A stretch of DNA of 64,000 bases from the NCBI RefSeq assembly GCF_000720175.1, contig NZ_JOIX01000028.1, positions 1 through 64,000 on the forward strand. The letters are read 5' to 3'. Both the position numbers and the translations under genes were made by a program. This document shows, one piece after another, positions 1-64,000 of this stretch. The DNA is from Streptomyces sp. NRRL S-337. GTDB lineage: Bacteria; Actinomycetota; Actinomycetes; Streptomycetales; Streptomycetaceae. The notes beneath the pieces are model-generated. The model was not told the origin of the DNA and did not search any database. It was given only the letters and a program-made list of their open reading frames with translations. Positions within the stretch are counted from its first letter, which is position 1. Every line of letters begins with the position of its first letter.

Positions 1-38
1 TTGTTCGTGGACGTAAAGCGACAGCAGTCCACGAACAA
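1..38. repeat. Perfect inverted repeat at the window edge (12-bp arms)
   Basis: Bases 1-12 and 27-38 are exact reverse complements, with a 14-nt loop between them. The left arm begins at base 1, so the stem may continue outside the window. It could be a terminator hairpin of a gene to the left or an operator. It is much less GC-rich than its surroundings. Seen directly; role unknown. Confidence 0.7.
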
Positions 39-83
39 GGCCCCGGAGGCCCGTCACCGCACCCACCACAAACCCAGCCCGCC

Positions 84-269
84 GCAGGCGCAACGGCGAG
101 ATGACCCGCGACGGGAAAGACAGCCACGTGCGGGGCGCCGCAAAGCGCAACGGCGACCAAGCCCCGCGGCGGGAGAGACGGGTACGTGGGCGGCGCCGCA
201 AAGCGCAACGGCGAGCCCCGCGGCGGGACAGCCAGGTACGTGGGAGGCCCAGCAAAGCGCAGCGGAACG
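84..269. repeat. Degenerate tandem repeat, three units of about 56 bp plus a partial fourth
   Basis: Units start at 84, 140 and 198, and a partial copy starts at 252. Each opens with GCAAAGCGCAACGGCG or a variant, then has a CCCCGCGGCGGG-like block and a TACGTGGG-like block. The array lies just downstream of the minus-strand gltD stop codon. All frames through it read as low-complexity Arg/Pro/Ala, so I treat it as non-coding. The unit length alternates (56, 58, 54 bp), so any translated repeat would lose frame. Confidence 0.7.
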
Positions 270-1754
270 TCAGGGCACCATGGGCCGGTCGTGGGCCGTG
301 ACCGGTGCCGGCAGCGTGGTGGCGCCGGTCAGGTAGCGGTCCGTGGCGGCTGCGGCGGACCGGCCTTCCGCGATGGCCCAGACCACGAGGGACTGTCCGC
401 GTCCCGCGTCGCCCGCGACGAACACGCCCTCGGCGCCTCCGGTGCCCTCGGCGGCGAAGGCGCTGTCCCGGGCGAAGTTGCCGCGGTCGTCGAGCGCGAG
501 CTCGTACTGCGTCCGCAGACCGCTGTCCCGTTCCGGGCCGGAGAAGCCGAGGGCGAGCAGGACCAGTTCCGCCGGCAGCACCCGTTCGCTGCCCGGCAGC
601 GGTTGCCGGGCCTGCGGTTCGACCTCGGTCAGGTGCAGCGCGCACACCCGGCCCGCCGGGTCCCCCTCGAAGGCCAGGGTCGCGGAGGAGAACAGACGCG
701 GATCGGTGCCCTCCCGGCCCCGGGCCTCCTCATGGGCGTGCGAGATCCGGTAGACCTTCGGGTACGTCGGCCACGGGTGGGCCTCCGTCCGTTCGCGGCC
801 CGGCTCCGGGTTGATGTCCAGCTGCACCACGGAGGACGCGCCCTGGCGCAGTGCGGTGCCCAGGCAGTCCGAGCCGGTGTCCCCGCCGCCGACGACCACC
901 ACGTGCCTGCCCTCGGCGGTGACCGGCGGTGTGGCGTAGTCGCCCTCCACCACGCGGTTGGCGAAGGTCAGATAGTCCATGGCCTGGTGGATACCGGCCA
1001 ATTCGCGGCCGGGCACCGGGAGTTCCCGCCGCTCGCCGGCGCCGACGGCGATGATCACCGCGTCGTGCCGCCTCCTGAGTTCACGGGCGTCCAGCTCGCC
1101 CCCGACGTCGGCTCCGGTGCGGAACTTGGTGCCCTCCGCCAGCATTTGCTCGACCCGGCGGTCGATCTGGTACTTCTCCATCTTGAACGAGGGGATGCCG
1201 TACCGCAGCAGTCCGCCGAGGCGATCGGCGCGTTCGTAGACGACGACGGTGTGGCCGGTGCGGGTGAGCTGCTGTGCCGCGGCCAGCCCGGCGGGGCCGG
1301 AGCCGATGACCGCGACGGTCTTCCCGCTGAGCCGGTGCGGCGGGTGCGGGGGTGCGTAACCGCGCTCCCAGATCTCGTCGGCGATGGCCTGCTCGACGTT
1401 CTTGATCGTCACCGGATCGGCGTTGAGGGCCAGTACGCAGGCCTCCTCGCAGGGCGCCGGGCAGAGCCGCCCGGTGAACTCGGGGAAGTTGTTCGTGGCG
1501 TGCAGCCGCTCCGCGGCGGCCCGCCAGTCGCCGCGCGAGGCGTACGCGTTCCACTCGGGGATGAGGTTTCCCAGCGGGCAGCCGTTGTGGCAGAACGGTA
1601 TGCCGCAGTCCATGCAGCGCCCCGCCTGCTCGGACACGAGCGGGAGCAGCGCCTGGCCCGCGTAGACCTCGTGCCAGTCGTTCAGCCGCTCCTCGACGGG
1701 TCGCGGCGGGACGGGCCGCCGCGGTGTCCTGAGGAATCCGTAAGGGTCGGTCAT
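270..1754 (-). CDS. gltD: Glutamate synthase small subunit (GltD-type, NADPH-dependent)
   Basis: 494 aa from ATG 1754. The N-terminal region carries the two cysteine clusters that bind 4Fe-4S in this family (CMDCGIPFCHNGCP, about residues 45-60, then CPAPCEEAC). Next come an FAD-binding GSGPAGLAAA motif and an NAD(P)H-binding VVGGGDTGSDC motif. The length is normal for GltD. In glutamate synthase this subunit passes electrons from NADPH to the large GltB subunit, which makes glutamate from glutamine and 2-oxoglutarate. No gltB is visible: the 700 bp upstream hold no gene and the next gene is an unrelated hydrolase. It could therefore work with a distant gltB or be a GltD-like electron-transfer paralogue. 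Family assignment is firm; partner is unknown. Confidence 0.92.
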   Translation of the reverse strand: MTDPYGFLRTPRRPVPPRPVEERLNDWHEVYAGQALLPLVSEQAGRCMDCGIPFCHNGCPLGNLIPEWNAYASRGDWRAAAERLHATNNFPEFTGRLCPAPCEEACVLALNADPVTIKNVEQAIADEIWERGYAPPHPPHRLSGKTVAVIGSGPAGLAAAQQLTRTGHTVVVYERADRLGGLLRYGIPSFKMEKYQIDRRVEQMLAEGTKFRTGADVGGELDARELRRRHDAVIIAVGAGERRELPVPGRELAGIHQAMDYLTFANRVVEGDYATPPVTAEGRHVVVVGGGDTGSDCLGTALRQGASSVVQLDINPEPGRERTEAHPWPTYPKVYRISHAHEEARGREGTDPRLFSSATLAFEGDPAGRVCALHLTEVEPQARQPLPGSERVLPAELVLLALGFSGPERDSGLRTQYELALDDRGNFARDSAFAAEGTGGAEGVFVAGDAGRGQSLVVWAIAEGRSAAAATDRYLTGATTLPAPVTAHDRPMVP

Positions 1755-2456
1755 GCGCCGCCTCCATCGCACTTGCGGCGTTCCGGCCAGCCTACGCCTG
1801 ACGGGTTCCGCTTTCATCGGACGGCGGGCGGCGGGCCCCGGCGGCACTTCCTCCTGCCGGTCCGCGGTGTCCGGGCCGGGTAGGGGCTTGGTCGTTCTTC
1901 CCGTCCGGCACTTCGCATCCGGTTTCCGGGCGTCCGTGCCTGTGGTGGGTAAAGCCGCAGGTCAAGGGGCCCTTTGTTCTTCTCGGGGACTTGGGGGGAA
2001 CCTCAGCCCGCGCCGGGTCGCCGTGGAGGGCCGCATCCGGGCTGACCCGCCTGGCCGTGCCGGCCCCGAGCGCCCGCGGCGGCGTCGCCCGCGGCGAAGC
2101 CGAGGCGCTTGTCCGGCGCCTCGGCCCGCTGCGCCCCGATGAGGTCTGCCGGTGCGCCGCAGGGGCACCACTGCGGCGGCGGCCGCCCGGGGCGGGGACC
2201 GAGACCGGCGGGAGGGGAGTCGCTCCGCGGTCGGTGCCCGGGGCTGGGCGCGGTGTCACCGGGCGGCAGGCCGAAAGGACCCGGGAGACAGACGGCCGGC
2301 CGGTCCGGTGACGGCCCGCGGCAACCCTTGCACCCTGCAATCCTTGATGCCACGCACCACGCGCGCACGGATCAGGGTTGCCCCCAACAGCCGCAGTACG
2401 CGCCGTACGGCCGTCGTCTGCCGTACCGCGTGCTGCCCGTGCTGCGGCGGGTCCGG
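1755..2456. other. Intergenic region without a convincing gene
   Basis: About 700 bp between the gltD start and the stop of the secreted hydrolase, both on the minus strand. It holds a strong hairpin (2099-2125). A short plus-strand frame around 2040-2170 has coding-like third-position GC but no good start, ribosome site or recognisable product. The gltD promoter should lie near 1755-1900, but I could not identify a clear -10/-35 pair. Confidence 0.5.
2099..2125. terminator. Hairpin with 10-bp perfect stem
   Basis: GCCGAGGCGC pairs exactly with GCGCCTCGGC around a 7-nt loop. It lies 330 bp beyond the stop of the minus-strand hydrolase that ends at 2457. There is no T-run, as is usual for actinomycete terminators. 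Termination is inferred from position and stem strength. Confidence 0.45.
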
Positions 2457-4145
2457 TCAGCGCAGGGGCAGGGTCAGCTCGGCCGGATCGGCCGTGGTGG
2501 AACCGAAGGACACGCGGCTTCCCCATGGCGTACGGCCTGCGTACATCGGGTCCTTGGTGTCCAGGACCAGCGCCAGCCGGTGCCCGGCGGGCAGGTCGTA
2601 GGCGGTGGTGAAGAGGGAGAGGTCGAGCGGGAAGGCGCGGCCCGGCTTCTTGCCGGACCAGCTCTGCGGGGCGTGCGAGATCAGCTTGCCCACGCCCAGC
2701 GCGTTGACGTCGTAGAGATAGCCGAACGCGGTGCCCTCCGGTGCGGCGGCGGTGACCTGGGTGTGCACCCGTGCGGCGCCGCGGAGGTGCTGGGCCGAGG
2801 CGTAGGGCGTCGACTGCCAGACGGCGGCGGAACTGCGCGGGAGCAGGGGGAGGATGACGGTCGGGGGCAGGGCTGCGACCTGGTCGAGCGCCCCGGCGAG
2901 GAGGGCGACGCCGCCGTCCGCACCCGAATCCGTGCCGCCGACGACGGACTTCCGCCAGCCGGGTCCGGCCGTCGTGCCGCCGAGCGCGCCGGTCTCCAGC
3001 GGGCCCGGGCTGCCCAGGCGGAGGTGGGCGGTGCGGGAGCTGATGGTGCGCCAGTCCGGGTAGCTCTCGTGGTGGCCGTTCGGCCGGACCTCCAGGTCCA
3101 CCGACTGCCGCGGTCCGTGGCCGCCGCCGGTGACCTTGAGGTGCTGGTCGAGCCAGCGGCGGGCGCTCTTCCAGGTCGGGTTGTCCAGGCCCAGCAGGCT
3201 CGTCAGCTCCTGGGTGGCGTGGTCGCCGGGGCGGAGTTCGAGCCGCTTGGGGCCGGTCAGCCGCTGGTAGAAGGCGGTCAGCTGGCTGGGGTTGAAGAAG
3301 CTGTCGCCCCAGGCGTGGGCGAGGAAGACGGCCGTGCCGTGGGCGTTGATGCGGTTCACGTAGGTGGCCGGGGACCTGGTGTCCGCCCAGCGGACCACCT
3401 TGGGCATGTCCCGCCCGGCGAAGAGCGCGGCGAGGGTCCGCGCGTACTCCGGGCTGCGGCGGCCGGTGGGCGCCTGGATGGCGGCGAGGAGGGCGGCGGC
3501 CTGGAGGTGCCGAGTGCCGCCGCTGTACAGGGAGTTGGTGAGGTCTCCCCAGCCGCTCATGGCGGCGACCGCCTTGATCCGGGGGTCGAACGCGGCGCCC
3601 ATGAGGGTGATTCCGCCGCCGAGGGAGAGCCCGACCATGCCGATGCGCTGCCGGTCGGCCGGGGTGTGGGCGAGGGCCCAGTCGATGACCGACGACACGT
3701 CCGAGACGTCCTTGGGTCCGGCGACGTCGACCTCTCCGCCGGAGCGCCAGAAGCCGCGCACGGTGTAGGTGACGGCGATGTAGCCGGCGGCGGCCAGTTG
3801 CTTGCCCTGGGCGACGTACTCCAGGTCGTTCTGCCCCCAGCTGGCGGGCTGCACGACGAGGGGGTAGTGGCCCTTCCGGTCGGCGCCGGGTGTGCCGGGG
3901 GCGGGGGTGAACACGTCGGCCTTGAGGACGGTGCCGTCCTTCATGGGGATGTCGGCGAGCCGGAACGAGGGGTGGCCGGGCTGCGCGGTGGCGGTGGCGG
4001 CGGTCCGATGGGCGGGCGCCGGCGCCGCCGACGCGGGGGCGGTGGTGAGGCCGGCGCCGACGCCAAGTGCCGTGACGAGTAAGGCGGTTGCCGCTCGATG
4101 CCGGTGGCCGTGGGGCCTGCGGTGGGTACGGCGGGATCGCGCCAT
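2457..4145 (-). CDS. Secreted CocE/NonD-family alpha/beta hydrolase (X-Pro dipeptidyl-peptidase S15-like)
   Basis: 562 aa from ATG 4145, chosen over an in-frame start at 4187 because GGAG lies 5 nt upstream and it gives a standard signal peptide: a basic Arg/His-rich start, a hydrophobic stretch, then APASAAPAPA. The hydrolase core has a nucleophile elbow GLSLGG at about residue 155 and a candidate catalytic histidine in GDHATQE. A C-terminal jelly-roll-like beta region follows, as in CocE and S15 peptidases. Such proteins cleave esters or N-terminal Xaa-Pro dipeptides outside the cell. It stands alone, 110 bp downstream of the next minus-strand gene. Fold and export are well supported; the substrate cannot be told. 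Confidence 0.82.
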   Translation of the reverse strand: MARSRRTHRRPHGHRHRAATALLVTALGVGAGLTTAPASAAPAPAHRTAATATAQPGHPSFRLADIPMKDGTVLKADVFTPAPGTPGADRKGHYPLVVQPASWGQNDLEYVAQGKQLAAAGYIAVTYTVRGFWRSGGEVDVAGPKDVSDVSSVIDWALAHTPADRQRIGMVGLSLGGGITLMGAAFDPRIKAVAAMSGWGDLTNSLYSGGTRHLQAAALLAAIQAPTGRRSPEYARTLAALFAGRDMPKVVRWADTRSPATYVNRINAHGTAVFLAHAWGDSFFNPSQLTAFYQRLTGPKRLELRPGDHATQELTSLLGLDNPTWKSARRWLDQHLKVTGGGHGPRQSVDLEVRPNGHHESYPDWRTISSRTAHLRLGSPGPLETGALGGTTAGPGWRKSVVGGTDSGADGGVALLAGALDQVAALPPTVILPLLPRSSAAVWQSTPYASAQHLRGAARVHTQVTAAAPEGTAFGYLYDVNALGVGKLISHAPQSWSGKKPGRAFPLDLSLFTTAYDLPAGHRLALVLDTKDPMYAGRTPWGSRVSFGSTTADPAELTLPLR

Positions 4146-4256
4146 CGATGCTCCATCGGAATTCTGACCGCCGTGCCACGGTGACACCCATCCGGTTGCG
4201 GTGCTGGTGAGCGTACGGGCGCATGATCGACCCCGGGAGGCGATGATCAGCCAAAC

Positions 4257-5348
4257 TTACTCGCTGGTAACCGGGCGGCGGTCGACCGGGGTGAGCGGGG
4301 TCCGGATGGTGACTTCCCTGCGGCGGGTCCCGGACCAGGGGGCCGGGACCGCCTCGATGTCGCGGGCCAGGCGGTAGGCGAGCGCTTCGTAGTTGACCCG
4401 CCAGCCGCGGAAGTGCGGCCATGCCTCCTCGGGGGTGCGCTCCATGGGATAGCCCTGGGCCGCCATCCGCTCGACGCCCCGCAGGAAGTCCTCGTATCTC
4501 AGCTGCAACGCGTCGTCGGGGTGCGGGTCCTGGTCGTAGGCGATGCCCTCGATGGTGGCGATCTCGCGCAGGCAGACGAAGCCGGCGCGCAGCGCCATCC
4601 GCACCTCGGCCTGCGGCTGGGAGGGATTGAAGGACAGTCGCAGGGCCGCGGCGTCCATCACGGACAGCAGGGCGATCAGCCAGTTGCGGGTCACCTTCGG
4701 GGAACGGAAGTGGATCAGGACCGGGTACGTCGTGTGGCTCTCGCTGACGTCCGCGCTCCACCGCTCCCAGGTGCGGAACAGCTCGGTGAGGTTGTCCAGC
4801 AGTTCCACCTGCGCGTAGCGGGCCAGGATCTCCGGTCCCCAGGCCGGGCTTCCGGCGCGCGCCTGCAGCAGCGTCACCTCGGTCTCCCGGCGCTGGTAGG
4901 CGGCGTAGAGGGCGGGCAGATAGCCGATCTGGAGCCCGATCACGATCGGGCCCGTGACGGCGGCGCAGAAGTCGATGGCGTTCAGCGTCGCGCGGTCACC
5001 GCTGGCGAAACCGAGCGTGAAGAGCGAGGAACCGGACTCGGTCAGCGCCTCCTTGACGCCCAGCCGGCTCACCGCCGCCTCCAGCAGGGCGTACCCGATC
5101 AGGAAGCAGCCCAGCCAGGCGATCAGGGTGACGACGATGGCCAGGGGCGCCATCGGGGCGAGCACCCGGTCCTTGGCCTCCGCGCTCGGCCAGCGGTCGG
5201 CCAGCAGCCGGAACGGCCGGTGGACCAGCCGCTGGACGATCCGGCCGAGGCCGGACGGCGTCGGCCGGGGGATCACCAGCGAGTGCAGCACCGAGGAGAA
5301 GACCCCGAGCACGATGACCGCACCGGCGATCCCCAGCAGTAGACGCAC
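4257..5348 (-). CDS. Membrane protein with a potassium-channel-like pore loop
   Basis: 363 aa from GTG 5348, with AAGGAG 9 nt upstream. An N-terminal hydrophobic helix is followed by a basic cytoplasmic loop, a second helix (about residues 70-95), a short loop with SSLFTLGFASGD and a third helix. The arrangement helix-loop-TxGF-helix resembles the two-helix pore unit of potassium channels, whose filter is usually TVGYG or TIGFG. Here it reads TLGFA, so ion selectivity is doubtful. The remaining 200 residues form a soluble, mostly helical C-terminal domain without a motif I know. Neighbours give no clue. Channel-like fold is a reasonable guess, not a firm call. Confidence 0.55.
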   Translation of the reverse strand: MRLLLGIAGAVIVLGVFSSVLHSLVIPRPTPSGLGRIVQRLVHRPFRLLADRWPSAEAKDRVLAPMAPLAIVVTLIAWLGCFLIGYALLEAAVSRLGVKEALTESGSSLFTLGFASGDRATLNAIDFCAAVTGPIVIGLQIGYLPALYAAYQRRETEVTLLQARAGSPAWGPEILARYAQVELLDNLTELFRTWERWSADVSESHTTYPVLIHFRSPKVTRNWLIALLSVMDAAALRLSFNPSQPQAEVRMALRAGFVCLREIATIEGIAYDQDPHPDDALQLRYEDFLRGVERMAAQGYPMERTPEEAWPHFRGWRVNYEALAYRLARDIEAVPAPWSGTRRREVTIRTPLTPVDRRPVTSE

Positions 5349-5420
5349 CGTCGTCCGCTCCTTCCCGGCCCCCGGCCGCTTCGACGAAGGAAGCGTACGT
5401 GGGGGGTCCGGGCGGCGTCG

Positions 5421-6299
5421 TCAACCCGTCGGTTGAGTCGGACGTGAGGGGGAGGTCACGGGGACGTGTGCGGCCCAGTCCACGATCTGCACCGCCGCAC
5501 CGGCGGCCTCCTGACCCCGGCAGCGCGCGTGGTGCCGGCGGGCGATGCCGTCCAGGTCCAGATGGGAGCCGATGGCGGGCAGGGCGGCCAGCCGCCGTGC
5601 GTAGGCCCACAGCCGCCGGTACGCGGCGATCCGGTGCACCGCCGTGGCGTCCAGATGCCAGCGGTGGACGGTGTCGAGCTGGACCAGCGACACCCACACG
5701 TGGACGTCGGCGAGGGTGAGTCCCGCGCCGAGTACGTGGTCCCGGCCGGCCAGTCGCCGCTCCAGCCCGTCCAGTGCCCGGAACAGGGTCTCCAGCGCGT
5801 CCTGGTGGCCGGAACTGCCGATGCCGAGCCGGCCGGCGCGCTGTGCGGCCTCGTGGAGGTCGTGCTCGCAGAGCCGGGCGACCTCCTCGATGTCGTCGCG
5901 GGCGGGGGCCGGGTACAGCTCGGGGCCCTCGCCGCGGAACCGCCCGGCCAGGTCCCGCAGGATGTCCGGCGCGTGCGCGCTGACGATCCGGCCGGTCCAG
6001 CCGTCGCTGAGGACCGGGGCGGCCGCCGGCCCGGGGTGCTGGTGGGAACTGGCCTCGTACAGCGGGCGCAGGGCGGCGTATTCGCCTTCCGGACCGTCGG
6101 GGACGGCCGGCAGCAAAGTCACCGGGAGGGTCTCGCCGAGGCCGAGCAGGCCGTGTGTGACGGCGATTCTCAGGGACTGCGGACAGGACCGCGTCAGATG
6201 CAGGCGGTATCGGTGCGGCACGGGGTAGTGGCCGCTGCGGGCGTCACCGCCGATCCTGCCGCGGAGGGAGGGGACGGCGGTCTGGGGCGGGGTGGACAT
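5421..6299 (-). CDS. Glutathionyl-hydroquinone-reductase-like protein (GST, Xi/Gto class)
   Basis: 292 aa from ATG 6299, with GGGAG 4 nt upstream. The thioredoxin-fold half has the sequence RSCPQSLR at residues 37-44. Cys39-Pro40 matches the catalytic cysteine of glutathionyl-hydroquinone reductases, where the motif is normally CPWA. The C-terminal half is the all-helical GST domain, with the typical LTLADVHVWVSLVQLD stretch. In the known family the enzyme removes a thiol adduct from hydroquinones. Actinomycetes use mycothiol instead of glutathione, so the thiol partner is probably different (inference). A cysteine-type leader peptide sits 137 bp upstream, suggesting regulation by cysteine supply. 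Confidence 0.72.
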   Translation of the reverse strand: MSTPPQTAVPSLRGRIGGDARSGHYPVPHRYRLHLTRSCPQSLRIAVTHGLLGLGETLPVTLLPAVPDGPEGEYAALRPLYEASSHQHPGPAAAPVLSDGWTGRIVSAHAPDILRDLAGRFRGEGPELYPAPARDDIEEVARLCEHDLHEAAQRAGRLGIGSSGHQDALETLFRALDGLERRLAGRDHVLGAGLTLADVHVWVSLVQLDTVHRWHLDATAVHRIAAYRRLWAYARRLAALPAIGSHLDLDGIARRHHARCRGQEAAGAAVQIVDWAAHVPVTSPSRPTQPTG

Positions 6300-6435
6300 A
6301 CGACTCCCTGGGATCGGGGTGCTCTGAAGTGGCGAGGGGCGCGGATGTGCGCAGGACCCGCACGGCGGCGGGGCAGCACCGCGCAGGCGCCGCCGGGCCG
6401 CTGCCGGCCGGCTCAACGGGCCGTTGCCCGGCGGT

Positions 6436-6567
6436 CTACCGGCTTCGGGGGAGCGAACTCGCCGCGCTGCAGACGCGCAGCAGATCGATGTGGCGACGCG
6501 ACGTCAGAAGGGGGAGCGGCTGGATCGCGCCGTCCGCGCGAGCGGTGCCCAGCCCTGCATACCCCAT
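6436..6567 (-). CDS. Putative cysteine-responsive leader peptide (43 aa)
   Basis: ATG 6567 has a GGTGGG ribosome site 5 nt upstream. Near its end the peptide carries TSRRHIDLLRVCSAA, the RRHxDLxRVxSAxC pattern of short leader peptides found in Streptomyces before sulfur and thiol metabolism genes. Ribosome stalling at the cysteine region is thought to control the downstream gene. Here the next gene is the GST/GHR-like reductase, and the 136-nt spacer between them contains several GC dyads that could switch structure. Unlike many such leaders it does not end on cysteine but continues with SSLPRSR. Motif seen directly; attenuation is inferred. Confidence 0.65.
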   Translation of the reverse strand: MGYAGLGTARADGAIQPLPLLTSRRHIDLLRVCSAASSLPRSR

Positions 6568-6602
6568 GATTTCCCACCTGTTCGCCAGGGTTCCCGCCCC
6601 TG

Positions 6603-6632
6603 AGTGTCGAGGCGCGGCCGGAGCCGCGTCAA
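6603..6632 (-). promoter_or_regulatory. Candidate promoter for the leader peptide / reductase unit
   Basis: On the minus strand, TTGACG (6632-6627) lies 18 nt upstream of GACACT (6608-6603). The -35 matches well and the -10 only partly. Transcription would begin about 30 nt before the leader-peptide ATG. Confidence 0.4.
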
Positions 6633-6724
6633 GAGCCTGTCCACGGCCGCGGTGGCGCATGCGTCCGGGCCGGAAAACCCCGTGAACCACCGAGGCCCGC
6701 GCACCGGCGGCCGCGGTCCCGGCG

Positions 6725-9031
6725 TCACGTCAGGATGAGACCCGTCCTCAGGCTGGCCTGGGAGCTGTTGCCCGCGTAGAGCTCGAACTCCCCTGGTTCG
6801 ACGCGGAATTCGCCGCGGGGGTCGTTGGTGTGGAAGCCCAGTTCCCGGCGTCCGAGGGTGAAGCGGACCGTCCGCCGCTCCCCCGGCCTCAGGTGGACGC
6901 GGTGGAAGCCGACCAGTCTGCGGACCGGCTGGACGACGCTGGCGACCTTGTCGCGGAGGTACAGCTGGACGACCTCGTCGCCGGCGCGGGTGCCGGTGTT
7001 CTCGACCCGTACGGCGGCCCGGACCGTCGCCCCGTCGTCGGCGACGCTCCTCGCCGGCAGGACCCCGGCCGACAGCTCCAGGCCGGAGAAGGCGAACGTG
7101 GTGTAGCTGAGGCCGTGGCCGAAGGGGTAGAGCGGGGTGTGCGGGAGGTCGAGGTACTTCGAGGTGTATTTGTTGTCCGGGTCGAAGGGGCGGCCGGTGT
7201 TCTCGTGCGCGTAGTACAGCGGCAGTTGACCGACCGAGCGGGGGAAGGTCACCGGTAGCTTGCCGCCGGGGTTGACCTTGCCGAAGAGGAGGTCGGCGAC
7301 GGCGTGGCCGCCCTCGATGCCGGGGTGCCAGCCCTGGAGGAGCGCGTCGGCGCGGTCGGCGACGCCGGTGAGGACGAGCGGGCGGCCGGAGAGGACCACG
7401 ACGACCAGGGGCTTGCCCGTGGCGGCCAGCTTCGCCACGAGTTGTGCCTGGACGCCGGGCAGGGTGATGTCGCTGCGGGCGGCCGCCTCGCCGCTCTGTG
7501 CGGCCTTCTCCCCCACCACGGCGACCACGGCGTCGGCGGCCCGGGCCGCGGCCACCGCCTCGTCGAAGGAACCGGTGTCGGCGCCCTCCACCGCGCATCC
7601 GCGGGCGAAGCGCACGGTGGCGGCGGGAGCGGCCTGCTTGATGCCGTCCAGGACGGACACCGCGGGGAACACGGCGGCGCCGATGCTCGCCCAGGTGCCG
7701 TGCAGTTCCTTGGTGTCGTCGCCGAGCGGGCCGATGACGGCGATCGAGCCGCTGCGGGGGGAGAGCGGCAGGGTGTGCCGCTCGTTGCGCAGCAGCACCA
7801 TGGAGCGGGCGGCCGCGGTCCGGGCCGCCGCGCGGGCCGCGGCGCTCGGTGCGGTGATCTCCGCGGCCTCGTCGGCGTAGGGGCGGTCGAAGAGCCCGGC
7901 GCGGAACTTGACGCGCAGCACCCGGGCGACCGCGTCGTCCAGCCGCTCGCGGCTGATCTTCCCCTCGGCGAGCAGCTTCTTGCCGTTCTCGGCGTACGTC
8001 GTCGAGACCATCTCCATGTCGACGCCGGCGCCCAGGGCGAGCCGGGCGGCGTCGGCGCCGTCCGCGGCGATGCCGTGCGCGATGAGTTCCTGGACGCCGG
8101 TGTAGTCGCCGACGACGAAGCCGTCGAAGCCGAACTCCTCGTGCAGGATGTCGGTCAGGGTGTGCCGGTTGGCGTGCGCGGGGACGCCGCCCACGGTGTT
8201 GAAGGACGCCATGACGGTGGCGACGCCGGCGTCCACGGCGGCCTTGAAGGGCGGCAGGCAGACGTCGCGCAGCCGCCGCTCGGAGATGTCGGCGGTGTTG
8301 TAGTCACGGCCGCCCTCGGGGAAGCCGTAGCCGACGAAGTGCTTGGCGCAGGCGGCGAGCCGGTTCCTGGCGGCGTAGTCCGCGCCCTGGTAGCCGCGGA
8401 CCTTGGCGGCGGTCAGCTTCGCCGTCAGGTACGGGTCCTCGCCGCTGCCCTCGGCCACCCGTCCCCAGCGCGGCTCCCGGCTGACGTCCGCCATGGGCGC
8501 GAACGTCCAGTGGATGCCCTGCGAGGCGGCCTCGCGGGCGCTGGTCTCGGCGTCGGCGGTGACCACGCCGGGGTCGAAGCTGCTGCCCTGGGCGAGGGGT
8601 ATCGGGAAGGTGGTGAGGTAGCCGTGGATGACGTCCTGGCCGAAGATCAGCGGGATGCCCAGCCGCGACTTCTCCACGGCCGCGCGCTGGAGGTCGTTGC
8701 ACTTCTTGGCGCCGGTGAGGTTGAGCACCGATCCCAGCAGGCCCTTCGCGGCGAGTTCGGCGCACGCCTTGTTCTGGCCGTCGCCCGGCCCGGTGTCGGC
8801 GTGCCAGGTCAGCTGCTGGAGCTGGCCGAACTTCTCCTCGACCGTCATCTTGGCCAGCAGCGCCCGGACCCGGCGTTCGGTCTTCGGGTCGCGGGGCGGT
8901 CGCACCGCGGTACGGGGTGCCGCGGCGGCGGACGAGGGGAGCGGGAGGCCCGCGCCCGTCCCCACGAGGACCGCGGCCCCGGCGGATGCCTTGAAGATGT
9001 GACGACGGCTGATCGATCCGGAACCGGACAC
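6725..9031 (-). CDS. bglX: Tat-exported beta-glucosidase, glycoside hydrolase family 3 (BglX-like)
   Basis: 768 aa from GTG 9031, with GAGGAG 6 nt upstream; ATG codons further upstream lack a ribosome site. A twin-arginine signal, SRRHIFKASAG followed by a hydrophobic run, marks Tat export. Order of domains: the GH3 barrel (about residues 45-370) with the nucleophile aspartate in FVVGDYTGV, the GH3 alpha/beta sandwich (about 400-620), then a C-terminal fibronectin-III-like domain rich in polar strands. The family removes glucose from the non-reducing end of beta-glucosides such as cellobiose. BglX homologues are usually periplasmic or secreted. The unit looks monocistronic with its own promoter at 9107-9135. 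No sugar transporter or LacI regulator is adjacent. Confidence 0.9.
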   Translation of the reverse strand: MSGSGSISRRHIFKASAGAAVLVGTGAGLPLPSSAAAAPRTAVRPPRDPKTERRVRALLAKMTVEEKFGQLQQLTWHADTGPGDGQNKACAELAAKGLLGSVLNLTGAKKCNDLQRAAVEKSRLGIPLIFGQDVIHGYLTTFPIPLAQGSSFDPGVVTADAETSAREAASQGIHWTFAPMADVSREPRWGRVAEGSGEDPYLTAKLTAAKVRGYQGADYAARNRLAACAKHFVGYGFPEGGRDYNTADISERRLRDVCLPPFKAAVDAGVATVMASFNTVGGVPAHANRHTLTDILHEEFGFDGFVVGDYTGVQELIAHGIAADGADAARLALGAGVDMEMVSTTYAENGKKLLAEGKISRERLDDAVARVLRVKFRAGLFDRPYADEAAEITAPSAAARAAARTAAARSMVLLRNERHTLPLSPRSGSIAVIGPLGDDTKELHGTWASIGAAVFPAVSVLDGIKQAAPAATVRFARGCAVEGADTGSFDEAVAAARAADAVVAVVGEKAAQSGEAAARSDITLPGVQAQLVAKLAATGKPLVVVVLSGRPLVLTGVADRADALLQGWHPGIEGGHAVADLLFGKVNPGGKLPVTFPRSVGQLPLYYAHENTGRPFDPDNKYTSKYLDLPHTPLYPFGHGLSYTTFAFSGLELSAGVLPARSVADDGATVRAAVRVENTGTRAGDEVVQLYLRDKVASVVQPVRRLVGFHRVHLRPGERRTVRFTLGRRELGFHTNDPRGEFRVEPGEFELYAGNSSQASLRTGLILT

Positions 9032-9106
9032 CGGCGACTCCTCACTGCGTGGGCACGCCGCCGACATGAGCCGGCATGGCGTTTCAACGCGCTGATGGCG
9101 TACGGC

Positions 9107-9135
9107 AGTTAAGCGAGGCACCGGCACGGGGTCAA
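9107..9135 (-). promoter_or_regulatory. Promoter of the GH3 gene
   Basis: Minus-strand TTGACC (9135-9130), a 17-nt spacer, then TTAACT (9112-9107), close to the housekeeping sigma consensus. It lies about 75 nt before the GTG start at 9031. Confidence 0.55.
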
Positions 9136-9190
9136 TGGGTTGAACATGAAGCGGGCGCCATGGGCGGCCACTGATTCATGAGATGTACGG

Positions 9191-10102
9191 TCACGGGGTG
9201 GGCAGCAGGGTGCTCAGCGGCTGGGCGGCCGCCTGGGCGGCGGGCCGGGAGACGTACAGGGCCGTGTGGAAGTGGCCGAGGGACTCCTTGCCCGACGGAT
9301 CGTCACCGGCCGCCGTCACCGCGGCGACGGCGTACTTCTGCTCGTCGGCGTCGGTGAACCGCCGTTGCGGATAGGTCCGGCTGCCGTCCTTCTCGGTGGT
9401 CAGCCCGAGCCGGGCCAGGCCGTCGGCGATCGGCCGGTAGGAGCCGGTGCGGAGGACGAAGGCCGCCACCCACGGCAGGTTCCGGCCGCCCTCCCGCGCC
9501 GCGTCCTCCGCCAGCAGCGAGTGGAAGGTACGGGCGGTCAGGAAGCTCGCGCCGCCGGTCACCGTGATCAGCCGCAGGCCGGCGAGGGCCCGGCGCAGCG
9601 CGGGGCTCGGTTCGGTGGTTTCGAGGTTCTCGGCGAACGCCTCGTCCAGCAGGCCGACCGCGCGGGCGTACCCGGTGGCCGGTGCGGCGATGTCGATGCC
9701 GACGACGGGCACCGCGTCGGGGCGGCGGCGGGCGGCGTAGAACTGCCGGTCCCGCTCGATGAGTTCGGCGGTGCTCAGGCCGGCGGCCTCCGCAGAGGTG
9801 TAGTGGGCCGCGAGCTCCGCCAGGGTCACGTCGTGGTTCAGCAGGGCGGCGTTGATGCCGTACGAGCAGCAGAGGTCCAGGACGGTGACGGGCCGCTCGC
9901 CGGCGGCGCGGTCCTCGGGGGCGGCGGCGACGGCGGCGCGCAGGAGACGGCGGAAGACGCCCTGGGCGTGATGCGGTGTCCGGTAGTCCAGCGCGCCCAG
10001 CACGCGGAAGTACGCGCGCGGGTCCGGCTGGTCGTAGAGGTCGTCGAACCGGGTCATCCGTGCGGGCGTACCGGAACCGCCGTCGTGCTGGGCAGGGGCC
10101 AT
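9191..10102 (-). CDS. SAM-methyltransferase-fold protein of unknown function
   Basis: 303 aa from ATG 10102, with GAGGAG 8 nt upstream. The sequence VLDLCCSYGINAALL near residue 70 looks like the glycine-rich SAM-binding motif I of class I methyltransferases, but with CCSYG where GxGxG is usual. Then comes VVGIDIAAPATGYA, matching the acidic strand-2 position, and later a strand with LRLITVTGGASFLT. The C-terminal half shows no motif I know. It begins with YDQPDPRAYFRVLGALDYRTPHH. The MarR-type gene lies 107 bp upstream on the same strand and may be co-transcribed. Fold is likely; substrate unknown. Confidence 0.6.
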   Translation of the reverse strand: MAPAQHDGGSGTPARMTRFDDLYDQPDPRAYFRVLGALDYRTPHHAQGVFRRLLRAAVAAAPEDRAAGERPVTVLDLCCSYGINAALLNHDVTLAELAAHYTSAEAAGLSTAELIERDRQFYAARRRPDAVPVVGIDIAAPATGYARAVGLLDEAFAENLETTEPSPALRRALAGLRLITVTGGASFLTARTFHSLLAEDAAREGGRNLPWVAAFVLRTGSYRPIADGLARLGLTTEKDGSRTYPQRRFTDADEQKYAVAAVTAAGDDPSGKESLGHFHTALYVSRPAAQAAAQPLSTLLPTP

Positions 10103-10209
10103 CGGACTGTCTCCTCGCGCCGGGAAGCAGGGGCGTTGGCGGCGCCGGCCGCGCCACCACGCTCCTGCGGTGGGCGGCGGGCGGTCGGCGGCGCCGGAGA
10201 GCACAACGA

Positions 10210-10683
10210 TCAGGGGAGATCTCCGTTGCCGCCCAGATTGGCGACCATGCGGCGCAGGACGTTGATGGTGGTCACGAAGTCCGCGGTGTCGATGCCCTCA
10301 TGCGTCCGCCGATGGACCCGCCGGTTGCGCTCGTGTGCGCGCAGCCGCCCGGCCTCGCCCGCCTCGGTCAGCGTCATACCGTCGGCGTCCTCGGTCAGCC
10401 AGGCCCGGGCGATCAGGTCGTCGTAGACGGCGTCGAAGTCGGTGCCGAGGTCGTCATACGGTCGCAGCCGCTCGGTCAGCGTGGCGCGGGTCCACGTGCC
10501 GGGCGCCCCGGCCACGTGGTTGAGCGTCCACCAGTGCGGCTGCGTGAGGCCCTCCACCGCCAGCTGCGCGCGCAGGTCACCGACCACCCGGCGGTAGGCC
10601 TCTCCGGTCCATGCGCCGATGGGCTGGGCGGCCAGTCCCTCCTCCGGGTAGTCCTTGAGTGCCACGTTCCCCTTGCCTTCCAT
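10210..10683 (-). CDS. MarR-type winged-helix transcription regulator
   Basis: 157 aa from ATG 10683, with AGGA upstream. The middle reads like a winged-helix domain: LAVEGLTQPHWWTLNHVAG, then a helix rich in TRATLTERLRPY, and a wing-like WLTEDADGMTLTEAG. The C-terminal helix, with RRVHRRTHEGID, would dimerise. MarR proteins usually bind palindromes near their own promoter and respond to phenolic or oxidative signals. Its own promoter here contains a SoxR-box-like dyad with the 19-nt spacing used by MerR-class activators (10747-10777). The methyltransferase-like gene lies downstream on the same strand. The HTH call is by pattern only. Confidence 0.65.
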   Translation of the reverse strand: MEGKGNVALKDYPEEGLAAQPIGAWTGEAYRRVVGDLRAQLAVEGLTQPHWWTLNHVAGAPGTWTRATLTERLRPYDDLGTDFDAVYDDLIARAWLTEDADGMTLTEAGEAGRLRAHERNRRVHRRTHEGIDTADFVTTINVLRRMVANLGGNGDLP

Positions 10684-10746
10684 GGTTCCTGAGTCCCTTC
10701 TCCGGGTTCCGGTTCCGGCACCCGCGCGGTGATCAACAACGCACCC

Positions 10747-10777
10747 ACCGTAGAACCTCAACTCAACTTGAGGTCAA
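10747..10777 (-). promoter_or_regulatory. MerR/SoxR-type promoter: 19-nt spacer with central dyad
   Basis: Minus-strand TTGACC (10777-10772) and TACGGT (10752-10747) are separated by exactly 19 nt. The spacer region contains the dyad ACCTCAACTCAACTTGAGGT (10755-10774), with 7-bp perfect arms. It closely resembles the SoxR box CCTCAAGTTAACTTGAGG. MerR-class activators work on over-long 19-nt spacers, so both spacing and dyad agree. No MerR or SoxR gene lies next to it, so the regulator would act in trans. It drives the MarR-type gene that starts at 10683. Confidence 0.6.
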
Positions 10778-10864
10778 GGCGGGCAGGCGGTTTCGCCTTC
10801 CTCAACTCCCCTCGGCATGGCAGTGTTTGACCGGTGCTATGGCAGGGGGACCAGGGGGCACGGC

Positions 10865-12904
10865 ATGACCGGTACCGGAATCAGGCCGCTCGGCGACGAC
10901 CCACAGCGGCTCGGTGAGTACCGGCTGCTGGGGCGGCTCGGTGCGGGCGGCATGGGGCGGATCTATCTGGGGCGGTCCACGGCCGACGGATCGCTCGTCG
11001 CCGTCAAGACGCTGCTCGCCGAGGGCGCGGTCAGCGACACCGACCGACGGCGGTTCGCCCGCGAGGTGGCGCTGGCCCGGCGGATCGAGAGCCCCCATAC
11101 GGCGCGGGTGCTCGACGCCGACCCGGACGCCGAGCAGCCGTGGATGGCGATCGAGTACATCCCTGCGCCGTCGCTGTCCGAACTCGTCCGCACCGCGGGA
11201 CGGCTGCCCGGTACGGCCGTGCGCTGGATCGCCGCGGGAACGGCACAGGCCCTGGTCACCCTGCACGACGAGGGCATCGTGCACCGGGACGTCAAACCGC
11301 AGAACATCCTGCTGCCGCTGTCCGGGCCCCGCCTCATCGACTTCGGCATCTCGCACGCCTACGACCTCACCCGCACCTCGCTGACGCTGGGCACCATCGC
11401 CTTCACCTCGCCCGAGCAGGCGCGCGCCGAGCCCTCCACCGCGTCCTCCGACGTCTACTCGCTCGGCGCCACCCTCTTCCATCTCGCCGTCGGCCGCCCG
11501 CCGTACCCGGAGACCGGCGACATGATCCGGCTGCTGGCCGTCGTCCAGCGCGGCGACCTCGACCTCACCGGACTGCCCAAGGAACTGGGCTCGTTGATCC
11601 GCCCGTGTCTGGCCATCGACCCCGACGAGCGGCCGCGGCCCGCCGACGTCCTGCGGGAGTTCCAGGAAGGGCTGGAACGGGTACCGACCTCGCGCCGCGC
11701 CGAACGCTGGCTGCCGCCGCGGTGGACCGCGCTGATCCAGGAGTACGAGGCGCAGGGGCGCGCACTGCGTGCGGAGGGCGATGCGGAGGCCCGCACCCTC
11801 GACGCACGGACGCGCCAGGTGCCGCCGCCCGGGCCCACCCGCGTCTACACCGAGCAGCGGGAGCGGGAGCGCGCCGGCACGCCGAACTCCCCGCCGAAGC
11901 CGAAGCCGAAGCCGCAGCCCACACCGAAACCGGCACAGCAGAAGCCCAGGCCGACGCCCCAGCCCAAGCCCAAGCCCAAGCCCGTGCAGGCGAAGCCCAA
12001 GCCCGCCTCGACACCGGCACCCAAGCCGGCACCCAAGCCGGCGGCGAAGGCGACGCCGAAGCCGGCGACCACCTCCGGCGGCAGCTCCTCCGGCAGCAGC
12101 TCCTCGTCCGGCGGGTGCGGCTGGCTGGTGCTCGTCCTCATCGCGTTCACGGTGTTCGTCTGGCAGCCCTGGAAGGCCGCCGACACCGCCGGCTCGTCGT
12201 CCGGTTCGTCCAGCAGCGCCTCGGGGAGCTCGTCGAGCGGCACGTACACCGGCGGCGGGAGCTCACTCAGCTCCGGGCTGACGAGCGGGACGTCGAGCGG
12301 CACGTCGAGCAGTTCCTCGGGGAGCTCCTCGGCGAGTTCGTCGAGCGGGACGTCCGGTGGGGCCGCCAGCAGCGGCGGGAGCGGGGGCGTGCCCACACCC
12401 GTGGCCACGACCCGCACGCCCGGCCCGGTCGACCAGGCCTTCGCGGCCGTGCGGGCCGGTGACTGCCTGGACGCCTACCAGGACGGCTACGGGAGTTGGA
12501 GCCGTACGGTGCCCTCGCGGGTCGACTGCGGTGCGGCCAACGCGTACCTGCGGGTGGCCCGCGTCGCCGGCTCCGGGACCTGCCCGTCCGGCGGCGGGCG
12601 CGGCGGCTGGTGGCACTCCGCCGAGGACTACTCCACCGTCAACCTGTGTGTGGAGCGGCAGTTCCGCAACGGCCAGTGCTTCCTCGCCAAGGCCAGCGGC
12701 AACCGGCCCGGCGGCGCCAACCTCCTCACCCTGTGGAACTGCAACGCCGACAAGGTGCCCCGGGCGTTCAACTACATCATGCAGATCACCGCCGTCCTGT
12801 CGGCCTCGGCGGGCACCAACGCGTGCCCGGCCGATCCCGGCCACTACCGCTACTCCTGGAACGTCTACGACGGCCGGACGATGATCTGCGCCAAGGTCGC
12901 CTGA
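10865..12904 (+). CDS. Membrane serine/threonine protein kinase with LppU-like ectodomain
   Basis: 679 aa from ATG 10865; an upstream in-frame ATG at 10817 is less well placed. Kinase domain at about residues 15-275: glycine loop LGAGGMGRIYLG, VAVK lysine, HRDVKPQN catalytic loop, DFG and SPEQAR. A long juxtamembrane segment of Pro-Lys/Pro-Thr repeats (about 340-400) follows, then a Ser/Gly run and one membrane helix (GWLVLVLIAFTVFVWQPW). Outside is a Ser/Gly-rich stalk (about 440-515) and a C-terminal domain with eight cysteines. This starts AVRAGDCLDAY and resembles the LppU/SCO3897 extracellular domain. It probably senses something at the cell surface and signals by phosphorylation. No PASTA repeats are present. 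It is divergent from the MarR-type gene. Confidence 0.88.
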   Translation: MTGTGIRPLGDDPQRLGEYRLLGRLGAGGMGRIYLGRSTADGSLVAVKTLLAEGAVSDTDRRRFAREVALARRIESPHTARVLDADPDAEQPWMAIEYIPAPSLSELVRTAGRLPGTAVRWIAAGTAQALVTLHDEGIVHRDVKPQNILLPLSGPRLIDFGISHAYDLTRTSLTLGTIAFTSPEQARAEPSTASSDVYSLGATLFHLAVGRPPYPETGDMIRLLAVVQRGDLDLTGLPKELGSLIRPCLAIDPDERPRPADVLREFQEGLERVPTSRRAERWLPPRWTALIQEYEAQGRALRAEGDAEARTLDARTRQVPPPGPTRVYTEQRERERAGTPNSPPKPKPKPQPTPKPAQQKPRPTPQPKPKPKPVQAKPKPASTPAPKPAPKPAAKATPKPATTSGGSSSGSSSSSGGCGWLVLVLIAFTVFVWQPWKAADTAGSSSGSSSSASGSSSSGTYTGGGSSLSSGLTSGTSSGTSSSSSGSSSASSSSGTSGGAASSGGSGGVPTPVATTRTPGPVDQAFAAVRAGDCLDAYQDGYGSWSRTVPSRVDCGAANAYLRVARVAGSGTCPSGGGRGGWWHSAEDYSTVNLCVERQFRNGQCFLAKASGNRPGGANLLTLWNCNADKVPRAFNYIMQITAVLSASAGTNACPADPGHYRYSWNVYDGRTMICAKVA

Positions 12905-13139
12905 CCACTGCCACCCGGCTCGCCCGCCGGCCCCTTGTGACGGCTCCTGCGGACGGCTTACGACCGCCGCACCACGGGTGACCGCCGAGGGATGTAGCTC
13001 CCGCCGGCGCCGGGTCGTCCCGCAGGAGGGTTTCCCCGGGCGTGCGAGGGATGCGCGCCCGGGTGCCGCTTCACCGCCGAAGGCGCGGGCATCCGTACGT
13101 CCCGGGACACCCGCCGGGCGTGAAGGGAGCGCGAGGGCG

Positions 13140-14156
13140 ATGGCCGGTACTTCGGTGGACACGAAGAGCAGCGGGAGCGGGACCACGGGGGCACGCCCGG
13201 TGGTGTCGGGGTGGGGCGCGTGGGGGCGGGCGCTGCTGGGGGGTACGGTGATGGCGGTCGCGCTGGGGGCGGGCAATGCGCTGGGGGAACGGCTGGCGCG
13301 GGCGCTCGGCGCGGACGGCTGGGCGCGGCAGTTGCTGCCCGCGGTGCTGGTGAGCGTGGTGGCCGTGGGCGGTGTACGGGCGTTGCGGTCGGCCGGGCGG
13401 TGGGCGGGCGGCCGCCGGCTGGGGGCGGGGCCGCCGGCCGCCGCGGTGCGGGCCTTCCTGGGCGGGCTGGCCGTCACGGTGTCGTGTGCCGGCCTGGTGC
13501 TCGGGGCGGGCACGGCGGCCGGGTGGGTGCGGTGGTCCGGGCTCGACCCGGCGGCGCTGGGGGCGTTCCTGACGGGCAATGCGCTGGTGGCGGTGCTGCT
13601 GGAGGCCCTGCCGGAGGAGACGACGCTGCGCGGGCAGGCCTGGGCGGCGTTGCGGGACAGGTTCGGCGGGGTGGTGTCGGCGCTGGGGACGACGGTGGTC
13701 TTCCTGCTGGTGCCGGCCGCGTCCACGGTGGTGCAGGCCGGTACGGCCCGTGTGGTGGGCGAGGATCCGCCGCCGGTGGGCGCGACCCCGGCCGGCCAGG
13801 ACCCGTCGGCGTATCTGGTGCTGCTCGCGGTGTTCGGGCTGACGCTGGTGGCCGCCCGGACCGTTCCCGGCCGCGCCCCGCTGTGGGCAGCGATCGGTAC
13901 GCATCTGGCGTTCCTCAGCGTCAACCGGGTCGTGTTCGAGGGACGCGAGCGTGCGGCGGGCTGGTCGGCGAGCGTCGCCCCGGCGCATGCCGCGGTCCTG
14001 GAACTCGGCTATCTGGTGCTCACGGCAGCGGTCTTCGTGGGGACGCGGTGGCTGTCGGGCCGGATGCGGGGGCGGGCCGCGCGGCGCTCGGTCGCCCGGA
14101 CCAGGATCCCCACCAGTACGGCGAGGTCGGCGGCACCGTCGGGGTCGTCGGCGTAG
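13140..14156 (+). CDS. CPBP-family intramembrane metalloprotease (Rce1/abortive-infection type)
   Basis: 338 aa from ATG 13140. About eight hydrophobic segments are visible. The signature EALPEETTLRGQ (about residue 155) contains the EExxxRG motif of the CPBP family, with the two glutamates that help bind metal. Members process prenylated proteins, or peptides in bacteriocin self-immunity; the target here is unknown. The last 50 codons overlap the 3' end of the convergent fic gene by 148 bp. The tail after the last helix (RMRGRAARRSVARTRIPTST...) looks like translated antisense rather than a conserved end, so the original stop may have been lost. Confidence 0.72.
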   Translation: MAGTSVDTKSSGSGTTGARPVVSGWGAWGRALLGGTVMAVALGAGNALGERLARALGADGWARQLLPAVLVSVVAVGGVRALRSAGRWAGGRRLGAGPPAAAVRAFLGGLAVTVSCAGLVLGAGTAAGWVRWSGLDPAALGAFLTGNALVAVLLEALPEETTLRGQAWAALRDRFGGVVSALGTTVVFLLVPAASTVVQAGTARVVGEDPPPVGATPAGQDPSAYLVLLAVFGLTLVAARTVPGRAPLWAAIGTHLAFLSVNRVVFEGRERAAGWSASVAPAHAAVLELGYLVLTAAVFVGTRWLSGRMRGRAARRSVARTRIPTSTARSAAPSGSSA

Positions 14157-14740
14157 CGGGTGGTCTGGAGGGGGCCCACCTCGTCCAGGACGACGCCTTC
14201 GCGGGCCAGGACGAAGGTGAGGGCGAGCAGCGCGGCCCGGCCGTTGCCGTCCGGGAAGGGGTGGTGGAAGGCCACGTCGAGAAAGGTCCGGGCGGCGCGG
14301 GCGGGCAGCGGCACGCCCGCCTCGTCGGCCTCGCGTAGGCAGCGGGCGAAGTCCGCGCGGGTATGCGGGGTCAGCGGGTAGCGCTCGCGGCCGTTCTTCG
14401 CGTAGGCGTCGCCGGTCCGGAACGGTGCGTCGGGGGTGCCGAGGACCAGGCGCTGCCAGCCGGCCAGCAGGCCGAAGGTGAGCGGGGAGTGGCGCGTGGC
14501 GTCCGCGCGGGCCAGCGCGTGGGCGGAGCGCAGCCGCCCGGCGCGGACCGGGTCGCGGCGGCGGACCGGGCCGTCGCACCAGGCGGTGAAGCCGTCCGTG
14601 GCCGGGACGACCGGGCCGGTGGCCTCGTACGCGCCGGTGTGCGCCCAGTCGACCCGCGCCCTGGCCCGGTGCCAGGCGGCCGTCGCATCGCCGGCCGGGG
14701 CGGGCGGCCCGGCGTCAGTGGCGGGTGTGCCGGCGGTCAT
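14009..14740 (-). CDS. Fic-domain protein (AMPylator-type)
   Basis: 243 aa from ATG 14740. The Fic signature HPFPDGNGRAALL is near residue 157. It contains the catalytic His and the DGNGR loop, but the second arginine of the canonical HxFx(D/E)GNGRxxR is replaced by Leu. That arginine normally contacts the ATP phosphates, so activity may be altered. I see no clear (S/T)xxxE(G/N) inhibitory helix in this protein or its partner. The gene starts inside the end of the upstream gene (26-bp overlap), so the two are translationally coupled. Fic proteins attach AMP or other nucleotide parts to target hydroxyls. It appears to be the last gene of a five-gene operon. Confidence 0.8.
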   Translation of the reverse strand: MTAGTPATDAGPPAPAGDATAAWHRARARVDWAHTGAYEATGPVVPATDGFTAWCDGPVRRRDPVRAGRLRSAHALARADATRHSPLTFGLLAGWQRLVLGTPDAPFRTGDAYAKNGRERYPLTPHTRADFARCLREADEAGVPLPARAARTFLDVAFHHPFPDGNGRAALLALTFVLAREGVVLDEVGPLQTTRYADDPDGAADLAVLVGILVRATERRAARPRIRPDSHRVPTKTAAVSTR

Positions 14741-15470
14741 GGAACTCCTCCAGGTGGGCGTGTTCGCGGTGGTCGGAGTAGGGCTGCCGGCCGGTCAGGC
14801 CGACGGCCAGGTCCTCGCCGACCGAGTCGATGAGTGTCGGGCCGGGCGCGGCCCAGCTCCTGAACCGCCCGCCGATGGCGGTCTCCACCGCCGCACCGGC
14901 CGCCGCCGGGTCCATCCCGGTCGAGGTCAGGAACCATTCCAGCGCGAGCGCGCACTGGCCGTACCAGCCGCTCTCCGCACCGGTGCGGTCCAGTACCCGG
15001 GTCACCAGCCGCACCGCGGCCCGCTCCAGGTGCCAGCTGCGCTCCTCCGGGGTCGCACCCGGGGGCGGTGCCAACTCCTCGAAGCGGGCGGCGAGTTCCT
15101 CCAGCCAGGCCCGCCACTCCAGGAGGGCGGCGACGGCCCGGGCGGCGGTCTCGTCGGGGGTGGTCACCGAGACGGGGCCGCAGCACCAGCTGCCGACCAC
15201 TCCCCCGGCCGGGCCGACGGTCCAGTTCCACTCCCGGGCCCACAGTCCGTAGCGCTCCAGGAAGATCCGGTGGATATGGCCCTCGCACCAGCGCTCGCCC
15301 TGCCACCACCCGTCCATCCCGGACAGCACGGGCGGGACGTACTCCTTGATCAGGGCGGTGACGGTGGCCTCTTCCGCCGCGTCGAAGGCGAACGGGTTGC
15401 ACTGCGGGTCGAGTTCGGCCCAGGTCAGCGGGCGCGGCGGGGAATACGGCGCGGGCGGCTCGGCGGACGT
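14715..15470 (-). CDS. Uncharacterised Fic-partner protein; apparent ACG start
   Basis: 251 aa if translation begins at ACG 15470. The reading frame is strongly coding (RPLTWAELDPQCNPFAFDAA near the start) for 47 codons upstream of the first usable GTG (15329), and a stop lies 8 codons before the ACG. The ACG has GGGAG 6 nt upstream and is followed by TCCGCCGAG, exactly where an ATG would be expected, so one T-to-C change would explain it. The protein is Trp/Glu-rich and largely helical, with no signal or membrane helix and no family I recognise. It overlaps fic by 26 bp. It may regulate or be modified by Fic, by analogy to Fic partner pairs. Initiation could instead occur poorly at GTG 15329, giving 204 aa. 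Confidence 0.6.
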   Translation of the reverse strand, partial: TSAEPPAPYSPPRPLTWAELDPQCNPFAFDAAEEATVTALIKEYVPPVLSGMDGWWQGERWCEGHIHRIFLERYGLWAREWNWTVGPAGGVVGSWCCGPVSVTTPDETAARAVAALLEWRAWLEELAARFEELAPPPGATPEERSWHLERAAVRLVTRVLDRTGAESGWYGQCALALEWFLTSTGMDPAAAGAAVETAIGGRFRSWAAPGPTLIDSVGEDLAVGLTGRQPYSDHREHAHLEEFHDRRHTRH

Positions 15471-15508
15471 GGCGGGCTCCCGGGGCGGAGATCAGGACAG
15501 TTGACCGA

Positions 15509-16309
15509 TTATGCCCGGTCGTCCCGCATGCCCGCCTCCGCTTTTCCGTCCGGTGCGAGGGTGCGGGCGCGGAGCAGCACCATGCCGGTGTCACCGTAGT
15601 CGGGGCGGGTCGGGTCGGGGCCCACATGGGTGAGGACGAGCTCGTCGGTGCGGGGGCCGAAGACCTCACGGATGACGGTGGCGTCGACCGGGCAGCCGGG
15701 CCATGCGGGGGCGGTGCCGATGCGGTAGGTCGGCATGTTCTCCATGAAGGAGGCGACGAGGTGGCCGCCCGGGCGCACCGTGGCGATGTAGGTGCGGCAG
15801 AGCTGGGCGAATTCCTCGAAGTCCTCGGTGATGCTCTCGGCCACGAAGTTCATCGACGCCAGTTCGTAGGCGCCGGCCGGCAGGGTCCGGACGTCGTCGT
15901 GCAGTACGCGGACGCGGGCCAGGGCCTCGGTGGCGGTCGGGGGCAGTGCGGGGTCCAGCTCGCGGCAGAAGGCGTAGAAGGCCTGCCAGCTCTCGTCGGG
16001 GCCGTGGCTGAGCTGGCCGGTCAGGTAGGCGACGTTGGCCGCGCTGCGCTCGACCGCGTCCACCTGCCGGCTGGCGGCGCCGGCCAGCATCAGCGGGTAG
16101 AGGTTGGGGCCCGCGCCGAATTCCAGGGAGCGGGCGATGCTGCCGGGCGCGAACCGGCGGTAGAAGGCGGAGTGGTGCCGGATGACGGCCGCGTCGCAGG
16201 GGTGGATCTCGCGGTAGTTCTCCGCGAGGTAGTCCTGGACCGGCCAGTGGTCCCAGTCGGCGTCGTCGTTGCGGACCGGACCCGGCGGGTGTTCGGCGGG
16301 CTCTTTCAT
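15509..16309 (-). CDS. SAM-dependent methyltransferase (NNMT/PNMT/TEMT-like)
   Basis: 266 aa from ATG 16309, with GAGGG close upstream. The SAM-binding region reads ARSLEFGAGPNLYPLMLAGA (about residue 62), followed by an acidic strand VDAVERSAANVAYL. Near residue 165 a conserved-looking SMNFVAESITEDFEEF precedes TVRPGGHLVASFMENMPTY. This layout, with the GAGPNLYP motif, is that of the small-molecule N-methyltransferase group including NNMT, and of the actinomycete SCO2525-like proteins. The ATG overlaps the stop of the MFS gene (ATGA), so it is translationally coupled. It probably methylates the product of the upstream alpha-oxoamine synthase or something derived from it (inference from the operon). 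Confidence 0.75.
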   Translation of the reverse strand: MKEPAEHPPGPVRNDDADWDHWPVQDYLAENYREIHPCDAAVIRHHSAFYRRFAPGSIARSLEFGAGPNLYPLMLAGAASRQVDAVERSAANVAYLTGQLSHGPDESWQAFYAFCRELDPALPPTATEALARVRVLHDDVRTLPAGAYELASMNFVAESITEDFEEFAQLCRTYIATVRPGGHLVASFMENMPTYRIGTAPAWPGCPVDATVIREVFGPRTDELVLTHVGPDPTRPDYGDTGMVLLRARTLAPDGKAEAGMRDDRA

Positions 16310-17583
16310 GTGCCCTCTTTCGCGGTGCGGGGCGCACTGCCCCGGTCCACCGAGCGTACGCCCGGCACGTAGAGGAAGACCAAGGTGACGACGGCCCCGA
16401 GGACGCCGGCGCCGATGAGGGTCGCCCGGACGCCGGCGGCGGCCGCGACCGGCGCGGCCAGGGCGTAGGACAGCGGCAGCAGGGAGATCGACACGAACCA
16501 TTCGACGCTGGAGACCCGGCCGAGCAGGGCGCCCGGTACGAGCCGCTGCTTCGCGGTGGCCCAGGCGACCAGGCCGGCGGTCTCGAAGCCGTTGACGGCG
16601 GCGCAGGCGACCGCCAGTTGCCAGGAGTGGGTGGCCAGGCCGTACCCGGCGACGGCGAGCGTGGCCAGCGTCCAGGAGACGTACACGAAGGTGATGAACC
16701 TGCTCGGCACCCCGGTCTGGCCGACGGCCAGGGCGACCAGCACGGACGCCAGTCCGCCGCAGGTGAGCACCACGCCCAGGTCCGCGGCGGAGCCGTGCAG
16801 CCCGTTCTTGACCAGGTAGGGCAGCAGCACCTCGGCCGGGCCGAGGAAGAGCAGGTAGGCGAAGGTGGCGGAGACGAAGGTGGCCCAGAGCCAGCTGTTG
16901 GCCCGGACGTACGCCAGTCCGCTGAGCAGGTCGGCCCAGAGCGAGCCCCGGGCGCCGGACGGTGGCGGCTTGGGGCGGATGCACAGCAGACAGCCCACGG
17001 ACACGGCGAAGGTGAGCGCGTCGAACGCGAACGCCCCGCCGGTGCCGATGCCGGCGACCAGGATGCCGCCCAGCGCGGTACCGCCGATCTGGACGGCGGC
17101 CGGGCGGACGAACTGGTCGAGGGCGTTGGCCTGGACGAGTTCGGACTTCAGGACGAGGGTCGGCACGACGGCGTCGTACGCCGGGGGGAAGAATCCGGCG
17201 GCGCCGCCGTACACCATGACCACGACGATCAGCTGCCACAGCTCCAGGGCGCCGCCGAGGGCCAGGACGGCCAGCGTGAGCAGGCAGACGAAGCGGACGA
17301 GGTCACTGATCAGCATGGTGCGCCGGCGGTCGAAGCGGTCGCTGACCACGCCGCCGAGCAGCACCAGGGCGACCTGTGGCACGGCCCGTGCCACGCCGAC
17401 CGCGGACATCGCGCCGGGCGAGCCGGACAGCGTGTAGACCTGCCAGGCCAGGGCGACGAGCAGCACCCCGTCGCCCACCAGTGAGATGCTCATCCCGATC
17501 CACAGGACCCGGAAGTCGCGGTGGGCGAGCGGGGTGAGCAGCCGTACCCGGCGGGCCCGGCCCGCATCCTCCATGACGCGCAT
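16306..17583 (-). CDS. MFS transporter (drug/metabolite exporter type)
   Basis: 425 aa from ATG 17583, which follows the TGA of the upstream gene directly (TGAATG); GAGGA lies about 6 nt upstream. Eleven to twelve membrane helices are visible, with the MFS loop 2-3 signature GGVVSDRFDRRRTM at about residue 80. The sequence resembles the MFS_3/EntS-type exporters of actinomycetes. The position between an alpha-oxoamine synthase and a methyltransferase suggests export of the molecule they make. Importer function cannot be excluded from sequence. Confidence 0.85.
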   Translation of the reverse strand: MRVMEDAGRARRVRLLTPLAHRDFRVLWIGMSISLVGDGVLLVALAWQVYTLSGSPGAMSAVGVARAVPQVALVLLGGVVSDRFDRRRTMLISDLVRFVCLLTLAVLALGGALELWQLIVVVMVYGGAAGFFPPAYDAVVPTLVLKSELVQANALDQFVRPAAVQIGGTALGGILVAGIGTGGAFAFDALTFAVSVGCLLCIRPKPPPSGARGSLWADLLSGLAYVRANSWLWATFVSATFAYLLFLGPAEVLLPYLVKNGLHGSAADLGVVLTCGGLASVLVALAVGQTGVPSRFITFVYVSWTLATLAVAGYGLATHSWQLAVACAAVNGFETAGLVAWATAKQRLVPGALLGRVSSVEWFVSISLLPLSYALAAPVAAAAGVRATLIGAGVLGAVVTLVFLYVPGVRSVDRGSAPRTAKEGT

Positions 17584-20500
17584 TCAGGTCCTCTGCCGGA
17601 GGTCGAACCGCTCGGCCAGGGCGGAGATCGTCTCGTTGAGCCGGCCGATGTCGTCGTCGGTGTTCGCGGCGGTGACCTGGATGCGGATGCCCACCCGGTT
17701 GCGCGGGACGAGGGGGTACGCCGCCAGCGTCACGTAGATGCCGCGGTCCCACATGAACCGGCCGACGTCGCCCAGGTCGGAGTCGCGGGCGAGGGGGAGC
17801 TCGATGATGGGCAGTCCGCTTTCGTTGGGGGTCTCGATGCCCAGCAGGTAGAGGTGGTCCAGGATGCGGGCGGTCTTGCGGTGCAGGGCGGCCCGGACGG
17901 TGTCCCCGCGCCGGTCGTTGACGTCGAGGCCGGCGAGCGCGGTGGCGAGCGACGCCGTGGGGGACGGCCCGGAGTACAGGTACGGCGCGGCGGCGACCTT
18001 GAGGTGGTTCTTCAGCCACGTCGGCAGGGCCAGGAACGCCAGCAGCGAGGAGTACGCCTTGGAGAAGCCGCCGACCAGGACGATGCCGTCGTAGGTCTCG
18101 CCGAGGTGCCGCACGATGCAGTTGCCGCGGCTGCCGTACGGGGAGGTCTCGCCGGTGCCGCGCTCGCCGATGACGCCGAACCCGTGCGCGTCGTCGATGT
18201 AGAGCAGGGCGTCCCGCTGCCGGCAGATGCCCGCGAGCAGGGGCAGGTCGGGGAGATTTCCGGTCATGCTGTCGACGCCGTCCAGGCACACCAGGCGGGA
18301 GGCTCCGCGCGGCGCCGAGCGCAGCAGGACCTCGAGTTCGTCCGGCCGGTCGGCGTGGAAGCGCTGCACCGTGGCGCCCTGGCCCCGGGCCACCAGGCAT
18401 CCGTCGTAGACCGTGCGGTGGGCGCGGGCCTCGACGAAGATGTGTCCCTCGCCGGCCAGTACCGGTATCACGGAGGCGTGGATGAGGGTGATGGTGGGGA
18501 GCAGCAGGCTGTCCTGGGCGTGGAGCAGCGCGGTGAGCCGGTCCTCGATGTCGGGGTAGAGCCGGGGGTTGCCGATCAGCCGTGACCAGCTGGGGTGGGT
18601 GCCCCAGCGCCGGACCTGCGGTTCGATGGCGGCCATGATCTCGGGGTCGAGGTCGAAGCCCAGGTAGTTGCAGGAGGCGAAGTCGATGAGCCAGTGGTCG
18701 CCGCTGCGCAGGTGCCGGCCGTCCACCTCGTCGATGACCGCGTCGCACATGGGGTTGGTCTGTCTCAGGCGTTCGAGCTCGCCCCACCGCGGATCGCGTC
18801 GTGCTCCGCCGGTTGTCCTCAGTGCCTTGTGCACGTGGTCCTCCTCCGCCCCGGACCGGCGGGTACCGGTGCGCTGTGGGTCTGAGGGTGCGGTGGTCCG
18901 GCGGGATACCGGGCTGGTCGCCGCGCTGCCGGCCAGGACCGGGGCCCGGCGCTCGGCCGTGCTCCGCAGCAGCTCTTCCGCCTGGTCCACCGTCATCGGG
19001 CGGGCGAACAGATAGCCCTGCCCGTACCGGCACCCCATGGTCAGGAGCCGGTCCCGTTGCACGTCCTCTTCGATGCCTTCGGCGATGACCTGCAGACCGA
19101 GCGTGTCGGCGATGCGCACAATACCCTCGACCAGGGCGACTTGTTGGGTATCGACGCCTATGTCGTCGATGAACGATTTGTCGACCTTCAGCAGGTCGAT
19201 GGGGAATTCCCGGAGATAGCTGAGCGACGAGAAGCCGGTGCCGAAGTCGTCGATCGCCATGCGCACGCCGAGATCCTTGAGCGCCCCCATCACGGCGCGG
19301 ATCTGCTCGTCGGAGTGCATCAGGACGGTCTCGGTCAGCTCCAGTACGAGGGAGCCGTGGGCCACTCCGGTGGCGTCGAGGACGGCACGGACCTCGTCGA
19401 GGAAGCCGGGGTCGCGGAACTGCCGGGCGGAGACGTTCACGTTGATGTGCAGCGGGTCCGGCCGGGGCAGCTCGCGCTGCCAGCGGGCGAGGTTGGCGGT
19501 GGCCTGCTGGAGCACCCAGGCGCCGAGCGGCATGATGTGCCCGGTCTCCTCGGCGAGCGCGATGAACTGATGGGGCGTCACCGAGCCGCGCCGGGCGTGC
19601 GGCCAGCGGGCCAGCGCCTCGAAGCCGGCGAGCGCGCCGGTCGCGATCTCCACGATGGGCTGGTAGCGGACGTCGAACGCCTCCGCGTCCAGCGCGCCCT
19701 CCAGCCGGGACCGGAGTTCGTGCCGTTCGAGCATGCCGGTGTGCAGCCCCGCCTGGTAGCGGCGCCACTGCCGCTTGCCGGCCGTTTTCGCCGCGTACAG
19801 GGCCAGGTCGGCGTGGCCGAGCAACTCCTCGGCGTCGGCGCTGTCCAGGGCGGTGGCGATGCCCACGCTGGCGGAGGTGCTGACCATCTGCGCGGAGAGC
19901 CGGAAGGGCTGGTTGAGGTTCCGTACGACCTGTTCACCGAGCGCTTCGGCGTCGGCGGGCTCGCGCACGCCTTCCATGAGCACGCCGAACTCGTCGCCGC
20001 CCAGGCGCGCCGCGGTGTCGCTGGCCCGCATCGTTCCGGTCAGCCGTCGTGCCACCGCGATCAGCAGTGCGTCGCCGACGGAGTGGCCGCTGGTGTCGTT
20101 GACGACCTTGAAGTCGTCGAGGTCGATGAAGAGGACGCAGGGGACGGTGCCGTCGCGGCGGCCGCGCAGCAGGGCGCGCTCGATCCGCTCCAGGAGGAGC
20201 AGCCGGTTGGGCAGGCCGGTGAGCGCGTCGTGGAAGGCGCGGTGGGTGAGTTCGCGTTCGAGTTTGCGCTGCTCGGTCACGTCCCGCAGGGTCAGGACCA
20301 GGCCGTGGACGGTCTGGTCGTGCCGCAGGTTGCTGCACCGGGCCTCGACGTCGATGCGGGCGCCGTCACTGTGCAGGACCTGCCAGTCGTCGCGGCTGTC
20401 CTGGCAGTCGCCGTCGCGCATCCGGGCCAGGGCGCGCAGGGCGCGTTCGCCGTCCTGTTCGGCCATGAGGTCGGCGAGGCGCACTCCGTTGAGCGGGGTG

Positions 20501-22062
20501 CGGCCGAACATGCCCTCCGCGGAGGGGCTGGCGTAGCGGATGGTGTTGTCGTCGTCGAGGATGAGGATGACGTCCGAGGTGTTGTGCACCAGGGTGCGGA
20601 AGTACGCCTCGCTGTTGCGCCGGTTGATCTCCTGGCCGAGCGCCACGCGCTCCATCGCCAGGGCCGCCTGCGCGGCGAGGGTCTCGAAGGAGCCCCACCG
20701 TTCGGCCAGGCTCTTCTCGGTGCCGGCGACGATCAGGGCACCGATCAGGGAGTCCCCGGCGGGGCCGTTGCTGACGGCCAGTGGGCAGAGCAGCGCGCTG
20801 GGCAAGGGGGCGAGTTCCGCGGCGGCCTCCGGGCCGAGGTCGGCGACGCGCACGATCTGGGTCTCGCGGGCGAGGAGCCGGGGGCGCCAGGAGTCGGCCG
20901 ACTCGTCCTGCCAGTCGACGGTCCAGGTGTGCGGCTGTGCGGCGGAGGGCACGGTGTGCAGCCGGGTCTCGCCGGGGGTGAGGGTCAGCAGGGCGACCTC
21001 GTAGCCCACCCCGGGGCCGAAGAGCGGTCCGGCCGCCCGGCGGATCGAGTGGGCGATCTCCTCGACGCCGGACGTGGACACCAGCGTGGCGGCCGCCACC
21101 CGCAGGCCGCGTTCCCGGGTCACGGCCCTCAGGTGCACCACGACCAGCCCCGACAGCCGGGCGAACACGAGCAGGAAGAGCACGGCCGAGAACACCGCGA
21201 TCACGGGCACGTCCTGCAGGTCGCCACGGACGGCCTCCTGGATGAGCAGCACGGGCGCGATGAGCGAGGCCAGCGCGAGCACGGCGAGCCGCCGGGGGTG
21301 GATACCCGCCTGGCGTACGGGGGTGCGCTCGGTCAGTTCCACCATCGACGGGTGCAGTGCGGCCAGACCCCAGGCGGTGAAGAAGACCACCCAGCCCAGG
21401 TCTATCGGCGTGCCGACCTGCCAGACCCCTTTGAGCTGGAGGAGCCCGTACAGGACGTCGGAGAAGAGGATGCCGAAGGTGCCGAGGGTGAGGAACTGGA
21501 CGGCCCGGGTCCGGGCGGAGCCGGGTGTCAGCAGCCGGGCGAGCATCGCCAGCATCAGCACGTCACCCAGCGGATAGGCGATCGAGATGGTCCGCTGGAC
21601 CCACGTCATGTCGGGGGCCGTGGTGTACGGGTTGATCAGGTAGTCCCAGGAGAGCAGGGCCAGGCCGGACGTGAGGATCATCGCGTCCAGCAGGCTCGCC
21701 ACGTCGCGGCCGGTCCGGCGGTAGCGGATGAAGCCCAGCAGCCCGGCGGCGAACAGGGGGTAGGTCGCCAGGTAGAAGACGTCGGCGAGGGAGGGGAACG
21801 GGTTGTCCTGGTGCAGGAAGGTGTTGAGCACGTTGTACGTGGTGTCGCCGGCGCCGAAGGCGAGGTTCGCGGCGGCGAGCACCAGCCAGGGCCAGGCGTG
21901 GGCCGGCCGGTGCATGCGGATCCCGGCGATGATGGCCCACACGCTGCCGAGGACGATGGCGGCCCAGGTGACGGTGTGTGCGGAGGGCACCGTCAGGTAG
22001 ATCACGGTGGGCGGGATCACGAGGATGACGTACGCGGCCATCAGGCGGTGTATGCGGCTCAA
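17584..22062 (-). CDS. Fused membrane GAF-PAS-GGDEF-EAL protein and alpha-oxoamine synthase
   Basis: 1492 aa from TTG 22062 (GGAGGAGG 9 nt upstream; an alternative TTG lies at 22116). About ten membrane helices (residues 1-325), a GAF-like region (340-480) and a PAS domain (500-615). The GGDEF domain has intact GGDEF at 688-692 and the RxxD feedback site RASD at 679-682. The EAL domain has EAL at 815-817 plus DDFGTG and AEGIE. Then a Pro/Arg/Thr linker and, without any stop, a full fold-type I PLP enzyme (1077-1492) with DDAHGFG and the Schiff-base lysine in GGFSKAYSS (K1335). The last part is family to CqsA, BioF and KBL, which join an amino acid to an acyl-CoA. Both c-di-GMP halves look catalytically competent. 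A strong internal start (18834) may also yield the 416-aa synthase alone. First gene of the operon. Confidence 0.85.
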   Translation of the reverse strand: MSRIHRLMAAYVILVIPPTVIYLTVPSAHTVTWAAIVLGSVWAIIAGIRMHRPAHAWPWLVLAAANLAFGAGDTTYNVLNTFLHQDNPFPSLADVFYLATYPLFAAGLLGFIRYRRTGRDVASLLDAMILTSGLALLSWDYLINPYTTAPDMTWVQRTISIAYPLGDVLMLAMLARLLTPGSARTRAVQFLTLGTFGILFSDVLYGLLQLKGVWQVGTPIDLGWVVFFTAWGLAALHPSMVELTERTPVRQAGIHPRRLAVLALASLIAPVLLIQEAVRGDLQDVPVIAVFSAVLFLLVFARLSGLVVVHLRAVTRERGLRVAAATLVSTSGVEEIAHSIRRAAGPLFGPGVGYEVALLTLTPGETRLHTVPSAAQPHTWTVDWQDESADSWRPRLLARETQIVRVADLGPEAAAELAPLPSALLCPLAVSNGPAGDSLIGALIVAGTEKSLAERWGSFETLAAQAALAMERVALGQEINRRNSEAYFRTLVHNTSDVILILDDDNTIRYASPSAEGMFGRTPLNGVRLADLMAEQDGERALRALARMRDGDCQDSRDDWQVLHSDGARIDVEARCSNLRHDQTVHGLVLTLRDVTEQRKLERELTHRAFHDALTGLPNRLLLLERIERALLRGRRDGTVPCVLFIDLDDFKVVNDTSGHSVGDALLIAVARRLTGTMRASDTAARLGGDEFGVLMEGVREPADAEALGEQVVRNLNQPFRLSAQMVSTSASVGIATALDSADAEELLGHADLALYAAKTAGKRQWRRYQAGLHTGMLERHELRSRLEGALDAEAFDVRYQPIVEIATGALAGFEALARWPHARRGSVTPHQFIALAEETGHIMPLGAWVLQQATANLARWQRELPRPDPLHINVNVSARQFRDPGFLDEVRAVLDATGVAHGSLVLELTETVLMHSDEQIRAVMGALKDLGVRMAIDDFGTGFSSLSYLREFPIDLLKVDKSFIDDIGVDTQQVALVEGIVRIADTLGLQVIAEGIEEDVQRDRLLTMGCRYGQGYLFARPMTVDQAEELLRSTAERRAPVLAGSAATSPVSRRTTAPSDPQRTGTRRSGAEEDHVHKALRTTGGARRDPRWGELERLRQTNPMCDAVIDEVDGRHLRSGDHWLIDFASCNYLGFDLDPEIMAAIEPQVRRWGTHPSWSRLIGNPRLYPDIEDRLTALLHAQDSLLLPTITLIHASVIPVLAGEGHIFVEARAHRTVYDGCLVARGQGATVQRFHADRPDELEVLLRSAPRGASRLVCLDGVDSMTGNLPDLPLLAGICRQRDALLYIDDAHGFGVIGERGTGETSPYGSRGNCIVRHLGETYDGIVLVGGFSKAYSSLLAFLALPTWLKNHLKVAAAPYLYSGPSPTASLATALAGLDVNDRRGDTVRAALHRKTARILDHLYLLGIETPNESGLPIIELPLARDSDLGDVGRFMWDRGIYVTLAAYPLVPRNRVGIRIQVTAANTDDDIGRLNETISALAERFDLRQRT
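18832..18847 (-). promoter_or_regulatory. Internal ribosome site and GTG start inside the fused gene
   Basis: Minus-strand GGAGGAGG (18847-18840), a 5-nt spacer ACCAC, then GTG (18834-18832), in frame with both the upstream EAL part and the downstream synthase. From here the alpha-oxoamine synthase would be 416 aa, the family's usual length, with its catalytic lysine at residue 259. No stop codon separates it from the EAL domain, so fused and free enzyme could both be made. Confidence 0.65.
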
Positions 22063-22175
22063 AGCGAACCGCCTCCTCCCGTGACCGGACGGACGCCAAC
22101 CGTCCTGCGCGGTCAACCTGAACGCTTTTTGATACTATGTCCGCTTTTCCGTATATGCATGACGGCATGGGTCAT

Positions 22176-22187
22176 TGGCATATGCCA
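22176..22187. repeat. Perfect 12-bp palindrome TGGCATATGCCA
   Basis: It lies about 115 bp upstream of the start of the fused GGDEF-EAL/synthase gene, in an unusually AT-rich stretch (22120-22190). Both flanking genes are on the minus strand, so this is the promoter region of the fused gene. It may be an operator; no regulator is assigned. Confidence 0.4.
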
Positions 22188-22220
22188 CAGGCATGGACAG
22201 GGAGGTGCCGGGTGGTCACG

Positions 22221-23744
22221 TCACCCGGCGCGCAGCTCCTTCTTGAGGATCTTGCCGGTGGGGCCCTTGGGCAGCGCGTCGACGAGCCGGATCTCGCGGG
22301 GGTACTTGTACGCGGCAAGCTGTTGCCGGCAGTGGGCGGTGAGTTCCTCGGGAGTGGTGTGCGTACCGCGGCGCAGCGCGACGACGGCGACGACCTCCTC
22401 GCCGAGCCGGTCGTCGGGGCGGCCGATGACCGCGGCCTCGGCCACGGACGGGTGGGCGTACAGGGCCTCCTCGACCTCGCGCGGGTAGACGTTGTAGCCG
22501 CCGCGGATGATCAGGTCCTTCTTGCGGTCGACGACGAAGAAGTAGCCGTCGTCGTCCTGGTAGCCGAGGTCCCCGGTGTGCAGCCAGCCGTCGCGCAGCG
22601 CCTCGGCGGTCTCCTCGGGACGCCGGAAGTAGCCCTTCATGACGTTGTGGCCGCGGATCAGGATCTCGCCCACGTGCTCGGGACCGGGCGGCAGCGCGAC
22701 GCCGGTGTCGTCGGCGATCCGCACCTCCACGCCCCAGATCGGCTTGCCGATGGAGAGCACCTTGCGCTGCTCGACACTGATGTTGAAGGTGGCGGTGCTG
22801 GCCGTCTCGGACAGGCCGTAGCCCTCCAGGACGGCCACGCCGGGGAACTTCTCCTCGAAGGCCCGGATGGTCTCCCCCGGCATCGGCGCGCCGCCGCAGG
22901 CCCCGACGCGCAGTGCGGTCAGGTCCCGGTGGGAGGTGTCGGCCTGGAGGAGGGCGGTGTACATGGTGGGGACACCGGCGAAGATGGTGCAGCGGTGCCG
23001 TTCGAGCGCGTCGAGGACCGCACCGGTCTCGAACCGCGGGACCAGGGCGAGCGTCCCGCCGTACCGGACGGCCAGGTTGAGGACGCCGGAGAGCCCGAAG
23101 ACGTGGAAGAGCGGCAGCACCGCGAGGGCGATGTCGTCGGGGCGGCAGCCGAACAGCTCGCCGGTGACGGTGCAGTTCATGTAGAGCTGGAAGTGGGTGA
23201 GCTCGGCGCCCTTGGGGCGGCCGGTGGTGCCGCTGGTGTAGAGCAGGACGGCGGTGTCGTCGGCGTCGGCCGGCTCGATCTCGCCGGTGTCGTCGGCGGT
23301 GGTGAGCTCGTCGTAGGGCCGGGTGCCGGCGATCCGCCGCGCGCTGCCGGGCACCGGGACGACGTACACCGGTACGCCGCCGCCGAGTTCGGCGCCCTTG
23401 ACCGCCTCGTCGGCGAACTCCTCGTGGGTGAGGAGCAGCCGGGCCCCGGAGTCGGTGAGGTGGTAGGCGATCTCGGGGGCCCTGAGCAGCGGGTTGAGCG
23501 GGACCATGACCAGGCCGGCCTTGAGGATGCCGAAGTAGGCGAACAGGAACTCCGGCACGTTGGGCAGGTGGACGGCGACCACGTCACCACGTTGCAGGCC
23601 CAGCGCGCGCAGGGTCGCGGCGACCCGGCCGGAGGTCTCGTCGGCCCCGGCATAGCTGACGGTCCGCGTGCCGTGGTGGCACAGGGGTTTGTCCGGGTGG
23701 TTCCGGCGGGATTCACGAAGAGCGATGGCGAGGTTGAAGCTCAT
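22221..23744 (-). CDS. fadD: Fatty-acyl-CoA / acyl-CoA ligase (ANL superfamily)
   Basis: 507 aa from ATG 23744, with AGGAG 5 nt upstream. ANL motifs appear in order: the P-loop YTSGTTGRPKG (about residue 160), GYGLSETAS (about 300), GWLHTGDLGY (about 385), DRKKDLIIRGG, and the C-terminal catalytic lysine in PTGKILKKELR. It activates a carboxylic acid with ATP and joins it to CoA. The length and LPLFHVFGLSG motif fit the medium/long-chain group, though aromatic acids cannot be excluded. It ends 158 bp before the start of the fused synthase gene on the same strand. It could supply an acyl-CoA to that enzyme, although it has its own promoter. Confidence 0.88.
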   Translation of the reverse strand: MSFNLAIALRESRRNHPDKPLCHHGTRTVSYAGADETSGRVAATLRALGLQRGDVVAVHLPNVPEFLFAYFGILKAGLVMVPLNPLLRAPEIAYHLTDSGARLLLTHEEFADEAVKGAELGGGVPVYVVPVPGSARRIAGTRPYDELTTADDTGEIEPADADDTAVLLYTSGTTGRPKGAELTHFQLYMNCTVTGELFGCRPDDIALAVLPLFHVFGLSGVLNLAVRYGGTLALVPRFETGAVLDALERHRCTIFAGVPTMYTALLQADTSHRDLTALRVGACGGAPMPGETIRAFEEKFPGVAVLEGYGLSETASTATFNISVEQRKVLSIGKPIWGVEVRIADDTGVALPPGPEHVGEILIRGHNVMKGYFRRPEETAEALRDGWLHTGDLGYQDDDGYFFVVDRKKDLIIRGGYNVYPREVEEALYAHPSVAEAAVIGRPDDRLGEEVVAVVALRRGTHTTPEELTAHCRQQLAAYKYPREIRLVDALPKGPTGKILKKELRAG

Positions 23745-23800
23745 TCGGGCTCCTGGCGGGGTGCGGCCCGACTCCACGTGGTGTGCGTCGGTGCGTGCCG

Positions 23801-23829
23801 AGCATAGGCAGCGGCTGAGCGATGCTCAA
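23801..23829 (-). promoter_or_regulatory. Promoter of the acyl-CoA ligase gene
   Basis: Minus-strand TTGAGC (23829-23824), 17-nt spacer, TATGCT (23806-23801). This is one of the best housekeeping-type promoters in the window and lies about 55 nt before the ATG. Confidence 0.6.
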
Positions 23830-23887
23830 CAGGGCGAATGGGTATGATTTCGCCGGGGGTTGACCGTCGATCCGGGGCGGGCAGGGG

Positions 23888-25570
23888 TCACTTCCGCGCC
23901 TGGTGTGCGGAGCCGGACCGGGGCCCGTAGGCGGTCAGGAAGCGGTCGCGGAAGGTGTCCATCCGCCAGACCGGCGTCCTGGCTCCGGGCCGGAGGCCGG
24001 GCTGCCAGCCCCAGCCGGAGATCCGGCGCAGCACGGCCGGGTCGTGGGCGACGATCGCCACCGGTACGTCCCGGCCGGCGTGCTGGCCGGTGACGGTGGG
24101 GACCGGCTGGTGGTCGCCGAGGAAGACCAGCACGGTGTTCTTCCGGCCGTACTTCTCGACGTACGAGAGCAGGCTGTGCAGCGAGTACTGGATGGCCCGG
24201 CCGTACTCGGTGCGGACCCGGGCGGCGTCCTGCCACACGTCCTTGGGGTCCTTGCCGGCCGCCTTGACGGCCCGGTAGACCGAGCCGTCGCCGACCCGGC
24301 CCCAGCCGAGCATCTTCGGCAGCGGCGCCCACGGGTTGTGGCTGGAGGTCAGGATGATCTCCGACATCAGCGGCTTGCCGCCCCGCTTGCCGTGCTGCAG
24401 CCGCTCGAACGCGGACAGGCTGTACTGGTCCGGCATCCGCGACCAGCTGAAGTTCGGGCCCTGGTAGCCGAGGGTGCGGGAGTCGTAGACGGTGTCGAGA
24501 CCGTAGAAGCGGGCCTCCGGCCAGGACCGGCTGACGCCCGGCATGATGCCGACCGTGCGCCAGGCGCCGGTCCGCCGGAAGGCGCGGGTCAGGCTGAGCC
24601 GGTCGCTGGAGGTGACGGTGCGGTAGCGCTGCTGGTTGTTGATCCACAGGCCGGACAGGAAGGTGGAGTGCGCCAGCCAGCTGCCGCCGCCCGCCGTCGA
24701 GGAGGTGAGCCAGCCGCTCCGGGCGGTGAAGCCGGCCCGCCGCAACTGCTCGGTCCCGTCCGCGAGCACCGTGTCGACGCCGGGGCCTATCACCGGGTCG
24801 TCGATCGCGGTGCGGCCGTAGCTCTCGATGAAGGTGAAGATGACGTCCTTGCCGCGCAGTCCGTTCAGCAGCCGGTCGGGCGGCGTGCTCCCGAAGGGGT
24901 CGGTGGCCGCTTCCGCGGCGAAGACCCGCTCGTCGGCCAGGCTCGTCCGCACCTGCCGGGCGCGGTCGTCGAGGTGTTCGGCGGTGGTGCGGGAGGCGAG
25001 CGGCGCCCCGGCGAGCTGGAGGCCGAGCGCGGCGCTGACGAGCCAGGCGGTCCCGAGGACGAGGGTGCCGCGGGTCGCCAGGGAGCTGTGCCGGGCCAGG
25101 ACATGACTCAGCCGGAGCACGGCCAGCGCCATGAGCACGGGCAGGGCGAGCGCGACGAGCACGGCCCCGACGACGGCGGCGATCGCCCCCGTCCGGCCCG
25201 CCGAGTCGTCGAGGAACGACGCGGCGTCGCCGAACAGCCCCCAGTCCAGCACCGGGTCGAACGGCCTGACCAGCACCGCGCGGAAGCCCATGTCGAGGAG
25301 GTCGAGCAGGGTCATCAGGCCCAGGACCACGCCGGCGAGCACCGCGACGACCCGTCGCGGCCTCGGCGGCAGCAGGAGCAGCAGCGCCGCCCCGGCGATC
25401 CCCTCCACCGGTATCCGGACGAACGCGCCGGGCGTCAGGCGGATCAGGTCGTCCGGCAGGACCAGCGCGCCGAACACGAGCACGGCGGCGAGGACGGAGG
25501 TGACGGCCCGCCTCCGGCGCCGGTTCGTCCCCCTGGCCAGGAGCTGACGCAGCTGCGTGATGAGCGGCAC
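23888..25570 (-). CDS. Membrane sulfatase-fold protein (LTA-synthase/phosphoglycerol-transferase-like)
   Basis: 560 aa from GTG 25570 (AAGGA 7 nt upstream); a GTG at 25672 would add 34 residues but has no ribosome site. Four or five N-terminal membrane helices (to about residue 200) precede an extracellular alkaline-phosphatase-superfamily domain. Candidate metal-site motifs are FIESYGR (about 250), the nucleophile region GGGSWLAHSTFLSG (about 300) and LGDHQP (about 490). This is the plan of LtaS/OpgB-type enzymes, which move phosphoglycerol, and of actinomycete membrane sulfatases. It may modify a cell-wall polymer or lipid. It is divergent from the secreted protease with a 282-bp shared upstream region. 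Confidence 0.75.
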   Translation of the reverse strand: MPLITQLRQLLARGTNRRRRRAVTSVLAAVLVFGALVLPDDLIRLTPGAFVRIPVEGIAGAALLLLLPPRPRRVVAVLAGVVLGLMTLLDLLDMGFRAVLVRPFDPVLDWGLFGDAASFLDDSAGRTGAIAAVVGAVLVALALPVLMALAVLRLSHVLARHSSLATRGTLVLGTAWLVSAALGLQLAGAPLASRTTAEHLDDRARQVRTSLADERVFAAEAATDPFGSTPPDRLLNGLRGKDVIFTFIESYGRTAIDDPVIGPGVDTVLADGTEQLRRAGFTARSGWLTSSTAGGGSWLAHSTFLSGLWINNQQRYRTVTSSDRLSLTRAFRRTGAWRTVGIMPGVSRSWPEARFYGLDTVYDSRTLGYQGPNFSWSRMPDQYSLSAFERLQHGKRGGKPLMSEIILTSSHNPWAPLPKMLGWGRVGDGSVYRAVKAAGKDPKDVWQDAARVRTEYGRAIQYSLHSLLSYVEKYGRKNTVLVFLGDHQPVPTVTGQHAGRDVPVAIVAHDPAVLRRISGWGWQPGLRPGARTPVWRMDTFRDRFLTAYGPRSGSAHQARK

Positions 25571-25852
25571 CCGAGGGTCCTTCCGTACGAGGCGGACTGA
25601 TGTGGCGACGGACCCGGCAGGCGGCCGGTCGTCGTTGTCCGTCTGTACGGCCCGGCGGCGCGGTCCGTTCACCCGTCCGTACAGGTGATTCCTGGAGAAG
25701 TGTGGGCGGCCGGGGGTGGTGCACGGGCAGGGAGAGTAGACACCCCGCGCCGCCTCGCCCGGCCTTCGGCCCCGCCCGTGGCGCCAGTAGCCCTTGAGGC
25801 GTGCGCATCACCGAGACCCGCTGCTGGCCCGCTCCCCAGCGAGAGGTTTGTG

Positions 25853-26932
25853 TTGAAGCATCCGCGCGTACCCACGCCTCGTTCCGTCCTGGCCGGCGTC
25901 GGTGTGGTGACCCTGGCCATCGCTCCCCTGCTCGCCCTGCAGAGCGCCCACGCGCACACCGCCCGGGCCCCCGGCCCCCCGTCGGCCATCGCCGCCGCCG
26001 AACGGGCGGTGGCCATCGGCTCCTCGCTCGGTGCGGCCGGGGCGGGTTCGTACTACGACCCCGACAACCACAAGCTGGTGGTGAACGTGACCACCGAGGA
26101 GGCGGCCGGCAAGGCCCGGGCGGCCGGAGCCGAGGCGAGGATCGTCAAGCACTCGCTGGCGTCGCTGGACGCGGCCCGGGCGACCCTCAAGGAGCACGCC
26201 TCGATCCCCGGGACCTCCTGGGGCATGGACCCGAAGATCAACAAGGTGGTCATCACCGCCGACCGCACCGTCCGGGGGGAAGATCTGGAGCGGCTCAAGG
26301 CGGTCGCCGGCTCGCTGGGTGACCGGGCGGTGATCCAGCTGTCGCCGGACACCATCGAGCCGCTGATCGCCGGCGGGGACGCCATCTGGGGCACCGAGGC
26401 GCGCTGTTCGCTCGGCTTCAACGTCGCCAAGGGCGGGCAGCCGTACTTCCTGACGGCCGGCCACTGCACGCACGCGGTGCCGAGCTGGTCCGCCACCCAG
26501 CAAGGCCCCCCGATCGCGATGTCGGAGGCGGGGAGCTTCCCCGGTGACGATTTCGGGATCGTGCGGTACACCGCCGCGGACATGGCGCACCCGAGCGAGG
26601 TGAACCTCTACAGCGGCGGGGCGCAGCACATCGCCCGGGCCGCCGACCCGATCGTGGGCCAGAAGGTGCGGCGCAGCGGCAGCACGACCCATGTGCACGA
26701 CGGGGAGGTCACCGCGGTCAATGTGACGGCCAACTACCAGGAGGGGACCGTCGAGGGACTGATCCAGACCTCGGTCTGTGCGGAGTCCGGCGACAGCGGC
26801 GGTCCGCTCTTCGAGGGGGACACCGCGCTCGGCCTGACCTCCGGCGGCCGCGGCAGCTGCGCCTCGGGCGGCATGAGCCTCTACCAGCCGGTGACCGAGG
26901 CCCTCGCGAAGACGGGGTCACGGATCGGCTGA
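25853..26932 (+). CDS. Secreted S1 serine protease with pro-region (streptogrisin / alpha-lytic type)
   Basis: 359 aa from TTG 25853 (GAGAGG 6 nt upstream). A signal peptide ends near LLALQSAHA. A pro-region of about 150 residues follows, with the strand-rich HKLVVNVTT pattern seen in alpha-lytic-type propeptides. The mature chymotrypsin-fold domain starts around residue 180. Catalytic triad: His in LTAGHCTH, Asp in GDDFGIVRY, Ser in ESGDSGGPLF. Cysteines flank His and Ser as in streptogrisins, giving the expected disulfides. It degrades extracellular protein. A strong terminator (26942-26969) follows at once. Confidence 0.9.
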   Translation: MKHPRVPTPRSVLAGVGVVTLAIAPLLALQSAHAHTARAPGPPSAIAAAERAVAIGSSLGAAGAGSYYDPDNHKLVVNVTTEEAAGKARAAGAEARIVKHSLASLDAARATLKEHASIPGTSWGMDPKINKVVITADRTVRGEDLERLKAVAGSLGDRAVIQLSPDTIEPLIAGGDAIWGTEARCSLGFNVAKGGQPYFLTAGHCTHAVPSWSATQQGPPIAMSEAGSFPGDDFGIVRYTAADMAHPSEVNLYSGGAQHIARAADPIVGQKVRRSGSTTHVHDGEVTAVNVTANYQEGTVEGLIQTSVCAESGDSGGPLFEGDTALGLTSGGRGSCASGGMSLYQPVTEALAKTGSRIG

Positions 26933-26941
26933 CGCGGCTCG

Positions 26942-26969
26942 GTCCCGGCGGCCGGGGGGCCGCCGGGAC
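26942..26969. terminator. Bidirectional terminator between convergent genes
   Basis: Perfect 12-bp stem, GTCCCGGCGGCC with its complement, and a GGGG loop. It lies between the protease stop (26932) and the catalase stop (27001), which face each other. Confidence 0.75.
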
Positions 26970-27000
26970 GGGGAGCCGGGCCGGATCTCCCGGTGCCGGC

Positions 27001-29082
27001 TCAGATCCTCGCCGGCGGGCGGTTGCGGTGCCGGTGGGCGGCGGTGGCCTCCGCGAAGGCTCGGGCGAAGGCGTCACCGTTCGCGGCGGCGGTCACCACG
27101 CCCTGGTCGCTCACCGGTTCCGCGCCCCCGGAGGCGGTGCGCACCTGGCCGGGCAACAGTTTCTTCAGCACCTCGATCCCGGAGCCCAGGGCGCCGATGG
27201 CCTTGCCGTGCCGGTAGGCGTCGAGCACGAAGCGGCGGGCGGCGCCGTCGGCCGCGGTGTCGCCGGCCCCGAGGCCGCCGTCGGGCAGCACCACCGCGTC
27301 GTAGAGCACGGAGGCCACGGTCGGCAGCGCCCGGTCCGCCGACAGGCTGCCGGAGGCGCCGGAGACCTCACCGTCCTGGGGCGCCAGGGCCTCGACGAAG
27401 GCGCCCTGCTCCCCCAACGCCTGCTTCAGTCCGCCGACTTGCTGCGCGTCCACGCCGTCCATGACCAGGACCGCGATCTGGCGGCTGCGGATGGAGCCGT
27501 CGCCCTTGAGGTTCTCGAAGCTCAGCGCGGGGGACGGGGTGGGCCGCGGGGTGTCGGTGGCCTCCGGGGCGGGAATGCCGAGGCCCTCGGCGACCTTGGA
27601 GGCCAGGGTGTGGTCGATGTGCGCCAGCTCGCCGACGGTGCGTTCGCGGACCTCCTTGGCGTTGACCTTGCCCAGTTCGAAGCGGAACGCGTCGATGATG
27701 TGCTGCTGTTCCCAGTCGGCCATGCTGTGCCAGAACAGCGCCGCCTGGGTGTAGTGGTCGGTGAAGCTGGGGCTCCGCTGACGGATCTTCCGCCCGTCGA
27801 CCCGCTCCGTCAGGTGCCGGAAGGCGGATTCGTCGGCGCCGGCGAGGGCCGGGCAGCCGCCGCCGAGGGAGTTCGGCGAGTAGCTGGTGCCCTGGTGGAT
27901 CCGGCTCTGGTGGTAGCCGTCGCGCTGGTTGTTGCGGACCGGCGCGAGCGGCCGGTTGACCGGCAGCTGGGGGAAGTTGGGCCCGCCCAGCCGGATGAGC
28001 TGGGTGTCCAGGTACGAGAAGTTCCGGGCCTGCAGCAGGGGGTCGTTGGTGAAGTCGATGCCGGGCACGACGTTCGCGGTGTGGAAGGCGACCTGCTCGG
28101 TCTCCGCGAAGAAGTTGTCCGGGTTGCGGTTGAGCACCATCCGGCCGATGGGCCGCACCGGCACCAGCTCTTCGGGGATGATTTTGGTGGCGTCGAGGAG
28201 GTCGAAGTCGAAGGAGTGCTCGTCCTCCTCCGGTACGAGCTGGACGCCGAGTTCGTATTCCGGATATTCCCCGGCCTCGATCATGTCCCAGAGGTCGCGG
28301 CGGTTGAAGTCCGGGTCGCGGCCCATCGTTTCCTGCGCCTCGTCCCAGACCAGCGAGTGCACCCCGAGCTTGGGCTTCCAGTGGAATTTCACGAACGTGC
28401 CCTTGCCCTGCGCGTTCACGAAGCGGAAGGTGTGCACGCCGAAGCCCTGCATCATCCGGTAACTGCGCGGAATGGCCCGGTCCGACATCAGCCACATCAT
28501 CATGTGGAGGGTTTCGGGCTGGAGCGAGACGAAATCCCACAGGGTGTCGTGCGCGGACGCCCCGGTGGGGATCTCGTTGTGCGGCTCCATCTTCACCGCG
28601 TGCACGAAGTCCGGGAACTTGATGCCGTCCTGGATAAAGAAGACCGGCATGTTGTTGCCGACCAGGTCGTAATTGCCTTCCGAGGTGTAGAACTTCGTGG
28701 CGAATCCACGGACGTCCCGCACGGTGTCCGCCGAACCGCGCGGGCCCTGGACCGTGGAGAACCGCACGAACACCGGCGTCTGCACGCCCGGATCCTGGAG
28801 GAAGGCGGCCCGGGTGAACTCCGCGCAGGACTCGTAGGGCTGGAAGTAGCCGTAGGCGCCGGCGCCCCGGGCGTGCACCACCCGCTCCGGGATCCGCTCG
28901 TGGTCGAAGCGGGTGAGCTTCTCCCGGAAGTGGAAGTCCTCCATCAGCGTCGGGCCGCGTTCACCCGCCTGCAGCGAATCGTCGGTGTGGTCGACGGTCA
29001 CGCCCTGGTCGGTGGTGAGCGGACCGGCGGCAGGATCGTCCGCGAAATGCGCGCGGCGCTGCTCCTGTTTCTGGTCCGCCAC
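27001..29082 (-). CDS. katE: Large-subunit monofunctional catalase (HPII/KatE type)
   Basis: 693 aa from GTG 29082. Catalase core: the active-site His in [11 protein letters not shown], the Asn in [11 protein letters not shown] and the haem-ligand Tyr in [11 protein letters not shown]. The extra C-terminal domain (about 540-693), beginning [16 protein letters not shown], has the flavodoxin/DJ-1-like fold typical of large catalases. The enzyme splits hydrogen peroxide into water and oxygen in the cytoplasm. The start lies one base after the TGA of the upstream DJ-1/PfpI gene (TGAGGTG), so the two are translationally coupled. Such pairs fit stationary-phase or osmotic stress use. Confidence 0.95.
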
Positions 29083-29083
29083 C

Positions 29084-29632
29084 TCAGGCCGCCCTTCCCG
29101 CCTGGGCGAATTCCGTGACGAAGGTGGCGCAGAACGCCTTGAGATCGGCCGGCTTACGGCTGGTGATCAGCGTGTTGTGGCCCGCCGTACAGACCTTGAC
29201 CTGCTCGTCCACCCAGGTGCCGCCGGCATTGCGGATATCGGTCTGCAGACTCGGCCAGGACGTCAGGGTGCGCCCCCGTACCACATCGGCCTCGACCAGC
29301 GTCCAGGCCGCGTGGCAGATGGCCGCCACCGGCCGGCCCCGGTCGAAGAAGCTCTTCACGAAGGCGACCGCGTTCTTGTCCATCCGCAGCGCATCGGGAT
29401 TGGCGACGCCACCGGGCAGGACCAGACCGCCGTACTCCGACACGTCGACCGCGTCCACCGTCCGGTCCACCGGAAAGGTGTCGGCCTTGTCGAGGTGGTT
29501 GAACGCCTGGATCCGGCCGGACTTGGTGGACACCAGGTGGGGAACGTCCCCCGAATCCAGAACCGCCTGCCAGGGGCCGGTCAGTTCGACCTGCTCGACA
29601 CCCTCGGGCGCTACCAGGAAAGCAATCTGCAT
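29084..29632 (-). CDS. DJ-1/PfpI-family protein
   Basis: 182 aa from ATG 29632, with AAAGGA upstream. It matches the PfpI plan: Glu in PEGVEQVEL near residue 11-16, LVLPGG, and the nucleophile elbow AICHAAW with reactive Cys at about residue 105. Relatives act as intracellular peptidases, chaperones or glyoxalase/deglycase-type repair enzymes. The PfpI/YhbO group is stress-induced. It is coupled to the catalase gene, whose own C-terminal domain has the same fold. That supports a joint oxidative or carbonyl-stress role. Confidence 0.88.
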
Positions 29633-30096
29633 GAGCCGTGGTTCCTTTCTTGCTGCGGTGCTGAGGCCGCTGCCATGAGTGCGGTCACGCCGGTCGTCGG
29701 CACACGGCGCGGGTGCGGCGGACGCCGGGATCGCGCGCAGGACGAATTCCCGGTGGGCCCGGCCGCCCATGCCGGATCCGCCGCGATTAAGCCGGATGCG
29801 TCCCGCGGTAACCGAACGGCTCGCGACCGCCGCACGGCCGCTCCGTCCGGTCCCTGAGCCGGGTGCCCGGCGCGCGGCCGGTGAAACGGGGTGGCGGGGG
29901 GCCGCGGCCGCCGCCCGGCGCACATGCGCACCGCAACGCCTCCGGGTAGCGTCGGAGGGGCGACGCGCAGGGGCCGCCCCGCGATGCGCCGGTCCCGCCG
30001 CGTCCGCACGCCACACGAAGGGCTCTTCGACGCCACACAGTCAGGCGGCCAGGGCCCTCGTCATCACGGGCAACGGGCTCGACGAAAGGGCTCCTC
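29633..30096. other. Divergent intergenic region
   Basis: 464 bp between the PfpI start (minus) and the SDR start (plus). A small hairpin (29939-29958: CCTCCG with its complement around 8 nt) is the only clear structure. It should hold both promoters, but I found no confident -10/-35 pair. No coding frame is convincing. Confidence 0.45.
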
Positions 30097-31068
30097 ATGC
30101 GGGTGTTGCCGGCCGCTCCCTCGATCGAAGGGCTCACCGCCGTGGTCACCGGCGGCTCACGCGGACTGGGTCTGCTCATGGCCCGTCAGCTGCTGCGCCG
30201 GGACTGCGACGTCGTCCTGCTGGCACGGGACGCGGCCGAACTGGACCGGGCGGTCGGCAAGCTCGGCCGACCGGGCGGCGGCGCGGTGCGCGGCGTGGTG
30301 TGCGACGTGCGCGACGGCGCCGCGGTCCAGGAGCGGTTGGCGGAGATCGCGCGGGACAACGGCAGGCTGGACATCGTCATCGCCAATGCCGGCATCATCC
30401 AGGTCGGCCCGGCCGAAGCCCTCGGCGTGGAAGGGTTCCGGGACGCCCTGGACTCCATCTTCCACGGCGCCCTGAACACCGCGTTCGCCGCCCTGCCGCA
30501 CCTCAGGCGCAGTCCGGCGGGCGGCCGGCTGGCGCTCGTCGGGTCGGTCGGCGGCCTGCTGGCGGTGCCGCACCTGCTGCCGTACTCGTGCGCCAAATCG
30601 GCGGTCGCCGCGCTGGCCGAGGGGCTGCACGCGGAGGAGGCCGCGTACGGGGTCACCGTCACCGGGGTGCATCCCGGGCTGATGCGGACCGGATCGCATC
30701 TGCACGCGCGGTTCGGCGGCGACCGGCGCCGGGAGTACGCCTGGTTCCAGGCGCTGGCCGGCGCGCCCCTCCTGTCGATGAACGCCGAGCGGGCGGCGGA
30801 ACGCATCGTCTCCGCGGTGCAGCGGCGGCGGCCCCGGATCGTGCTCACCCCGGCGGCCAAACTGGGCGCCGTGGCGCACGGCGTGGCGCCGGTGCTCACC
30901 ACCCGGCTGGTGTCGGCGATGGGCCGGGTGCTGCCCCGCGACGGCGGCACCGGTACGGCGGAGGGCTACCGGGTCGAGGCCGAGGAGCAGCCGCCCGCCC
31001 GCCGGTTGCGCAGGGTGCTGGGCGTGCTCAACGAGCGGGCGGCCGGCCGCTTCAACCAGCGGGGCTGA
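30097..31068 (+). CDS. Short-chain dehydrogenase/reductase (SDR)
   Basis: 323 aa from ATG 30097. Cofactor loop TGGSRGLG at about residues 18-25, NAG in VIANAGI, serine in VGSVGG, and the catalytic YSCAK pair. These are the classical SDR features. The arginine right after TGGS, and RD at the end of strand 2 (LLARD), favour NADPH. The C-terminal 60 residues extend beyond a standard 250-aa SDR and are Arg-rich and helical. Such long SDRs often act on lipids or ketones, but the substrate is unknown. It is followed by the DUF5133 gene 82 bp downstream. Confidence 0.85.
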   Translation: MRVLPAAPSIEGLTAVVTGGSRGLGLLMARQLLRRDCDVVLLARDAAELDRAVGKLGRPGGGAVRGVVCDVRDGAAVQERLAEIARDNGRLDIVIANAGIIQVGPAEALGVEGFRDALDSIFHGALNTAFAALPHLRRSPAGGRLALVGSVGGLLAVPHLLPYSCAKSAVAALAEGLHAEEAAYGVTVTGVHPGLMRTGSHLHARFGGDRRREYAWFQALAGAPLLSMNAERAAERIVSAVQRRRPRIVLTPAAKLGAVAHGVAPVLTTRLVSAMGRVLPRDGGTGTAEGYRVEAEEQPPARRLRRVLGVLNERAAGRFNQRG

Positions 31069-31150
31069 GGCTCCGGCGGGCCAGGTGTGGACCGCCGGCG
31101 AACGGGCACGAGCAGCCGTGGACGTGGACGGCCGACGGAAGGAGACCACC

Positions 31151-31381
31151 ATGCTGTTGGCCCACCCCGCAGTGCTGCAGGGCATCGCCGACGAGTACCG
31201 CACGCTGGCGCTGCTGCACGCGGACCGCGGCACCGAGGAGGTGCGGCAGCGGATGGACGACCTCGCGTACACGCTGTGCATCTCCACCGGTACCCGCGAT
31301 GTGGACGCCGCCCTGATCGCCGCCGACCACCGCCTGCCGGGCGCCCGCGTGGCGGACGACTCACTGCTGCCCGGGGCCTGA
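31151..31381 (+). CDS. DUF5133 domain protein
   Basis: 76 aa from ATG 31151, with AAGGAG 6 nt upstream. It matches the DUF5133 pattern that I know from Streptomyces: start MLLAHPAVLQGIADEY, then LRQRMDDLAYTLC-like text and STGTRDVDAALIAADHRL. Function is unknown. These small proteins are often encoded near regulators and stress genes. Its last 21 bp overlap the tail of a small minus-strand frame. Confidence 0.8.
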   Translation: MLLAHPAVLQGIADEYRTLALLHADRGTEEVRQRMDDLAYTLCISTGTRDVDAALIAADHRLPGARVADDSLLPGA

Positions 31382-31525
31382 GCCGGCCCGCGGCGGGGCC
31401 CGGCGGCAGTCGACACACACGTCGGCGTGCGGGAGGGCGGTGAGGGTGTCCCTGATCTCCGCGAGTTCGGTCGGCGAGAGTCCCGCGCACGAGTCCTCGC
31501 GCGTGCCGGGCAGGCGTGCGGTCAG
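31361..31525 (-). CDS. Small CxxC protein with no standard start (possible CTG start)
   Basis: An open, strongly GC3-biased frame continues directly after the TAG of the 73-aa gene upstream and in the same frame. Its text is protein-like: GLSPTELAEIRDTLTALPHADVCVDCRRA. No ATG, GTG or TTG occurs after the TAG. CTG 31525 has AGAGG 9 nt upstream and would give a 54-aa protein beginning (M)TARLPGTRED, a natural-looking N-terminus. The alternatives are a degraded gene, or readthrough of the TAG adding 58 residues to the upstream protein. CVDC hints at metal or thiol chemistry. Function unknown. Confidence 0.45.
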   Translation of the reverse strand: MTARLPGTREDSCAGLSPTELAEIRDTLTALPHADVCVDCRRAPPRAGSGPGQQ

Positions 31526-31537
31526 CGCGAAGAGCCT

Positions 31538-31759
31538 CTAGGTGTGCGGTTCTCCGTGGCCCTTGCCCTCGTGCGGCCTCAGTTTCTCCATGGCCTGCTT
31601 CGCCTTGCGCCGGGCCATCTCGGTGAGCTTCATGGGCCTGCCGCGGCCGGTCGTGGGCGGGGCCCCGCCGGGCTCGGGGGGCGGCTTCGGGGGGCCGGCG
31701 GCGGGCGGCGGGTTGCTCGGCGCGTCGTGTGGTTCCCCAGGGGTTCCGGCGTGGTCCAT
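31538..31759 (-). CDS. Small proline-rich hypothetical protein
   Basis: 73 aa from ATG 31759 with a strong ribosome site (AAAGGGAG, 6 nt spacing). The first 40 residues are Pro/Gly-rich and probably disordered. The rest is a basic helix, MKLTEMARRKAKQAMEKL, and a His/Gly-rich end. No family recognised. The frame stays open past its TAG. Confidence 0.6.
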   Translation of the reverse strand: MDHAGTPGEPHDAPSNPPPAAGPPKPPPEPGGAPPTTGRGRPMKLTEMARRKAKQAMEKLRPHEGKGHGEPHT

Positions 31760-31831
31760 CTCGGTCTCCCTTTCCTCTGCTCCCCCGAGGCCGTAGGGGC
31801 GCCCCGAGCAGGCCGCGCCCCTCCTCCTACT

Positions 31832-33046
31832 TCACCGCGACGGCCCCTCGCCCGCGACTCGGGGCAGCGAGCCGATGACGTCGGTGAGGTACGAGAACTC
31901 CTGCATCAGACGGGTCGCCTCGATGACGAGCACGCCGTAGGGGCGGGTCGGGTCGGCCAGCGGCAGTCCGGCCCGCTCGGCCTGCTCGGCGAGCGCACCG
32001 CGGCATTCCCGGGCCCGCTCGGCCGCGGCGCCGAGCGCGCGGGCCTGGGCGGCCACCAGGTCCTCGTCCAGCCCGCTCAGTAGCTCGGTGAGCGACGAGA
32101 GGGAGGCCAGGAAGTCCGCGTAGGCGCGCAGGAAGTCGCGGTAGCGGTAGCGGTCCTCGGCGTCCCGCCACTGGTCCAGGCTGCGCGCGAGCGAGGCGAC
32201 GTGGTGCAGTGCGCGCTCCAGCGCCGCCAGCACCGACCGGTAGCCCGCGAAGCCGGTCCGGCCGCGGTGGCGGCCCAGCAGCCGGCGCGGGTTGTAATAG
32301 AGGCTCTCCCGCGCGGTGCGCAGACCGGCCCTGGCCTGGTCGATCAGCTCTCCGGTCTGTTCCGCCCGGGTGCGCCACCGCTGCGTGGCTTCCGCGTCCA
32401 GCTCGCCCTGCCGCAGCACCGGGTGCATGTCGGCGAACAGGTCGTCGAGGGCACGGGCCAGGGCGCGCAGGGCGTATTCGGCGCTGCGGTAGCGCATCGG
32501 CGGGACGAGCGTGACGTTCACCGCGAGGCCCACGGCGCAGCCGATCAGGACGAGCAGGACGATCTGTCCGAGCTGGGCGGCCCGGTCGAGGTACGTGGTG
32601 GCGGAGGTGTAGGTCGCGAAGGCGAAGAAGGCCGCGGTGGCGACCTGGTTGCCCTGGCTGCCCAGGGCCGGCCACCGACCGAGGGTGAGGGCGATCAGGG
32701 CGACCAGGGCGAACGTGGCGAGCTGGGGCCCGCCGGCGAATCCGAGCACCGCCTGCACCGCCACTCCGGCGACCACCGCGCCGATGTAGCGCAGTGACTG
32801 GTGCAGGGACTGATACACCGTCACGTGCATGATCAGCACCGCGGAGAACGGCGCGAAGGCCGGTGACCGGGCGTGCAGGAGCTGGTAGGAGATCAGCCAG
32901 GCGACGGTGGCGGCCACGGTGCTCTTCCCGATGAGGAACACCGTGTGCCGTTCGTGTCCGTCGTAGGCCCGGGCCCGCCGCCACCACGTCGCCGTACGGG
33001 CGGCCCGGCCGCGTCCCGTCGTCCGCTCCCCCGGGTCACCGGCCAT
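31832..33046 (-). CDS. FUSC / aromatic-acid-exporter-like membrane protein
   Basis: 404 aa from ATG 33046, with GAGGAG 8 nt upstream. Six membrane helices in the first 190 residues (for example VAATVAWLISYQLL and IVLLVLIGCAVGLAVNV) are followed by a 210-residue helical cytoplasmic domain rich in Arg, Glu and Leu. This half-size arrangement is that of FUSC/ArAE_1-type proteins (aromatic acid exporters, YgaE-like), which usually dimerise to complete the transporter. Substrate unknown. It is followed, 72 bp downstream, by the small proline-rich gene. Confidence 0.75.
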   Translation of the reverse strand: MAGDPGERTTGRGRAARTATWWRRARAYDGHERHTVFLIGKSTVAATVAWLISYQLLHARSPAFAPFSAVLIMHVTVYQSLHQSLRYIGAVVAGVAVQAVLGFAGGPQLATFALVALIALTLGRWPALGSQGNQVATAAFFAFATYTSATTYLDRAAQLGQIVLLVLIGCAVGLAVNVTLVPPMRYRSAEYALRALARALDDLFADMHPVLRQGELDAEATQRWRTRAEQTGELIDQARAGLRTARESLYYNPRRLLGRHRGRTGFAGYRSVLAALERALHHVASLARSLDQWRDAEDRYRYRDFLRAYADFLASLSSLTELLSGLDEDLVAAQARALGAAAERARECRGALAEQAERAGLPLADPTRPYGVLVIEATRLMQEFSYLTDVIGSLPRVAGEGPSR

Positions 33047-33139
33047 ACCCGAAGCTCCTCTCCGCCGTCCGTCGCACATCGAGCCTCTCCCGAAAGCCGG
33101 TACCCGGCACGGGCCGTGGCACCCGTCCGGCCGCCCCGG

Positions 33140-34423
33140 TCAGCGCGGCGGCAGGTGCCGGGCGAAGAACGTGCGGAGCAGGCCGCGCACGGCGGGGATC
33201 GACCGCGCCGGGTCCAGCGCGCCGACCAGCGCGTTCCGGTCCCGGGCGGTCATCAGGCCGGCGGTCTGCAACTGCGGTGCGAAGGCGGCGTAGTCGGTGA
33301 AGACGGCGTGCGCGGTGTGCCGGATCTGCCGGCGGCGGGTGCGGCCGTGCGGGTGGGCGAGCAGGGCGGACCAGGAACGGGCCAGTTCCGTCCGTCCGGG
33401 GAAGCCGTCGGTGCCCACGAGGAGCAGCGGCCGGTCCACGCCGTGGCGGGCCACCGGGAACAGCGGTCCGGCCCGTCCGGGCCGGACGGAAGGGTGGTCG
33501 AGAAAGCCCTCCAGGTTGACCGCGGCGCGCAGGCAGCGGTCGTCGTAGAGGGCCTGGGCAGCGGTGGTGCCGCCGGCCGAGTGGCCGTAGATGCCCACCC
33601 GCCGGAGGTCCAGCGCACGGCCGAGGCCGTCGGGCAGCGGGCGGCCGGCGGCATCGGGGTTCCGGCCGGCGGCCAGTACCGCCAGCTGCGCGAGGACGAA
33701 CCGGGTGTCGGCCAGCCTGGTGTCGATCACGGTGCGGAAGAGGTCCGGGTCCGTGCGGGCATCGCCGCGTAGGACGGTGGTGCGCACGGGGCTCGGGCGG
33801 GCGGGCGTGGTGACCGGGAACTCGACCTCGCCGGCGTCGCCGGGGTGGTCGATGCTCACCACCACCCAGCCGTGGCTGGCCAGTTCCTCGGCGAGCCCGG
33901 TACCGAGCGTGCGCGGATCGCCGCCACCGGGGGTGTGGAGCAGCACCGGGCGTCCTACGGGCTGCGCGGGCGCGCCGGTGTGCGCATGGGTCCGGGTGGC
34001 CGCCCAGTCGACCCCGGACGTCGGCAGCCCGGGGTGGAAGCGCGGGTCGAGGCCCGCGAAGACCTTCGCGGCGCCCGGGGTCATCTGCGGCGCGACGGGG
34101 TGGCCCTCGACGGCCCGGGCCGGATAGCGGACCGTGATCATGATCTCCCTGCGGGTGAGGCGGTGGTCCCACGGGTCGTGCCGGGAGGGATCGACCAGAT
34201 AGAGCGTGGTGACCCCGAGCCGGTGCGGGCCGGTCGGCGCCGGCAGCCGCGGTACGAAGGCCGGCCCGTGGTCCGGGCGCCGGCCACCGGGGCGGGTCCG
34301 GGTGGTGCCGCAGCCGCCGGTGAGCAGGAGGGCGGCGCCCAGTGCGGCCGTCGCGGCGACCGTCCGCCGGGCCGGTCCTGCCTGCCGGCCCTCCCCGCCC
34401 CCTGCCCCGTTGCGTACGCTCAC
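33140..34423 (-). CDS. Lipoprotein alpha/beta hydrolase (PAF-acetylhydrolase-like)
   Basis: 427 aa from GTG 34423 (GGGGAG 6 nt upstream). A lipoprotein signal ends in LLLTGGCGTT, so the mature protein should be anchored by Cys on the outer face of the membrane. Hydrolase motifs: the oxyanion region LLHTPGGGDPRTLG, nucleophile elbow GIYGHSAGGTT, and probable catalytic His in RHTAHAVFTDY. The segment order resembles the platelet-activating-factor acetylhydrolase II / dienelactone hydrolase group of actinomycetes. The substrate is likely an ester but cannot be named. Divergent from the ArsR-like regulator. Confidence 0.8.
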   Translation of the reverse strand: MSVRNGAGGGEGRQAGPARRTVAATAALGAALLLTGGCGTTRTRPGGRRPDHGPAFVPRLPAPTGPHRLGVTTLYLVDPSRHDPWDHRLTRREIMITVRYPARAVEGHPVAPQMTPGAAKVFAGLDPRFHPGLPTSGVDWAATRTHAHTGAPAQPVGRPVLLHTPGGGDPRTLGTGLAEELASHGWVVVSIDHPGDAGEVEFPVTTPARPSPVRTTVLRGDARTDPDLFRTVIDTRLADTRFVLAQLAVLAAGRNPDAAGRPLPDGLGRALDLRRVGIYGHSAGGTTAAQALYDDRCLRAAVNLEGFLDHPSVRPGRAGPLFPVARHGVDRPLLLVGTDGFPGRTELARSWSALLAHPHGRTRRRQIRHTAHAVFTDYAAFAPQLQTAGLMTARDRNALVGALDPARSIPAVRGLLRTFFARHLPPR

Positions 34424-34556
34424 GATGGACTCCCCTTCCCGGGCGCCTGCGCCGTGGCCTCGTGCCGTGGCGTGCGGTCGCATACTGGCGGGCGGCGGGG
34501 AGCCGCGGCCATGGTTGAGGGCCTGGCCGAAAGGATGGCGTCACCAGGGGGAATGT

Positions 34557-35543
34557 GTGATCCGGCTGCACTTCACGGCCTCGGATGTCGCCCGGGTCCG
34601 CTTCGCCTCCCGGGCGGCGCCGCTGCTGGAGCTGAACACGGCGCTGATGATGATGTGCCGCCGCGACGACGGGGTGCTCTTCGGCCGGTGGCGGCACCGG
34701 GTCCTGCGGTCGCTGCCGGCCGCCGCGGAACCGCTGGGGGACGTGGTCCCGAACGGCCGGGCGCCGGTGTTCCTCGACGTCTTCGCCGACTCCCTCCAGG
34801 AGGGCCTGGCCACCGTCCGGTCGGCCCGCCCCGAGTTGGTCCGCGCCGAGATGGAGCGGGTGTACGCCACGGTGCCTGGGCCGCCCCCGCCGTGGATCCG
34901 CGGGCTGCACCAGGGGGACGCGGAGGCCTGGCGCGTGCTCGGCCGGGCCCAGCACGCGGCCTTCGAGGCACTGCTGCGGCCCGTCTGGTCCCTGGTGCAG
35001 GACCTGCACCGGGCGGAGTTCACCCGGCATGCGCTGACCGTCGCCGAGCACGGGGTGGGCGCGGCGCTCGACGGGCTCGTCCCCGGGGCCCGGCTGTCCG
35101 GCGACGTCTGGGAGTGCCCGGCGCCCTTCGCGCGGGACGTCGTGCTGAACGGGCGCGGAGTGGTGCTGCTGCCCACCTTCCACTGGACCGGCCCGCCGCT
35201 GCTGGCCGATCTGCCCGGGCGTCCGCTGTACGTGACCTATCCGGCGGGACCGGGGGTGCCGCTGGTGCCGCCCGGGGCGGACGACGGGACGGAGGCGCTG
35301 GCCGGGGTGCTGGGCCGGACCCGGGCCGCGATGCTGCGGGTGCTCGCCCGTGAGCACACCACCGGTGACCTCGCCCGGCGGCTGGGCATCAGCGACGCCA
35401 CCGCCTCGGCCCACACCGCCGCGCTGCGCGGGGCCGGGCTGATCACCACGGTGCGCGCGGGGCGGGCGGTGCTGCACCGGCGCACGGCGCTGGGCGGTCT
35501 GCTGGTGCGGCGGGAGGAGCAGCCGCACGGCGGGGGTGTCTGA
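34557..35543 (+). CDS. ArsR-like winged-helix regulator (DUF5937-type)
   Basis: 328 aa from GTG 34557 (AGGGGG, 5 nt spacing). The N-terminal part (FTASDVARVRFASRAAPLLEL) and middle domain fit the DUF5937 layout of actinomycete regulators. The C-terminal 80 residues form the winged helix: REHTTGDLARRLGISDATAS, with a recognition helix SAHTAALRGAGLI and a basic wing. ArsR-type proteins repress transcription until a ligand binds. The likely target is the divergent lipoprotein hydrolase or the convergent MFS gene, 3 bp away at the 3' side. Neither is proven. Confidence 0.78.
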   Translation: MIRLHFTASDVARVRFASRAAPLLELNTALMMMCRRDDGVLFGRWRHRVLRSLPAAAEPLGDVVPNGRAPVFLDVFADSLQEGLATVRSARPELVRAEMERVYATVPGPPPPWIRGLHQGDAEAWRVLGRAQHAAFEALLRPVWSLVQDLHRAEFTRHALTVAEHGVGAALDGLVPGARLSGDVWECPAPFARDVVLNGRGVVLLPTFHWTGPPLLADLPGRPLYVTYPAGPGVPLVPPGADDGTEALAGVLGRTRAAMLRVLAREHTTGDLARRLGISDATASAHTAALRGAGLITTVRAGRAVLHRRTALGGLLVRREEQPHGGGV

Positions 35544-35546
35544 CGG

Positions 35547-37004
35547 CTAGGCGGCCGTGGGGCAGGGGGCCGGCACCGGCCCGGTCGCGGCGCGCCGGCG
35601 GGACTGCAGCAGGCCTCCGGCGGCGACCGCACCGGCGATGATCAAGCCGCCGGCCACCAGGGCGCCGCGGGCGCCGGCCAGTTCCATGAGGAAGCCGAGC
35701 AGCGGCGGTCCGACCAGGCCCCAGCCCGTGCTGGCGCTGCGCCAGACGCCCAGCACCCGGCCGCGCATGTGGGCCGGCGGGTCGGTCTGCAGGACCGTGG
35801 TGCCGGCGGTGTCGGAGATCGACTCGACCACGGACATCGGCAGGACCAGGACGAGCAGGACGATCAGGGACGGGGAGAAGCCCGCGACGATCTGCAGCAG
35901 CGCACCGGCCGCGGCCAGCGCGCCGACCAGGGCGACGGTGGGTTTGCGGAGGCGGGCGGCGAGCACCGCGCCGAGGATGCCGCCGACCGCCAGGACGGTG
36001 GAGACCGTGCCGAAGGCGGCCGCGCCGGCGCCGAGCGGGCCGGTGACCAGCACGGCCAGGGTCAGCTGGTAGTTGCGGCCGAAGATGGCGCTCAGGCCGG
36101 TGACGGCCGCGAGGGCCACCAGCCGCGGCCTGCGGAGGAAGAAGGCCAGCCCGTCGCGGGCGCCGGTGCCGGCTTCGGGTTCCGGCTCCGCGGCCGGTAC
36201 GGCGGCGGCCGCGGCGTCCGGCGTCCCGGCGGGCCGGCGCAGTGCCGCGCTCACCGGACGCAGGAAGGGGATGACCGCGGCGACGAAGAGGAACGACAGG
36301 CCGTTGGCGGCGTAGGCGGCTCCGGTGCCGAGGACGCCCACGGAGAGTCCCGCGAGGGCGGTGCCGCCCAGCCGTCCGACGCTGTGCACCAGCGATCCGA
36401 CGGCGATGGCCGACGGGACGTCCTCGGTGGGGACCAGATCGTTGCCCAGCAGGGCGCAGGCCGGGCCGTCGATGGTGGCGATCAGTCCGGTGACGCCGGC
36501 CAGGGCCAGCAGGATGCCGTAGTTGAGCTGGTCGAAGGCGATCAGGGCGGCTGTCGTGAAGGCGATCACACCGAGGACGGCCTGGCTGACCGCGGCGGTG
36601 ACCTTCCGGGGCCAGCGGTCGACGGCGGCGCCGCCGGCCAGGCCCATGAGCAGCCCGGGCCCCGCCTGCACGGAGAGCGAGAGACCGGTGGCGGCCGCCG
36701 AGCCGGTCAGCTGCAGGACCAGGAGGTTCTGCACGGTGAGCTGCATCCAGGTGCCGGCGTTGGACACCAGGTTGGCGAACGACCACCAGCGCATGCTGCG
36801 GTAGCGCAGCGAGCGCCACGGAGCGTGGTCGCCCTTCCGGCCCCCTGCGGGGCCCTTGGCGGCGCCCAGGGCACGACGGGGTGCGGGAAAGCGCACGGTG
36901 CGGGGCGCGCGGCCGTACGGTCGCGCGCTCGCGGATTCGGTGGCGGACTCGGGCGGGGGCGCCTGCGCCGGAATGCGGGCAGGGGCGAGAGCAGGAGAAG
37001 GCAC
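35547..37004 (-). CDS. MFS transporter
   Basis: 485 aa from GTG 37004. A long, basic, Ala/Pro-rich N-terminal tail (about 60 residues) precedes twelve predicted helices. The MFS loop signature GGAAVDRWPRKVTAA is at about residue 125, and a Pro/Glu/Ala-rich central loop (about 265-285) separates the halves. The general plan is that of MFS_3 exporters. The stop lies 3 bp from the stop of the convergent ArsR-like regulator. The true start may be further in, since the N-terminal tail is unusual; ATG at M71 (WRSLRYRSMRWW) is another possibility but would trim too much. Confidence 0.82.
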   Translation of the reverse strand: MPSPALAPARIPAQAPPPESATESASARPYGRAPRTVRFPAPRRALGAAKGPAGGRKGDHAPWRSLRYRSMRWWSFANLVSNAGTWMQLTVQNLLVLQLTGSAAATGLSLSVQAGPGLLMGLAGGAAVDRWPRKVTAAVSQAVLGVIAFTTAALIAFDQLNYGILLALAGVTGLIATIDGPACALLGNDLVPTEDVPSAIAVGSLVHSVGRLGGTALAGLSVGVLGTGAAYAANGLSFLFVAAVIPFLRPVSAALRRPAGTPDAAAAAVPAAEPEPEAGTGARDGLAFFLRRPRLVALAAVTGLSAIFGRNYQLTLAVLVTGPLGAGAAAFGTVSTVLAVGGILGAVLAARLRKPTVALVGALAAAGALLQIVAGFSPSLIVLLVLVLPMSVVESISDTAGTTVLQTDPPAHMRGRVLGVWRSASTGWGLVGPPLLGFLMELAGARGALVAGGLIIAGAVAAGGLLQSRRRAATGPVPAPCPTAA

Positions 37005-37517
37005 AGCGGCAGAGACCTTGTGAAGAGCCCGTCAGGCTCGGGAAGCGGTTCGGCGGACGCGGGGCACCACTGCGTGCGCGGCGTCCGTACCGAGGTCTGT
37101 CGGTGCTGGGCTCAGGCCGGGCCGTCCGTGACGAAGCCTTGCGGGCCAGCGATGTCACATCTTCACAGATCGGCCGGGACGCCCGGAAGCCGGCGCGGGG
37201 CCCGCGGGGCCGCGCACGGCCGGTGACCGGCCTCGGCCGGTGTCATCTCCCTTGTCCGGCACGGGAGATGACGGCCGGGGTGGGCGTAAGTGTGGTTGCT
37301 CACAGGGCGGTTCGCGGTCTGTGGGCCAGGTCTCAGTCGCCTGCCCGGGGACCGCCGGGAGTGGGCCGCGTCACCGTCCGCGGCCGCCGGCGCGGACCGT
37401 CGCGGCCGCTTGCCCGGCGGGGCCGGCCCGCGCAGGTGACGGGCGACAAGTCGCGGGGGCGCGACCGCACCCCCACATTGGAGGAAGCCCGCCCGGCGTC
37501 CGCGAAGGAGGCGTCCC
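37005..37517. other. Divergent intergenic region before the glycan genes
   Basis: 513 bp between the MFS start (minus) and the GT9 start (plus). It contains the 10-bp-arm inverted repeat at 37242-37272 and several CCGG-rich dyads just before it (37215-37241). No frame looks coding. Promoters are expected here but not clear to me. Confidence 0.5.
37242..37272. repeat. Inverted repeat with 10-bp perfect arms
   Basis: GTCATCTCCC and GGGAGATGAC flank an 11-nt spacer. It sits about 245 bp upstream of the GT9 gene. It is AT-richer than its surroundings, which favours a protein-binding operator or a transcript hairpin over chance. No regulator assigned. Confidence 0.5.
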
Positions 37518-38564
37518 ATGCCCTCGGCCCGTCCGCGCTCCTGCCCGCCGCCCGACGGTCACGATCCGGGCCCGCGGATCCTGGTGCTCCGGGCGCTCGG
37601 GCTGGGGGATCTGCTGACCGCGGTCCCCGCGCTGCACGCGCTGCGCACCGCCCGTCCGGACCACACCCTCGTCCTGGCGGCGCCCCGGCGGCTCGCGGAG
37701 GCGGCCGCGGCGACCGGCCTGGTCGACCGGCTGCTGCCCACGGCGGCGCCCGGCCGGGAGGTCCCGCGGGCCCTCGACTGGCCCGGCCCGCCCCCGGACC
37801 TCGCGGTGGACCTGCACGGCAACGGCCCGGCCAGCCACGGCCTCCTGCGGGCGCTGCGGCCCGCCCGGCTCTTCGCGTACGCCCATCCGGCCACCCCGGA
37901 GCTCGCCGGCCCGGTCTGGCGGGAGGACGAGCACGAGCGGGACCGCTGGTGCCGGCTGCTCACCTGGTACGGGCTGCCGGCCGATCCGGCCGACCTGGGC
38001 ATCGCCGCCCCGGCGCTCGGCTCGCCGGCCCCCGGGGCCGTGGTGGTGCATCCCGGCGCGGACGCGGCGGCCCGGTGCTGGCCGGCGGAACGGTTCGCGG
38101 CGGTGGCCGCGGCCCTGCACCGCGCCGGGCACCGGGTCGTGATCACCGCGGGGAAGGGCGAGGGGCCGCTCGCCCGGCGGGTCGCGGAGCAGGCCCGGCT
38201 GCCGGGGGCGGCGGTGCTGGGCGGGGCCGCGGACCTGCCGTTCGCCGAGCTCGCGGCGCTGGTCGCGCAGGCCCGCGCGGTGCTCGTCGGGGACACGGGT
38301 CTGGCGCATCTGGCGAGCGCGCTGGGCACGCCGTCGGTGGTGCTGTTCGGTCCGGTCGCCCCCCGGCTGTGGGGCCCGCCGGGCACGGACCGGCACCGCG
38401 TCCTGTGGCATCCGGACCCCGACGACCCGCCGCGCCCCGGCGACGCGCACGGCGACCGGCCGGACGACCGGCTGCTGCGGATCACCGTCGACGAGGTGCT
38501 CGCCGCGGTCGACGCGCTGCCGCTCCCGGGCCGGCCGCCCTCCGTCATGGCCCCGGCGCGATGA
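37518..38564 (+). CDS. Glycosyltransferase family 9 (heptosyltransferase-like)
   Basis: 348 aa from ATG 37518 (GGAGG 6 nt upstream). GT-B fold: N-terminal RILVLRALGLGDLLTAVPAL, acceptor-side domain, then the donor domain with VVVHPGADAAARCWP (about residue 175) and VLVGDTGLAHLASALGTP (about 260), the conserved GT9 block. Family members use ADP-heptose to build lipopolysaccharide cores. Here the neighbouring gmhA, hldE and gmhB genes make heptose precursors, so a heptosyl donor is likely though no LPS exists. The stop overlaps the next gene (ATGA). Confidence 0.85.
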   Translation: MPSARPRSCPPPDGHDPGPRILVLRALGLGDLLTAVPALHALRTARPDHTLVLAAPRRLAEAAAATGLVDRLLPTAAPGREVPRALDWPGPPPDLAVDLHGNGPASHGLLRALRPARLFAYAHPATPELAGPVWREDEHERDRWCRLLTWYGLPADPADLGIAAPALGSPAPGAVVVHPGADAAARCWPAERFAAVAAALHRAGHRVVITAGKGEGPLARRVAEQARLPGAAVLGGAADLPFAELAALVAQARAVLVGDTGLAHLASALGTPSVVLFGPVAPRLWGPPGTDRHRVLWHPDPDDPPRPGDAHGDRPDDRLLRITVDEVLAAVDALPLPGRPPSVMAPAR

Positions 38565-39526
38565 CCGGACCGCTGCGCGCCCTGGTCACCGGATGGTTCA
38601 GCTTCCTGCACGGCGAGGCGACGGCCGGCGACGCGCTCGCCGCCGAGGCCGTGCAGCGGACGCTGGACGGGGCCGGTGTCCCGTACGACACCGCGTGGTC
38701 CCCGGTGTTCCGGCCGGACGCGCTCCACCTGGCGGACGCCGACCCGGCCCGCTACACCCATCTGCTGTTCGTCTGCGGGCCGGTGCACTCCCGGCGGCCC
38801 CCGGACGGCGCGGAGAGCCCGCTCGCGGCGCTGCACGAGCGGTTCGCCCGGTGCCGCCGGATCGCGGTCGGGGTGTCGGTGGTGGATCCGGCCGATCCGG
38901 CGGTGCGCCGGTTCGACGAGGTGCTCCCCCGTGACGCCCCCGGGCGGCCCGCCGCCGCGGTGGACCTCAGCCTGTCCGTCGCGGCGCCGGGCACCCTTCC
39001 GCTGGTCGGGGTGGTGCTCACCGGCGGCCAGCACGAATACGGCGACCGCCGCCGGCATCACGAGGTGTCCGACGCCCTCACCGGGTGGCTGGGCACGGCC
39101 CGGGTGGCCCGGCTCCCGATGGACACCCGGCTGGACACCCGGGACTGGCGCCTGCCGGCGACCCCGCAGGAGGTGCATGCGGTGCTCGCCCGGCTGGACG
39201 CGGTGGTGACGACCCGGCTGCACGGGCTGGCGCTCGCCCTGCGCGCCGGGACGCCGGTGCTGGCCGTGGACCCGGTCGAGGGCGGCGCGAAGGTCAGCGC
39301 CCAGGCGGCGGCGCTCGGCTGGCCGGCGGTGCTGCGCCCGGAGGAGGTCCGCCCGGCGGAGCTCGACCGGCTGCTCGCCTGGTGCCTGTCCCCCGCCGGC
39401 CGGGCCCGGGCCGCCGCGTACCCGGACCGACGGCCGGACGGGGAACTGCTGGGCACGCTGGCCGACCGGCTGCGCGGGGCGGCCGGGGCGGCGACGGAGC
39501 AGCCCGGCGCGGGTCAGTCGCGGTAG
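38561..39526 (+). CDS. Polysaccharide pyruvyltransferase-like protein
   Basis: 321 aa from ATG 38561, overlapping the GT9 stop by 4 bp. It begins LRALVTGWFSFLHGEATAGD, the position where CsaB/WcaK-type proteins have GxxxxxNxGDE. Later it has VVTTRLHGLALALRAGTPVLAVDPV, the family's conserved RLHG(A/L) block. Pyruvyltransferases add pyruvate ketals to sugars, for example in secondary cell-wall polymers that anchor surface proteins. The missing NxGDE motif means donor use is uncertain. Its 3' end overlaps the convergent glycosyltransferase by 13 bp. Confidence 0.72.
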   Translation: MTGPLRALVTGWFSFLHGEATAGDALAAEAVQRTLDGAGVPYDTAWSPVFRPDALHLADADPARYTHLLFVCGPVHSRRPPDGAESPLAALHERFARCRRIAVGVSVVDPADPAVRRFDEVLPRDAPGRPAAAVDLSLSVAAPGTLPLVGVVLTGGQHEYGDRRRHHEVSDALTGWLGTARVARLPMDTRLDTRDWRLPATPQEVHAVLARLDAVVTTRLHGLALALRAGTPVLAVDPVEGGAKVSAQAAALGWPAVLRPEEVRPAELDRLLAWCLSPAGRARAAAYPDRRPDGELLGTLADRLRGAAGAATEQPGAGQSR

Positions 39527-40446
39527 GACCGGGCCGTGGACGCCCGCTGCGGTGCCTCCAGCAGGCGCATCCGCCGCTCGATCTCCGGTGGCAGCCGCCG
39601 CCGTTCGCGCAGCACCCAGGGCAGCCCGGCGGCGGCCTCGGCGAAGGCGGCCAGCGACACGGCGTCCCGCGGGACGGTCGCGGCCAGGGAGGCCGTGCGG
39701 CGCACCGCGCCGGGCAGCGGGCGGCGCAGCCAGGTGAACCAGAGGGTGTTGCGGATGCCCTGCCGGCGGCGGCGGGCGGGGTCCCGGTGCGGCGAGGCGC
39801 GGTGATGGACCGTCAGGTGGTCGGCGTACGTCAGCCACCAGCCGGCCATCGCGAGATCGGCGGCCAGCAGCTCCTCCTCACCGCCGAGCACCAGCCGCGG
39901 CGAGAAGCCGCCCGCGGCGCGGAAGGCGTCGGTGCGCAGCACGGTCGCGGCGGCGAGGAACGAGCCCGGCGCCGGGCCGGGCAGCCACTTCGGGGCGGGC
40001 AGCGGCGACTGCCGGAGCTCCTGGACGATGGGGTCCTCGTGCGGCTCCTGGGGGGTGTCCGTGGGGGCCGGGCCGTCCGGGTGCGGATGGGCCAGGATGC
40101 GGGCGGTCACGGCGCCCAGCTTCCGGTGGGCGTCCAGCAGGTCGGCCGCACCGCCCAGCGAACCGGGCTGCCACCAGGAGTCGTCGTCGCAGAACGCGAG
40201 GTAGGGCGTGGTGACGGTGCGTGCGGCCAGATTGCGGCCGACCGCGCCGAGGTTGCGGTCGAGGGCGATCAGCCGGGCCGGGAGGGGGTGGCGGCGCACG
40301 GCGGGGGCGGTGCCGTCCGTCGAGTGGTTGTCGACGATGACGACCGGTGGCCGCTCGGGGAGTTCGGCCAGCCGGTCGAGGGTGTGCACCAGGTCGCGCC
40401 TGCGGTTGTGGGTGATGACGATGACGGTGGTGCGGGGATCGGTCAC
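39514..40446 (-). CDS. Glycosyltransferase family 2
   Basis: 310 aa from GTG 40446 (GAGGGGG 6 nt upstream). GT-A fold: VIVITHNRRRDLVHTLDRL at the start, the nucleotide-binding VIVDNHSTDGT, and the metal-binding motif in LAFCDDDSWW (about residue 95). The acceptor region shows GSFLAAATVLRTDAF and GGEEELLAADL. A close paralogue follows upstream on the same strand (40475-41356), sharing LDRLAxLPERPPVVxVDN. The pair probably arose by duplication and adds two related sugars. It is the last gene of the gmhA-hldE unit. Confidence 0.88.
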   Translation of the reverse strand: MTDPRTTVIVITHNRRRDLVHTLDRLAELPERPPVVIVDNHSTDGTAPAVRRHPLPARLIALDRNLGAVGRNLAARTVTTPYLAFCDDDSWWQPGSLGGAADLLDAHRKLGAVTARILAHPHPDGPAPTDTPQEPHEDPIVQELRQSPLPAPKWLPGPAPGSFLAAATVLRTDAFRAAGGFSPRLVLGGEEELLAADLAMAGWWLTYADHLTVHHRASPHRDPARRRRQGIRNTLWFTWLRRPLPGAVRRTASLAATVPRDAVSLAAFAEAAAGLPWVLRERRRLPPEIERRMRLLEAPQRASTARSYRD

Positions 40447-40474
40447 GGCGGGCCCCCTCGGCCGGATGGCCGCG

Positions 40475-41356
40475 TCACGGGCGGGCTTCGAGGACCTGCA
40501 GGCGGCGTTCGACCCGCGGCGGCAGCCGGCGGCGGCGCGCCAGTGCGGCCGGCAGCCGTTGGGCCGTCTCGGACAGCGCGCGCCGGGCGTCCGGATCGTC
40601 GAGGCTGTCCAGCGCCAGCCGCACGGTGTGGGTGAGCGCATGGCGGTAGGGGCGGCGCAGCCAGGCGGCGAGCACCGCGTTGCGCCGTACCCGTACGGTG
40701 CGGCCCGGCCGGGGGGTGCCGTCCGGGCCGTCGGGCTGGTGACGGGCGGTCAGCTCGGCGCAGTAGGCGACCCCCCACCCGACGGCCTCCAGGTCCATGG
40801 CGAGCAGGGATTCCTCGGCGCCGAAGTGCAGGACGGGGTGGAAGCCGCCCACCGCCAGGAAGGCCGTCCGGCGCACCACCGCGGCGCAGGCCAGGAAGCC
40901 GAGCACGGAGGGCCCGGGGAGGTCGGGTTCCCGGCCCAGGGGGGAGGCGGCGAGGGCGGCGTTGAGCGGGTCGCGGGCACCGGCGGGGCCGATCAGGGTG
41001 CTGGCCGCGGCGAGGCCGAGCCGGGGGTGGTGGTCGAAGAGGTCGGCGGCGCGGGCCAGGGCGCCCGGTTCCCACCATGAGTCGTCGTCGCTGAAGGCCA
41101 CGTAGGGGGTGGTCAGGGCCGCGGCACCGTAAGTGCGGCCGACCGCGCCGAGGTTGCGGCCCGCGGTGAGTACGTGCACGGCGGGGTGGTGGGTGCGGAC
41201 CGCCTCCGGGGTGCCGTCGGAGGAGCCGTTGTCCACGACGACGACCGGTGGCCGCTCGGGGAGGCCGGCCAGCCGGTCGAGGGTGCGGGCCAGGCTGTGC
41301 CACCGGTTGCGGGTGATGACCACGACGCCGACCCGGGAGGTGGTCCGCGACGTCAC
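40475..41356 (-). CDS. Glycosyltransferase family 2 (paralogue of the next gene)
   Basis: 293 aa from GTG 41356, overlapping the hldE stop by 4 bp (GTGA), with GAAGG 7 nt upstream. It has the same order of motifs as its paralogue: VVVITRNRWHSLARTLDRL, VVVDNGSSDGT, FSDDDSWWEPG, and an acceptor segment FGAEESLLAMDLEAVGWG. The nearly identical N-terminal halves point to tandem duplication; the C-terminal halves are more different. The sugar and acceptor are unknown. Confidence 0.88.
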   Translation of the reverse strand: MTSRTTSRVGVVVITRNRWHSLARTLDRLAGLPERPPVVVVDNGSSDGTPEAVRTHHPAVHVLTAGRNLGAVGRTYGAAALTTPYVAFSDDDSWWEPGALARAADLFDHHPRLGLAAASTLIGPAGARDPLNAALAASPLGREPDLPGPSVLGFLACAAVVRRTAFLAVGGFHPVLHFGAEESLLAMDLEAVGWGVAYCAELTARHQPDGPDGTPRPGRTVRVRRNAVLAAWLRRPYRHALTHTVRLALDSLDDPDARRALSETAQRLPAALARRRRLPPRVERRLQVLEARP

Positions 41357-42753
41357 GAGCGGGCCTTCGGCGGGCCGGTGGCGGAGCGGGCGGCGCGCCG
41401 CGCCAGCGCGGTGGTGGAGCGGCCGTCCAGATAGGGCAGGACCAGCGCCTGGCCGCCCCATTCCTGGACGGTGGCGGCCTCGGGCAGGGTGTCGACGGTG
41501 TAGTCGCCGCCCTTGACCCAGACGTCCGGACGCAGCCGGCGCAGCAGGTTCACCGGGGAGTCCTCGTCGAAGACCGCGACCGCGTCCACGCAGCCCAGGC
41601 CGGTCAGCACCCGCCTCCGGTCGTCGAGGCGGGTGAGCGGGCGGTCCGGGCCCTTGAGCCGGGCGACCGACGCGTCGGAGTTGAGGCAGACGATGAGGCA
41701 GTCGCCGATCCGCCGGGCGCTCTCCAGGAGTCCGACGTGCCCGGCGTGCAGCAGGTCGAAGCAGCCGCCGGTGGCGATGACGGTGCCGCCGCGGGCCCGG
41801 ACCGAGCGGGCCAGCGCGAACGGATCGGCGTCCCGCGGCGGGGTGTGGTCCGCGGGCGGCGGGCCGTCCCACAGCGCCCGGCTGCCGGCGCCGCCGGCGG
41901 CGACGAAGGAGGTGGCTTCGGTGACGGCGAGCTGCACGGCTTCCTCGGGCAGCGCACCGTCGGCGAGCGCGGCGGCCGCGGTGGCGGCGAAGCAGTCGCC
42001 GGCCCCGCAGGGGTCGCCGGTGGCCCGGTACGGGGCGGGCACCAGCATCGGGGAGTCGCCGCCGGCCCTGGCCAGCAGCGCGCCGCGGGCGCCGAGCGTC
42101 ACCGCGACGGCGGCCGCGTGCCAGTGGGCGGCCAGCCGGCTGCCGCGCGCCGCGTCGGCGTGCAGGGACCGGGCGTCGTCGCCGGTCAGCGCCCGGGCCT
42201 CGGCCGCGTTGGGGGTCACCAGCCGCGCACCGGGGACCGGCCGGCCGCCCCTGGGGTGCGGGTCCCACACCAGCGGCCCGCGGCGCGCGGCGTCGGCGAG
42301 CCGCCCGGCGACCGCCCGGGCGGTGCCGCGGCCGTAGTCGGCGACCAGGACGGCCCGCGCCGCGTCGAGCGCGGCGGCCACGTCGGGACCGGCCTCGCCC
42401 GGGGTGCCGCCCCCGCGGTCGAAGCGCACCAGGGGCCGGCCGCCGGCCAGCACCCGGGTCTTCTCGGGCAGCGTGCCGGTCAGCGGAAGCTCCACCAGCC
42501 GCAGCACCGGGCGGAGTTGGCGGCGGACCTGCTCGCTCGCCGGGTCGTCACCCAGAGCCGTCACCAGGGTCACCTCACGGCCGGCCCGGGCGGCGAGCGC
42601 GGCGGCCAGCCCGGCCCCGCCCGGCCGGCTGCGGTCGTCGGCCACCTCCACGACCGGGGCGGGCGCGTCCGGAGCCAGCCGGGTGGCGTCACCGGCCAGG
42701 TCCCGGTCCAGCAGGACGTCGCCGACGACGAGCAGCGGCTGACGGGAGCTCAT
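41353..42753 (-). CDS. hldE: Bifunctional heptose-7-phosphate kinase / heptose-1-phosphate adenylyltransferase
   Basis: 466 aa from ATG 42753, in the normal HldE length range. The N-terminal PfkB-type kinase starts LLVVGDVLLDRDLAGD and ends with the anion-hole GAGDCFAA (about residue 255). The C-terminal nucleotidyltransferase begins VIATGGCFDLLHAGHVGLL (about 335), with the HxGH motif, and later KGGDYTVDTLPE. It phosphorylates D-glycero-D-manno-heptose 7-phosphate at C1 and, after GmhB acts, attaches AMP to give ADP-heptose. It overlaps gmhA and the GT2 gene by 4 bp on each side. Finding this enzyme in a monoderm is unusual. Confidence 0.92.
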   Translation of the reverse strand: MSSRQPLLVVGDVLLDRDLAGDATRLAPDAPAPVVEVADDRSRPGGAGLAAALAARAGREVTLVTALGDDPASEQVRRQLRPVLRLVELPLTGTLPEKTRVLAGGRPLVRFDRGGGTPGEAGPDVAAALDAARAVLVADYGRGTARAVAGRLADAARRGPLVWDPHPRGGRPVPGARLVTPNAAEARALTGDDARSLHADAARGSRLAAHWHAAAVAVTLGARGALLARAGGDSPMLVPAPYRATGDPCGAGDCFAATAAAALADGALPEEAVQLAVTEATSFVAAGGAGSRALWDGPPPADHTPPRDADPFALARSVRARGGTVIATGGCFDLLHAGHVGLLESARRIGDCLIVCLNSDASVARLKGPDRPLTRLDDRRRVLTGLGCVDAVAVFDEDSPVNLLRRLRPDVWVKGGDYTVDTLPEAATVQEWGGQALVLPYLDGRSTTALARRAARSATGPPKARS

Positions 42754-43382
42754 ACGGCGCCCTCCGGGCTGATGCCGGGCTCCTCCGCGGACAGGGCGGC
42801 GGCGGCCTCGGGGCCGGCCGCGTCGAAGTTCTCGCACAGGATGTGCAGCGCGATCAGATGCGCCTCCTGGACGGTGGCGCTGCTGGCCGATTCGATGCAC
42901 AGCGCTTCGTCGGCCGCGTCGGCCAGCGGGTTGGGCCGCGGACCGGTCAGCGCCCACACCCGCAGTCCGGCCTTGCGGGCGGTGTCGGCGGCGGCGAGCA
43001 GATTGCCGCTGCGGCCCGAGGTGGACAGCAGCACCAGGATGTCGCCGGGCCGGCCGTGGGCCGCGACCTGCCGGGCGAAGACCTGGTCGAAACCGTAGTC
43101 GTTGCCGATCGCGGTGACGCTGGAGGTCTCCGCGTGCAGTGCGACGGCGGAGTAGGCGGGACGTTCCTGCTGGTAGCGGCCGACCAGTTCGGCCGTCAGG
43201 TGCTGGGCCTGGGCCGCGCTGCCGCCGTTGCCCGCCGCGAGCAGCCGGCCGCCCAGCGGCAGTACGGCGCTGAGGTGGGAGGCCCACTGCGCGAGCTGGT
43301 GCAGACTGTGCCGGCGCAGATGGCCCAGCGCCTCCTGGAGGGACTGGCAGTGCTGGTGTGCGCTCTCAAGGGGATGGCTCAT
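42750..43382 (-). CDS. gmhA: Phosphoheptose isomerase (SIS domain)
   Basis: 210 aa from ATG 43382. SIS fold with GRLLAAGNGGSAAQAQHLTAEL (about residues 45-65) and LLSTSGRSGN (about 118-127), as in GmhA, which turns sedoheptulose 7-phosphate into heptose 7-phosphate. Length fits. The stop overlaps hldE by 4 bp. It is the first gene of its unit: a 139-bp gap with a 26-bp palindrome separates it from the genes upstream. The ribosome site is not obvious, so the start is less sure than the identity. Confidence 0.9.
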   Translation of the reverse strand: MSHPLESAHQHCQSLQEALGHLRRHSLHQLAQWASHLSAVLPLGGRLLAAGNGGSAAQAQHLTAELVGRYQQERPAYSAVALHAETSSVTAIGNDYGFDQVFARQVAAHGRPGDILVLLSTSGRSGNLLAAADTARKAGLRVWALTGPRPNPLADAADEALCIESASSATVQEAHLIALHILCENFDAAGPEAAAALSAEEPGISPEGAV

Positions 43383-43458
43383 GTCGATCGGGCCGCTCCG
43401 TGCGTGAAACCGGCGGCGGTCGGGGCCCGCACCTCCTTCAAAAGTCCGCGGTCGTGGG

Positions 43459-43484
43459 CCGGCCGACCCGGCCGGGTCGGCCGG
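43459..43484. terminator. 26-bp perfect palindrome, probable terminator
   Basis: The whole 26 bp is self-complementary, giving an 11-bp GC stem with a 4-nt loop when folded. It lies in the only large gap of the minus-strand glycan cluster, after the glycosyltransferase ending at 43522 and before gmhA. It likely ends the upstream transcript; operator function is also possible. Confidence 0.6.
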
Positions 43485-43521
43485 GGCGGGAAAGCGTCGT
43501 CCCGGGCTGGTTGACGGTTCG

Positions 43522-44760
43522 TCAGACGGCCTCCGGCACGGTCGGCCGGTGCGCGAGCAGCCCGCGGTAGACGGTCTCGGTGGCCGCCGCGACGGTGTCC
43601 CAGCCGTAGCGGGCCAGGACCCGGCGGCGGCCCGCGGCTCCGCAGGCGGCCCGGTGTTCGGGGTCGGCGAGGAGTTCGCCGACGGCCCGGGCGAGTGCGC
43701 CCGGGTCGCGGGGCGGGACCAGCCGTCCCGAGACGGTGTCGACGACGGTGTCCAGCTGGCCGCCGACCGCGGTGGCGACCACCGGGGTGCCGCAGGCCAT
43801 GGCCTCCAGGGGCACGATCCCGAACGGTTCGTAGTCCGCCGGGCACAGCACCACGTCGGCGGCGCGCAGCAGCGGCGGGACGTCCTCGCACGGCACCCCG
43901 CCGGTGAAGCGGACCCGGTCGGCCACCCCGGCCGCCCGGGCGAGCGCCCGCAACCGCCGGACCTCGGGATCCTGGTCGAGCTCGGCGGCGGGCGGCCCGC
44001 CGGCGATGACGAGGTGGGCGTCGGGCAGCCGGGACAGCGCGGAGACGGACAGCGCGGCTCCCTTGCGGGGCACCAGTCTGCCGAGTTGCAGCAGCAGATG
44101 GCGCACCGGGCCGCGGTCGGCGACCGGCCCGTGCGGGCTGAACGCGGTGGCGTCCACCCCGCACGGCACCACGCTGACCTTGCGGGACGGGATGCCCATC
44201 CGGGTCAGTTCGGTGACCTCGTCGCGGCAGGTGGCGATCACCTGGTCGCAGCCGTCGCCGACCTCGGCCTCGGAGGGGATGCGGCTGGCCGGGCTGGTGT
44301 CGCTGTCCTTCTGATGGCGCCGCTTGACGGTGCCCAGCGCGTGGTACGTGTGGGCCAGCGGCAGGTCCAGCTTCCGGGTGGCCTGCAGGGCGGCGAGTCC
44401 GGACATCCAGAAGTGCGAGTGCACCACGTCCGGCGGCCCGAGTGCCCACTCCTCGGTCAGCAGCCGGCCGAACTCCGGGATGAACGGCAGGAGTTCGTCC
44501 TTGGGCAGGTGGCACGGCGGGCCCACGGCGATGTGCCGGACGGTCACCCCCGGTCGCAGGCCGACCTGGTCGGGTGTGTCGGGTGCGTCCCGGCGGGTGT
44601 ACACGGTGACCCGGTGGCCGCGGTCGGCGAGCGCACCGGCCAGCCGCGCCACGTGGACGTTCTGGCCGCCGGCGTCCACACCTCCGAGGACCGCGAGCGG
44701 GCTGGCGTGCTCGGAGACCAGCGCGATGGACAGACGGGGGGCGGTGCCGCGGGTGGTCAT
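43522..44760 (-). CDS. Glycosyltransferase family 4 (GT-B)
   Basis: 412 aa from ATG 44760, overlapping the stop of the gene before it by 4 bp. It shows the sucrose-synthase/MshA-like start LAVLGGVDAGGQNVHVARLA, VVHSHFWMSG, and the C-terminal donor motif CPADYEPFGIVPLEAMACGTPVV, with the ExxxxxxxE-type pattern (E in EPFGIVPLE). This is close to glycosyltransferases that take UDP- or GDP-sugars. It closes the upstream glycan transcription unit, just before the palindrome. Confidence 0.9.
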   Translation of the reverse strand: MTTRGTAPRLSIALVSEHASPLAVLGGVDAGGQNVHVARLAGALADRGHRVTVYTRRDAPDTPDQVGLRPGVTVRHIAVGPPCHLPKDELLPFIPEFGRLLTEEWALGPPDVVHSHFWMSGLAALQATRKLDLPLAHTYHALGTVKRRHQKDSDTSPASRIPSEAEVGDGCDQVIATCRDEVTELTRMGIPSRKVSVVPCGVDATAFSPHGPVADRGPVRHLLLQLGRLVPRKGAALSVSALSRLPDAHLVIAGGPPAAELDQDPEVRRLRALARAAGVADRVRFTGGVPCEDVPPLLRAADVVLCPADYEPFGIVPLEAMACGTPVVATAVGGQLDTVVDTVSGRLVPPRDPGALARAVGELLADPEHRAACGAAGRRRVLARYGWDTVAAATETVYRGLLAHRPTVPEAV

Positions 44761-45722
44761 GCGAGTACCTCCGTGATCAGGCTTTCCCAGTCGTGGAGAA
44801 AGCGCTTGAGCCCGTACCGGCCGAGCGCGGCCTGCCGGGCCCGGGCGCCGTCCTCGGCGGCGGCTTCCGGTTCGGCCAGGTAGGTGCGGACGGCGCGGGC
44901 GAGGATCTCGGGACGGTTGGAGAGCGTGCCGGCGCCGGGGGGTACCGCCTCGACGGCTTCCGTCGTCGCCAGCGCCACCACCGGCATTCCCAGGTGCATG
45001 GCCTCCAGCAGGGACAGTCCGAGCGAGGTCCAGCGCACGGGGTGCAGGTACACCCGCCGCTCGGCCATCGCGGTGTGCAGCTCCGCCTGCCGGAGATCGA
45101 CCGTGCGGCAGGCGTCCGGGGAGAGGCCGAGGTGGCCGGCGAGTCCCTCGGTGCGCATGCCGAAGACGTCGAGCGGGGCGGCCTCGGCCAGTGCCGGCAG
45201 CAGGTCGGTACCGACGGTCCGCCCGCGGCGGAGCGGCTCGTTGACGACGACGGCGGCGCGTGGGAGCCGGCCGGTGTAGCGGTGGCCGGGGTCGACGATG
45301 CCGTGCTCGATCACGGCGGTGCGGGTCCGGCCGCCGTCCCAGAACAGCCGGTTGAAGTGGGTGACGTGCACCAGCACCAGGTCGTCGCGGTCGGCGTACG
45401 GGTGCCGGGTGTGCGGTACGGCGCCGTCGGGGGCGTTGTGCTCCAGGTAGACGGCGGGGAGGTCACGGCCGGGGCGGCGGCCGCCGAGCCAGGACGCGGC
45501 GAGTTCCGCCTCGTGCGGCCGCTGCAGGACGACCAGGTCGACGGGGGTCTCCCGGAGCTGTGCGGGGGTCTTCTCCTGCACCGATCCGGGCCAGGGGAAG
45601 GTACGGGCCCGGCCCCGCCCGTCGGGTCCGCGGTCGGGGGTGACCGGCACCAGGTAGGTGTGCGGGCCCTGGACGAACGCGGTGGTCCAGGAGCCGTGCA
45701 CATGCCACAGCAGGATGTTCAT
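44757..45722 (-). CDS. Glycosyltransferase, GT4-like with unusual N-terminus
   Basis: 321 aa from ATG 45722 with ATGA coupling to the gene before it and to the gene after it. It starts MNILLWHVHGSWTTAFVQG, then VDLVVLQRPHEAEL and VYLEHNAPDG. The C-terminal half has HPVRWTSLGLSLLEAMHLGMPVV, the donor-site ExxxxxxxE-type helix of GT-B enzymes. The N-terminal domain is shorter than in standard GT4. I do not recognise the donor or acceptor. Confidence 0.78.
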   Translation of the reverse strand: MNILLWHVHGSWTTAFVQGPHTYLVPVTPDRGPDGRGRARTFPWPGSVQEKTPAQLRETPVDLVVLQRPHEAELAASWLGGRRPGRDLPAVYLEHNAPDGAVPHTRHPYADRDDLVLVHVTHFNRLFWDGGRTRTAVIEHGIVDPGHRYTGRLPRAAVVVNEPLRRGRTVGTDLLPALAEAAPLDVFGMRTEGLAGHLGLSPDACRTVDLRQAELHTAMAERRVYLHPVRWTSLGLSLLEAMHLGMPVVALATTEAVEAVPPGAGTLSNRPEILARAVRTYLAEPEAAAEDGARARQAALGRYGLKRFLHDWESLITEVLA

Positions 45723-46834
45723 ACGGTCGCCCCTCGCTCGTCGTCGGTCGGTGTCCGCGGTGTGCCGGCTCCCGGGGCCCGGCCGTCCGCGCGGCCGGGT
45801 GCGGCCGGCAGCGCCGCGCCCCGGCCCCCCGTCACCCGGGCCAGCGCGCCCAGCAGTTCCGCGTCGGTGACCCCGTCGAGGCAGGGGTGTCCGGGCACCG
45901 GGCAGCTCCGGGCGCGGCTGTCCGCGCAGGGCGCCTGCTGGTCGCCGAGCAGGACGTGCGGGACGCCGTAGGGGGCCCATCGTTCGGCGGGGACCACCGG
46001 CGCGAAGAGGGAGACGACGGCGGTGCCCACCGCGGCGGCCAGGTGCGCCGGGCCGGTGTTGCCGACGACCACGGCCCGGGCCCCGGCGAGGACGCCGGCG
46101 AGCTGGTGCAGATCGGTGCGGCCGCCGAGGTCCAGTGCGTGGTCGCCGGCCACGGCGGCGGTCAGCCGGCGTTCGTCGGGCCCGCCGGTGACGACCACGC
46201 GGTGGCCGGCCGCCGCCAGTGCGGCCGCGGCGCGGGCGGCCCGGTCGGCGCTCCAGGCCCGGGCGGGCACCGCCGCACCGGGGTGCAGCACCACGTACGG
46301 GTCGCGGCCGGTGAGCCGCGTGGTGGCGGGCGGCGGCAGGATCTCCAGGGCTCCCCGGTCGCCGGGCGGCAGGGCGTATCCGGCGGCCTCGGCGAGGTCC
46401 AGCGCGGCCTCGGCCTCGTGGCGGTCCGGCGCCCGCCGGTGCCGGAGGTCCAGCAGCGCGCCCGGGTAGTCCGGGCTGTCCGCTGCGGTCCAGATGCCGC
46501 CGGCCATCTTGAGCAGCAGCGCGACCGGCAGCGGGCTCTGGTGGTGGGAGACGAGGATCAGGGCCCGGTCGAACCGGCCCGCGGCCAGGGCGTCGACCAG
46601 CGCGTCGGTGGTGGCCCGGCTGACCGGCGGGGGCCGCAGGCCGACCCACGGCGCGTCGTGGACCAGCACCTCGTCGACGCCGGGCAGCAGGTGGGCGGCG
46701 CGCTCGCCGGTGGGGCCGCAGAGCAGCGCGGTGTGGGACGAGCCGGCCGCCACGGCCCGTACGGCGGGCCCGGCGAGCAGCACGTCGCCGGCGCTGTCCA
46801 GCCGGACGACGAGGGTGCGCGGTGCGGTGCTCAT
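45719..46834 (-). CDS. Glycosyltransferase family 9 (ADP-heptose transferase-like)
   Basis: 371 aa from ATG 46834, overlapping gmhB by 4 bp. GT9 motifs: TLVVRLDSAGDVLLAGPAVRA, VVLHPGAAVPARAWS (about residue 180), VVVGNTGPAHLAAAVGTAVV (about 255) and FAPVVPAERWAPYG. A short cysteine set near the end (PCADSRARSCPVPGHPC) is common in WaaF/WaaC-like proteins. Together with adjacent gmhB it is the best candidate for using the ADP-heptose made by this cluster. The Pro/Arg-rich last 40 residues are probably disordered. Confidence 0.88.
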   Translation of the reverse strand: MSTAPRTLVVRLDSAGDVLLAGPAVRAVAAGSSHTALLCGPTGERAAHLLPGVDEVLVHDAPWVGLRPPPVSRATTDALVDALAAGRFDRALILVSHHQSPLPVALLLKMAGGIWTAADSPDYPGALLDLRHRRAPDRHEAEAALDLAEAAGYALPPGDRGALEILPPPATTRLTGRDPYVVLHPGAAVPARAWSADRAARAAAALAAAGHRVVVTGGPDERRLTAAVAGDHALDLGGRTDLHQLAGVLAGARAVVVGNTGPAHLAAAVGTAVVSLFAPVVPAERWAPYGVPHVLLGDQQAPCADSRARSCPVPGHPCLDGVTDAELLGALARVTGGRGAALPAAPGRADGRAPGAGTPRTPTDDERGATV

Positions 46835-47448
46835 CGCACCGGCTCCGCACTGACCGGCCGGCCCAGCAACTGCCGTACGGCGTCCGGGAGATCGGCCGCG
46901 CGGCAGGGCGCGGCGGCGATCTCCTCGGGGCGGGTGACGGGGGTGGGCACGAGCACGCCGCGGGCACCCGCGGCGCGGGCCGCGCCCAGGTCGGCGCCGA
47001 TGTCCCCGACGACGGCGGTGTCCTCGGGCGCGACGCCGAGCCGGCGGCAGGCGGCGAGCACCAGGCCGGGTGCCGGTTTGCGGCAGCCGCAGCCGTCCGC
47101 GGGCCCGTGCGGGCACACCGCCCAGACGGCGAACGGCCCCAGCAGTTCTTCCACCCGGCGCTGCACGGCCTCGACCTGGCCCCGGGTGAGCAGGCCGCGG
47201 GCCACCCCGGACTGGTTGCTGACCACGCCCACCGGGATGCCGCGGTCGCGCAGCGCGTCCAGTGCGGCCCGGGCCCCGGGCATCGGCGCGACCAGTGCCG
47301 GGTCGCCGTTGTAGGGCACGTCGGCGACCAGCGTCCCGTCCCGGTCGAAGAGCACCGCGGCGAGCCGCACCGGTGCGGGCGCGGCGGGGTACGGCCCCGA
47401 GGCGTAGAGCCAGGGACCGCCGGTCCGCTCCGGGGCGGCCACGGTCAT
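46831..47448 (-). CDS. gmhB: Heptose-1,7-bisphosphate phosphatase (HAD-IIIA)
   Basis: 205 aa from ATG 47448, overlapping neighbours by 4 bp each side. HAD motif I is LFDRDGTLV (DxDxT variant, as in GmhB), then VPYNGDP and VSNQSGVARG. The zinc loop CPHGPADGCGCRKP (Cys-x-His and Cys-x-Cys) is characteristic of GmhB, and motif III/IV is VVGDIGADLGAA. It removes the C7 phosphate of the bisphosphate between the two HldE steps. Identification is strong because the zinc loop separates it from histidinol phosphatases only subtly but the context has gmhA and hldE. Confidence 0.9.
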   Translation of the reverse strand: MTVAAPERTGGPWLYASGPYPAAPAPVRLAAVLFDRDGTLVADVPYNGDPALVAPMPGARAALDALRDRGIPVGVVSNQSGVARGLLTRGQVEAVQRRVEELLGPFAVWAVCPHGPADGCGCRKPAPGLVLAACRRLGVAPEDTAVVGDIGADLGAARAAGARGVLVPTPVTRPEEIAAAPCRAADLPDAVRQLLGRPVSAEPVR

Positions 47449-48518
47449 ACCCGTTCCGGGGCCGGCCGGGGCCGGACCTCGGGCGCGGGGTGTGCGCCGC
47501 CCCAGGGGTCCACCGGAGCGATGCGGCGGTGGCGGAGCAGGCCGCGCAGCCAGTGCGCAGTGGCGGCGGGCGGGATCAGGACGCTGGTCAGCGCCATGGT
47601 CCGGGCCTCCTCCCGGGTACGCGGCCCGGGTGCGATCCTGGCCCAGGCGAACTCGGCGGTCCCGGCGAGCCACAGGGCGGCCAGCGCCGCCGCGCCGCCC
47701 CGTTTGCCGGCCGCGCCGCACAGCAGCGCGCCGGCGGCCGCCGCGGTCACCGCGAGGTGTCCGGGGAGCCGGCCGCGCGGGGCCTGGGCGCGGCGCCACC
47801 AGCCCCGGCCGTGCCGGCGGGTCATCAGGACGTCGTCGGCGTTGCCGGCCTGCAGCCGTACCGAGACCCAGCGGTCGGCGGGGCGGACCGGGTGGGTGGT
47901 GCGGCGACGGCCCTCGGCCAGCGTCCAGCCGGTCGTCAGCACCCGCAGGGCCAGGTCCGCGTCCTCCCGGAAGGCGCGGCGGAAGCGTTCGTCGAAGCCC
48001 CCGACGCATTCCAGGGCGGCCCGGCGGTAGGCCATGTCGGCGGTGATCCAGCGGGAGGTGGCCAGTCCCGCGGTGTTGCGTTCCCAGTCGGTGGGTTCGC
48101 GCCCGGACGGCAGCGGCACGTCGATCCGGGCCGAGACGCCGGCGGTGCGCGGGGTGGCGGCGGCGAGGTCGGCGACCAGTTCCCTCGCCCAGGCGGGTCC
48201 GGGGAGCACGTCGTCGTCGAGGAAGACGATCCAGGGGGTGCCGCCGGCCGCCCGCCAGCCGGTGTTGCGGGCGGCGGCCGGGCCGCGGGCGCAGCCGGGC
48301 ACGGTCACGGTGCGGTCGCGCAGCGTCCGGGGGATGTCGGCGGGCAGCGGTGTGCAGTCGTCGAGGGGGCGGTCGTCGACGAGGATCACCCGGCGCGGCG
48401 GGGGGCCTTCGGCGGCGGCGAGCGCGGCCAGGCAGGCGGTCAGGCTGGGCCGGCCGAGCGTGGGGATCACGACGGTGTAGTCGGTGGACCGGTCGCCCGG
48501 GGCGGACGGGGCGGTCAT
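47445..48518 (-). CDS. Glycosyltransferase family 2, with C-terminal membrane segments
   Basis: 357 aa from ATG 48518, overlapping the carbamoyltransferase stop by 4 bp. GT-A motifs: TVVIPTLGRPSLTACLAAL, VILVDDRP, IVFLDDDVLPGP (about residue 98) and GGFDERFRRAFREDADLALR (about 180), the acceptor block with ED. Two hydrophobic stretches near the end (HLAVTAAAAGALLCGAAG and AALAALWLAGTAEFAWA) suggest membrane attachment. It may therefore work on a lipid-linked acceptor at the membrane. Confidence 0.88.
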   Translation of the reverse strand: MTAPSAPGDRSTDYTVVIPTLGRPSLTACLAALAAAEGPPPRRVILVDDRPLDDCTPLPADIPRTLRDRTVTVPGCARGPAAARNTGWRAAGGTPWIVFLDDDVLPGPAWARELVADLAAATPRTAGVSARIDVPLPSGREPTDWERNTAGLATSRWITADMAYRRAALECVGGFDERFRRAFREDADLALRVLTTGWTLAEGRRRTTHPVRPADRWVSVRLQAGNADDVLMTRRHGRGWWRRAQAPRGRLPGHLAVTAAAAGALLCGAAGKRGGAAALAALWLAGTAEFAWARIAPGPRTREEARTMALTSVLIPPAATAHWLRGLLRHRRIAPVDPWGGAHPAPEVRPRPAPERV

Positions 48519-50194
48519 CGGGGGTCCTCCGCTTGGTGCGGGGCGCGCTGCCCGGCGGCGAAGAAGTTCCGGCGGCGGACCGCGAACGGGCCGATGGCCA
48601 GCAGGTCGACGGGGGTGGAGCCGAAGCACTCCAGGGCGTCGCGGGGGTCGTCGACCATGGGCCGGCCGGCCGTGTTGAGGCTGGTGTTGACCACGACGGG
48701 CAGGCCGGTGAGCCGTTCGAACTCGGTCAGCATCCGGGCCACGAGCGGTTCGGCGGCCGGGTCGACGGTCTGGATCCGGGCGGTGCCGTCCACGTGGACC
48801 ACGGCGGGGATGCGGTCCCGCCACTCGGGGGCCACGTCGTGGACGAACAGCATGTAGGGGCTGGGGAGTGGGCCGTCGAAGATGTCCGCCGCGCGGTCGG
48901 CGAGCACCATGGGGGCGACCGGCCGGAACTGCTCGCGGCCCTTGACGTCGTTGAGCCGCTCCAGGTTGGCCAAGTGGCCGGGGTGGGCCAGCAGGGAACG
49001 GTGGCCGAGGGCCCGCGGTCCGTATTCGGCGCGGCCCTGGAACCACGCGACGATCGCGTTGTCCGCGAGGGCCTCGGCGACGGTCCGGGCGATGTCGTCG
49101 GGTCGGTCGTAGGGGACGGCGGCGGTCCGGAGCCAGGTTTCGAGTTCGGCGTCGGTCCAGTCGCGGCCGAGGGCGGCGCCGGGCATGGGCAGCGGTTCCT
49201 CGCCCGCGTCGGCGCCGATCAGCAGGGCGGAGCCGAGCGCGGTGCCCGCGTCGCCGGCCGCCGGCTGGACCCACACCCGGCCGAACGGGCCTTCGCGGGC
49301 GATCCGCGCATTGGCGACGCAGTTGAGGGCGACGCCGCCGGCGAGGGTCAGCACGTCGTCGTGGGTGCGGCCGTGCAGCCAGCGGACCAGGTCCAGGAGG
49401 GTCTCCTCCAGGCAGGCCTGGGCGCTGGCGGCGAGGTCGGCGTGGTCCTGCTGCCAGGGCTCGTCCGGGCGGCGCGGGGCGCACAGTTCATGCCAGGGCA
49501 CGCCGGTGGCGTGGAAGCCGCCGTCCCCGGTCGGGTGGATGTGGCGGCGGAGTTCGGCCAGCATCCGGGGCCGGCCGTACGAGGCGAGGGCCATGACCTT
49601 GAACTCGTCGGAGGAGCGCAGGAATCCGAGGTGCTCGGTCAGTTCCTCGTAGACCAGGCCGAGCGAATGCGGCAGTTCCTGGCCGTACAGCGGCTCCAGT
49701 TTGCCCTGGACGCGGTGGGCGGCCAGGTGGGAGGTGGCCTCGCCGCGGCCGTCGAGGACGAGGACGGAGCAGGTGTCGGCGTCCGGTGCGGCGAAGGCGC
49801 CGGACGCGGCGTGCGCCATGTGGTGCGGCACGAACCGCACCGCGTCCGGGTCGAGCCCGGGCAGCGCCTGGGCGAGGAAACCGGGCGCCTCGCGGGCGTA
49901 GGTCAGGCGCAGGTGGTCCCAGGGGTCGTGCAGGCCCATCTGCGCGGCGGGCCGGGCAAGTCGGGGGTCGAAGGAGTAGGCGACCGCGTCGATGTCCTGG
50001 GGACGCAGGCCGGCGTAGTCGAGACACCAGCGGGCGGCCTGCTCGGGCAGTTCCCAGGCGGAGAACGGCACCGGCCGTTTGCCGTGCTTGCGCCGGGAGA
50101 ACCTCTCCTCCTCCGCCGCGGCCACCGTGGTGCCGTCGATGACGAGTGCGGCGGCGGGGTCGTGGAAGAGTGCGTTGATTCCAAGGATGCGCAT
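48515..50194 (-). CDS. Carbamoyltransferase (NodU/CmcH/TobZ family)
   Basis: 559 aa from ATG 50194 (GTG directly before it is an alternative). N-terminal Kae1-like domain: MRILGINALFHDPAAALV, VPHHMAHAASGAF (the metal-binding His pair), VLDGRGE. The C-terminal YrdC-like part contains GRAEYGPRALGHRS, REQFRPVAP and VVNTSLN, all typical. The enzyme makes carbamoyl-adenylate from carbamoyl phosphate and ATP and puts the carbamoyl group on a hydroxyl. Here this is probably a sugar of the glycan. It lies 63 bp after the UXS-like gene. Confidence 0.93.
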   Translation of the reverse strand: MRILGINALFHDPAAALVIDGTTVAAAEEERFSRRKHGKRPVPFSAWELPEQAARWCLDYAGLRPQDIDAVAYSFDPRLARPAAQMGLHDPWDHLRLTYAREAPGFLAQALPGLDPDAVRFVPHHMAHAASGAFAAPDADTCSVLVLDGRGEATSHLAAHRVQGKLEPLYGQELPHSLGLVYEELTEHLGFLRSSDEFKVMALASYGRPRMLAELRRHIHPTGDGGFHATGVPWHELCAPRRPDEPWQQDHADLAASAQACLEETLLDLVRWLHGRTHDDVLTLAGGVALNCVANARIAREGPFGRVWVQPAAGDAGTALGSALLIGADAGEEPLPMPGAALGRDWTDAELETWLRTAAVPYDRPDDIARTVAEALADNAIVAWFQGRAEYGPRALGHRSLLAHPGHLANLERLNDVKGREQFRPVAPMVLADRAADIFDGPLPSPYMLFVHDVAPEWRDRIPAVVHVDGTARIQTVDPAAEPLVARMLTEFERLTGLPVVVNTSLNTAGRPMVDDPRDALECFGSTPVDLLAIGPFAVRRRNFFAAGQRAPHQAEDPR

Positions 50195-50257
50195 CACGGT
50201 TCGCGGGCCTTTCCTTCGTCCGGGGGCGGCGGTGGGGTCTCCGGGGCTCCGGCGGGA

Positions 50258-51220
50258 TCAGGGCGCCTGCCGCTCCCGGAACCACGCGATGGTGCGGGCC
50301 AGGCCGTCCCGTGGCGGCACCCGGGGTTCCCACTGGAGCTTGCCGCGGGCCATGGTGATGTCCGGGCAGCGCACCGCCGGGTCGTCGGTCGGCCGGTCGA
50401 TGAACCGGACGGAGGACCTCGAATCGGTCAACTCGATGATGAGCCGGGCGAGTTCGAGCATGCTGATCTCGGCCGGGTTGCCCAGGTTCACCGGTCCGCG
50501 CAGATCGGAGCCGGCGGCGGCGAGGATGCCGCGCACGGTGTCGTCGACGTAGCACAGCGAGCGGGTCTGGCAGCCGTCGCCGGTGACGGTGAGCGGATCG
50601 CCGGCCAGTGCCTGGCGGATGAAGGTGGGCACCGCCCGTCCGTCGTGGCCGCGCATGCGGGGTCCGTAGGTGTTGAAGAGCCGGACGATGCCGGTGTCGG
50701 TGCCGTGCGTCCCGGCCTCCGCGGTGGTGAGGGCCTCACCGAAGCGCTTGGCCTCGTCGTAGACGCTGCGGGGGCCGACGGGGTTGACGTTCCCCCAGTA
50801 GTCCTCGCTCTGCGGGTGCTGCTGCGGGTCGCCGTAGACCTCGGAGGTGGACGCCAGCAGGAAGCGGGCGCCGCTCGCCCGGGCCAGGGCGAGCATGTTG
50901 CGGGTGCCCAGGCTGCCGGTCTCCAGGGTGTGCAGCGGGAGTTTGAGGTAGTCGGCGGGCGACGCCGGGGACGCGAAGTGCAGCACCAGATCGGGCTCCG
51001 CGTCGAGAGGGACCGGCTCGGTGACATTCGCCTCGACGACCGTGAAATCGGGGTGGTCACGCAGCGCGGATATGTTCTCCGGCCGTCCGGTGCTGAAATC
51101 GTCGATGCATATGACGGCGGTTCCCCGCGCCACCAATTCGGTGCAGAGGTGGGACCCGACGAAACCCGCGCCACCGGTCACCACCGCGCGCTGCCATTTC
51201 CGCGAAAGTGCCGTGTCCAT
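50258..51220 (-). CDS. Nucleotide-sugar decarboxylase/dehydratase (UDP-glucuronate decarboxylase-like)
   Basis: 320 aa from ATG 51220 (AAGGAG 4 nt upstream). Extended SDR: GGAGFVGSHL, IDDFSTGRPENI, FASPASPADY, ASTSEVYGDP and the active-site YDEAK. The stretches HFASPASP, PLHTLETGSLGT and YWGNVNPVGPRSVYDEAKR are those of UDP-xylose synthases, normally about 320 aa. It likely converts UDP-glucuronate to UDP-xylose. A 4,6-dehydratase role is possible but less likely, because the typical dehydratase Thr-Asp-Glu triad is not clear. First gene of the minus-strand cluster, divergent from the ATP-grasp gene. Confidence 0.85.
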   Translation of the reverse strand: MDTALSRKWQRAVVTGGAGFVGSHLCTELVARGTAVICIDDFSTGRPENISALRDHPDFTVVEANVTEPVPLDAEPDLVLHFASPASPADYLKLPLHTLETGSLGTRNMLALARASGARFLLASTSEVYGDPQQHPQSEDYWGNVNPVGPRSVYDEAKRFGEALTTAEAGTHGTDTGIVRLFNTYGPRMRGHDGRAVPTFIRQALAGDPLTVTGDGCQTRSLCYVDDTVRGILAAAGSDLRGPVNLGNPAEISMLELARLIIELTDSRSSVRFIDRPTDDPAVRCPDITMARGKLQWEPRVPPRDGLARTIAWFRERQAP

Positions 51221-51277
51221 GGGGCTCCTTAGGCTTGGACCGAAGTCGTCGGGCTCCTCGATCAGCGTCCTGGGAGG

Positions 51278-51353
51278 GGCTCGCGGCGGCGAGCCGGACT
51301 CCGCCGGTCGGGTTAATCCCCCACCGCTGCGCCGGGCCCCCGCGGCGCAGCGG
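51278..51353. promoter_or_regulatory. Divergent control region with two strong hairpins
   Basis: The region contains GGCTCGC-GGCG-GCGAGCC (51278-51295) and CCGCTGCGCC / GGCGCAGCGG around 10 nt (51324-51353). Both lie between the glycan operon (minus) and the ATP-grasp operon (plus). Such paired dyads in a 219-bp divergent gap suggest shared regulation. Confidence 0.5.
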
Positions 51354-51439
51354 GTACAACAGGCGGAACGCCGTGTCTTCCGGCCGGCTGGGGGTACACG
51401 GGACAGCCCGACCACCGGCCCGAGGAGTAAGGCGGCGTG

Positions 51440-52732
51440 ATGCGGAACATCTTCGTGATCGGCCTCGACGACGGTAATCTCCCGCTTCTGCGCAAGCTGC
51501 CCGGAGCCCGCGACTACCGGTTCCACCGGCTGCTGACCCTGGAAGAACTCCAGGTCGGCGAGGTGTCCGTACCCGAGCTGCTGGAAAAGGCGCAGCGGCA
51601 GCTGGATTCCTTCGACGGCCGCATCGACGCCATCGTGGGCTTCTGGGATTTCCCGGTGAGCACTTTCGTCCCGATCCTCGGGGAGCGTTACGGCACCCGC
51701 TGCACGAGCCTTGAATCGATCGTCAAGTGTGAGCACAAGTACTGGTGCCGGCTGGAACAGCAGCGGGCCATCGACGCACATCCGCGCTTCGGCCGGGTGG
51801 ACCTGGCCGCGGACGATCCGCTGCCGCCGGACGGCGTCCGGTTCCCGATGTGGCTCAAGCCCGCGCTCGCGTATTCCTCGGAGCTGGCTTTCGGGGTGGG
51901 CGATCAGGAGGAATTCCGTGCCGCGGTGGACGAGATCCGCGCCGGAATCGGGCGGGTGGGCCGGCCGTTCGCCGACATCCTCGACCGGGTGTCGCTGCCG
52001 CCGGAAATGGCGGAGGTCGGGGCCGAGGTGTGTCTGGCCGAGGAACGGCTCTCCGGACTCCAGGTCGCGGTCGAGGGCTATGTCCACGAAGGCGAGGTCA
52101 CCGTTTACGGCGTGCTGGATTCCATCAATTACCCCGACAAGCCGTCCTTCCTGCGCCACCAGTACCCCTCCACGCTCCCCGAGCCCGTCATCCGGCGGCT
52201 GCACGACGTCTCGGAGCGCCTCATCCGGCAGATCGGCATGGACGCCGCCACCTTCAGCATCGAGTACTTCTACGACCCGCAGACCGGGGACATCAACGTG
52301 CTGGAGGTCAACCCGCGGCACTCCCAGTCGCACGCCGAGCTCTTCGAGGACGTCGACGGGGTGCCCAACCACCACTGCATGGTGAGCCTCGCCCTCGGCC
52401 GGGACCCCGCCCTGCCCAAGGGCGCCGGCCGCTACCGCACGGCCGCCAAGTGGTACTACCGCACGTTCACCGACGCCATCGTCCGCCAGGTGCCCACCGC
52501 GGAGGACCTCGCCCGCATCGAACGGGAGATCCCCGGCGTGCGGATCGAGCTGCGGCCCACGGAGGGGCAGCGGCTGTCGGACCTGGCGGAGCAGGACAGC
52601 TACAGCTTCGAGGTGGCCCACATCTTCACCGGAGGGGACAGTGAGGAGGAGCTGTGCACCAAGTACGACCGCTGTGTGGCCGCCCTGGACCTCGTCTTCG
52701 ACCCGCCCCCGCCCGGCGAGCGGGACAACTAG
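51440..52732 (+). CDS. ATP-grasp ligase of unknown specificity
   Basis: 430 aa from ATG 51440 (GTG just before it also fits the AGGAG site). N-terminal pre-ATP-grasp Rossmann part: MRNIFVIGLDDGNLPLL and DAIVGFWDFP. The middle carries the lysine FPMWLKPALAYSSE, the acidic hinge VEGYVHEGEV, and the metal-binding tail NVLEVNPRHSQSHAE, all ATP-grasp features of carboxylate-amine ligases. Such enzymes make an acyl phosphate and join it to an amine or thiol, as in peptide-like products. Substrates unknown. It is followed 44 bp later by a CocE-type hydrolase, so the two may build and trim an amide. Confidence 0.78.
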   Translation: MRNIFVIGLDDGNLPLLRKLPGARDYRFHRLLTLEELQVGEVSVPELLEKAQRQLDSFDGRIDAIVGFWDFPVSTFVPILGERYGTRCTSLESIVKCEHKYWCRLEQQRAIDAHPRFGRVDLAADDPLPPDGVRFPMWLKPALAYSSELAFGVGDQEEFRAAVDEIRAGIGRVGRPFADILDRVSLPPEMAEVGAEVCLAEERLSGLQVAVEGYVHEGEVTVYGVLDSINYPDKPSFLRHQYPSTLPEPVIRRLHDVSERLIRQIGMDAATFSIEYFYDPQTGDINVLEVNPRHSQSHAELFEDVDGVPNHHCMVSLALGRDPALPKGAGRYRTAAKWYYRTFTDAIVRQVPTAEDLARIEREIPGVRIELRPTEGQRLSDLAEQDSYSFEVAHIFTGGDSEEELCTKYDRCVAALDLVFDPPPPGERDN

Positions 52733-52776
52733 CCCGTCCGCCTGCCCGGCCGCCGCGAAAGGAGAGCCCCGGCCGT

Positions 52777-54837
52777 ATGCGTTTCGTCAGCGAACTGCCC
52801 TGTGCGACGACCGAGGAGGAGCACGTCGAGGTGCCGGTGTCCGACGGCACCCGGCTGTCGGCGCGTATCTGGCGCCCGGTCTCCTCCGACCGGGAGCCGG
52901 TGCCGGCGGTGCTGGAGTACATCCCGTACCGCAAGCGCGATCTGAGCTCCGTGCGGGACTCGATGCACCACCCCTACCTCGCCGGGCACGGCTACGCCTG
53001 CGTCCGGGTGGACCTGCGGGGCACCGGCGAGTCGGAGGGGGTGCTGACCGACGAGTACCTGGAGCGGGAACAGACCGACGCCGAGGACGTGCTGGCCTGG
53101 CTCGCCGCACAGCCGTGGTGCGACGGAACCACCGGCATGATGGGCATCTCCTGGGGCGCGTTCGCCGCCCTGCAGGTCGCCGCCCGGCAGCCGCCGAGCC
53201 TGCGCGCCCTGGTCATCGCCTCCTTCACGGACGACCGGTACGCCGACGACATGCACTACATGGGCGGCGCGCTGCTGTCGGACAACCTGGCCGAGGCGGG
53301 CACCATGTTCGCCTACGGCACCTGCCCGCCGGACCCCGCGGTGGTCGGCGAGCGCTGGCGGGAGATGTGGCACGAGCGCCTGTCGCACACCCGGCCCTGG
53401 GTCCTTCAGTGGCTGCGCCACCAGCGCCGCGACGACTACTGGCGGCACGCGTCGGTCTGCGAGGACTACGCGGCCGTGCGCTGCCCGGTCCTGGCCTCCA
53501 GCGGCTGGGCGGACGGCTATTCCAACGCCGTGACCCGGCTGCTGGCCCACCTGGACGTCCCGCGCAAGGGGCTGATCGGCCCCTGGTCGCACAAGTACCC
53601 GCACCTGGGTGAGCCCGGCCCGGCCATCGGCTATCTCCAGGAGGTGGTGCGGTGGTGGGACCACTGGCTCAAGGGCGTCGACAACGGGGTGATGGACGGC
53701 CCGATGCTGCGCACCTGGATGCAGGACAGCGTGCCGCCCTCGACGTCGTACCAGGAGCGGCCGGGCCGCTGGGTCGGCGAGCCGGACTGGCCGTCGCCGC
53801 ACGTCCGGCCGGTGTGCCACCCGCTGCGCGGGCACCGCATCGACCCGCCCGAGGAGGCGGCAAAGGAGACGGCGGCAAAGCCCGGTGACCGGGCGAAGGA
53901 CGATGCCGCGCTGACCGTTCGATCCCCGCTGTCCGTCGGCCAGTTCGCCGGGAAGTGGGCCTCCTACAACGCTCCCCCTGACCTGCCGTACGACCAGCGG
54001 GAGGAGGACGGCGGCTCGCTGGTCTTCGAGACCGGGCCACTCACCGAGCGGGTGGAGATCCTCGGCTCCCCCACGGTGGAGCTGGCGTTCTCGGCCGACG
54101 AGCCGGTGGCCATGGTGGCCGCCCGGCTCTCCGACGTCAGCCCGGACGGTGCCGCCACCCGGGTCACCTACGGGCTGCTGAACCTGACCCACCGGAACGG
54201 GATCGGTACGCCGGAGCCACTGACGCCGGGCGCCCGGTGCCGGGCCACGGTGGAACTCAACGGTGTCGCCCAGGCGTTCCCGCCCGGCCACCGCATCCGG
54301 CTGTCGCTGTCCACGTCGTACTGGCCACTGGCCTGGCCACCGCCCCGGCCGGTGCGGCTGACCGTGTACGAGGGCAGCAGCAGCCTGACCCTCCCGGTGC
54401 GCCCGGTGCGCGAGCCCGACCTCGTGCCGGCCGACCCCTTCGGGGAGCCCGAGGCCACTCCCCCGCTCGCCACCACGCAGCTGACGGCCCCGGAACAGCG
54501 CTGGGAGGTCAAGCGGGACCTGGTCGATTACCGCTCCGAGCTGGAGATCGTCAAGGACCGCGGGACGGTGCGCTACGAGGACATCGGGCTGGACGTCGGG
54601 ATCCGCGCCCACGAGCGGTACACGGCGGTGGCCGACGACTTCACGTCCGTCCGCGGTGAGGCGGCCTGGACCACGCGCTTCCGGCGCGACGGCTGGGACG
54701 TCCGGGTGGAGACCCGCACGGTCCTTCGGTGCAGCGGGACGGAGTTCCTCGTGGACGCCACCCTGGACGGCTTCGAGAACGACCGCCGGGTGTTCTCCCG
54801 CACGTGGAACGAGACGCTGCCCCGGGACCTGCTGTAG
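52777..54837 (+). CDS. CocE/NonD-family hydrolase, intracellular type
   Basis: 686 aa from ATG 52777, with an AAAGGAG site rather far (about 12 nt) upstream. The S15/CocE catalytic domain starts VPVSDGTRLSARIWRP, with DLRGTGESEG and the nucleophile elbow MGISWGAFAAL at about residue 125. The family's Asp/His lie near GWADGYSNAV and GPWSHKYPHL. A helical cap and a C-terminal jelly-roll (about 450-600) follow. No signal peptide is seen, unlike the related gene at 2457-4145. Probably an acyl-ester or amide hydrolase acting together with the upstream ATP-grasp enzyme. Confidence 0.85.
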   Translation: MRFVSELPCATTEEEHVEVPVSDGTRLSARIWRPVSSDREPVPAVLEYIPYRKRDLSSVRDSMHHPYLAGHGYACVRVDLRGTGESEGVLTDEYLEREQTDAEDVLAWLAAQPWCDGTTGMMGISWGAFAALQVAARQPPSLRALVIASFTDDRYADDMHYMGGALLSDNLAEAGTMFAYGTCPPDPAVVGERWREMWHERLSHTRPWVLQWLRHQRRDDYWRHASVCEDYAAVRCPVLASSGWADGYSNAVTRLLAHLDVPRKGLIGPWSHKYPHLGEPGPAIGYLQEVVRWWDHWLKGVDNGVMDGPMLRTWMQDSVPPSTSYQERPGRWVGEPDWPSPHVRPVCHPLRGHRIDPPEEAAKETAAKPGDRAKDDAALTVRSPLSVGQFAGKWASYNAPPDLPYDQREEDGGSLVFETGPLTERVEILGSPTVELAFSADEPVAMVAARLSDVSPDGAATRVTYGLLNLTHRNGIGTPEPLTPGARCRATVELNGVAQAFPPGHRIRLSLSTSYWPLAWPPPRPVRLTVYEGSSSLTLPVRPVREPDLVPADPFGEPEATPPLATTQLTAPEQRWEVKRDLVDYRSELEIVKDRGTVRYEDIGLDVGIRAHERYTAVADDFTSVRGEAAWTTRFRRDGWDVRVETRTVLRCSGTEFLVDATLDGFENDRRVFSRTWNETLPRDLL

Positions 54838-54862
54838 GGCCTCCTGCGGGAGAGGCTCCCTA
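54835..54862. terminator. Hairpin between convergent genes
   Basis: TAGGGCCTC pairs with GAGG-CT-CCCTA (2-nt bulge) around an 8-nt loop, starting at the stop codon of the hydrolase (54837) and just before the stop of the SDR (54882). Confidence 0.55.
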
Positions 54863-54881
54863 CCCCACGGCTGCCCCACGG

Positions 54882-55898
54882 CTACCGCCCGGCGCGGCGT
54901 CCCCGGGACCGCAGCAGGGAGAGGGCGCCCAGCGCGGTGGCGGTGACCGCGCCCGCGGTCAGGGCGGGGTGCCGGGCGAGTGCCGCCTGGGCGGAGTGCG
55001 CCTTGGCCTGCGGGTCGAAGACGCCGTGGGCACCGTAGTCGTGGCCCGGGGTGTCGTCGGCCGGCTGCCACAGGTTCACGTCCCGGGCGGCGGACGGGGT
55101 CCGGTCGGTCTGCTGGGAGTCGAAGCCGGTGCGGGCGAGGTAGCGGTCGAGGAGGCCGGGGGCGAATTTCTCGGCCCAGATCGTCGCCGCGGTGGACGCG
55201 CCGACGTAGTACTGCTTGCGGCGCGGGTGGTTCGCGGCGTGCACGACGGCGCGGGCGGCGACCTCGGGCTGGTAGATGGGCGGCACCGGGGAGGGGTGCC
55301 GGGGCAGCCGGGAGAGCACCCAGGAGAACTGCGGGGTGTTGACCGCGGGCATCTGGACCACGGTGATCCGGACCTTGCTGCCCCGGTGGAGCAGCTCGGT
55401 GCGCACGGCGGAGGTGAAGCCGTTGATGGCGTGCTTGGCACCGCAGTACGCGGACTGCAGCGGTACGGACCGGTAGCCGAGCGCCGAGCCGACCTGCACG
55501 ACCGTGCCGGCGTCGCGGGGGAGCATCCGGCGCAGCGCGGCCCGGGTGCCGTGCACGAAGCCGAGGTAGGTGACCTCGGTGACCCGGCGGTACTCGTCCG
55601 GCTCGATCTCGGTGAAGGGCGCGAAGACCGAGGTGAAGGCGTCGTTGACCCAGACGTCGAGCGGGCCGAAGGCGTCCTCGGCGGCCTGCGCGGCGGCCTC
55701 CACCTGCTCGTGGTCGGCGACGTCGGTGGGCAGTACCAGCGCCCGGCCGCCGGCCCGTTCGACCTCCGCCGCGGCCGCTTCGAGACCGGCCCGGCCGCGG
55801 GCCACCAGCGCCACGTTGGCGCCCCGGTCGCCGAAGCGCCGGGCGGTGGCGCGGCCGATCCCGGCGCTCGCTCCTGTGATGACGACGGTCTGTGCCAT
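54882..55898 (-). CDS. SDR oxidoreductase with C-terminal extension
   Basis: 338 aa from ATG 55898 (GGAGGA 7 nt upstream). Cofactor loop ITGASAGIGRA, catalytic serine in VQVGSALGY and the YCGAK pair. The NAG position reads VNDAF, an NDA-type variant found in this long-SDR group. The C-terminal 90 residues, with DNLWQPADDTPGHDYG-like text and a hydrophobic ALTAGAVTATALGALSLL helix, suggest membrane association. It is the last gene of the four-gene oxidative operon, 13 bp after the enolase-superfamily gene. Confidence 0.82.
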   Translation of the reverse strand: MAQTVVITGASAGIGRATARRFGDRGANVALVARGRAGLEAAAAEVERAGGRALVLPTDVADHEQVEAAAQAAEDAFGPLDVWVNDAFTSVFAPFTEIEPDEYRRVTEVTYLGFVHGTRAALRRMLPRDAGTVVQVGSALGYRSVPLQSAYCGAKHAINGFTSAVRTELLHRGSKVRITVVQMPAVNTPQFSWVLSRLPRHPSPVPPIYQPEVAARAVVHAANHPRRKQYYVGASTAATIWAEKFAPGLLDRYLARTGFDSQQTDRTPSAARDVNLWQPADDTPGHDYGAHGVFDPQAKAHSAQAALARHPALTAGAVTATALGALSLLRSRGRRAGR

Positions 55899-55911
55899 GT
55901 CGGTGTCCTCC

Positions 55912-57036
55912 TCAGCCGGCCCGGTACGGTTCGGCATCCGCGGTGCGCAGGGTCAGCCCGTGTCCCGGGGCTCCGTCGGCGCCTGGTGTCACGCTGCCGC
56001 CCGACGGGTCCAGCACGCCGTCGAACAGCAGGTTCTCGATGCGGACGTGGTCGTGGAACCACTCCAGGTGGCGCAGGTTGGGGATCGCCGCGGCCGCGTG
56101 TGCGTGGACGTGGGGCGCGCAGTGCCCGGAGAGCGCCAGGCCGCGGGCCTCGGCGAGGGCGGCGGCGCGCAGCCAGACCGTGAGGCCGCCGCAGCGGGTG
56201 GCGTCGGCCTGGAGGCAGTCCACCGCGCGGGCGTCCAGCATGTGCGCGAAGTACGGGAGGGTGTAGCCGTATTCGCCGGCGGTGACCTCGGCCGGCACCG
56301 CTTCGCGGACCTGTGCCAGGCCCGTCAGGTCGTCGGAGGAGACCGGCTCCTCGAACCAGGTGACGCCGTGCCGGGCGAGGTGGTCGGCGAGCCGGACGGC
56401 CTGCTTGACGGTGTAGCCGCCGTTGGCGTCGACGTACAGCTCGGTGGCGGGGCCGATGCTGGTGCGGGCCTGGGTGATGCGTTCCCGGTCGCGGCCCTCG
56501 GCCCGGCCCCAGGACTCCCCGATCTTGATCTTGACCCGGGGCAGTCCCTGTTCCTCGACCCAGCCGCGCAGCTGCCGGTCCTGCCGGTCGGCGTCGTAGG
56601 TGGTGAATCCCCCGCTGCCGTACACGGGCACCGCCCGGACGGCCGCGCCGAGCAGCCTGACGAGCGGCAGGCCGAGCAACCGGGCCTTGAGGTCCCACAG
56701 GGCGATGTCGACGGCGGACAGGGCGCCGGCGATCAGCCCGGGCCGGCCGGCGTTGCGCACCGCCCGGGACATCGCCTCGTTGGCCGCGGGCACGTCCCAG
56801 ACGGACGCGCCGCGCACCGCGTGGGCCAGTACGTCGCGGACCACGGCGGCGGTCTGGGGCGCGCCGTAGGTGTAGCCCAGGCCGGTGGTGCCGCCGGAGC
56901 GTAGCTGCACCACGACCAGGGTGGTCTCGTGCCACTCCAGGGTGCCGTCGGCCTCGGGCGCGTCGGTGGGGACGGTGTAGGCGGCCGCCTCGACCGCGTC
57001 GACGACCGGGTCACCGCCCCCGTGGGTCTGATGCAC
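55912..57036 (-). CDS. Enolase-superfamily enzyme (mandelate racemase/sugar-acid dehydratase type)
   Basis: 374 aa from GTG 57036, which follows the ThDP gene's stop by 2 bp. Barrel-domain motifs: KIKIGES (the KxK base pair), YVDANGGY with the first metal Asp, WFEEPVS with the second, TAGEYGY with the third, and SGHCAPHVH carrying a candidate catalytic His. This order matches the MR/gluconate-dehydratase branch of the superfamily. It abstracts the alpha-proton of a sugar acid or similar carboxylate. The neighbours (2-hydroxy-acid-type dehydrogenase, pyruvate-oxidase-like enzyme) suit a sugar-acid breakdown route. Exact substrate unknown. Confidence 0.82.
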   Translation of the reverse strand: MHQTHGGGDPVVDAVEAAAYTVPTDAPEADGTLEWHETTLVVVQLRSGGTTGLGYTYGAPQTAAVVRDVLAHAVRGASVWDVPAANEAMSRAVRNAGRPGLIAGALSAVDIALWDLKARLLGLPLVRLLGAAVRAVPVYGSGGFTTYDADRQDRQLRGWVEEQGLPRVKIKIGESWGRAEGRDRERITQARTSIGPATELYVDANGGYTVKQAVRLADHLARHGVTWFEEPVSSDDLTGLAQVREAVPAEVTAGEYGYTLPYFAHMLDARAVDCLQADATRCGGLTVWLRAAALAEARGLALSGHCAPHVHAHAAAAIPNLRHLEWFHDHVRIENLLFDGVLDPSGGSVTPGADGAPGHGLTLRTADAEPYRAG

Positions 57037-57038
57037 CG

Positions 57039-58853
57039 TCAGCCCTGGTCCGACCGGCCGTGCCGGTGCTTGCCGCCCGGCAGCATCTCCTGGACCTTCG
57101 CCTTGAGGCCCTGCTTGACCATCGCGGTGCGGTCACTGTCGCCCTTGAGGATGGCCGTGGCCGCGGCCTCGATCTGGTCGAGGCTGGCATGCGGCGGGAT
57201 CGGCGGGACGGCCGGGTCGGTGCGGAAGTCGATGACGAACGGCCGGTCGGCGGCGAGCGCCTTGCGCCAGGCGTCCTCCACCTCGCCGGGCTTCTCCACC
57301 CGGACGCCGTCCAGGCCGATGGAGCGGGCGAAGTCGGCGTAGCGCACGTCCGGGAGCGCCTGTGAGGGCAGGAACTGCGGGGCGCCGGACATGGCGCGCA
57401 TCTCCCAGGTCACCTGGTTGAGGTCCTGGTTGTTGAGCACGGCGACGATCAGCCGCGGGTCCTGCCACTCGGACCAGTACTTGCCGGCGGTGATCAGCTC
57501 GGCCATGCCGTTCATCTGCATCGCGCCGTCCCCGACGAGGGCGATCGCCGGCCGGTCGGGGTGGGCGAACTTCGCACCGATGACGTACGGCACGCCGGGG
57601 CCCATGGTCGCCAGCGTCCCGGAGAGCGAACCCCGCATCGTGCCGCGCATCCGCAGGTGGCGGGCGTACCAGTTGGCGGACGAGCCGGAGTCCGCGGCGA
57701 GGATGACGTCGTCGGGCAGCAGCGCGTCGAGGGCGTGGACGACGTACTCGGGGTTGACCGGGTCGGCCTCGACGGCGGCCCGCCGCTCCATCACCTCCCA
57801 CCAGCGGGCGGTGTCCTTCTCGATCTTCTTCCGCCAGGTGCCGTGCTTCTTCGTCCTGAGCTGCGGCAGCAGCCGCTGCAGGGTCGCCTTGGCGTCGCCG
57901 ACGAGGTTGACCTCGAAGGGGTAGCGCATCCCGACCATGTGCGGGTCGATGTCGATCTGCACCGCCCGGGCCTGGTCCAGCTCCGGCATGAACTGGGTGT
58001 AGGGGAAGCTGGACCCCACCACGAGCAGGGTGTCGCAGTCCCGCATCAGCTCGTACGACGGGCGGGTGCCCAGCAGCCCGATGGCCCCGGTGACGTACGG
58101 CAGGTCGTCGGGCAGCGCGTCCTTGCCTAGCAGCGCCTTGGCCACCCCGGCACCGAGGACGTCGGCGAGCTGCTCCACCTCGGCGCGGGCCCCGCGGGCG
58201 CCCTGCCCGATCAGTACGGCGACCTTCTCCCCGGCGTTGAGGACCTCCGCGGCGCGGGCGAGGTCGTCGTCGGTCGGCACCGGCGCGTAGGAGGCGAGGC
58301 CGAGGCTGGAGGGGACCATCTTGAAGGCGTGGGTGGGCGGCGAGTAGTCCAGTTCCTGCACGTCGGCGGGGACGATCACCGCGGTCACGGTCCGCCGGCC
58401 GTAGGCGGTGCGGATGGCCCGGTCGATCGCGTTGGGCAGCTGCTCGGGGACGGTCACCATCTCGAGGAAGTCGGAGGCGACGTCCTTGTAGAGGCTGACC
58501 AGATCGACTTCCTGCTGGTAGGAGCCGCCCATGGCGCTGCGGTTGGTCTGCCCGACGATCGCCACCACGGGCACGTGGTCGAGCTTGGCGTCGTAGAGGC
58601 CGTTGAGCAGGTGGATGGCGCCGGGCCCGGAGGTCGCCGCGCAGACGCCGACCCGGCCGGAGAACTTGGCGTAGCCGACGGCCTGGAAGGCGGCCATCTC
58701 CTCGTGCCGCGCCTGGATGAACTGCGGTTTGTTGTCGGCGCGTTCCCAGGCGGCGAGCAGCCCGTTGATGCCGTCGCCGGCGTAGGCGAAGACGTGCTCG
58801 ACGTCCCACTCACGCAGCCGGGCAAGGATGTGGTCAGAGACCTTGGTCGACAC
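57039..58853 (-). CDS. ThDP-dependent enzyme (pyruvate oxidase/PoxB-like)
   Basis: 604 aa from GTG 58853 (AGAGGA 6 nt upstream), overlapping the upstream gene by 20 bp. Three-domain ThDP fold: the activating Glu in RHEEMAAFQAVGYA (residue about 50) and GPGAIHLLNGLYDAK. A central nucleotide-binding domain shows VLIGQGARGA. The ThDP/Mg motif GDGAMQMNGMAEL...VLNNQDLNQV lies at about 430-465. The sequence looks like the actinomycete group annotated as pyruvate dehydrogenase (quinone) or thiamine-requiring protein. It would decarboxylate a 2-oxo acid and pass electrons to quinone or oxygen. Confidence 0.85.
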   Translation of the reverse strand: MSTKVSDHILARLREWDVEHVFAYAGDGINGLLAAWERADNKPQFIQARHEEMAAFQAVGYAKFSGRVGVCAATSGPGAIHLLNGLYDAKLDHVPVVAIVGQTNRSAMGGSYQQEVDLVSLYKDVASDFLEMVTVPEQLPNAIDRAIRTAYGRRTVTAVIVPADVQELDYSPPTHAFKMVPSSLGLASYAPVPTDDDLARAAEVLNAGEKVAVLIGQGARGARAEVEQLADVLGAGVAKALLGKDALPDDLPYVTGAIGLLGTRPSYELMRDCDTLLVVGSSFPYTQFMPELDQARAVQIDIDPHMVGMRYPFEVNLVGDAKATLQRLLPQLRTKKHGTWRKKIEKDTARWWEVMERRAAVEADPVNPEYVVHALDALLPDDVILAADSGSSANWYARHLRMRGTMRGSLSGTLATMGPGVPYVIGAKFAHPDRPAIALVGDGAMQMNGMAELITAGKYWSEWQDPRLIVAVLNNQDLNQVTWEMRAMSGAPQFLPSQALPDVRYADFARSIGLDGVRVEKPGEVEDAWRKALAADRPFVIDFRTDPAVPPIPPHASLDQIEAAATAILKGDSDRTAMVKQGLKAKVQEMLPGGKHRHGRSDQG

Positions 58854-61800
58854 GGACGTTCCTCTTTTCTCGTCGGTTGAGTGCGGCGGCCACCCCGGCG
58901 GCCAGCGCCCCGAGGCCGGTCAGGGCGGCGCCGGCGGTGACCAGCCGGGCGTCCCGGGCGGGGACCCGCGGCCGGTCGGCGCCCTGCTCGGGACGGCCGG
59001 CGGGCAGCGGACCGTCGAGGCCGAGCGCCAGCGCCTCGGCCAGATGGAGTGCGCCCCGGCCGGTGTCGCCGTCGGCGATCTGGGTACGGCAGCTGAAGCC
59101 GTCGGCGAGCACCAGGGCGGCGGGGTCGGCGGCGCGGACGGCCGGCAGCAGGCCCTGTTCGGCGATGGTCATGGAGACCTGGTGGTGGCCGCGTTCGAAG
59201 CCGAAGTTCCCGGCCAGCCCGCAGCAGCCGACGTCCAGGACGTCCGCGTCCAGCCCGGCCCGGCGCATCAGCTCACGGTCGGCGTCGTCCTTGAACACCG
59301 CGTGCTGGTGGCAGTGGGTCTGCACGGTCGCCGGCCGGTCGAGCCGGGGCGGCCGCCAGTCCCCGGGGGCGTGGTGGACGAGCTGTTCGGCGAACGTCCG
59401 GAACTGCCCGGCCAGCCGCGCCACGTCCTTGTCGTCGGGGAACAGCTCGGGGGCGTCGGCGCGGAACACCGCGGTGCACGACGGCTCCAGCCCGATGACC
59501 GGCGTCCCGGCCTCGATCCACGGCCGGAGCTCACGGACGGTGCGGCGCAGCACCCGCTTGGCGGTCGTCAGCTGCCCGGTCGAGATCCAGGTCAGCCCGC
59601 AGCACACGGGCCCCGGTGGTACCGCGACCCGGAAGCCGGCGTCCTCCAGGACCCGCACCGCCGCCCTGGCGACGTTCGGGTGGAGGTGGTTGCTGAAGGT
59701 GTCCGGCCAGAGCAGCACCGTCCGGGCGTCCCCGGGGTCCGGCTGCGGGCGGCCGGACGCGGTCCACCATTCGGTGAACGACTCCGCGGCGAAGGCCGGT
59801 GCGGTCCGCTCGGTGGCCACCCCGGCGGCGCGTTTGCCCAGCCGGGCCAGTACGGGTGCCCGCAGCGCCGCGTTGACCAGCCGTGGCGCGCCGCGCGCCA
59901 GCTTGGCCCACAGCGGCAGCCAGCCCAGGGCGTAGTGGGCGGCCGGGCGCAGCCGGCCGGCGTAGTGGTGGGCGAGGAACTCCGCCTTGTAGGTGGCCAT
60001 GTCGACGCCGGTGGGGCAGTCGGACTTGCAGCCCTTGCAGGCCAGGCACAGGTCGAGCGCGTCGCGGACCTCGGTGGACCGCCAGCCGTCGGTGATCGCC
60101 GAGTCGGCGTGCCCGTTCAGCATCTCGAACAGCAGCCGGGCCCGTCCGCGGGTGGAGTGCTCCTCCTCGCCGGTGGCCCGGTACGAGGGGCACATCACCC
60201 CGCCGGTGGGGGTGCGGCAGTTGCCGATGCCGACGCAGCGCATCACCGCCCGGGTGAAGGAGTGCTCGTCGTCCGGGTAACCGAAGTGGGTGCGGTGGGT
60301 CTCGGGCCGCCAGGCCGGGCCGAGCCGGAGGTGGTCGTCGGTCCGGTGGGGACGCACGACCTTGCCGGGGTTCATCCGGTCGTCCGGGTCGAAGAGCGCC
60401 TTCAGCTCGCCGAAGGCCCCGGTGAGCCGTTCCCCGAACATCTTCGGGAGCAGTTCGCCGCGCGCCTGCCCGTCGCCGTGCTCGCCGGAGAGCGACCCGC
60501 CGTACGAGACGACGAGGTCGGCCGCGCGGTGCAGGAAGGCGCGGAAGTCCGCCACTCCCTGAGCGGTCTTGAGCTCGAAGGGGATGCGGGTGTGCACGCA
60601 CCCCTGGCCGAAGTGGCCGTACAGCGACGGGTGGTCGTAGTCGAACTCGGCGAACAGTGCCTTCAGATCGCGCAGGTAGTCACCGAGCTTCTCCGGCGGG
60701 ACCGCGGAGTCCTCCCAGCCCTCCCAGGTCTCCCGGTCGTCCGGCGGCCGCGCGGTCACGCCGAGGCCGGCCTCGCGCGCCTTGAGCATCCGCTGCTCGC
60801 GCGCGGGGTCGTCGGAGAACGCCACGGTCGGATCGCTCTCCTTGCGGTCCAGCGCCCGGAGCAGGTCGTGGCACTGGGCGTCGACGTCCTCCTTGGTGTC
60901 GCCGGTGAACTGCACCAGCAGCCAGCTGTCGCCCTCCGGGAAGATCTCCAGGGAGTCGAGGTAGGCGTGCTCCTCGCGCATCAGCTGCGCCATCCGGCCG
61001 TCCAGGGCCTCCAGTTGGGTGGGGTTGCCGTGCGCCAGCAGCCGGGGCACGTCGTCGGCGGCCGCGCAGATGTCGGGATAGCCGAGCACCACCATGGCCT
61101 CGCAGGGCGGCACCGGAACCAGGTCCAGCTCGGCGTGCAGGACGGTGACCAGGGTGCCCTCGCTGCCCACCAGCGCCCGGGCGACGTCGAAGCCCTTCTC
61201 CGGCAGCAGCGAGTCCAGGTTGTATCCCGACACCCGCCGCGGAATGTCGGGAAATCCCCGCCGGATGTCGCCCAGATACCGGTCCGCGAGTTCCCGCAGG
61301 CCCCGGTAGATTTCCGCCCGCCGGCCGCCTTCCGCCTGGATCTCCGCGTATTCCTCCGGCGAGGTGGGCCCCACCCACATCCGGACGCCGTCATAGGTGA
61401 GGATCTCCAGCCGCCGCACATTGTCGACGGTCTTTCCGTACGCCTGGGCCGAGGCGCCACAGGAATTGTTGCCGACCATTCCGCCCAGCGAGCAGTGGCT
61501 GTGCGTAGAGGGTTTCGGGCCGAACTGCAGTTTCTCCCCGGCCAGTTGCCGGTTGAGTGCGTCGAGCACGATGCCCGGTTCGACCACGCACCGGCGCCGT
61601 TCGGCGTCCACCGACACCAGGCGGTCGCCGTATTTCGTCCAGTCGATGACCACGGCGGTGTTCGTGCACTGCCCGCCGAGGCTGGTCCCGCCGCCCCGGG
61701 AGAGCACCGGCGCACCGAATTCGGCGCACACCCCGACCGCGGCCGCACCGGCGTCGACGGTCCGCGGAACGACCACGCCGATCGGCACCTGCCGGTAGTT

Positions 61801-61965
61801 GGAACCGTCCGTGGCATAGGCGCCGCGGCTGCCCGCGTCGAAGCGCACCTCACCGTCCACCCGCTCGCGCAGCGCCTTCTCCAGCGCACCGGTGCGCGCG
61901 GCGGGGAAGGTCTCCGGCGAGCCGTTCCGCCGCTGGTCCGGCGTCGTCTCCTGTCGGTGGTCCAT
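58834..61965 (-). CDS. Large FAD/iron-sulfur dehydrogenase (GlcD-GlpC fusion type)
   Basis: 1043 aa from ATG 61965. The N-terminal FAD-binding-4 (PCMH) domain has SRGGGTSLGGQC and GGMVGNNSCGASAQAYGKT, followed by the FAD-oxidase C-terminal domain, in which SGEHGDGQARGELL is typical. Two cysteine regions follow: GIGNCRTPTGGVMCPSY and CLACKGCKSDCPTG (4Fe-4S). Then come two CCG blocks, CCGLTW and CCGLAGNFGFE, as in GlpC and LutA. A C-terminal hydrophobic helix (TAGAALTGLGALAAGVAAAL) would anchor it. It likely oxidises a 2-hydroxy acid such as D-lactate or glycolate and feeds electrons to the membrane. First gene of the operon; starts 87 bp after the hemerythrin stop. Confidence 0.9.
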   Translation of the reverse strand: MDHRQETTPDQRRNGSPETFPAARTGALEKALRERVDGEVRFDAGSRGAYATDGSNYRQVPIGVVVPRTVDAGAAAVGVCAEFGAPVLSRGGGTSLGGQCTNTAVVIDWTKYGDRLVSVDAERRRCVVEPGIVLDALNRQLAGEKLQFGPKPSTHSHCSLGGMVGNNSCGASAQAYGKTVDNVRRLEILTYDGVRMWVGPTSPEEYAEIQAEGGRRAEIYRGLRELADRYLGDIRRGFPDIPRRVSGYNLDSLLPEKGFDVARALVGSEGTLVTVLHAELDLVPVPPCEAMVVLGYPDICAAADDVPRLLAHGNPTQLEALDGRMAQLMREEHAYLDSLEIFPEGDSWLLVQFTGDTKEDVDAQCHDLLRALDRKESDPTVAFSDDPAREQRMLKAREAGLGVTARPPDDRETWEGWEDSAVPPEKLGDYLRDLKALFAEFDYDHPSLYGHFGQGCVHTRIPFELKTAQGVADFRAFLHRAADLVVSYGGSLSGEHGDGQARGELLPKMFGERLTGAFGELKALFDPDDRMNPGKVVRPHRTDDHLRLGPAWRPETHRTHFGYPDDEHSFTRAVMRCVGIGNCRTPTGGVMCPSYRATGEEEHSTRGRARLLFEMLNGHADSAITDGWRSTEVRDALDLCLACKGCKSDCPTGVDMATYKAEFLAHHYAGRLRPAAHYALGWLPLWAKLARGAPRLVNAALRAPVLARLGKRAAGVATERTAPAFAAESFTEWWTASGRPQPDPGDARTVLLWPDTFSNHLHPNVARAAVRVLEDAGFRVAVPPGPVCCGLTWISTGQLTTAKRVLRRTVRELRPWIEAGTPVIGLEPSCTAVFRADAPELFPDDKDVARLAGQFRTFAEQLVHHAPGDWRPPRLDRPATVQTHCHQHAVFKDDADRELMRRAGLDADVLDVGCCGLAGNFGFERGHHQVSMTIAEQGLLPAVRAADPAALVLADGFSCRTQIADGDTGRGALHLAEALALGLDGPLPAGRPEQGADRPRVPARDARLVTAGAALTGLGALAAGVAAALNRREKRNVRVDQGL

Positions 61966-62052
61966 ACACACCTTCTGCCGTTTCTGCGCTACGAAAGGCC
62001 CGGACGCCCACGCGGACGGCCGGGCGTACGGGCCCGGGGTGGTTCTGACGGT

Positions 62053-62619
62053 TCAGTCCGGGCCGCCACCGCGGCCGGTCAGCAGGTCCCGGGCGCGGTC
62101 CACCAGCCCGAGCCCCGGGGCCAGCAACTTGTTCGCCGGCGGGGCGTCGGGGACGCCCGGGTGCGGCCGGGTGGGCGCGAGCTTCTTGGCCGCCCGGACC
62201 TTCTCCCCGAGCGCTTCGAGTTCCCCGGGAAGGCACGCCTCACGCAATCGGGCGAACAGTTCCCTCTCCTCGTCCTGGATGTGCGCCCGGACCTCCGTAC
62301 GGAGTTTCACGAACAGCTCGTTGAACGCACGGTCTTCCGCATCGAGCCGTTCCAGGTCTTTCAGCAGCCCTTCCACGCGCTGGTGGTCGGCGATTTCCTG
62401 GTCGGCCAGGGCGGCGCCGTCCGGCAGCTTCTCGCGGACCGCGGGGTAGAGGTACTGCTCCTCGGCGACGGAATGCCGGACGATGTCGATCGTCAGCCGG
62501 TCGAGCAGCTTTTTGCGCACCGAGGCCGCGGGGACCGCCGCCTCGATCTGGTCGAACAGCGCGGCCATCTCCCGATGGTCCGCGGCCAACTCCGTGATGA
62601 CATCTCCGCCGTGTCCCAT
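62053..62619 (-). CDS. Hemerythrin HHE-domain protein
   Basis: 188 aa from ATG 62619 (GGGAGG 7 nt upstream). A four-helix HHE pattern binds a di-iron site: LAADHREMAALFDQIE, IVRHSVAEEQYLYPAV, IADHQRVEGLLKDLE and VRAHIQDEERELF supply the His and Glu ligands. A Pro-rich tail (about 140-188) follows. Such proteins bind O2, NO or peroxide, or act as iron/oxygen sensors. It lies just upstream of the flavin/FeS dehydrogenase gene and could respond to its oxidative chemistry (inference). Confidence 0.88.
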   Translation of the reverse strand: MGHGGDVITELAADHREMAALFDQIEAAVPAASVRKKLLDRLTIDIVRHSVAEEQYLYPAVREKLPDGAALADQEIADHQRVEGLLKDLERLDAEDRAFNELFVKLRTEVRAHIQDEERELFARLREACLPGELEALGEKVRAAKKLAPTRPHPGVPDAPPANKLLAPGLGLVDRARDLLTGRGGGPD

Positions 62620-62778
62620 GGTCGTACCTCCCGCCCATGTGCGCGCGTCCGCCCTTCGGCCACCAGAACGGGTTCCCCCGCACCGTCCCGGCTAACGCCT
62701 CGACCGGCGGGAATTGCACCGGATGCCGCATCCGGTTCCTTACCGGAGGCAGCGGCGGAAATGCGGCGGAGGAATGCG

Positions 62779-64000
62779 TCAGCCGGCGCCGGCCGTGCCG
62801 GGCGGCCCGGTCCGGGCCCGGGCGATGAGCAGCGCCACGTCGTCCGCGTCGTCGGGGTCGCGCAGCGCGTCGAGCAGCCGGTCGCAGGTGTCCTCCAGGG
62901 ACGGGTCCGGGCGGTCCAGGAGACCGAGCAGGCGGTCCAGGCGCTCGTCGATGGTGTCCCGGCGGGTCTCGACCAGCCCGTCGGTGTACAGCACCAGGCG
63001 GTCGCCGGGGCGCAGCGCGAAGGTGGACTCCTCGAAGGGGACGCCGCCGACGCCGAGCGGGATGCCGGTGGGCAGGTCGAGCAGTTCGGGCGGCCGGCCG
63101 GAGTGGATCAGCACCGGGGGCAGGTGCCCGGCGGCGGCGATCCGGCAGACCGCCTGCTGCGGATCGTGGACGGCGTAGACGCAGGTGGCGTACTGATCCA
63201 GGCCCGCCGTGATCCGGTCGACGTGCCGCAGCACCTCGGCCGGCGGCATGTCCAGGTCGGCCAGGGTGCCGGTGGCGGTCCGCAGCCGTCCCATCGTGGT
63301 GGCGGCCTTGGTGCCGCTGCCCATCACGTCGCCGACCACGAGGGCCGTCTGGTCCCCGGCGAGCGGGATCACGTCGAACCAGTCGCCGCCGACCTCGTTC
63401 GTGGTGCCGGCCGGCCGGTAACGGGTGGCGATCTCCAGCCCGGCCCGCTGCGGCGGGCGGTCCGGGAGCAGGCTGCGCTGGAGCGTGACGGCGGTGTCCC
63501 GCAGGCTCTGGTAGAGCCGGGCGTTGTCCATGCTCACGGCGGCCCGGTCGGCCAGTTCGGCGGCCAGGGTCAGGTCGTCCTCGTCGAACGGGACGGGGTT
63601 GCGGCTGCGGGTGAGGCCCAGCGCGCCGAGCACCTCGCCGCGGGCGATCAGCGGGGTCGCGAGGTAGCTGTGGATACCGGCCCGGGCCAGAATCGCAGCG
63701 GCCTCCGGGTCGCGGGCGATGCGTGCCAGGGACTGCTCGTCGACGTGGCGCACGAGGATGGGCCGGCCGGTCCGTACGCATTGGGTGACCAGTCGGTCGG
63801 CGCCGTAGCTGGCGATGTGGCCGGGTGGGTCGACGGCCCGGGCCGCCTCGGTGGGGTAGGCGGTGTGCACCGCGAGCGCCCGGAAGACCGCCGGGTGGGC
63901 GCCGGAGCTGGTGGGCCGGCGGTCGTCCAGGAAGGAGTCCAGGATGTCCACGGTGGCCACGTCGGCGAGCTCGGGCACGGTGACCTCGGCCAGCTCGTGG
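62779..64000 (-). CDS. GAF-domain SpoIIE/RsbU-type phosphatase (5' end outside the window)
   Basis: The frame is open to the right edge; a GTG at 63978 is internal, since HELAEVTVPELADVATVD continues upstream. The visible 407 residues contain a GAF domain (about residues 10-160; VRTGRPILVRHV, LATPLIARGEVLGAL). The PP2C/SpoIIE domain then has LLPDRPPQRAGLE, GGDWFDVIPL (metal Asp) and VGDVMGSGTKAA. Its end is LVLYTDGLVETR and DADDVALLIARA. Such proteins dephosphorylate anti-sigma-antagonists and so release alternative sigma factors. The missing N-terminus probably carries another sensor domain such as PAS or a kinase. Confidence 0.88.
   Translation of the reverse strand, partial: HELAEVTVPELADVATVDILDSFLDDRRPTSSGAHPAVFRALAVHTAYPTEAARAVDPPGHIASYGADRLVTQCVRTGRPILVRHVDEQSLARIARDPEAAAILARAGIHSYLATPLIARGEVLGALGLTRSRNPVPFDEDDLTLAAELADRAAVSMDNARLYQSLRDTAVTLQRSLLPDRPPQRAGLEIATRYRPAGTTNEVGGDWFDVIPLAGDQTALVVGDVMGSGTKAATTMGRLRTATGTLADLDMPPAEVLRHVDRITAGLDQYATCVYAVHDPQQAVCRIAAAGHLPPVLIHSGRPPELLDLPTGIPLGVGGVPFEESTFALRPGDRLVLYTDGLVETRRDTIDERLDRLLGLLDRPDPSLEDTCDRLLDALRDPDDADDVALLIARARTGPPGTAGAG

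Follow-up and report, generated by a model that had tools for sequence, protein, structure and literature searches.

CdgF-type c-di-GMP proteins of Streptomyces that continue into an alpha-oxoamine synthase

The DNA analysed here, a stretch of 64,000 nucleotides from Streptomyces sp. NRRL S-337 that we refer to as the window, encodes a membrane-bound GGDEF-EAL protein of the CdgF type that runs in frame into an alpha-oxoamine synthase (AOS). This CdgF-AOS fusion is real and is neither unique nor an artefact, and the member found in S. venezuelae is almost certainly the known c-di-GMP enzyme CdgF. According to the reading that we prefer, with a probability of roughly 0.55, the membrane-located AOS of the CdgF family produces an alpha-aminoketone that is subsequently methylated, and does so in response to the input that also governs c-di-GMP turnover. 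As far as can be judged from the encoded proteins, the fusion suggests that small-molecule production is tied directly to second-messenger control.

The fusion protein and its operon

The minus-strand frame 17584-22116 comprises 1510 codons without a stop. Its best start is a TTG at 22062 located behind GGGAGGAGG, resulting in a product of 1492 aa (Table 1), and this start matches the upstream end of the single open frame, 17584-22062, given in the preliminary description, which is thus confirmed. No in-frame stop is present between 18840 and 18990, the interval in which a stop or a frameshift would have spoken against one continuous protein. A domain-by-domain search of the translated frame with Pfam identified PAS (residues 505-617 in the numbering of the 1510-codon frame), GGDEF (627-782), EAL (804-1040) and the fold type I PLP domain Aminotran_1_2 (1180-1496). 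The proposed PAS domain, GGDEF domain with RxxD site and EAL domain were all recovered, GGDEF and EAL with their catalytic residues. Of the ten membrane helices and the GAF domain assigned to the amino-terminal part, a membrane region was found, with eight hydrophobic segments instead of a firm ten, and the GAF domain is represented by weak matches only (E 0.05). No Pfam family matched the first 330 residues of the window fusion. Protein P0002 has the same length as the window fusion (1492 aa), and the AOS parts of the two are 97% identical.

Table 1. Features of the fusion gene and its neighbours in the window
Feature	Position	Strand	Evidence
CdgF-AOS fusion, 1492 aa: membrane, GAF-like, PAS, GGDEF, EAL, linker, AOS	17584..22062	-	open frame, GGGAGGAGG, Pfam
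Membrane region, 8 hydrophobic segments	21127..22062	-	Kyte-Doolittle
GAF-like region (weak)	20617..21126	-	GAF_3 E 0.054, GAF_2 E 0.058, both below cut-off
PAS domain	20266..20604	-	PAS_4 E 1.4e-11
GGDEF domain, GGDEF motif and RxxD site intact	19771..20238	-	E 8e-43
EAL domain, catalytic residues intact	18997..19707	-	
Linker, Ala/Arg-rich, predicted disordered	18793..18948	-	pLDDT, linker lengths, codon-position substitutions
Internal ribosome site GGAGGAGG (18847-18840) and GTG (18834-18832), possible start of free AOS	18832..18847	-	
Alpha-oxoamine synthase (AOS) domain	17584..18777	-	
MFS transporter, presumed exporter	16306..17583	-	MFS_3 E 1.4e-33
SAM methyltransferase, NNMT/PNMT/TEMT type	15509..16309	-	PF01234 E 2.3e-6; NNMT chains (PDB) E 3e-4
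AMP-binding acyl-CoA ligase, upstream	22221..23777	-	NF004837, 506 bits (cut-off 476)

Residue conservation was scored over the window protein and 120 other fused proteins. The GGDEF residues are kept in 120/121 sequences, and the arginine and aspartate of the RxxD site in 121/121 and 120/121. The residues E, N, E, DD, K, E and Q, the catalytic set of the EAL domain, are retained in 119-121 of 120-121 sequences at each position. The window fusion hence carries the GGDEF and RxxD motifs of a diguanylate cyclase together with the residues of an EAL phosphodiesterase. In the AOS domain, the PLP lysine K1353 within FSK (120/121), the stacking H1233 (121/121), the DDAH residues D1308 and D1309 (both 121/121) and H1311 (120/121), and the substrate-binding R1478 (121/121) are kept, as aligned to serine palmitoyltransferase (SPT) 3a2b. 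In nine pairs of fused relatives, dN/dS was 0.10-0.29 for the AOS, 0.06-0.40 for EAL and 0.11-1.10 for the linker. Residue retention and substitution ratios, taken as sequence-level indicators, thus show that the catalytic residues of all three enzyme domains are kept and that both halves are under purifying selection.

Downstream, the MFS start codon follows directly after the fusion stop, and by coordinates the methyltransferase ATG overlaps the MFS stop (ATGA). The methyltransferase scored 124.9 bits against the SCO2525 family NF040568, below the cut-off of 240. In each of the 45 Streptomyces-family loci tblastn detected a methyltransferase gene behind the AOS; in four of them (the window, L002, L130 and L151) an MFS gene separates the two. 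Tblastn revealed no such methyltransferase in L003 and L109, nor in any of 13 loci from a second family of the order. The upstream acyl-CoA ligase is a possible acyl supply; its relatives occur in three of 23 neighbourhoods, namely the window, L002 and, with intervening genes, L034. A scan for promoters and terminators found none, and a plasmid search returned one EAL fragment as its sole match. The surroundings of the operon also contain a weak Fic/DOC domain protein adjoining it (14009-14740), a 594-aa protein upstream of the ligase (23888-25672) that has no Pfam match and that by eye we would guess to be a sulfatase or phosphoglycerol transferase, and, at 27001-30016, a long catalase that ends in a DJ-1-like domain and has a DJ-1/PfpI gene as its immediate neighbour.

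Occurrence and history of the fusion

An assembly error can be rejected, since the identical arrangement occurs in the complete genome of a second species, S. nigrescens HEK616 (L002), whose AOS is 97% identical to that of the window, and since the linker evolves as coding DNA. Substitutions in the linker at codon positions 1/2/3 amounted to 59/55/111 in the nine pairs, of which two include L037, and this excess at third positions is the pattern of translated DNA; in fusions retaining an internal start, the end of the linker would be coding either way.

In every one of the 45 Streptomyces-family loci compared (the window, L002 and 43 fetched loci), a membrane-GGDEF-EAL gene is directly followed by the AOS on the same strand. 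The two are fused in frame in 33 loci and form separate genes in 12, so the possibility that homologues are always two genes does not apply. Two of the separate loci, L053 and L151, have a broken AOS next to a remaining GGDEF-EAL part and methyltransferase. The pair is adjoining and separate in L003 (Dactylosporangium), in L109 and in 13/13 loci of the second family. Among 121 genomes of the genus that were searched, 20 besides that of the window contain a close AOS relative, with 68-75% identity in the 19 full-length copies and a broken copy in G009. Most of the 121 genomes also have more distant AOS-type genes at about 27-34% identity. Relatives numbered 26 at E 1e-90 or better in 297 genomes of the family, and at E 1e-80 they numbered 36 in 394 genomes of the class and 33 in 147 genomes of the order, each count including the window's own genome and the genome draws overlapping. 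A protein search in which the 7990 candidates sharing most words were scored yielded at least 536 proteins as long as the fusion that match at E 1e-40 or better; as we read the 120 listed, each contains the PLP domain and the EAL domain, and P0082 alone lacks a GGDEF domain. The same fusion, which the preliminary description proposed to look for across actinomycetes, is accordingly found in many Streptomyces and in numerous deposited proteins.

An AOS tree was built from 64 sequences, of which 33 are fused, 12 are separate (L003 and L109 among them) and 19 belong to family f18; the broken L053 and L151 were left out. It requires six changes between the fused and the separate state, and the tree of the c-di-GMP part of CdgF requires seven. 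The starred branches of the AOS tree alone force three changes for the fused group. Judged by these gene trees, repeated fusion or fission is shown, with the two-gene operon as the other state. The lineages nearest the root (L003 and L109) have separate genes. The trees do not tell gain from loss of the fusion; the old start site, which survives in six fused loci, favours several fusions.

This start site corresponds to a GTG at 18834 in the window, 5 nt downstream of GGAGGAGG, which coincides with the start position of the separate AOS genes of relatives. In the ten intact separate Streptomyces-family loci, the AOS starts 20-22 codons ahead of its conserved core, preceded by a ribosome site in which 4-6 bases match. 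A strong internal site of 6-7 bases, 19-20 codons ahead of the AOS core, is retained in six fusions, namely the window, L002, L038, L129, L132 and L141. When a lenient scan was applied, 18/33 fusions had a ribosome site and start in the interval between EAL and AOS and 15/33 had none; L037, the locus taken to be that of CdgF in S. venezuelae, is among those in which the scan found none. We read this as a series from an operon via a read-through fusion that keeps the old start to a complete fusion. The window fusion belongs to the middle stage, with both forms perhaps being made, and in its lineage the internal ribosome site, going by its match and position, probably gives some free AOS besides the fusion.

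The c-di-GMP part also occurs without the synthase. A CdgF-type membrane and GAF-like region was detected at E 1e-40 in 24/121 genomes of the genus, comprising all 21 that hold the AOS and three more. Eight CdgF-type genes in six of the 121 genomes have no adjoining AOS. Behind five of these (L162, L163, L164, L165 and L167), at a distance of about 75 nt, comes a gene that encodes an MbtH-adenylation-carrier-thioester reductase (A-T-R) protein of about 1090 aa, identified by Pfam in three cases and by 82% identity in the other two. Relatives of the L163 reductase at 80% identity or more exist in 5/121 genomes, which are the same five CdgF loci, and the next relatives have 50% identity or less; around ten such distant A-T-R loci, the 12-13 kb fetched contain neither a CdgF-like nor an AOS-like gene. 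The five A-T-R-paired CdgF proteins form one clade (100/100) in the CdgF tree, outside the AOS-paired ones apart from the root lineages L003 and L109, and three genomes (G114, G099 and G009, the latter with the broken AOS) contain both kinds of CdgF. The idea of a cassette swap between AOS and A-T-R at one locus, which had arisen from shared flanks, was dropped in view of the separate clades and the genomes with both.

In the remaining three genes (L160, L161 and L166), which fall in three separate places of the tree, no partner was found, and both AOS and methyltransferase are absent. They keep part of the neighbourhood common to cdgF genes, which consists of an epimerase, a UDP-glucose dehydrogenase or a beta-helix protein upstream and a GH15-like gene downstream. 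The CdgF genes that lack an AOS, three with no partner found and five with another enzyme, indicate that the c-di-GMP part also serves purposes independent of the synthase. Of 55 loci compared, 24 have near cdgF at least one gene for a beta-helix protein, a GH15-like protein, GalE, a second epimerase or UDP-glucose dehydrogenase, the names being assigned by eye except for the beta helix. The neighbours of cdgF suggest a link to polysaccharides; such neighbours were not seen near the cdgF copy of the window.

Family f18 (L110-L128) has an AOS of 55-64% identity that is not behind a CdgF gene in 19/19 loci. A GGDEF-EAL gene is located one to two genes from this AOS in 17/19 loci, often with an Aat-like gene (by eye) in between. 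In the eight tested cases it is nearest RmdB (43-50%), and it lies mostly on the other strand. For these reasons it was not counted as independent support.

Relation to CdgF and to known synthases

CdgF (vnz_02140), one of the ten c-di-GMP enzymes of S. venezuelae, is described as 10TM-PAS-PAC-GGDEF-EAL, with both activities predicted (Al-Bassam et al. 2018, PMC6205966). In the 8.22 Mb, one-contig genome G015, inferred to be S. venezuelae, the positions of eight GGDEF genes follow the eight chromosomal vnz numbers with an r of 0.9998. The gene at 0.49 Mb, the only one left for cdgF, is the fusion, and on account of the matching positions it is taken as CdgF; it agrees with vnz_02140 in position and architecture. 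A 1547-aa fusion, P0110, also carries the label S. venezuelae. For vnz_36075, called a putative diguanylate cyclase (PMC12096830), no counterpart was present among the eight GGDEF matches in G015.

The fusion family thus corresponds to published CdgF in position and in its 10TM-PAS-GGDEF-EAL order with catalytic residues, whereas CdgF as published ends at EAL and the fusion family continues into the AOS. The terms 'aminotransferase' and 'synthetase' do not occur in the main text of PMC6205966, and no mention of an AOS was found there. CdgA, CdgC, RmdA and RmdB have the GGDEF-EAL core in common with the fusion, several of them also membrane or PAS inputs. The published tables for S. venezuelae and S. 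ghanaensis contain no hybrid GGDEF-EAL protein whose chain includes a biosynthetic enzyme, and within the literature consulted no report was found that joins c-di-GMP proteins to an AOS. The preliminary description knew of no described protein of this order; CdgF was published without its AOS, and the fusion itself is found in many Streptomyces. C-terminally FLAG-tagged CdgF was reported in the membrane fraction only (PMC6205966), which fits a tethered AOS. In the same work, no effect on development was seen when cdgF was deleted in S. venezuelae and the mutant grown under the conditions chosen there, and the function of CdgF was still called undefined in 2026 (PMC13232838).

The claim of a complete PLP enzyme is borne out by the fold type I structure and by the superfamily residues, i.e. 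the PLP lysine in FSK, the stacking histidine, DDAH and the substrate arginine. As for its type, which was given as CqsA/BioF/KBL, the domain is nearer to SPT, BioF, KBL and ThAOS and does not belong to the CqsA group. The window AOS remained below every NCBIfam cut-off and fits no curated family: it reached 172.8 bits with BioF TIGR00858 (cut-off 426), 143.8 bits with SPT NF047599 (cut-off 500) and 69.3 bits with CqsA NF005526 (cut-off 428). Among 54 members, the best E value was 5e-28 for CqsA compared to 3e-60 for BioF. CqsA chains were among the weaker AOS matches by profile (51 bits) and came last among the 50 listed entries of the fold search. Membership in CqsA was rejected on these grounds. 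SPT 3a2b, ThAOS 7poa, BioF and KBL share fold type I and the catalytic residues with the window AOS, at 18-26% identity in the fold alignments listed. It differs from known AOS by its fusion to c-di-GMP enzymes and by THPSWSR in place of the glycine-rich motif. The PLP-pocket motifs THPSWSR and PTITLIHASVIP are nearly invariant and differ from those of SPT, so that the reaction could differ as well. By profile scores and motifs, the AOS is a subfamily of its own. The autoinducer synthases CqsA and LqsA are stand-alone enzymes that have superfamily and fold in common with it and are distant in sequence and fold rank.

Possible functions of the fusion

In the preferred reading, the AOS would join an amino acid and an acyl thioester into an alpha-aminoketone under loss of CO2, the methyltransferase of the operon would methylate this product, and in the lineage of the window the MFS protein would export it. 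The fusion would place the synthase at the membrane, in a fixed ratio with the c-di-GMP module and under the same input, and shared location, ratio and input would let c-di-GMP turnover and product formation respond together. A model of 1180 residues consists of mostly confident domains and a disordered linker, with a pTM of 0.42, and therefore predicts no domain interface and gives no sign of direct contact; a fold search with this multi-domain model returned AOS, EAL and GGDEF-EAL structures. The linker has a pLDDT of about 25-35 (model residues 727-778), and its length, measured between two fixed motifs, ranges from 65 to 126 residues among 110 fused proteins. Given this predicted disorder, tethering and shared dimerisation seem likelier than a rigid allosteric interface. 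Shared dimerisation is a possible route of coupling because AOS enzymes form homodimers that share their active sites and because GGDEF and EAL domains act as dimers. The preferred reading is favoured by the fusion in 33/45 loci, the strict gene order in the others, the trees, the retained catalytic residues, the AOS fold and the methyltransferase in 45/45 loci. Against it count the low pTM, the normal development of the cdgF mutant, the tblastn result for the methyltransferase in L003, L109 and the second family, the CdgF genes that lack an AOS, the f18 loci with their AOS elsewhere, the deviating PLP-pocket motifs and the unmatched gene vnz_36075.

It is possible, if rather doubtful, that the fusion is a tether and nothing else, in which the AOS makes a membrane lipid base or another metabolite and the two activities, fixed in ratio and location, have no effect on each other. 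The disordered, length-variable linker and the low pTM would agree with this, as would the many lineages that keep separate genes in unchanged order and the presence of SPT, the maker of a membrane lipid base, among the nearest relatives. However, the repeated fusion or fission with one particular c-di-GMP protein, and a paralogous clade paired with another enzyme that is expected to yield an alpha-amino carbonyl, suggest something beyond co-expression. The products released by A-T-R enzymes are amino aldehydes or alcohols, and both partners of CdgF should consequently make alpha-amino carbonyl compounds. On this basis, we put forward, quite tentatively, that the CdgF family is a modular chassis whose AOS or A-T-R product is a diffusible signal coupled to c-di-GMP. 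The AOS clade would then yield an aminoketone and the paralogous MbtH-A-T-reductase clade an aminoaldehyde, the product would be methylated or cyclised, and its synthesis would be gated by, or reported to, the same protein. A CqsA-type signal synthase, making an alpha-hydroxyketone or aminoketone autoinducer of the CAI-1 kind, is in our view improbable: superfamily, the small-molecule methyltransferase and MFS transporter in the operon, and a sensor adjoining the synthase, as lqsS lies next to lqsA, speak for it, but the profile and fold-rank distances from CqsA given above do not.

Equally improbable is a non-enzymatic AOS domain that senses PLP or a metabolite and passes this input on to the c-di-GMP domains. 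There is precedent for such a domain in the MocR-type regulators, and the unusual, nearly invariant PLP-pocket motifs could be seen in this light, yet the PLP lysine, the DDAH aspartates and histidine and the substrate arginine are almost fully kept, and a methyltransferase gene follows the AOS in 45/45 loci. We regard it as very unlikely that a stop was lost by error, or that translation begins mainly at the internal start, such that no fusion protein matters. The window and the five other fusions with an internal site at the start of the separate gene would allow for two proteins, as would, on the lenient scan, 18 of the 33 fusions in all. Opposed to this are the 15 fused loci with no ribosome site and start between EAL and AOS, the fusion in the complete genome of another species, the linker that evolves as coding DNA, and the report of C-tagged CdgF in membranes only (PMC6205966).

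If more than a quarter of the CdgF chain is indeed an overlooked biosynthetic enzyme, the absent developmental phenotype would obtain a possible explanation, and the existing cdgF mutants would at once be open to metabolomic re-examination. Second-messenger turnover and small-molecule synthesis would then reside on one polypeptide, an arrangement that has been reached or left several times by fusion or fission.
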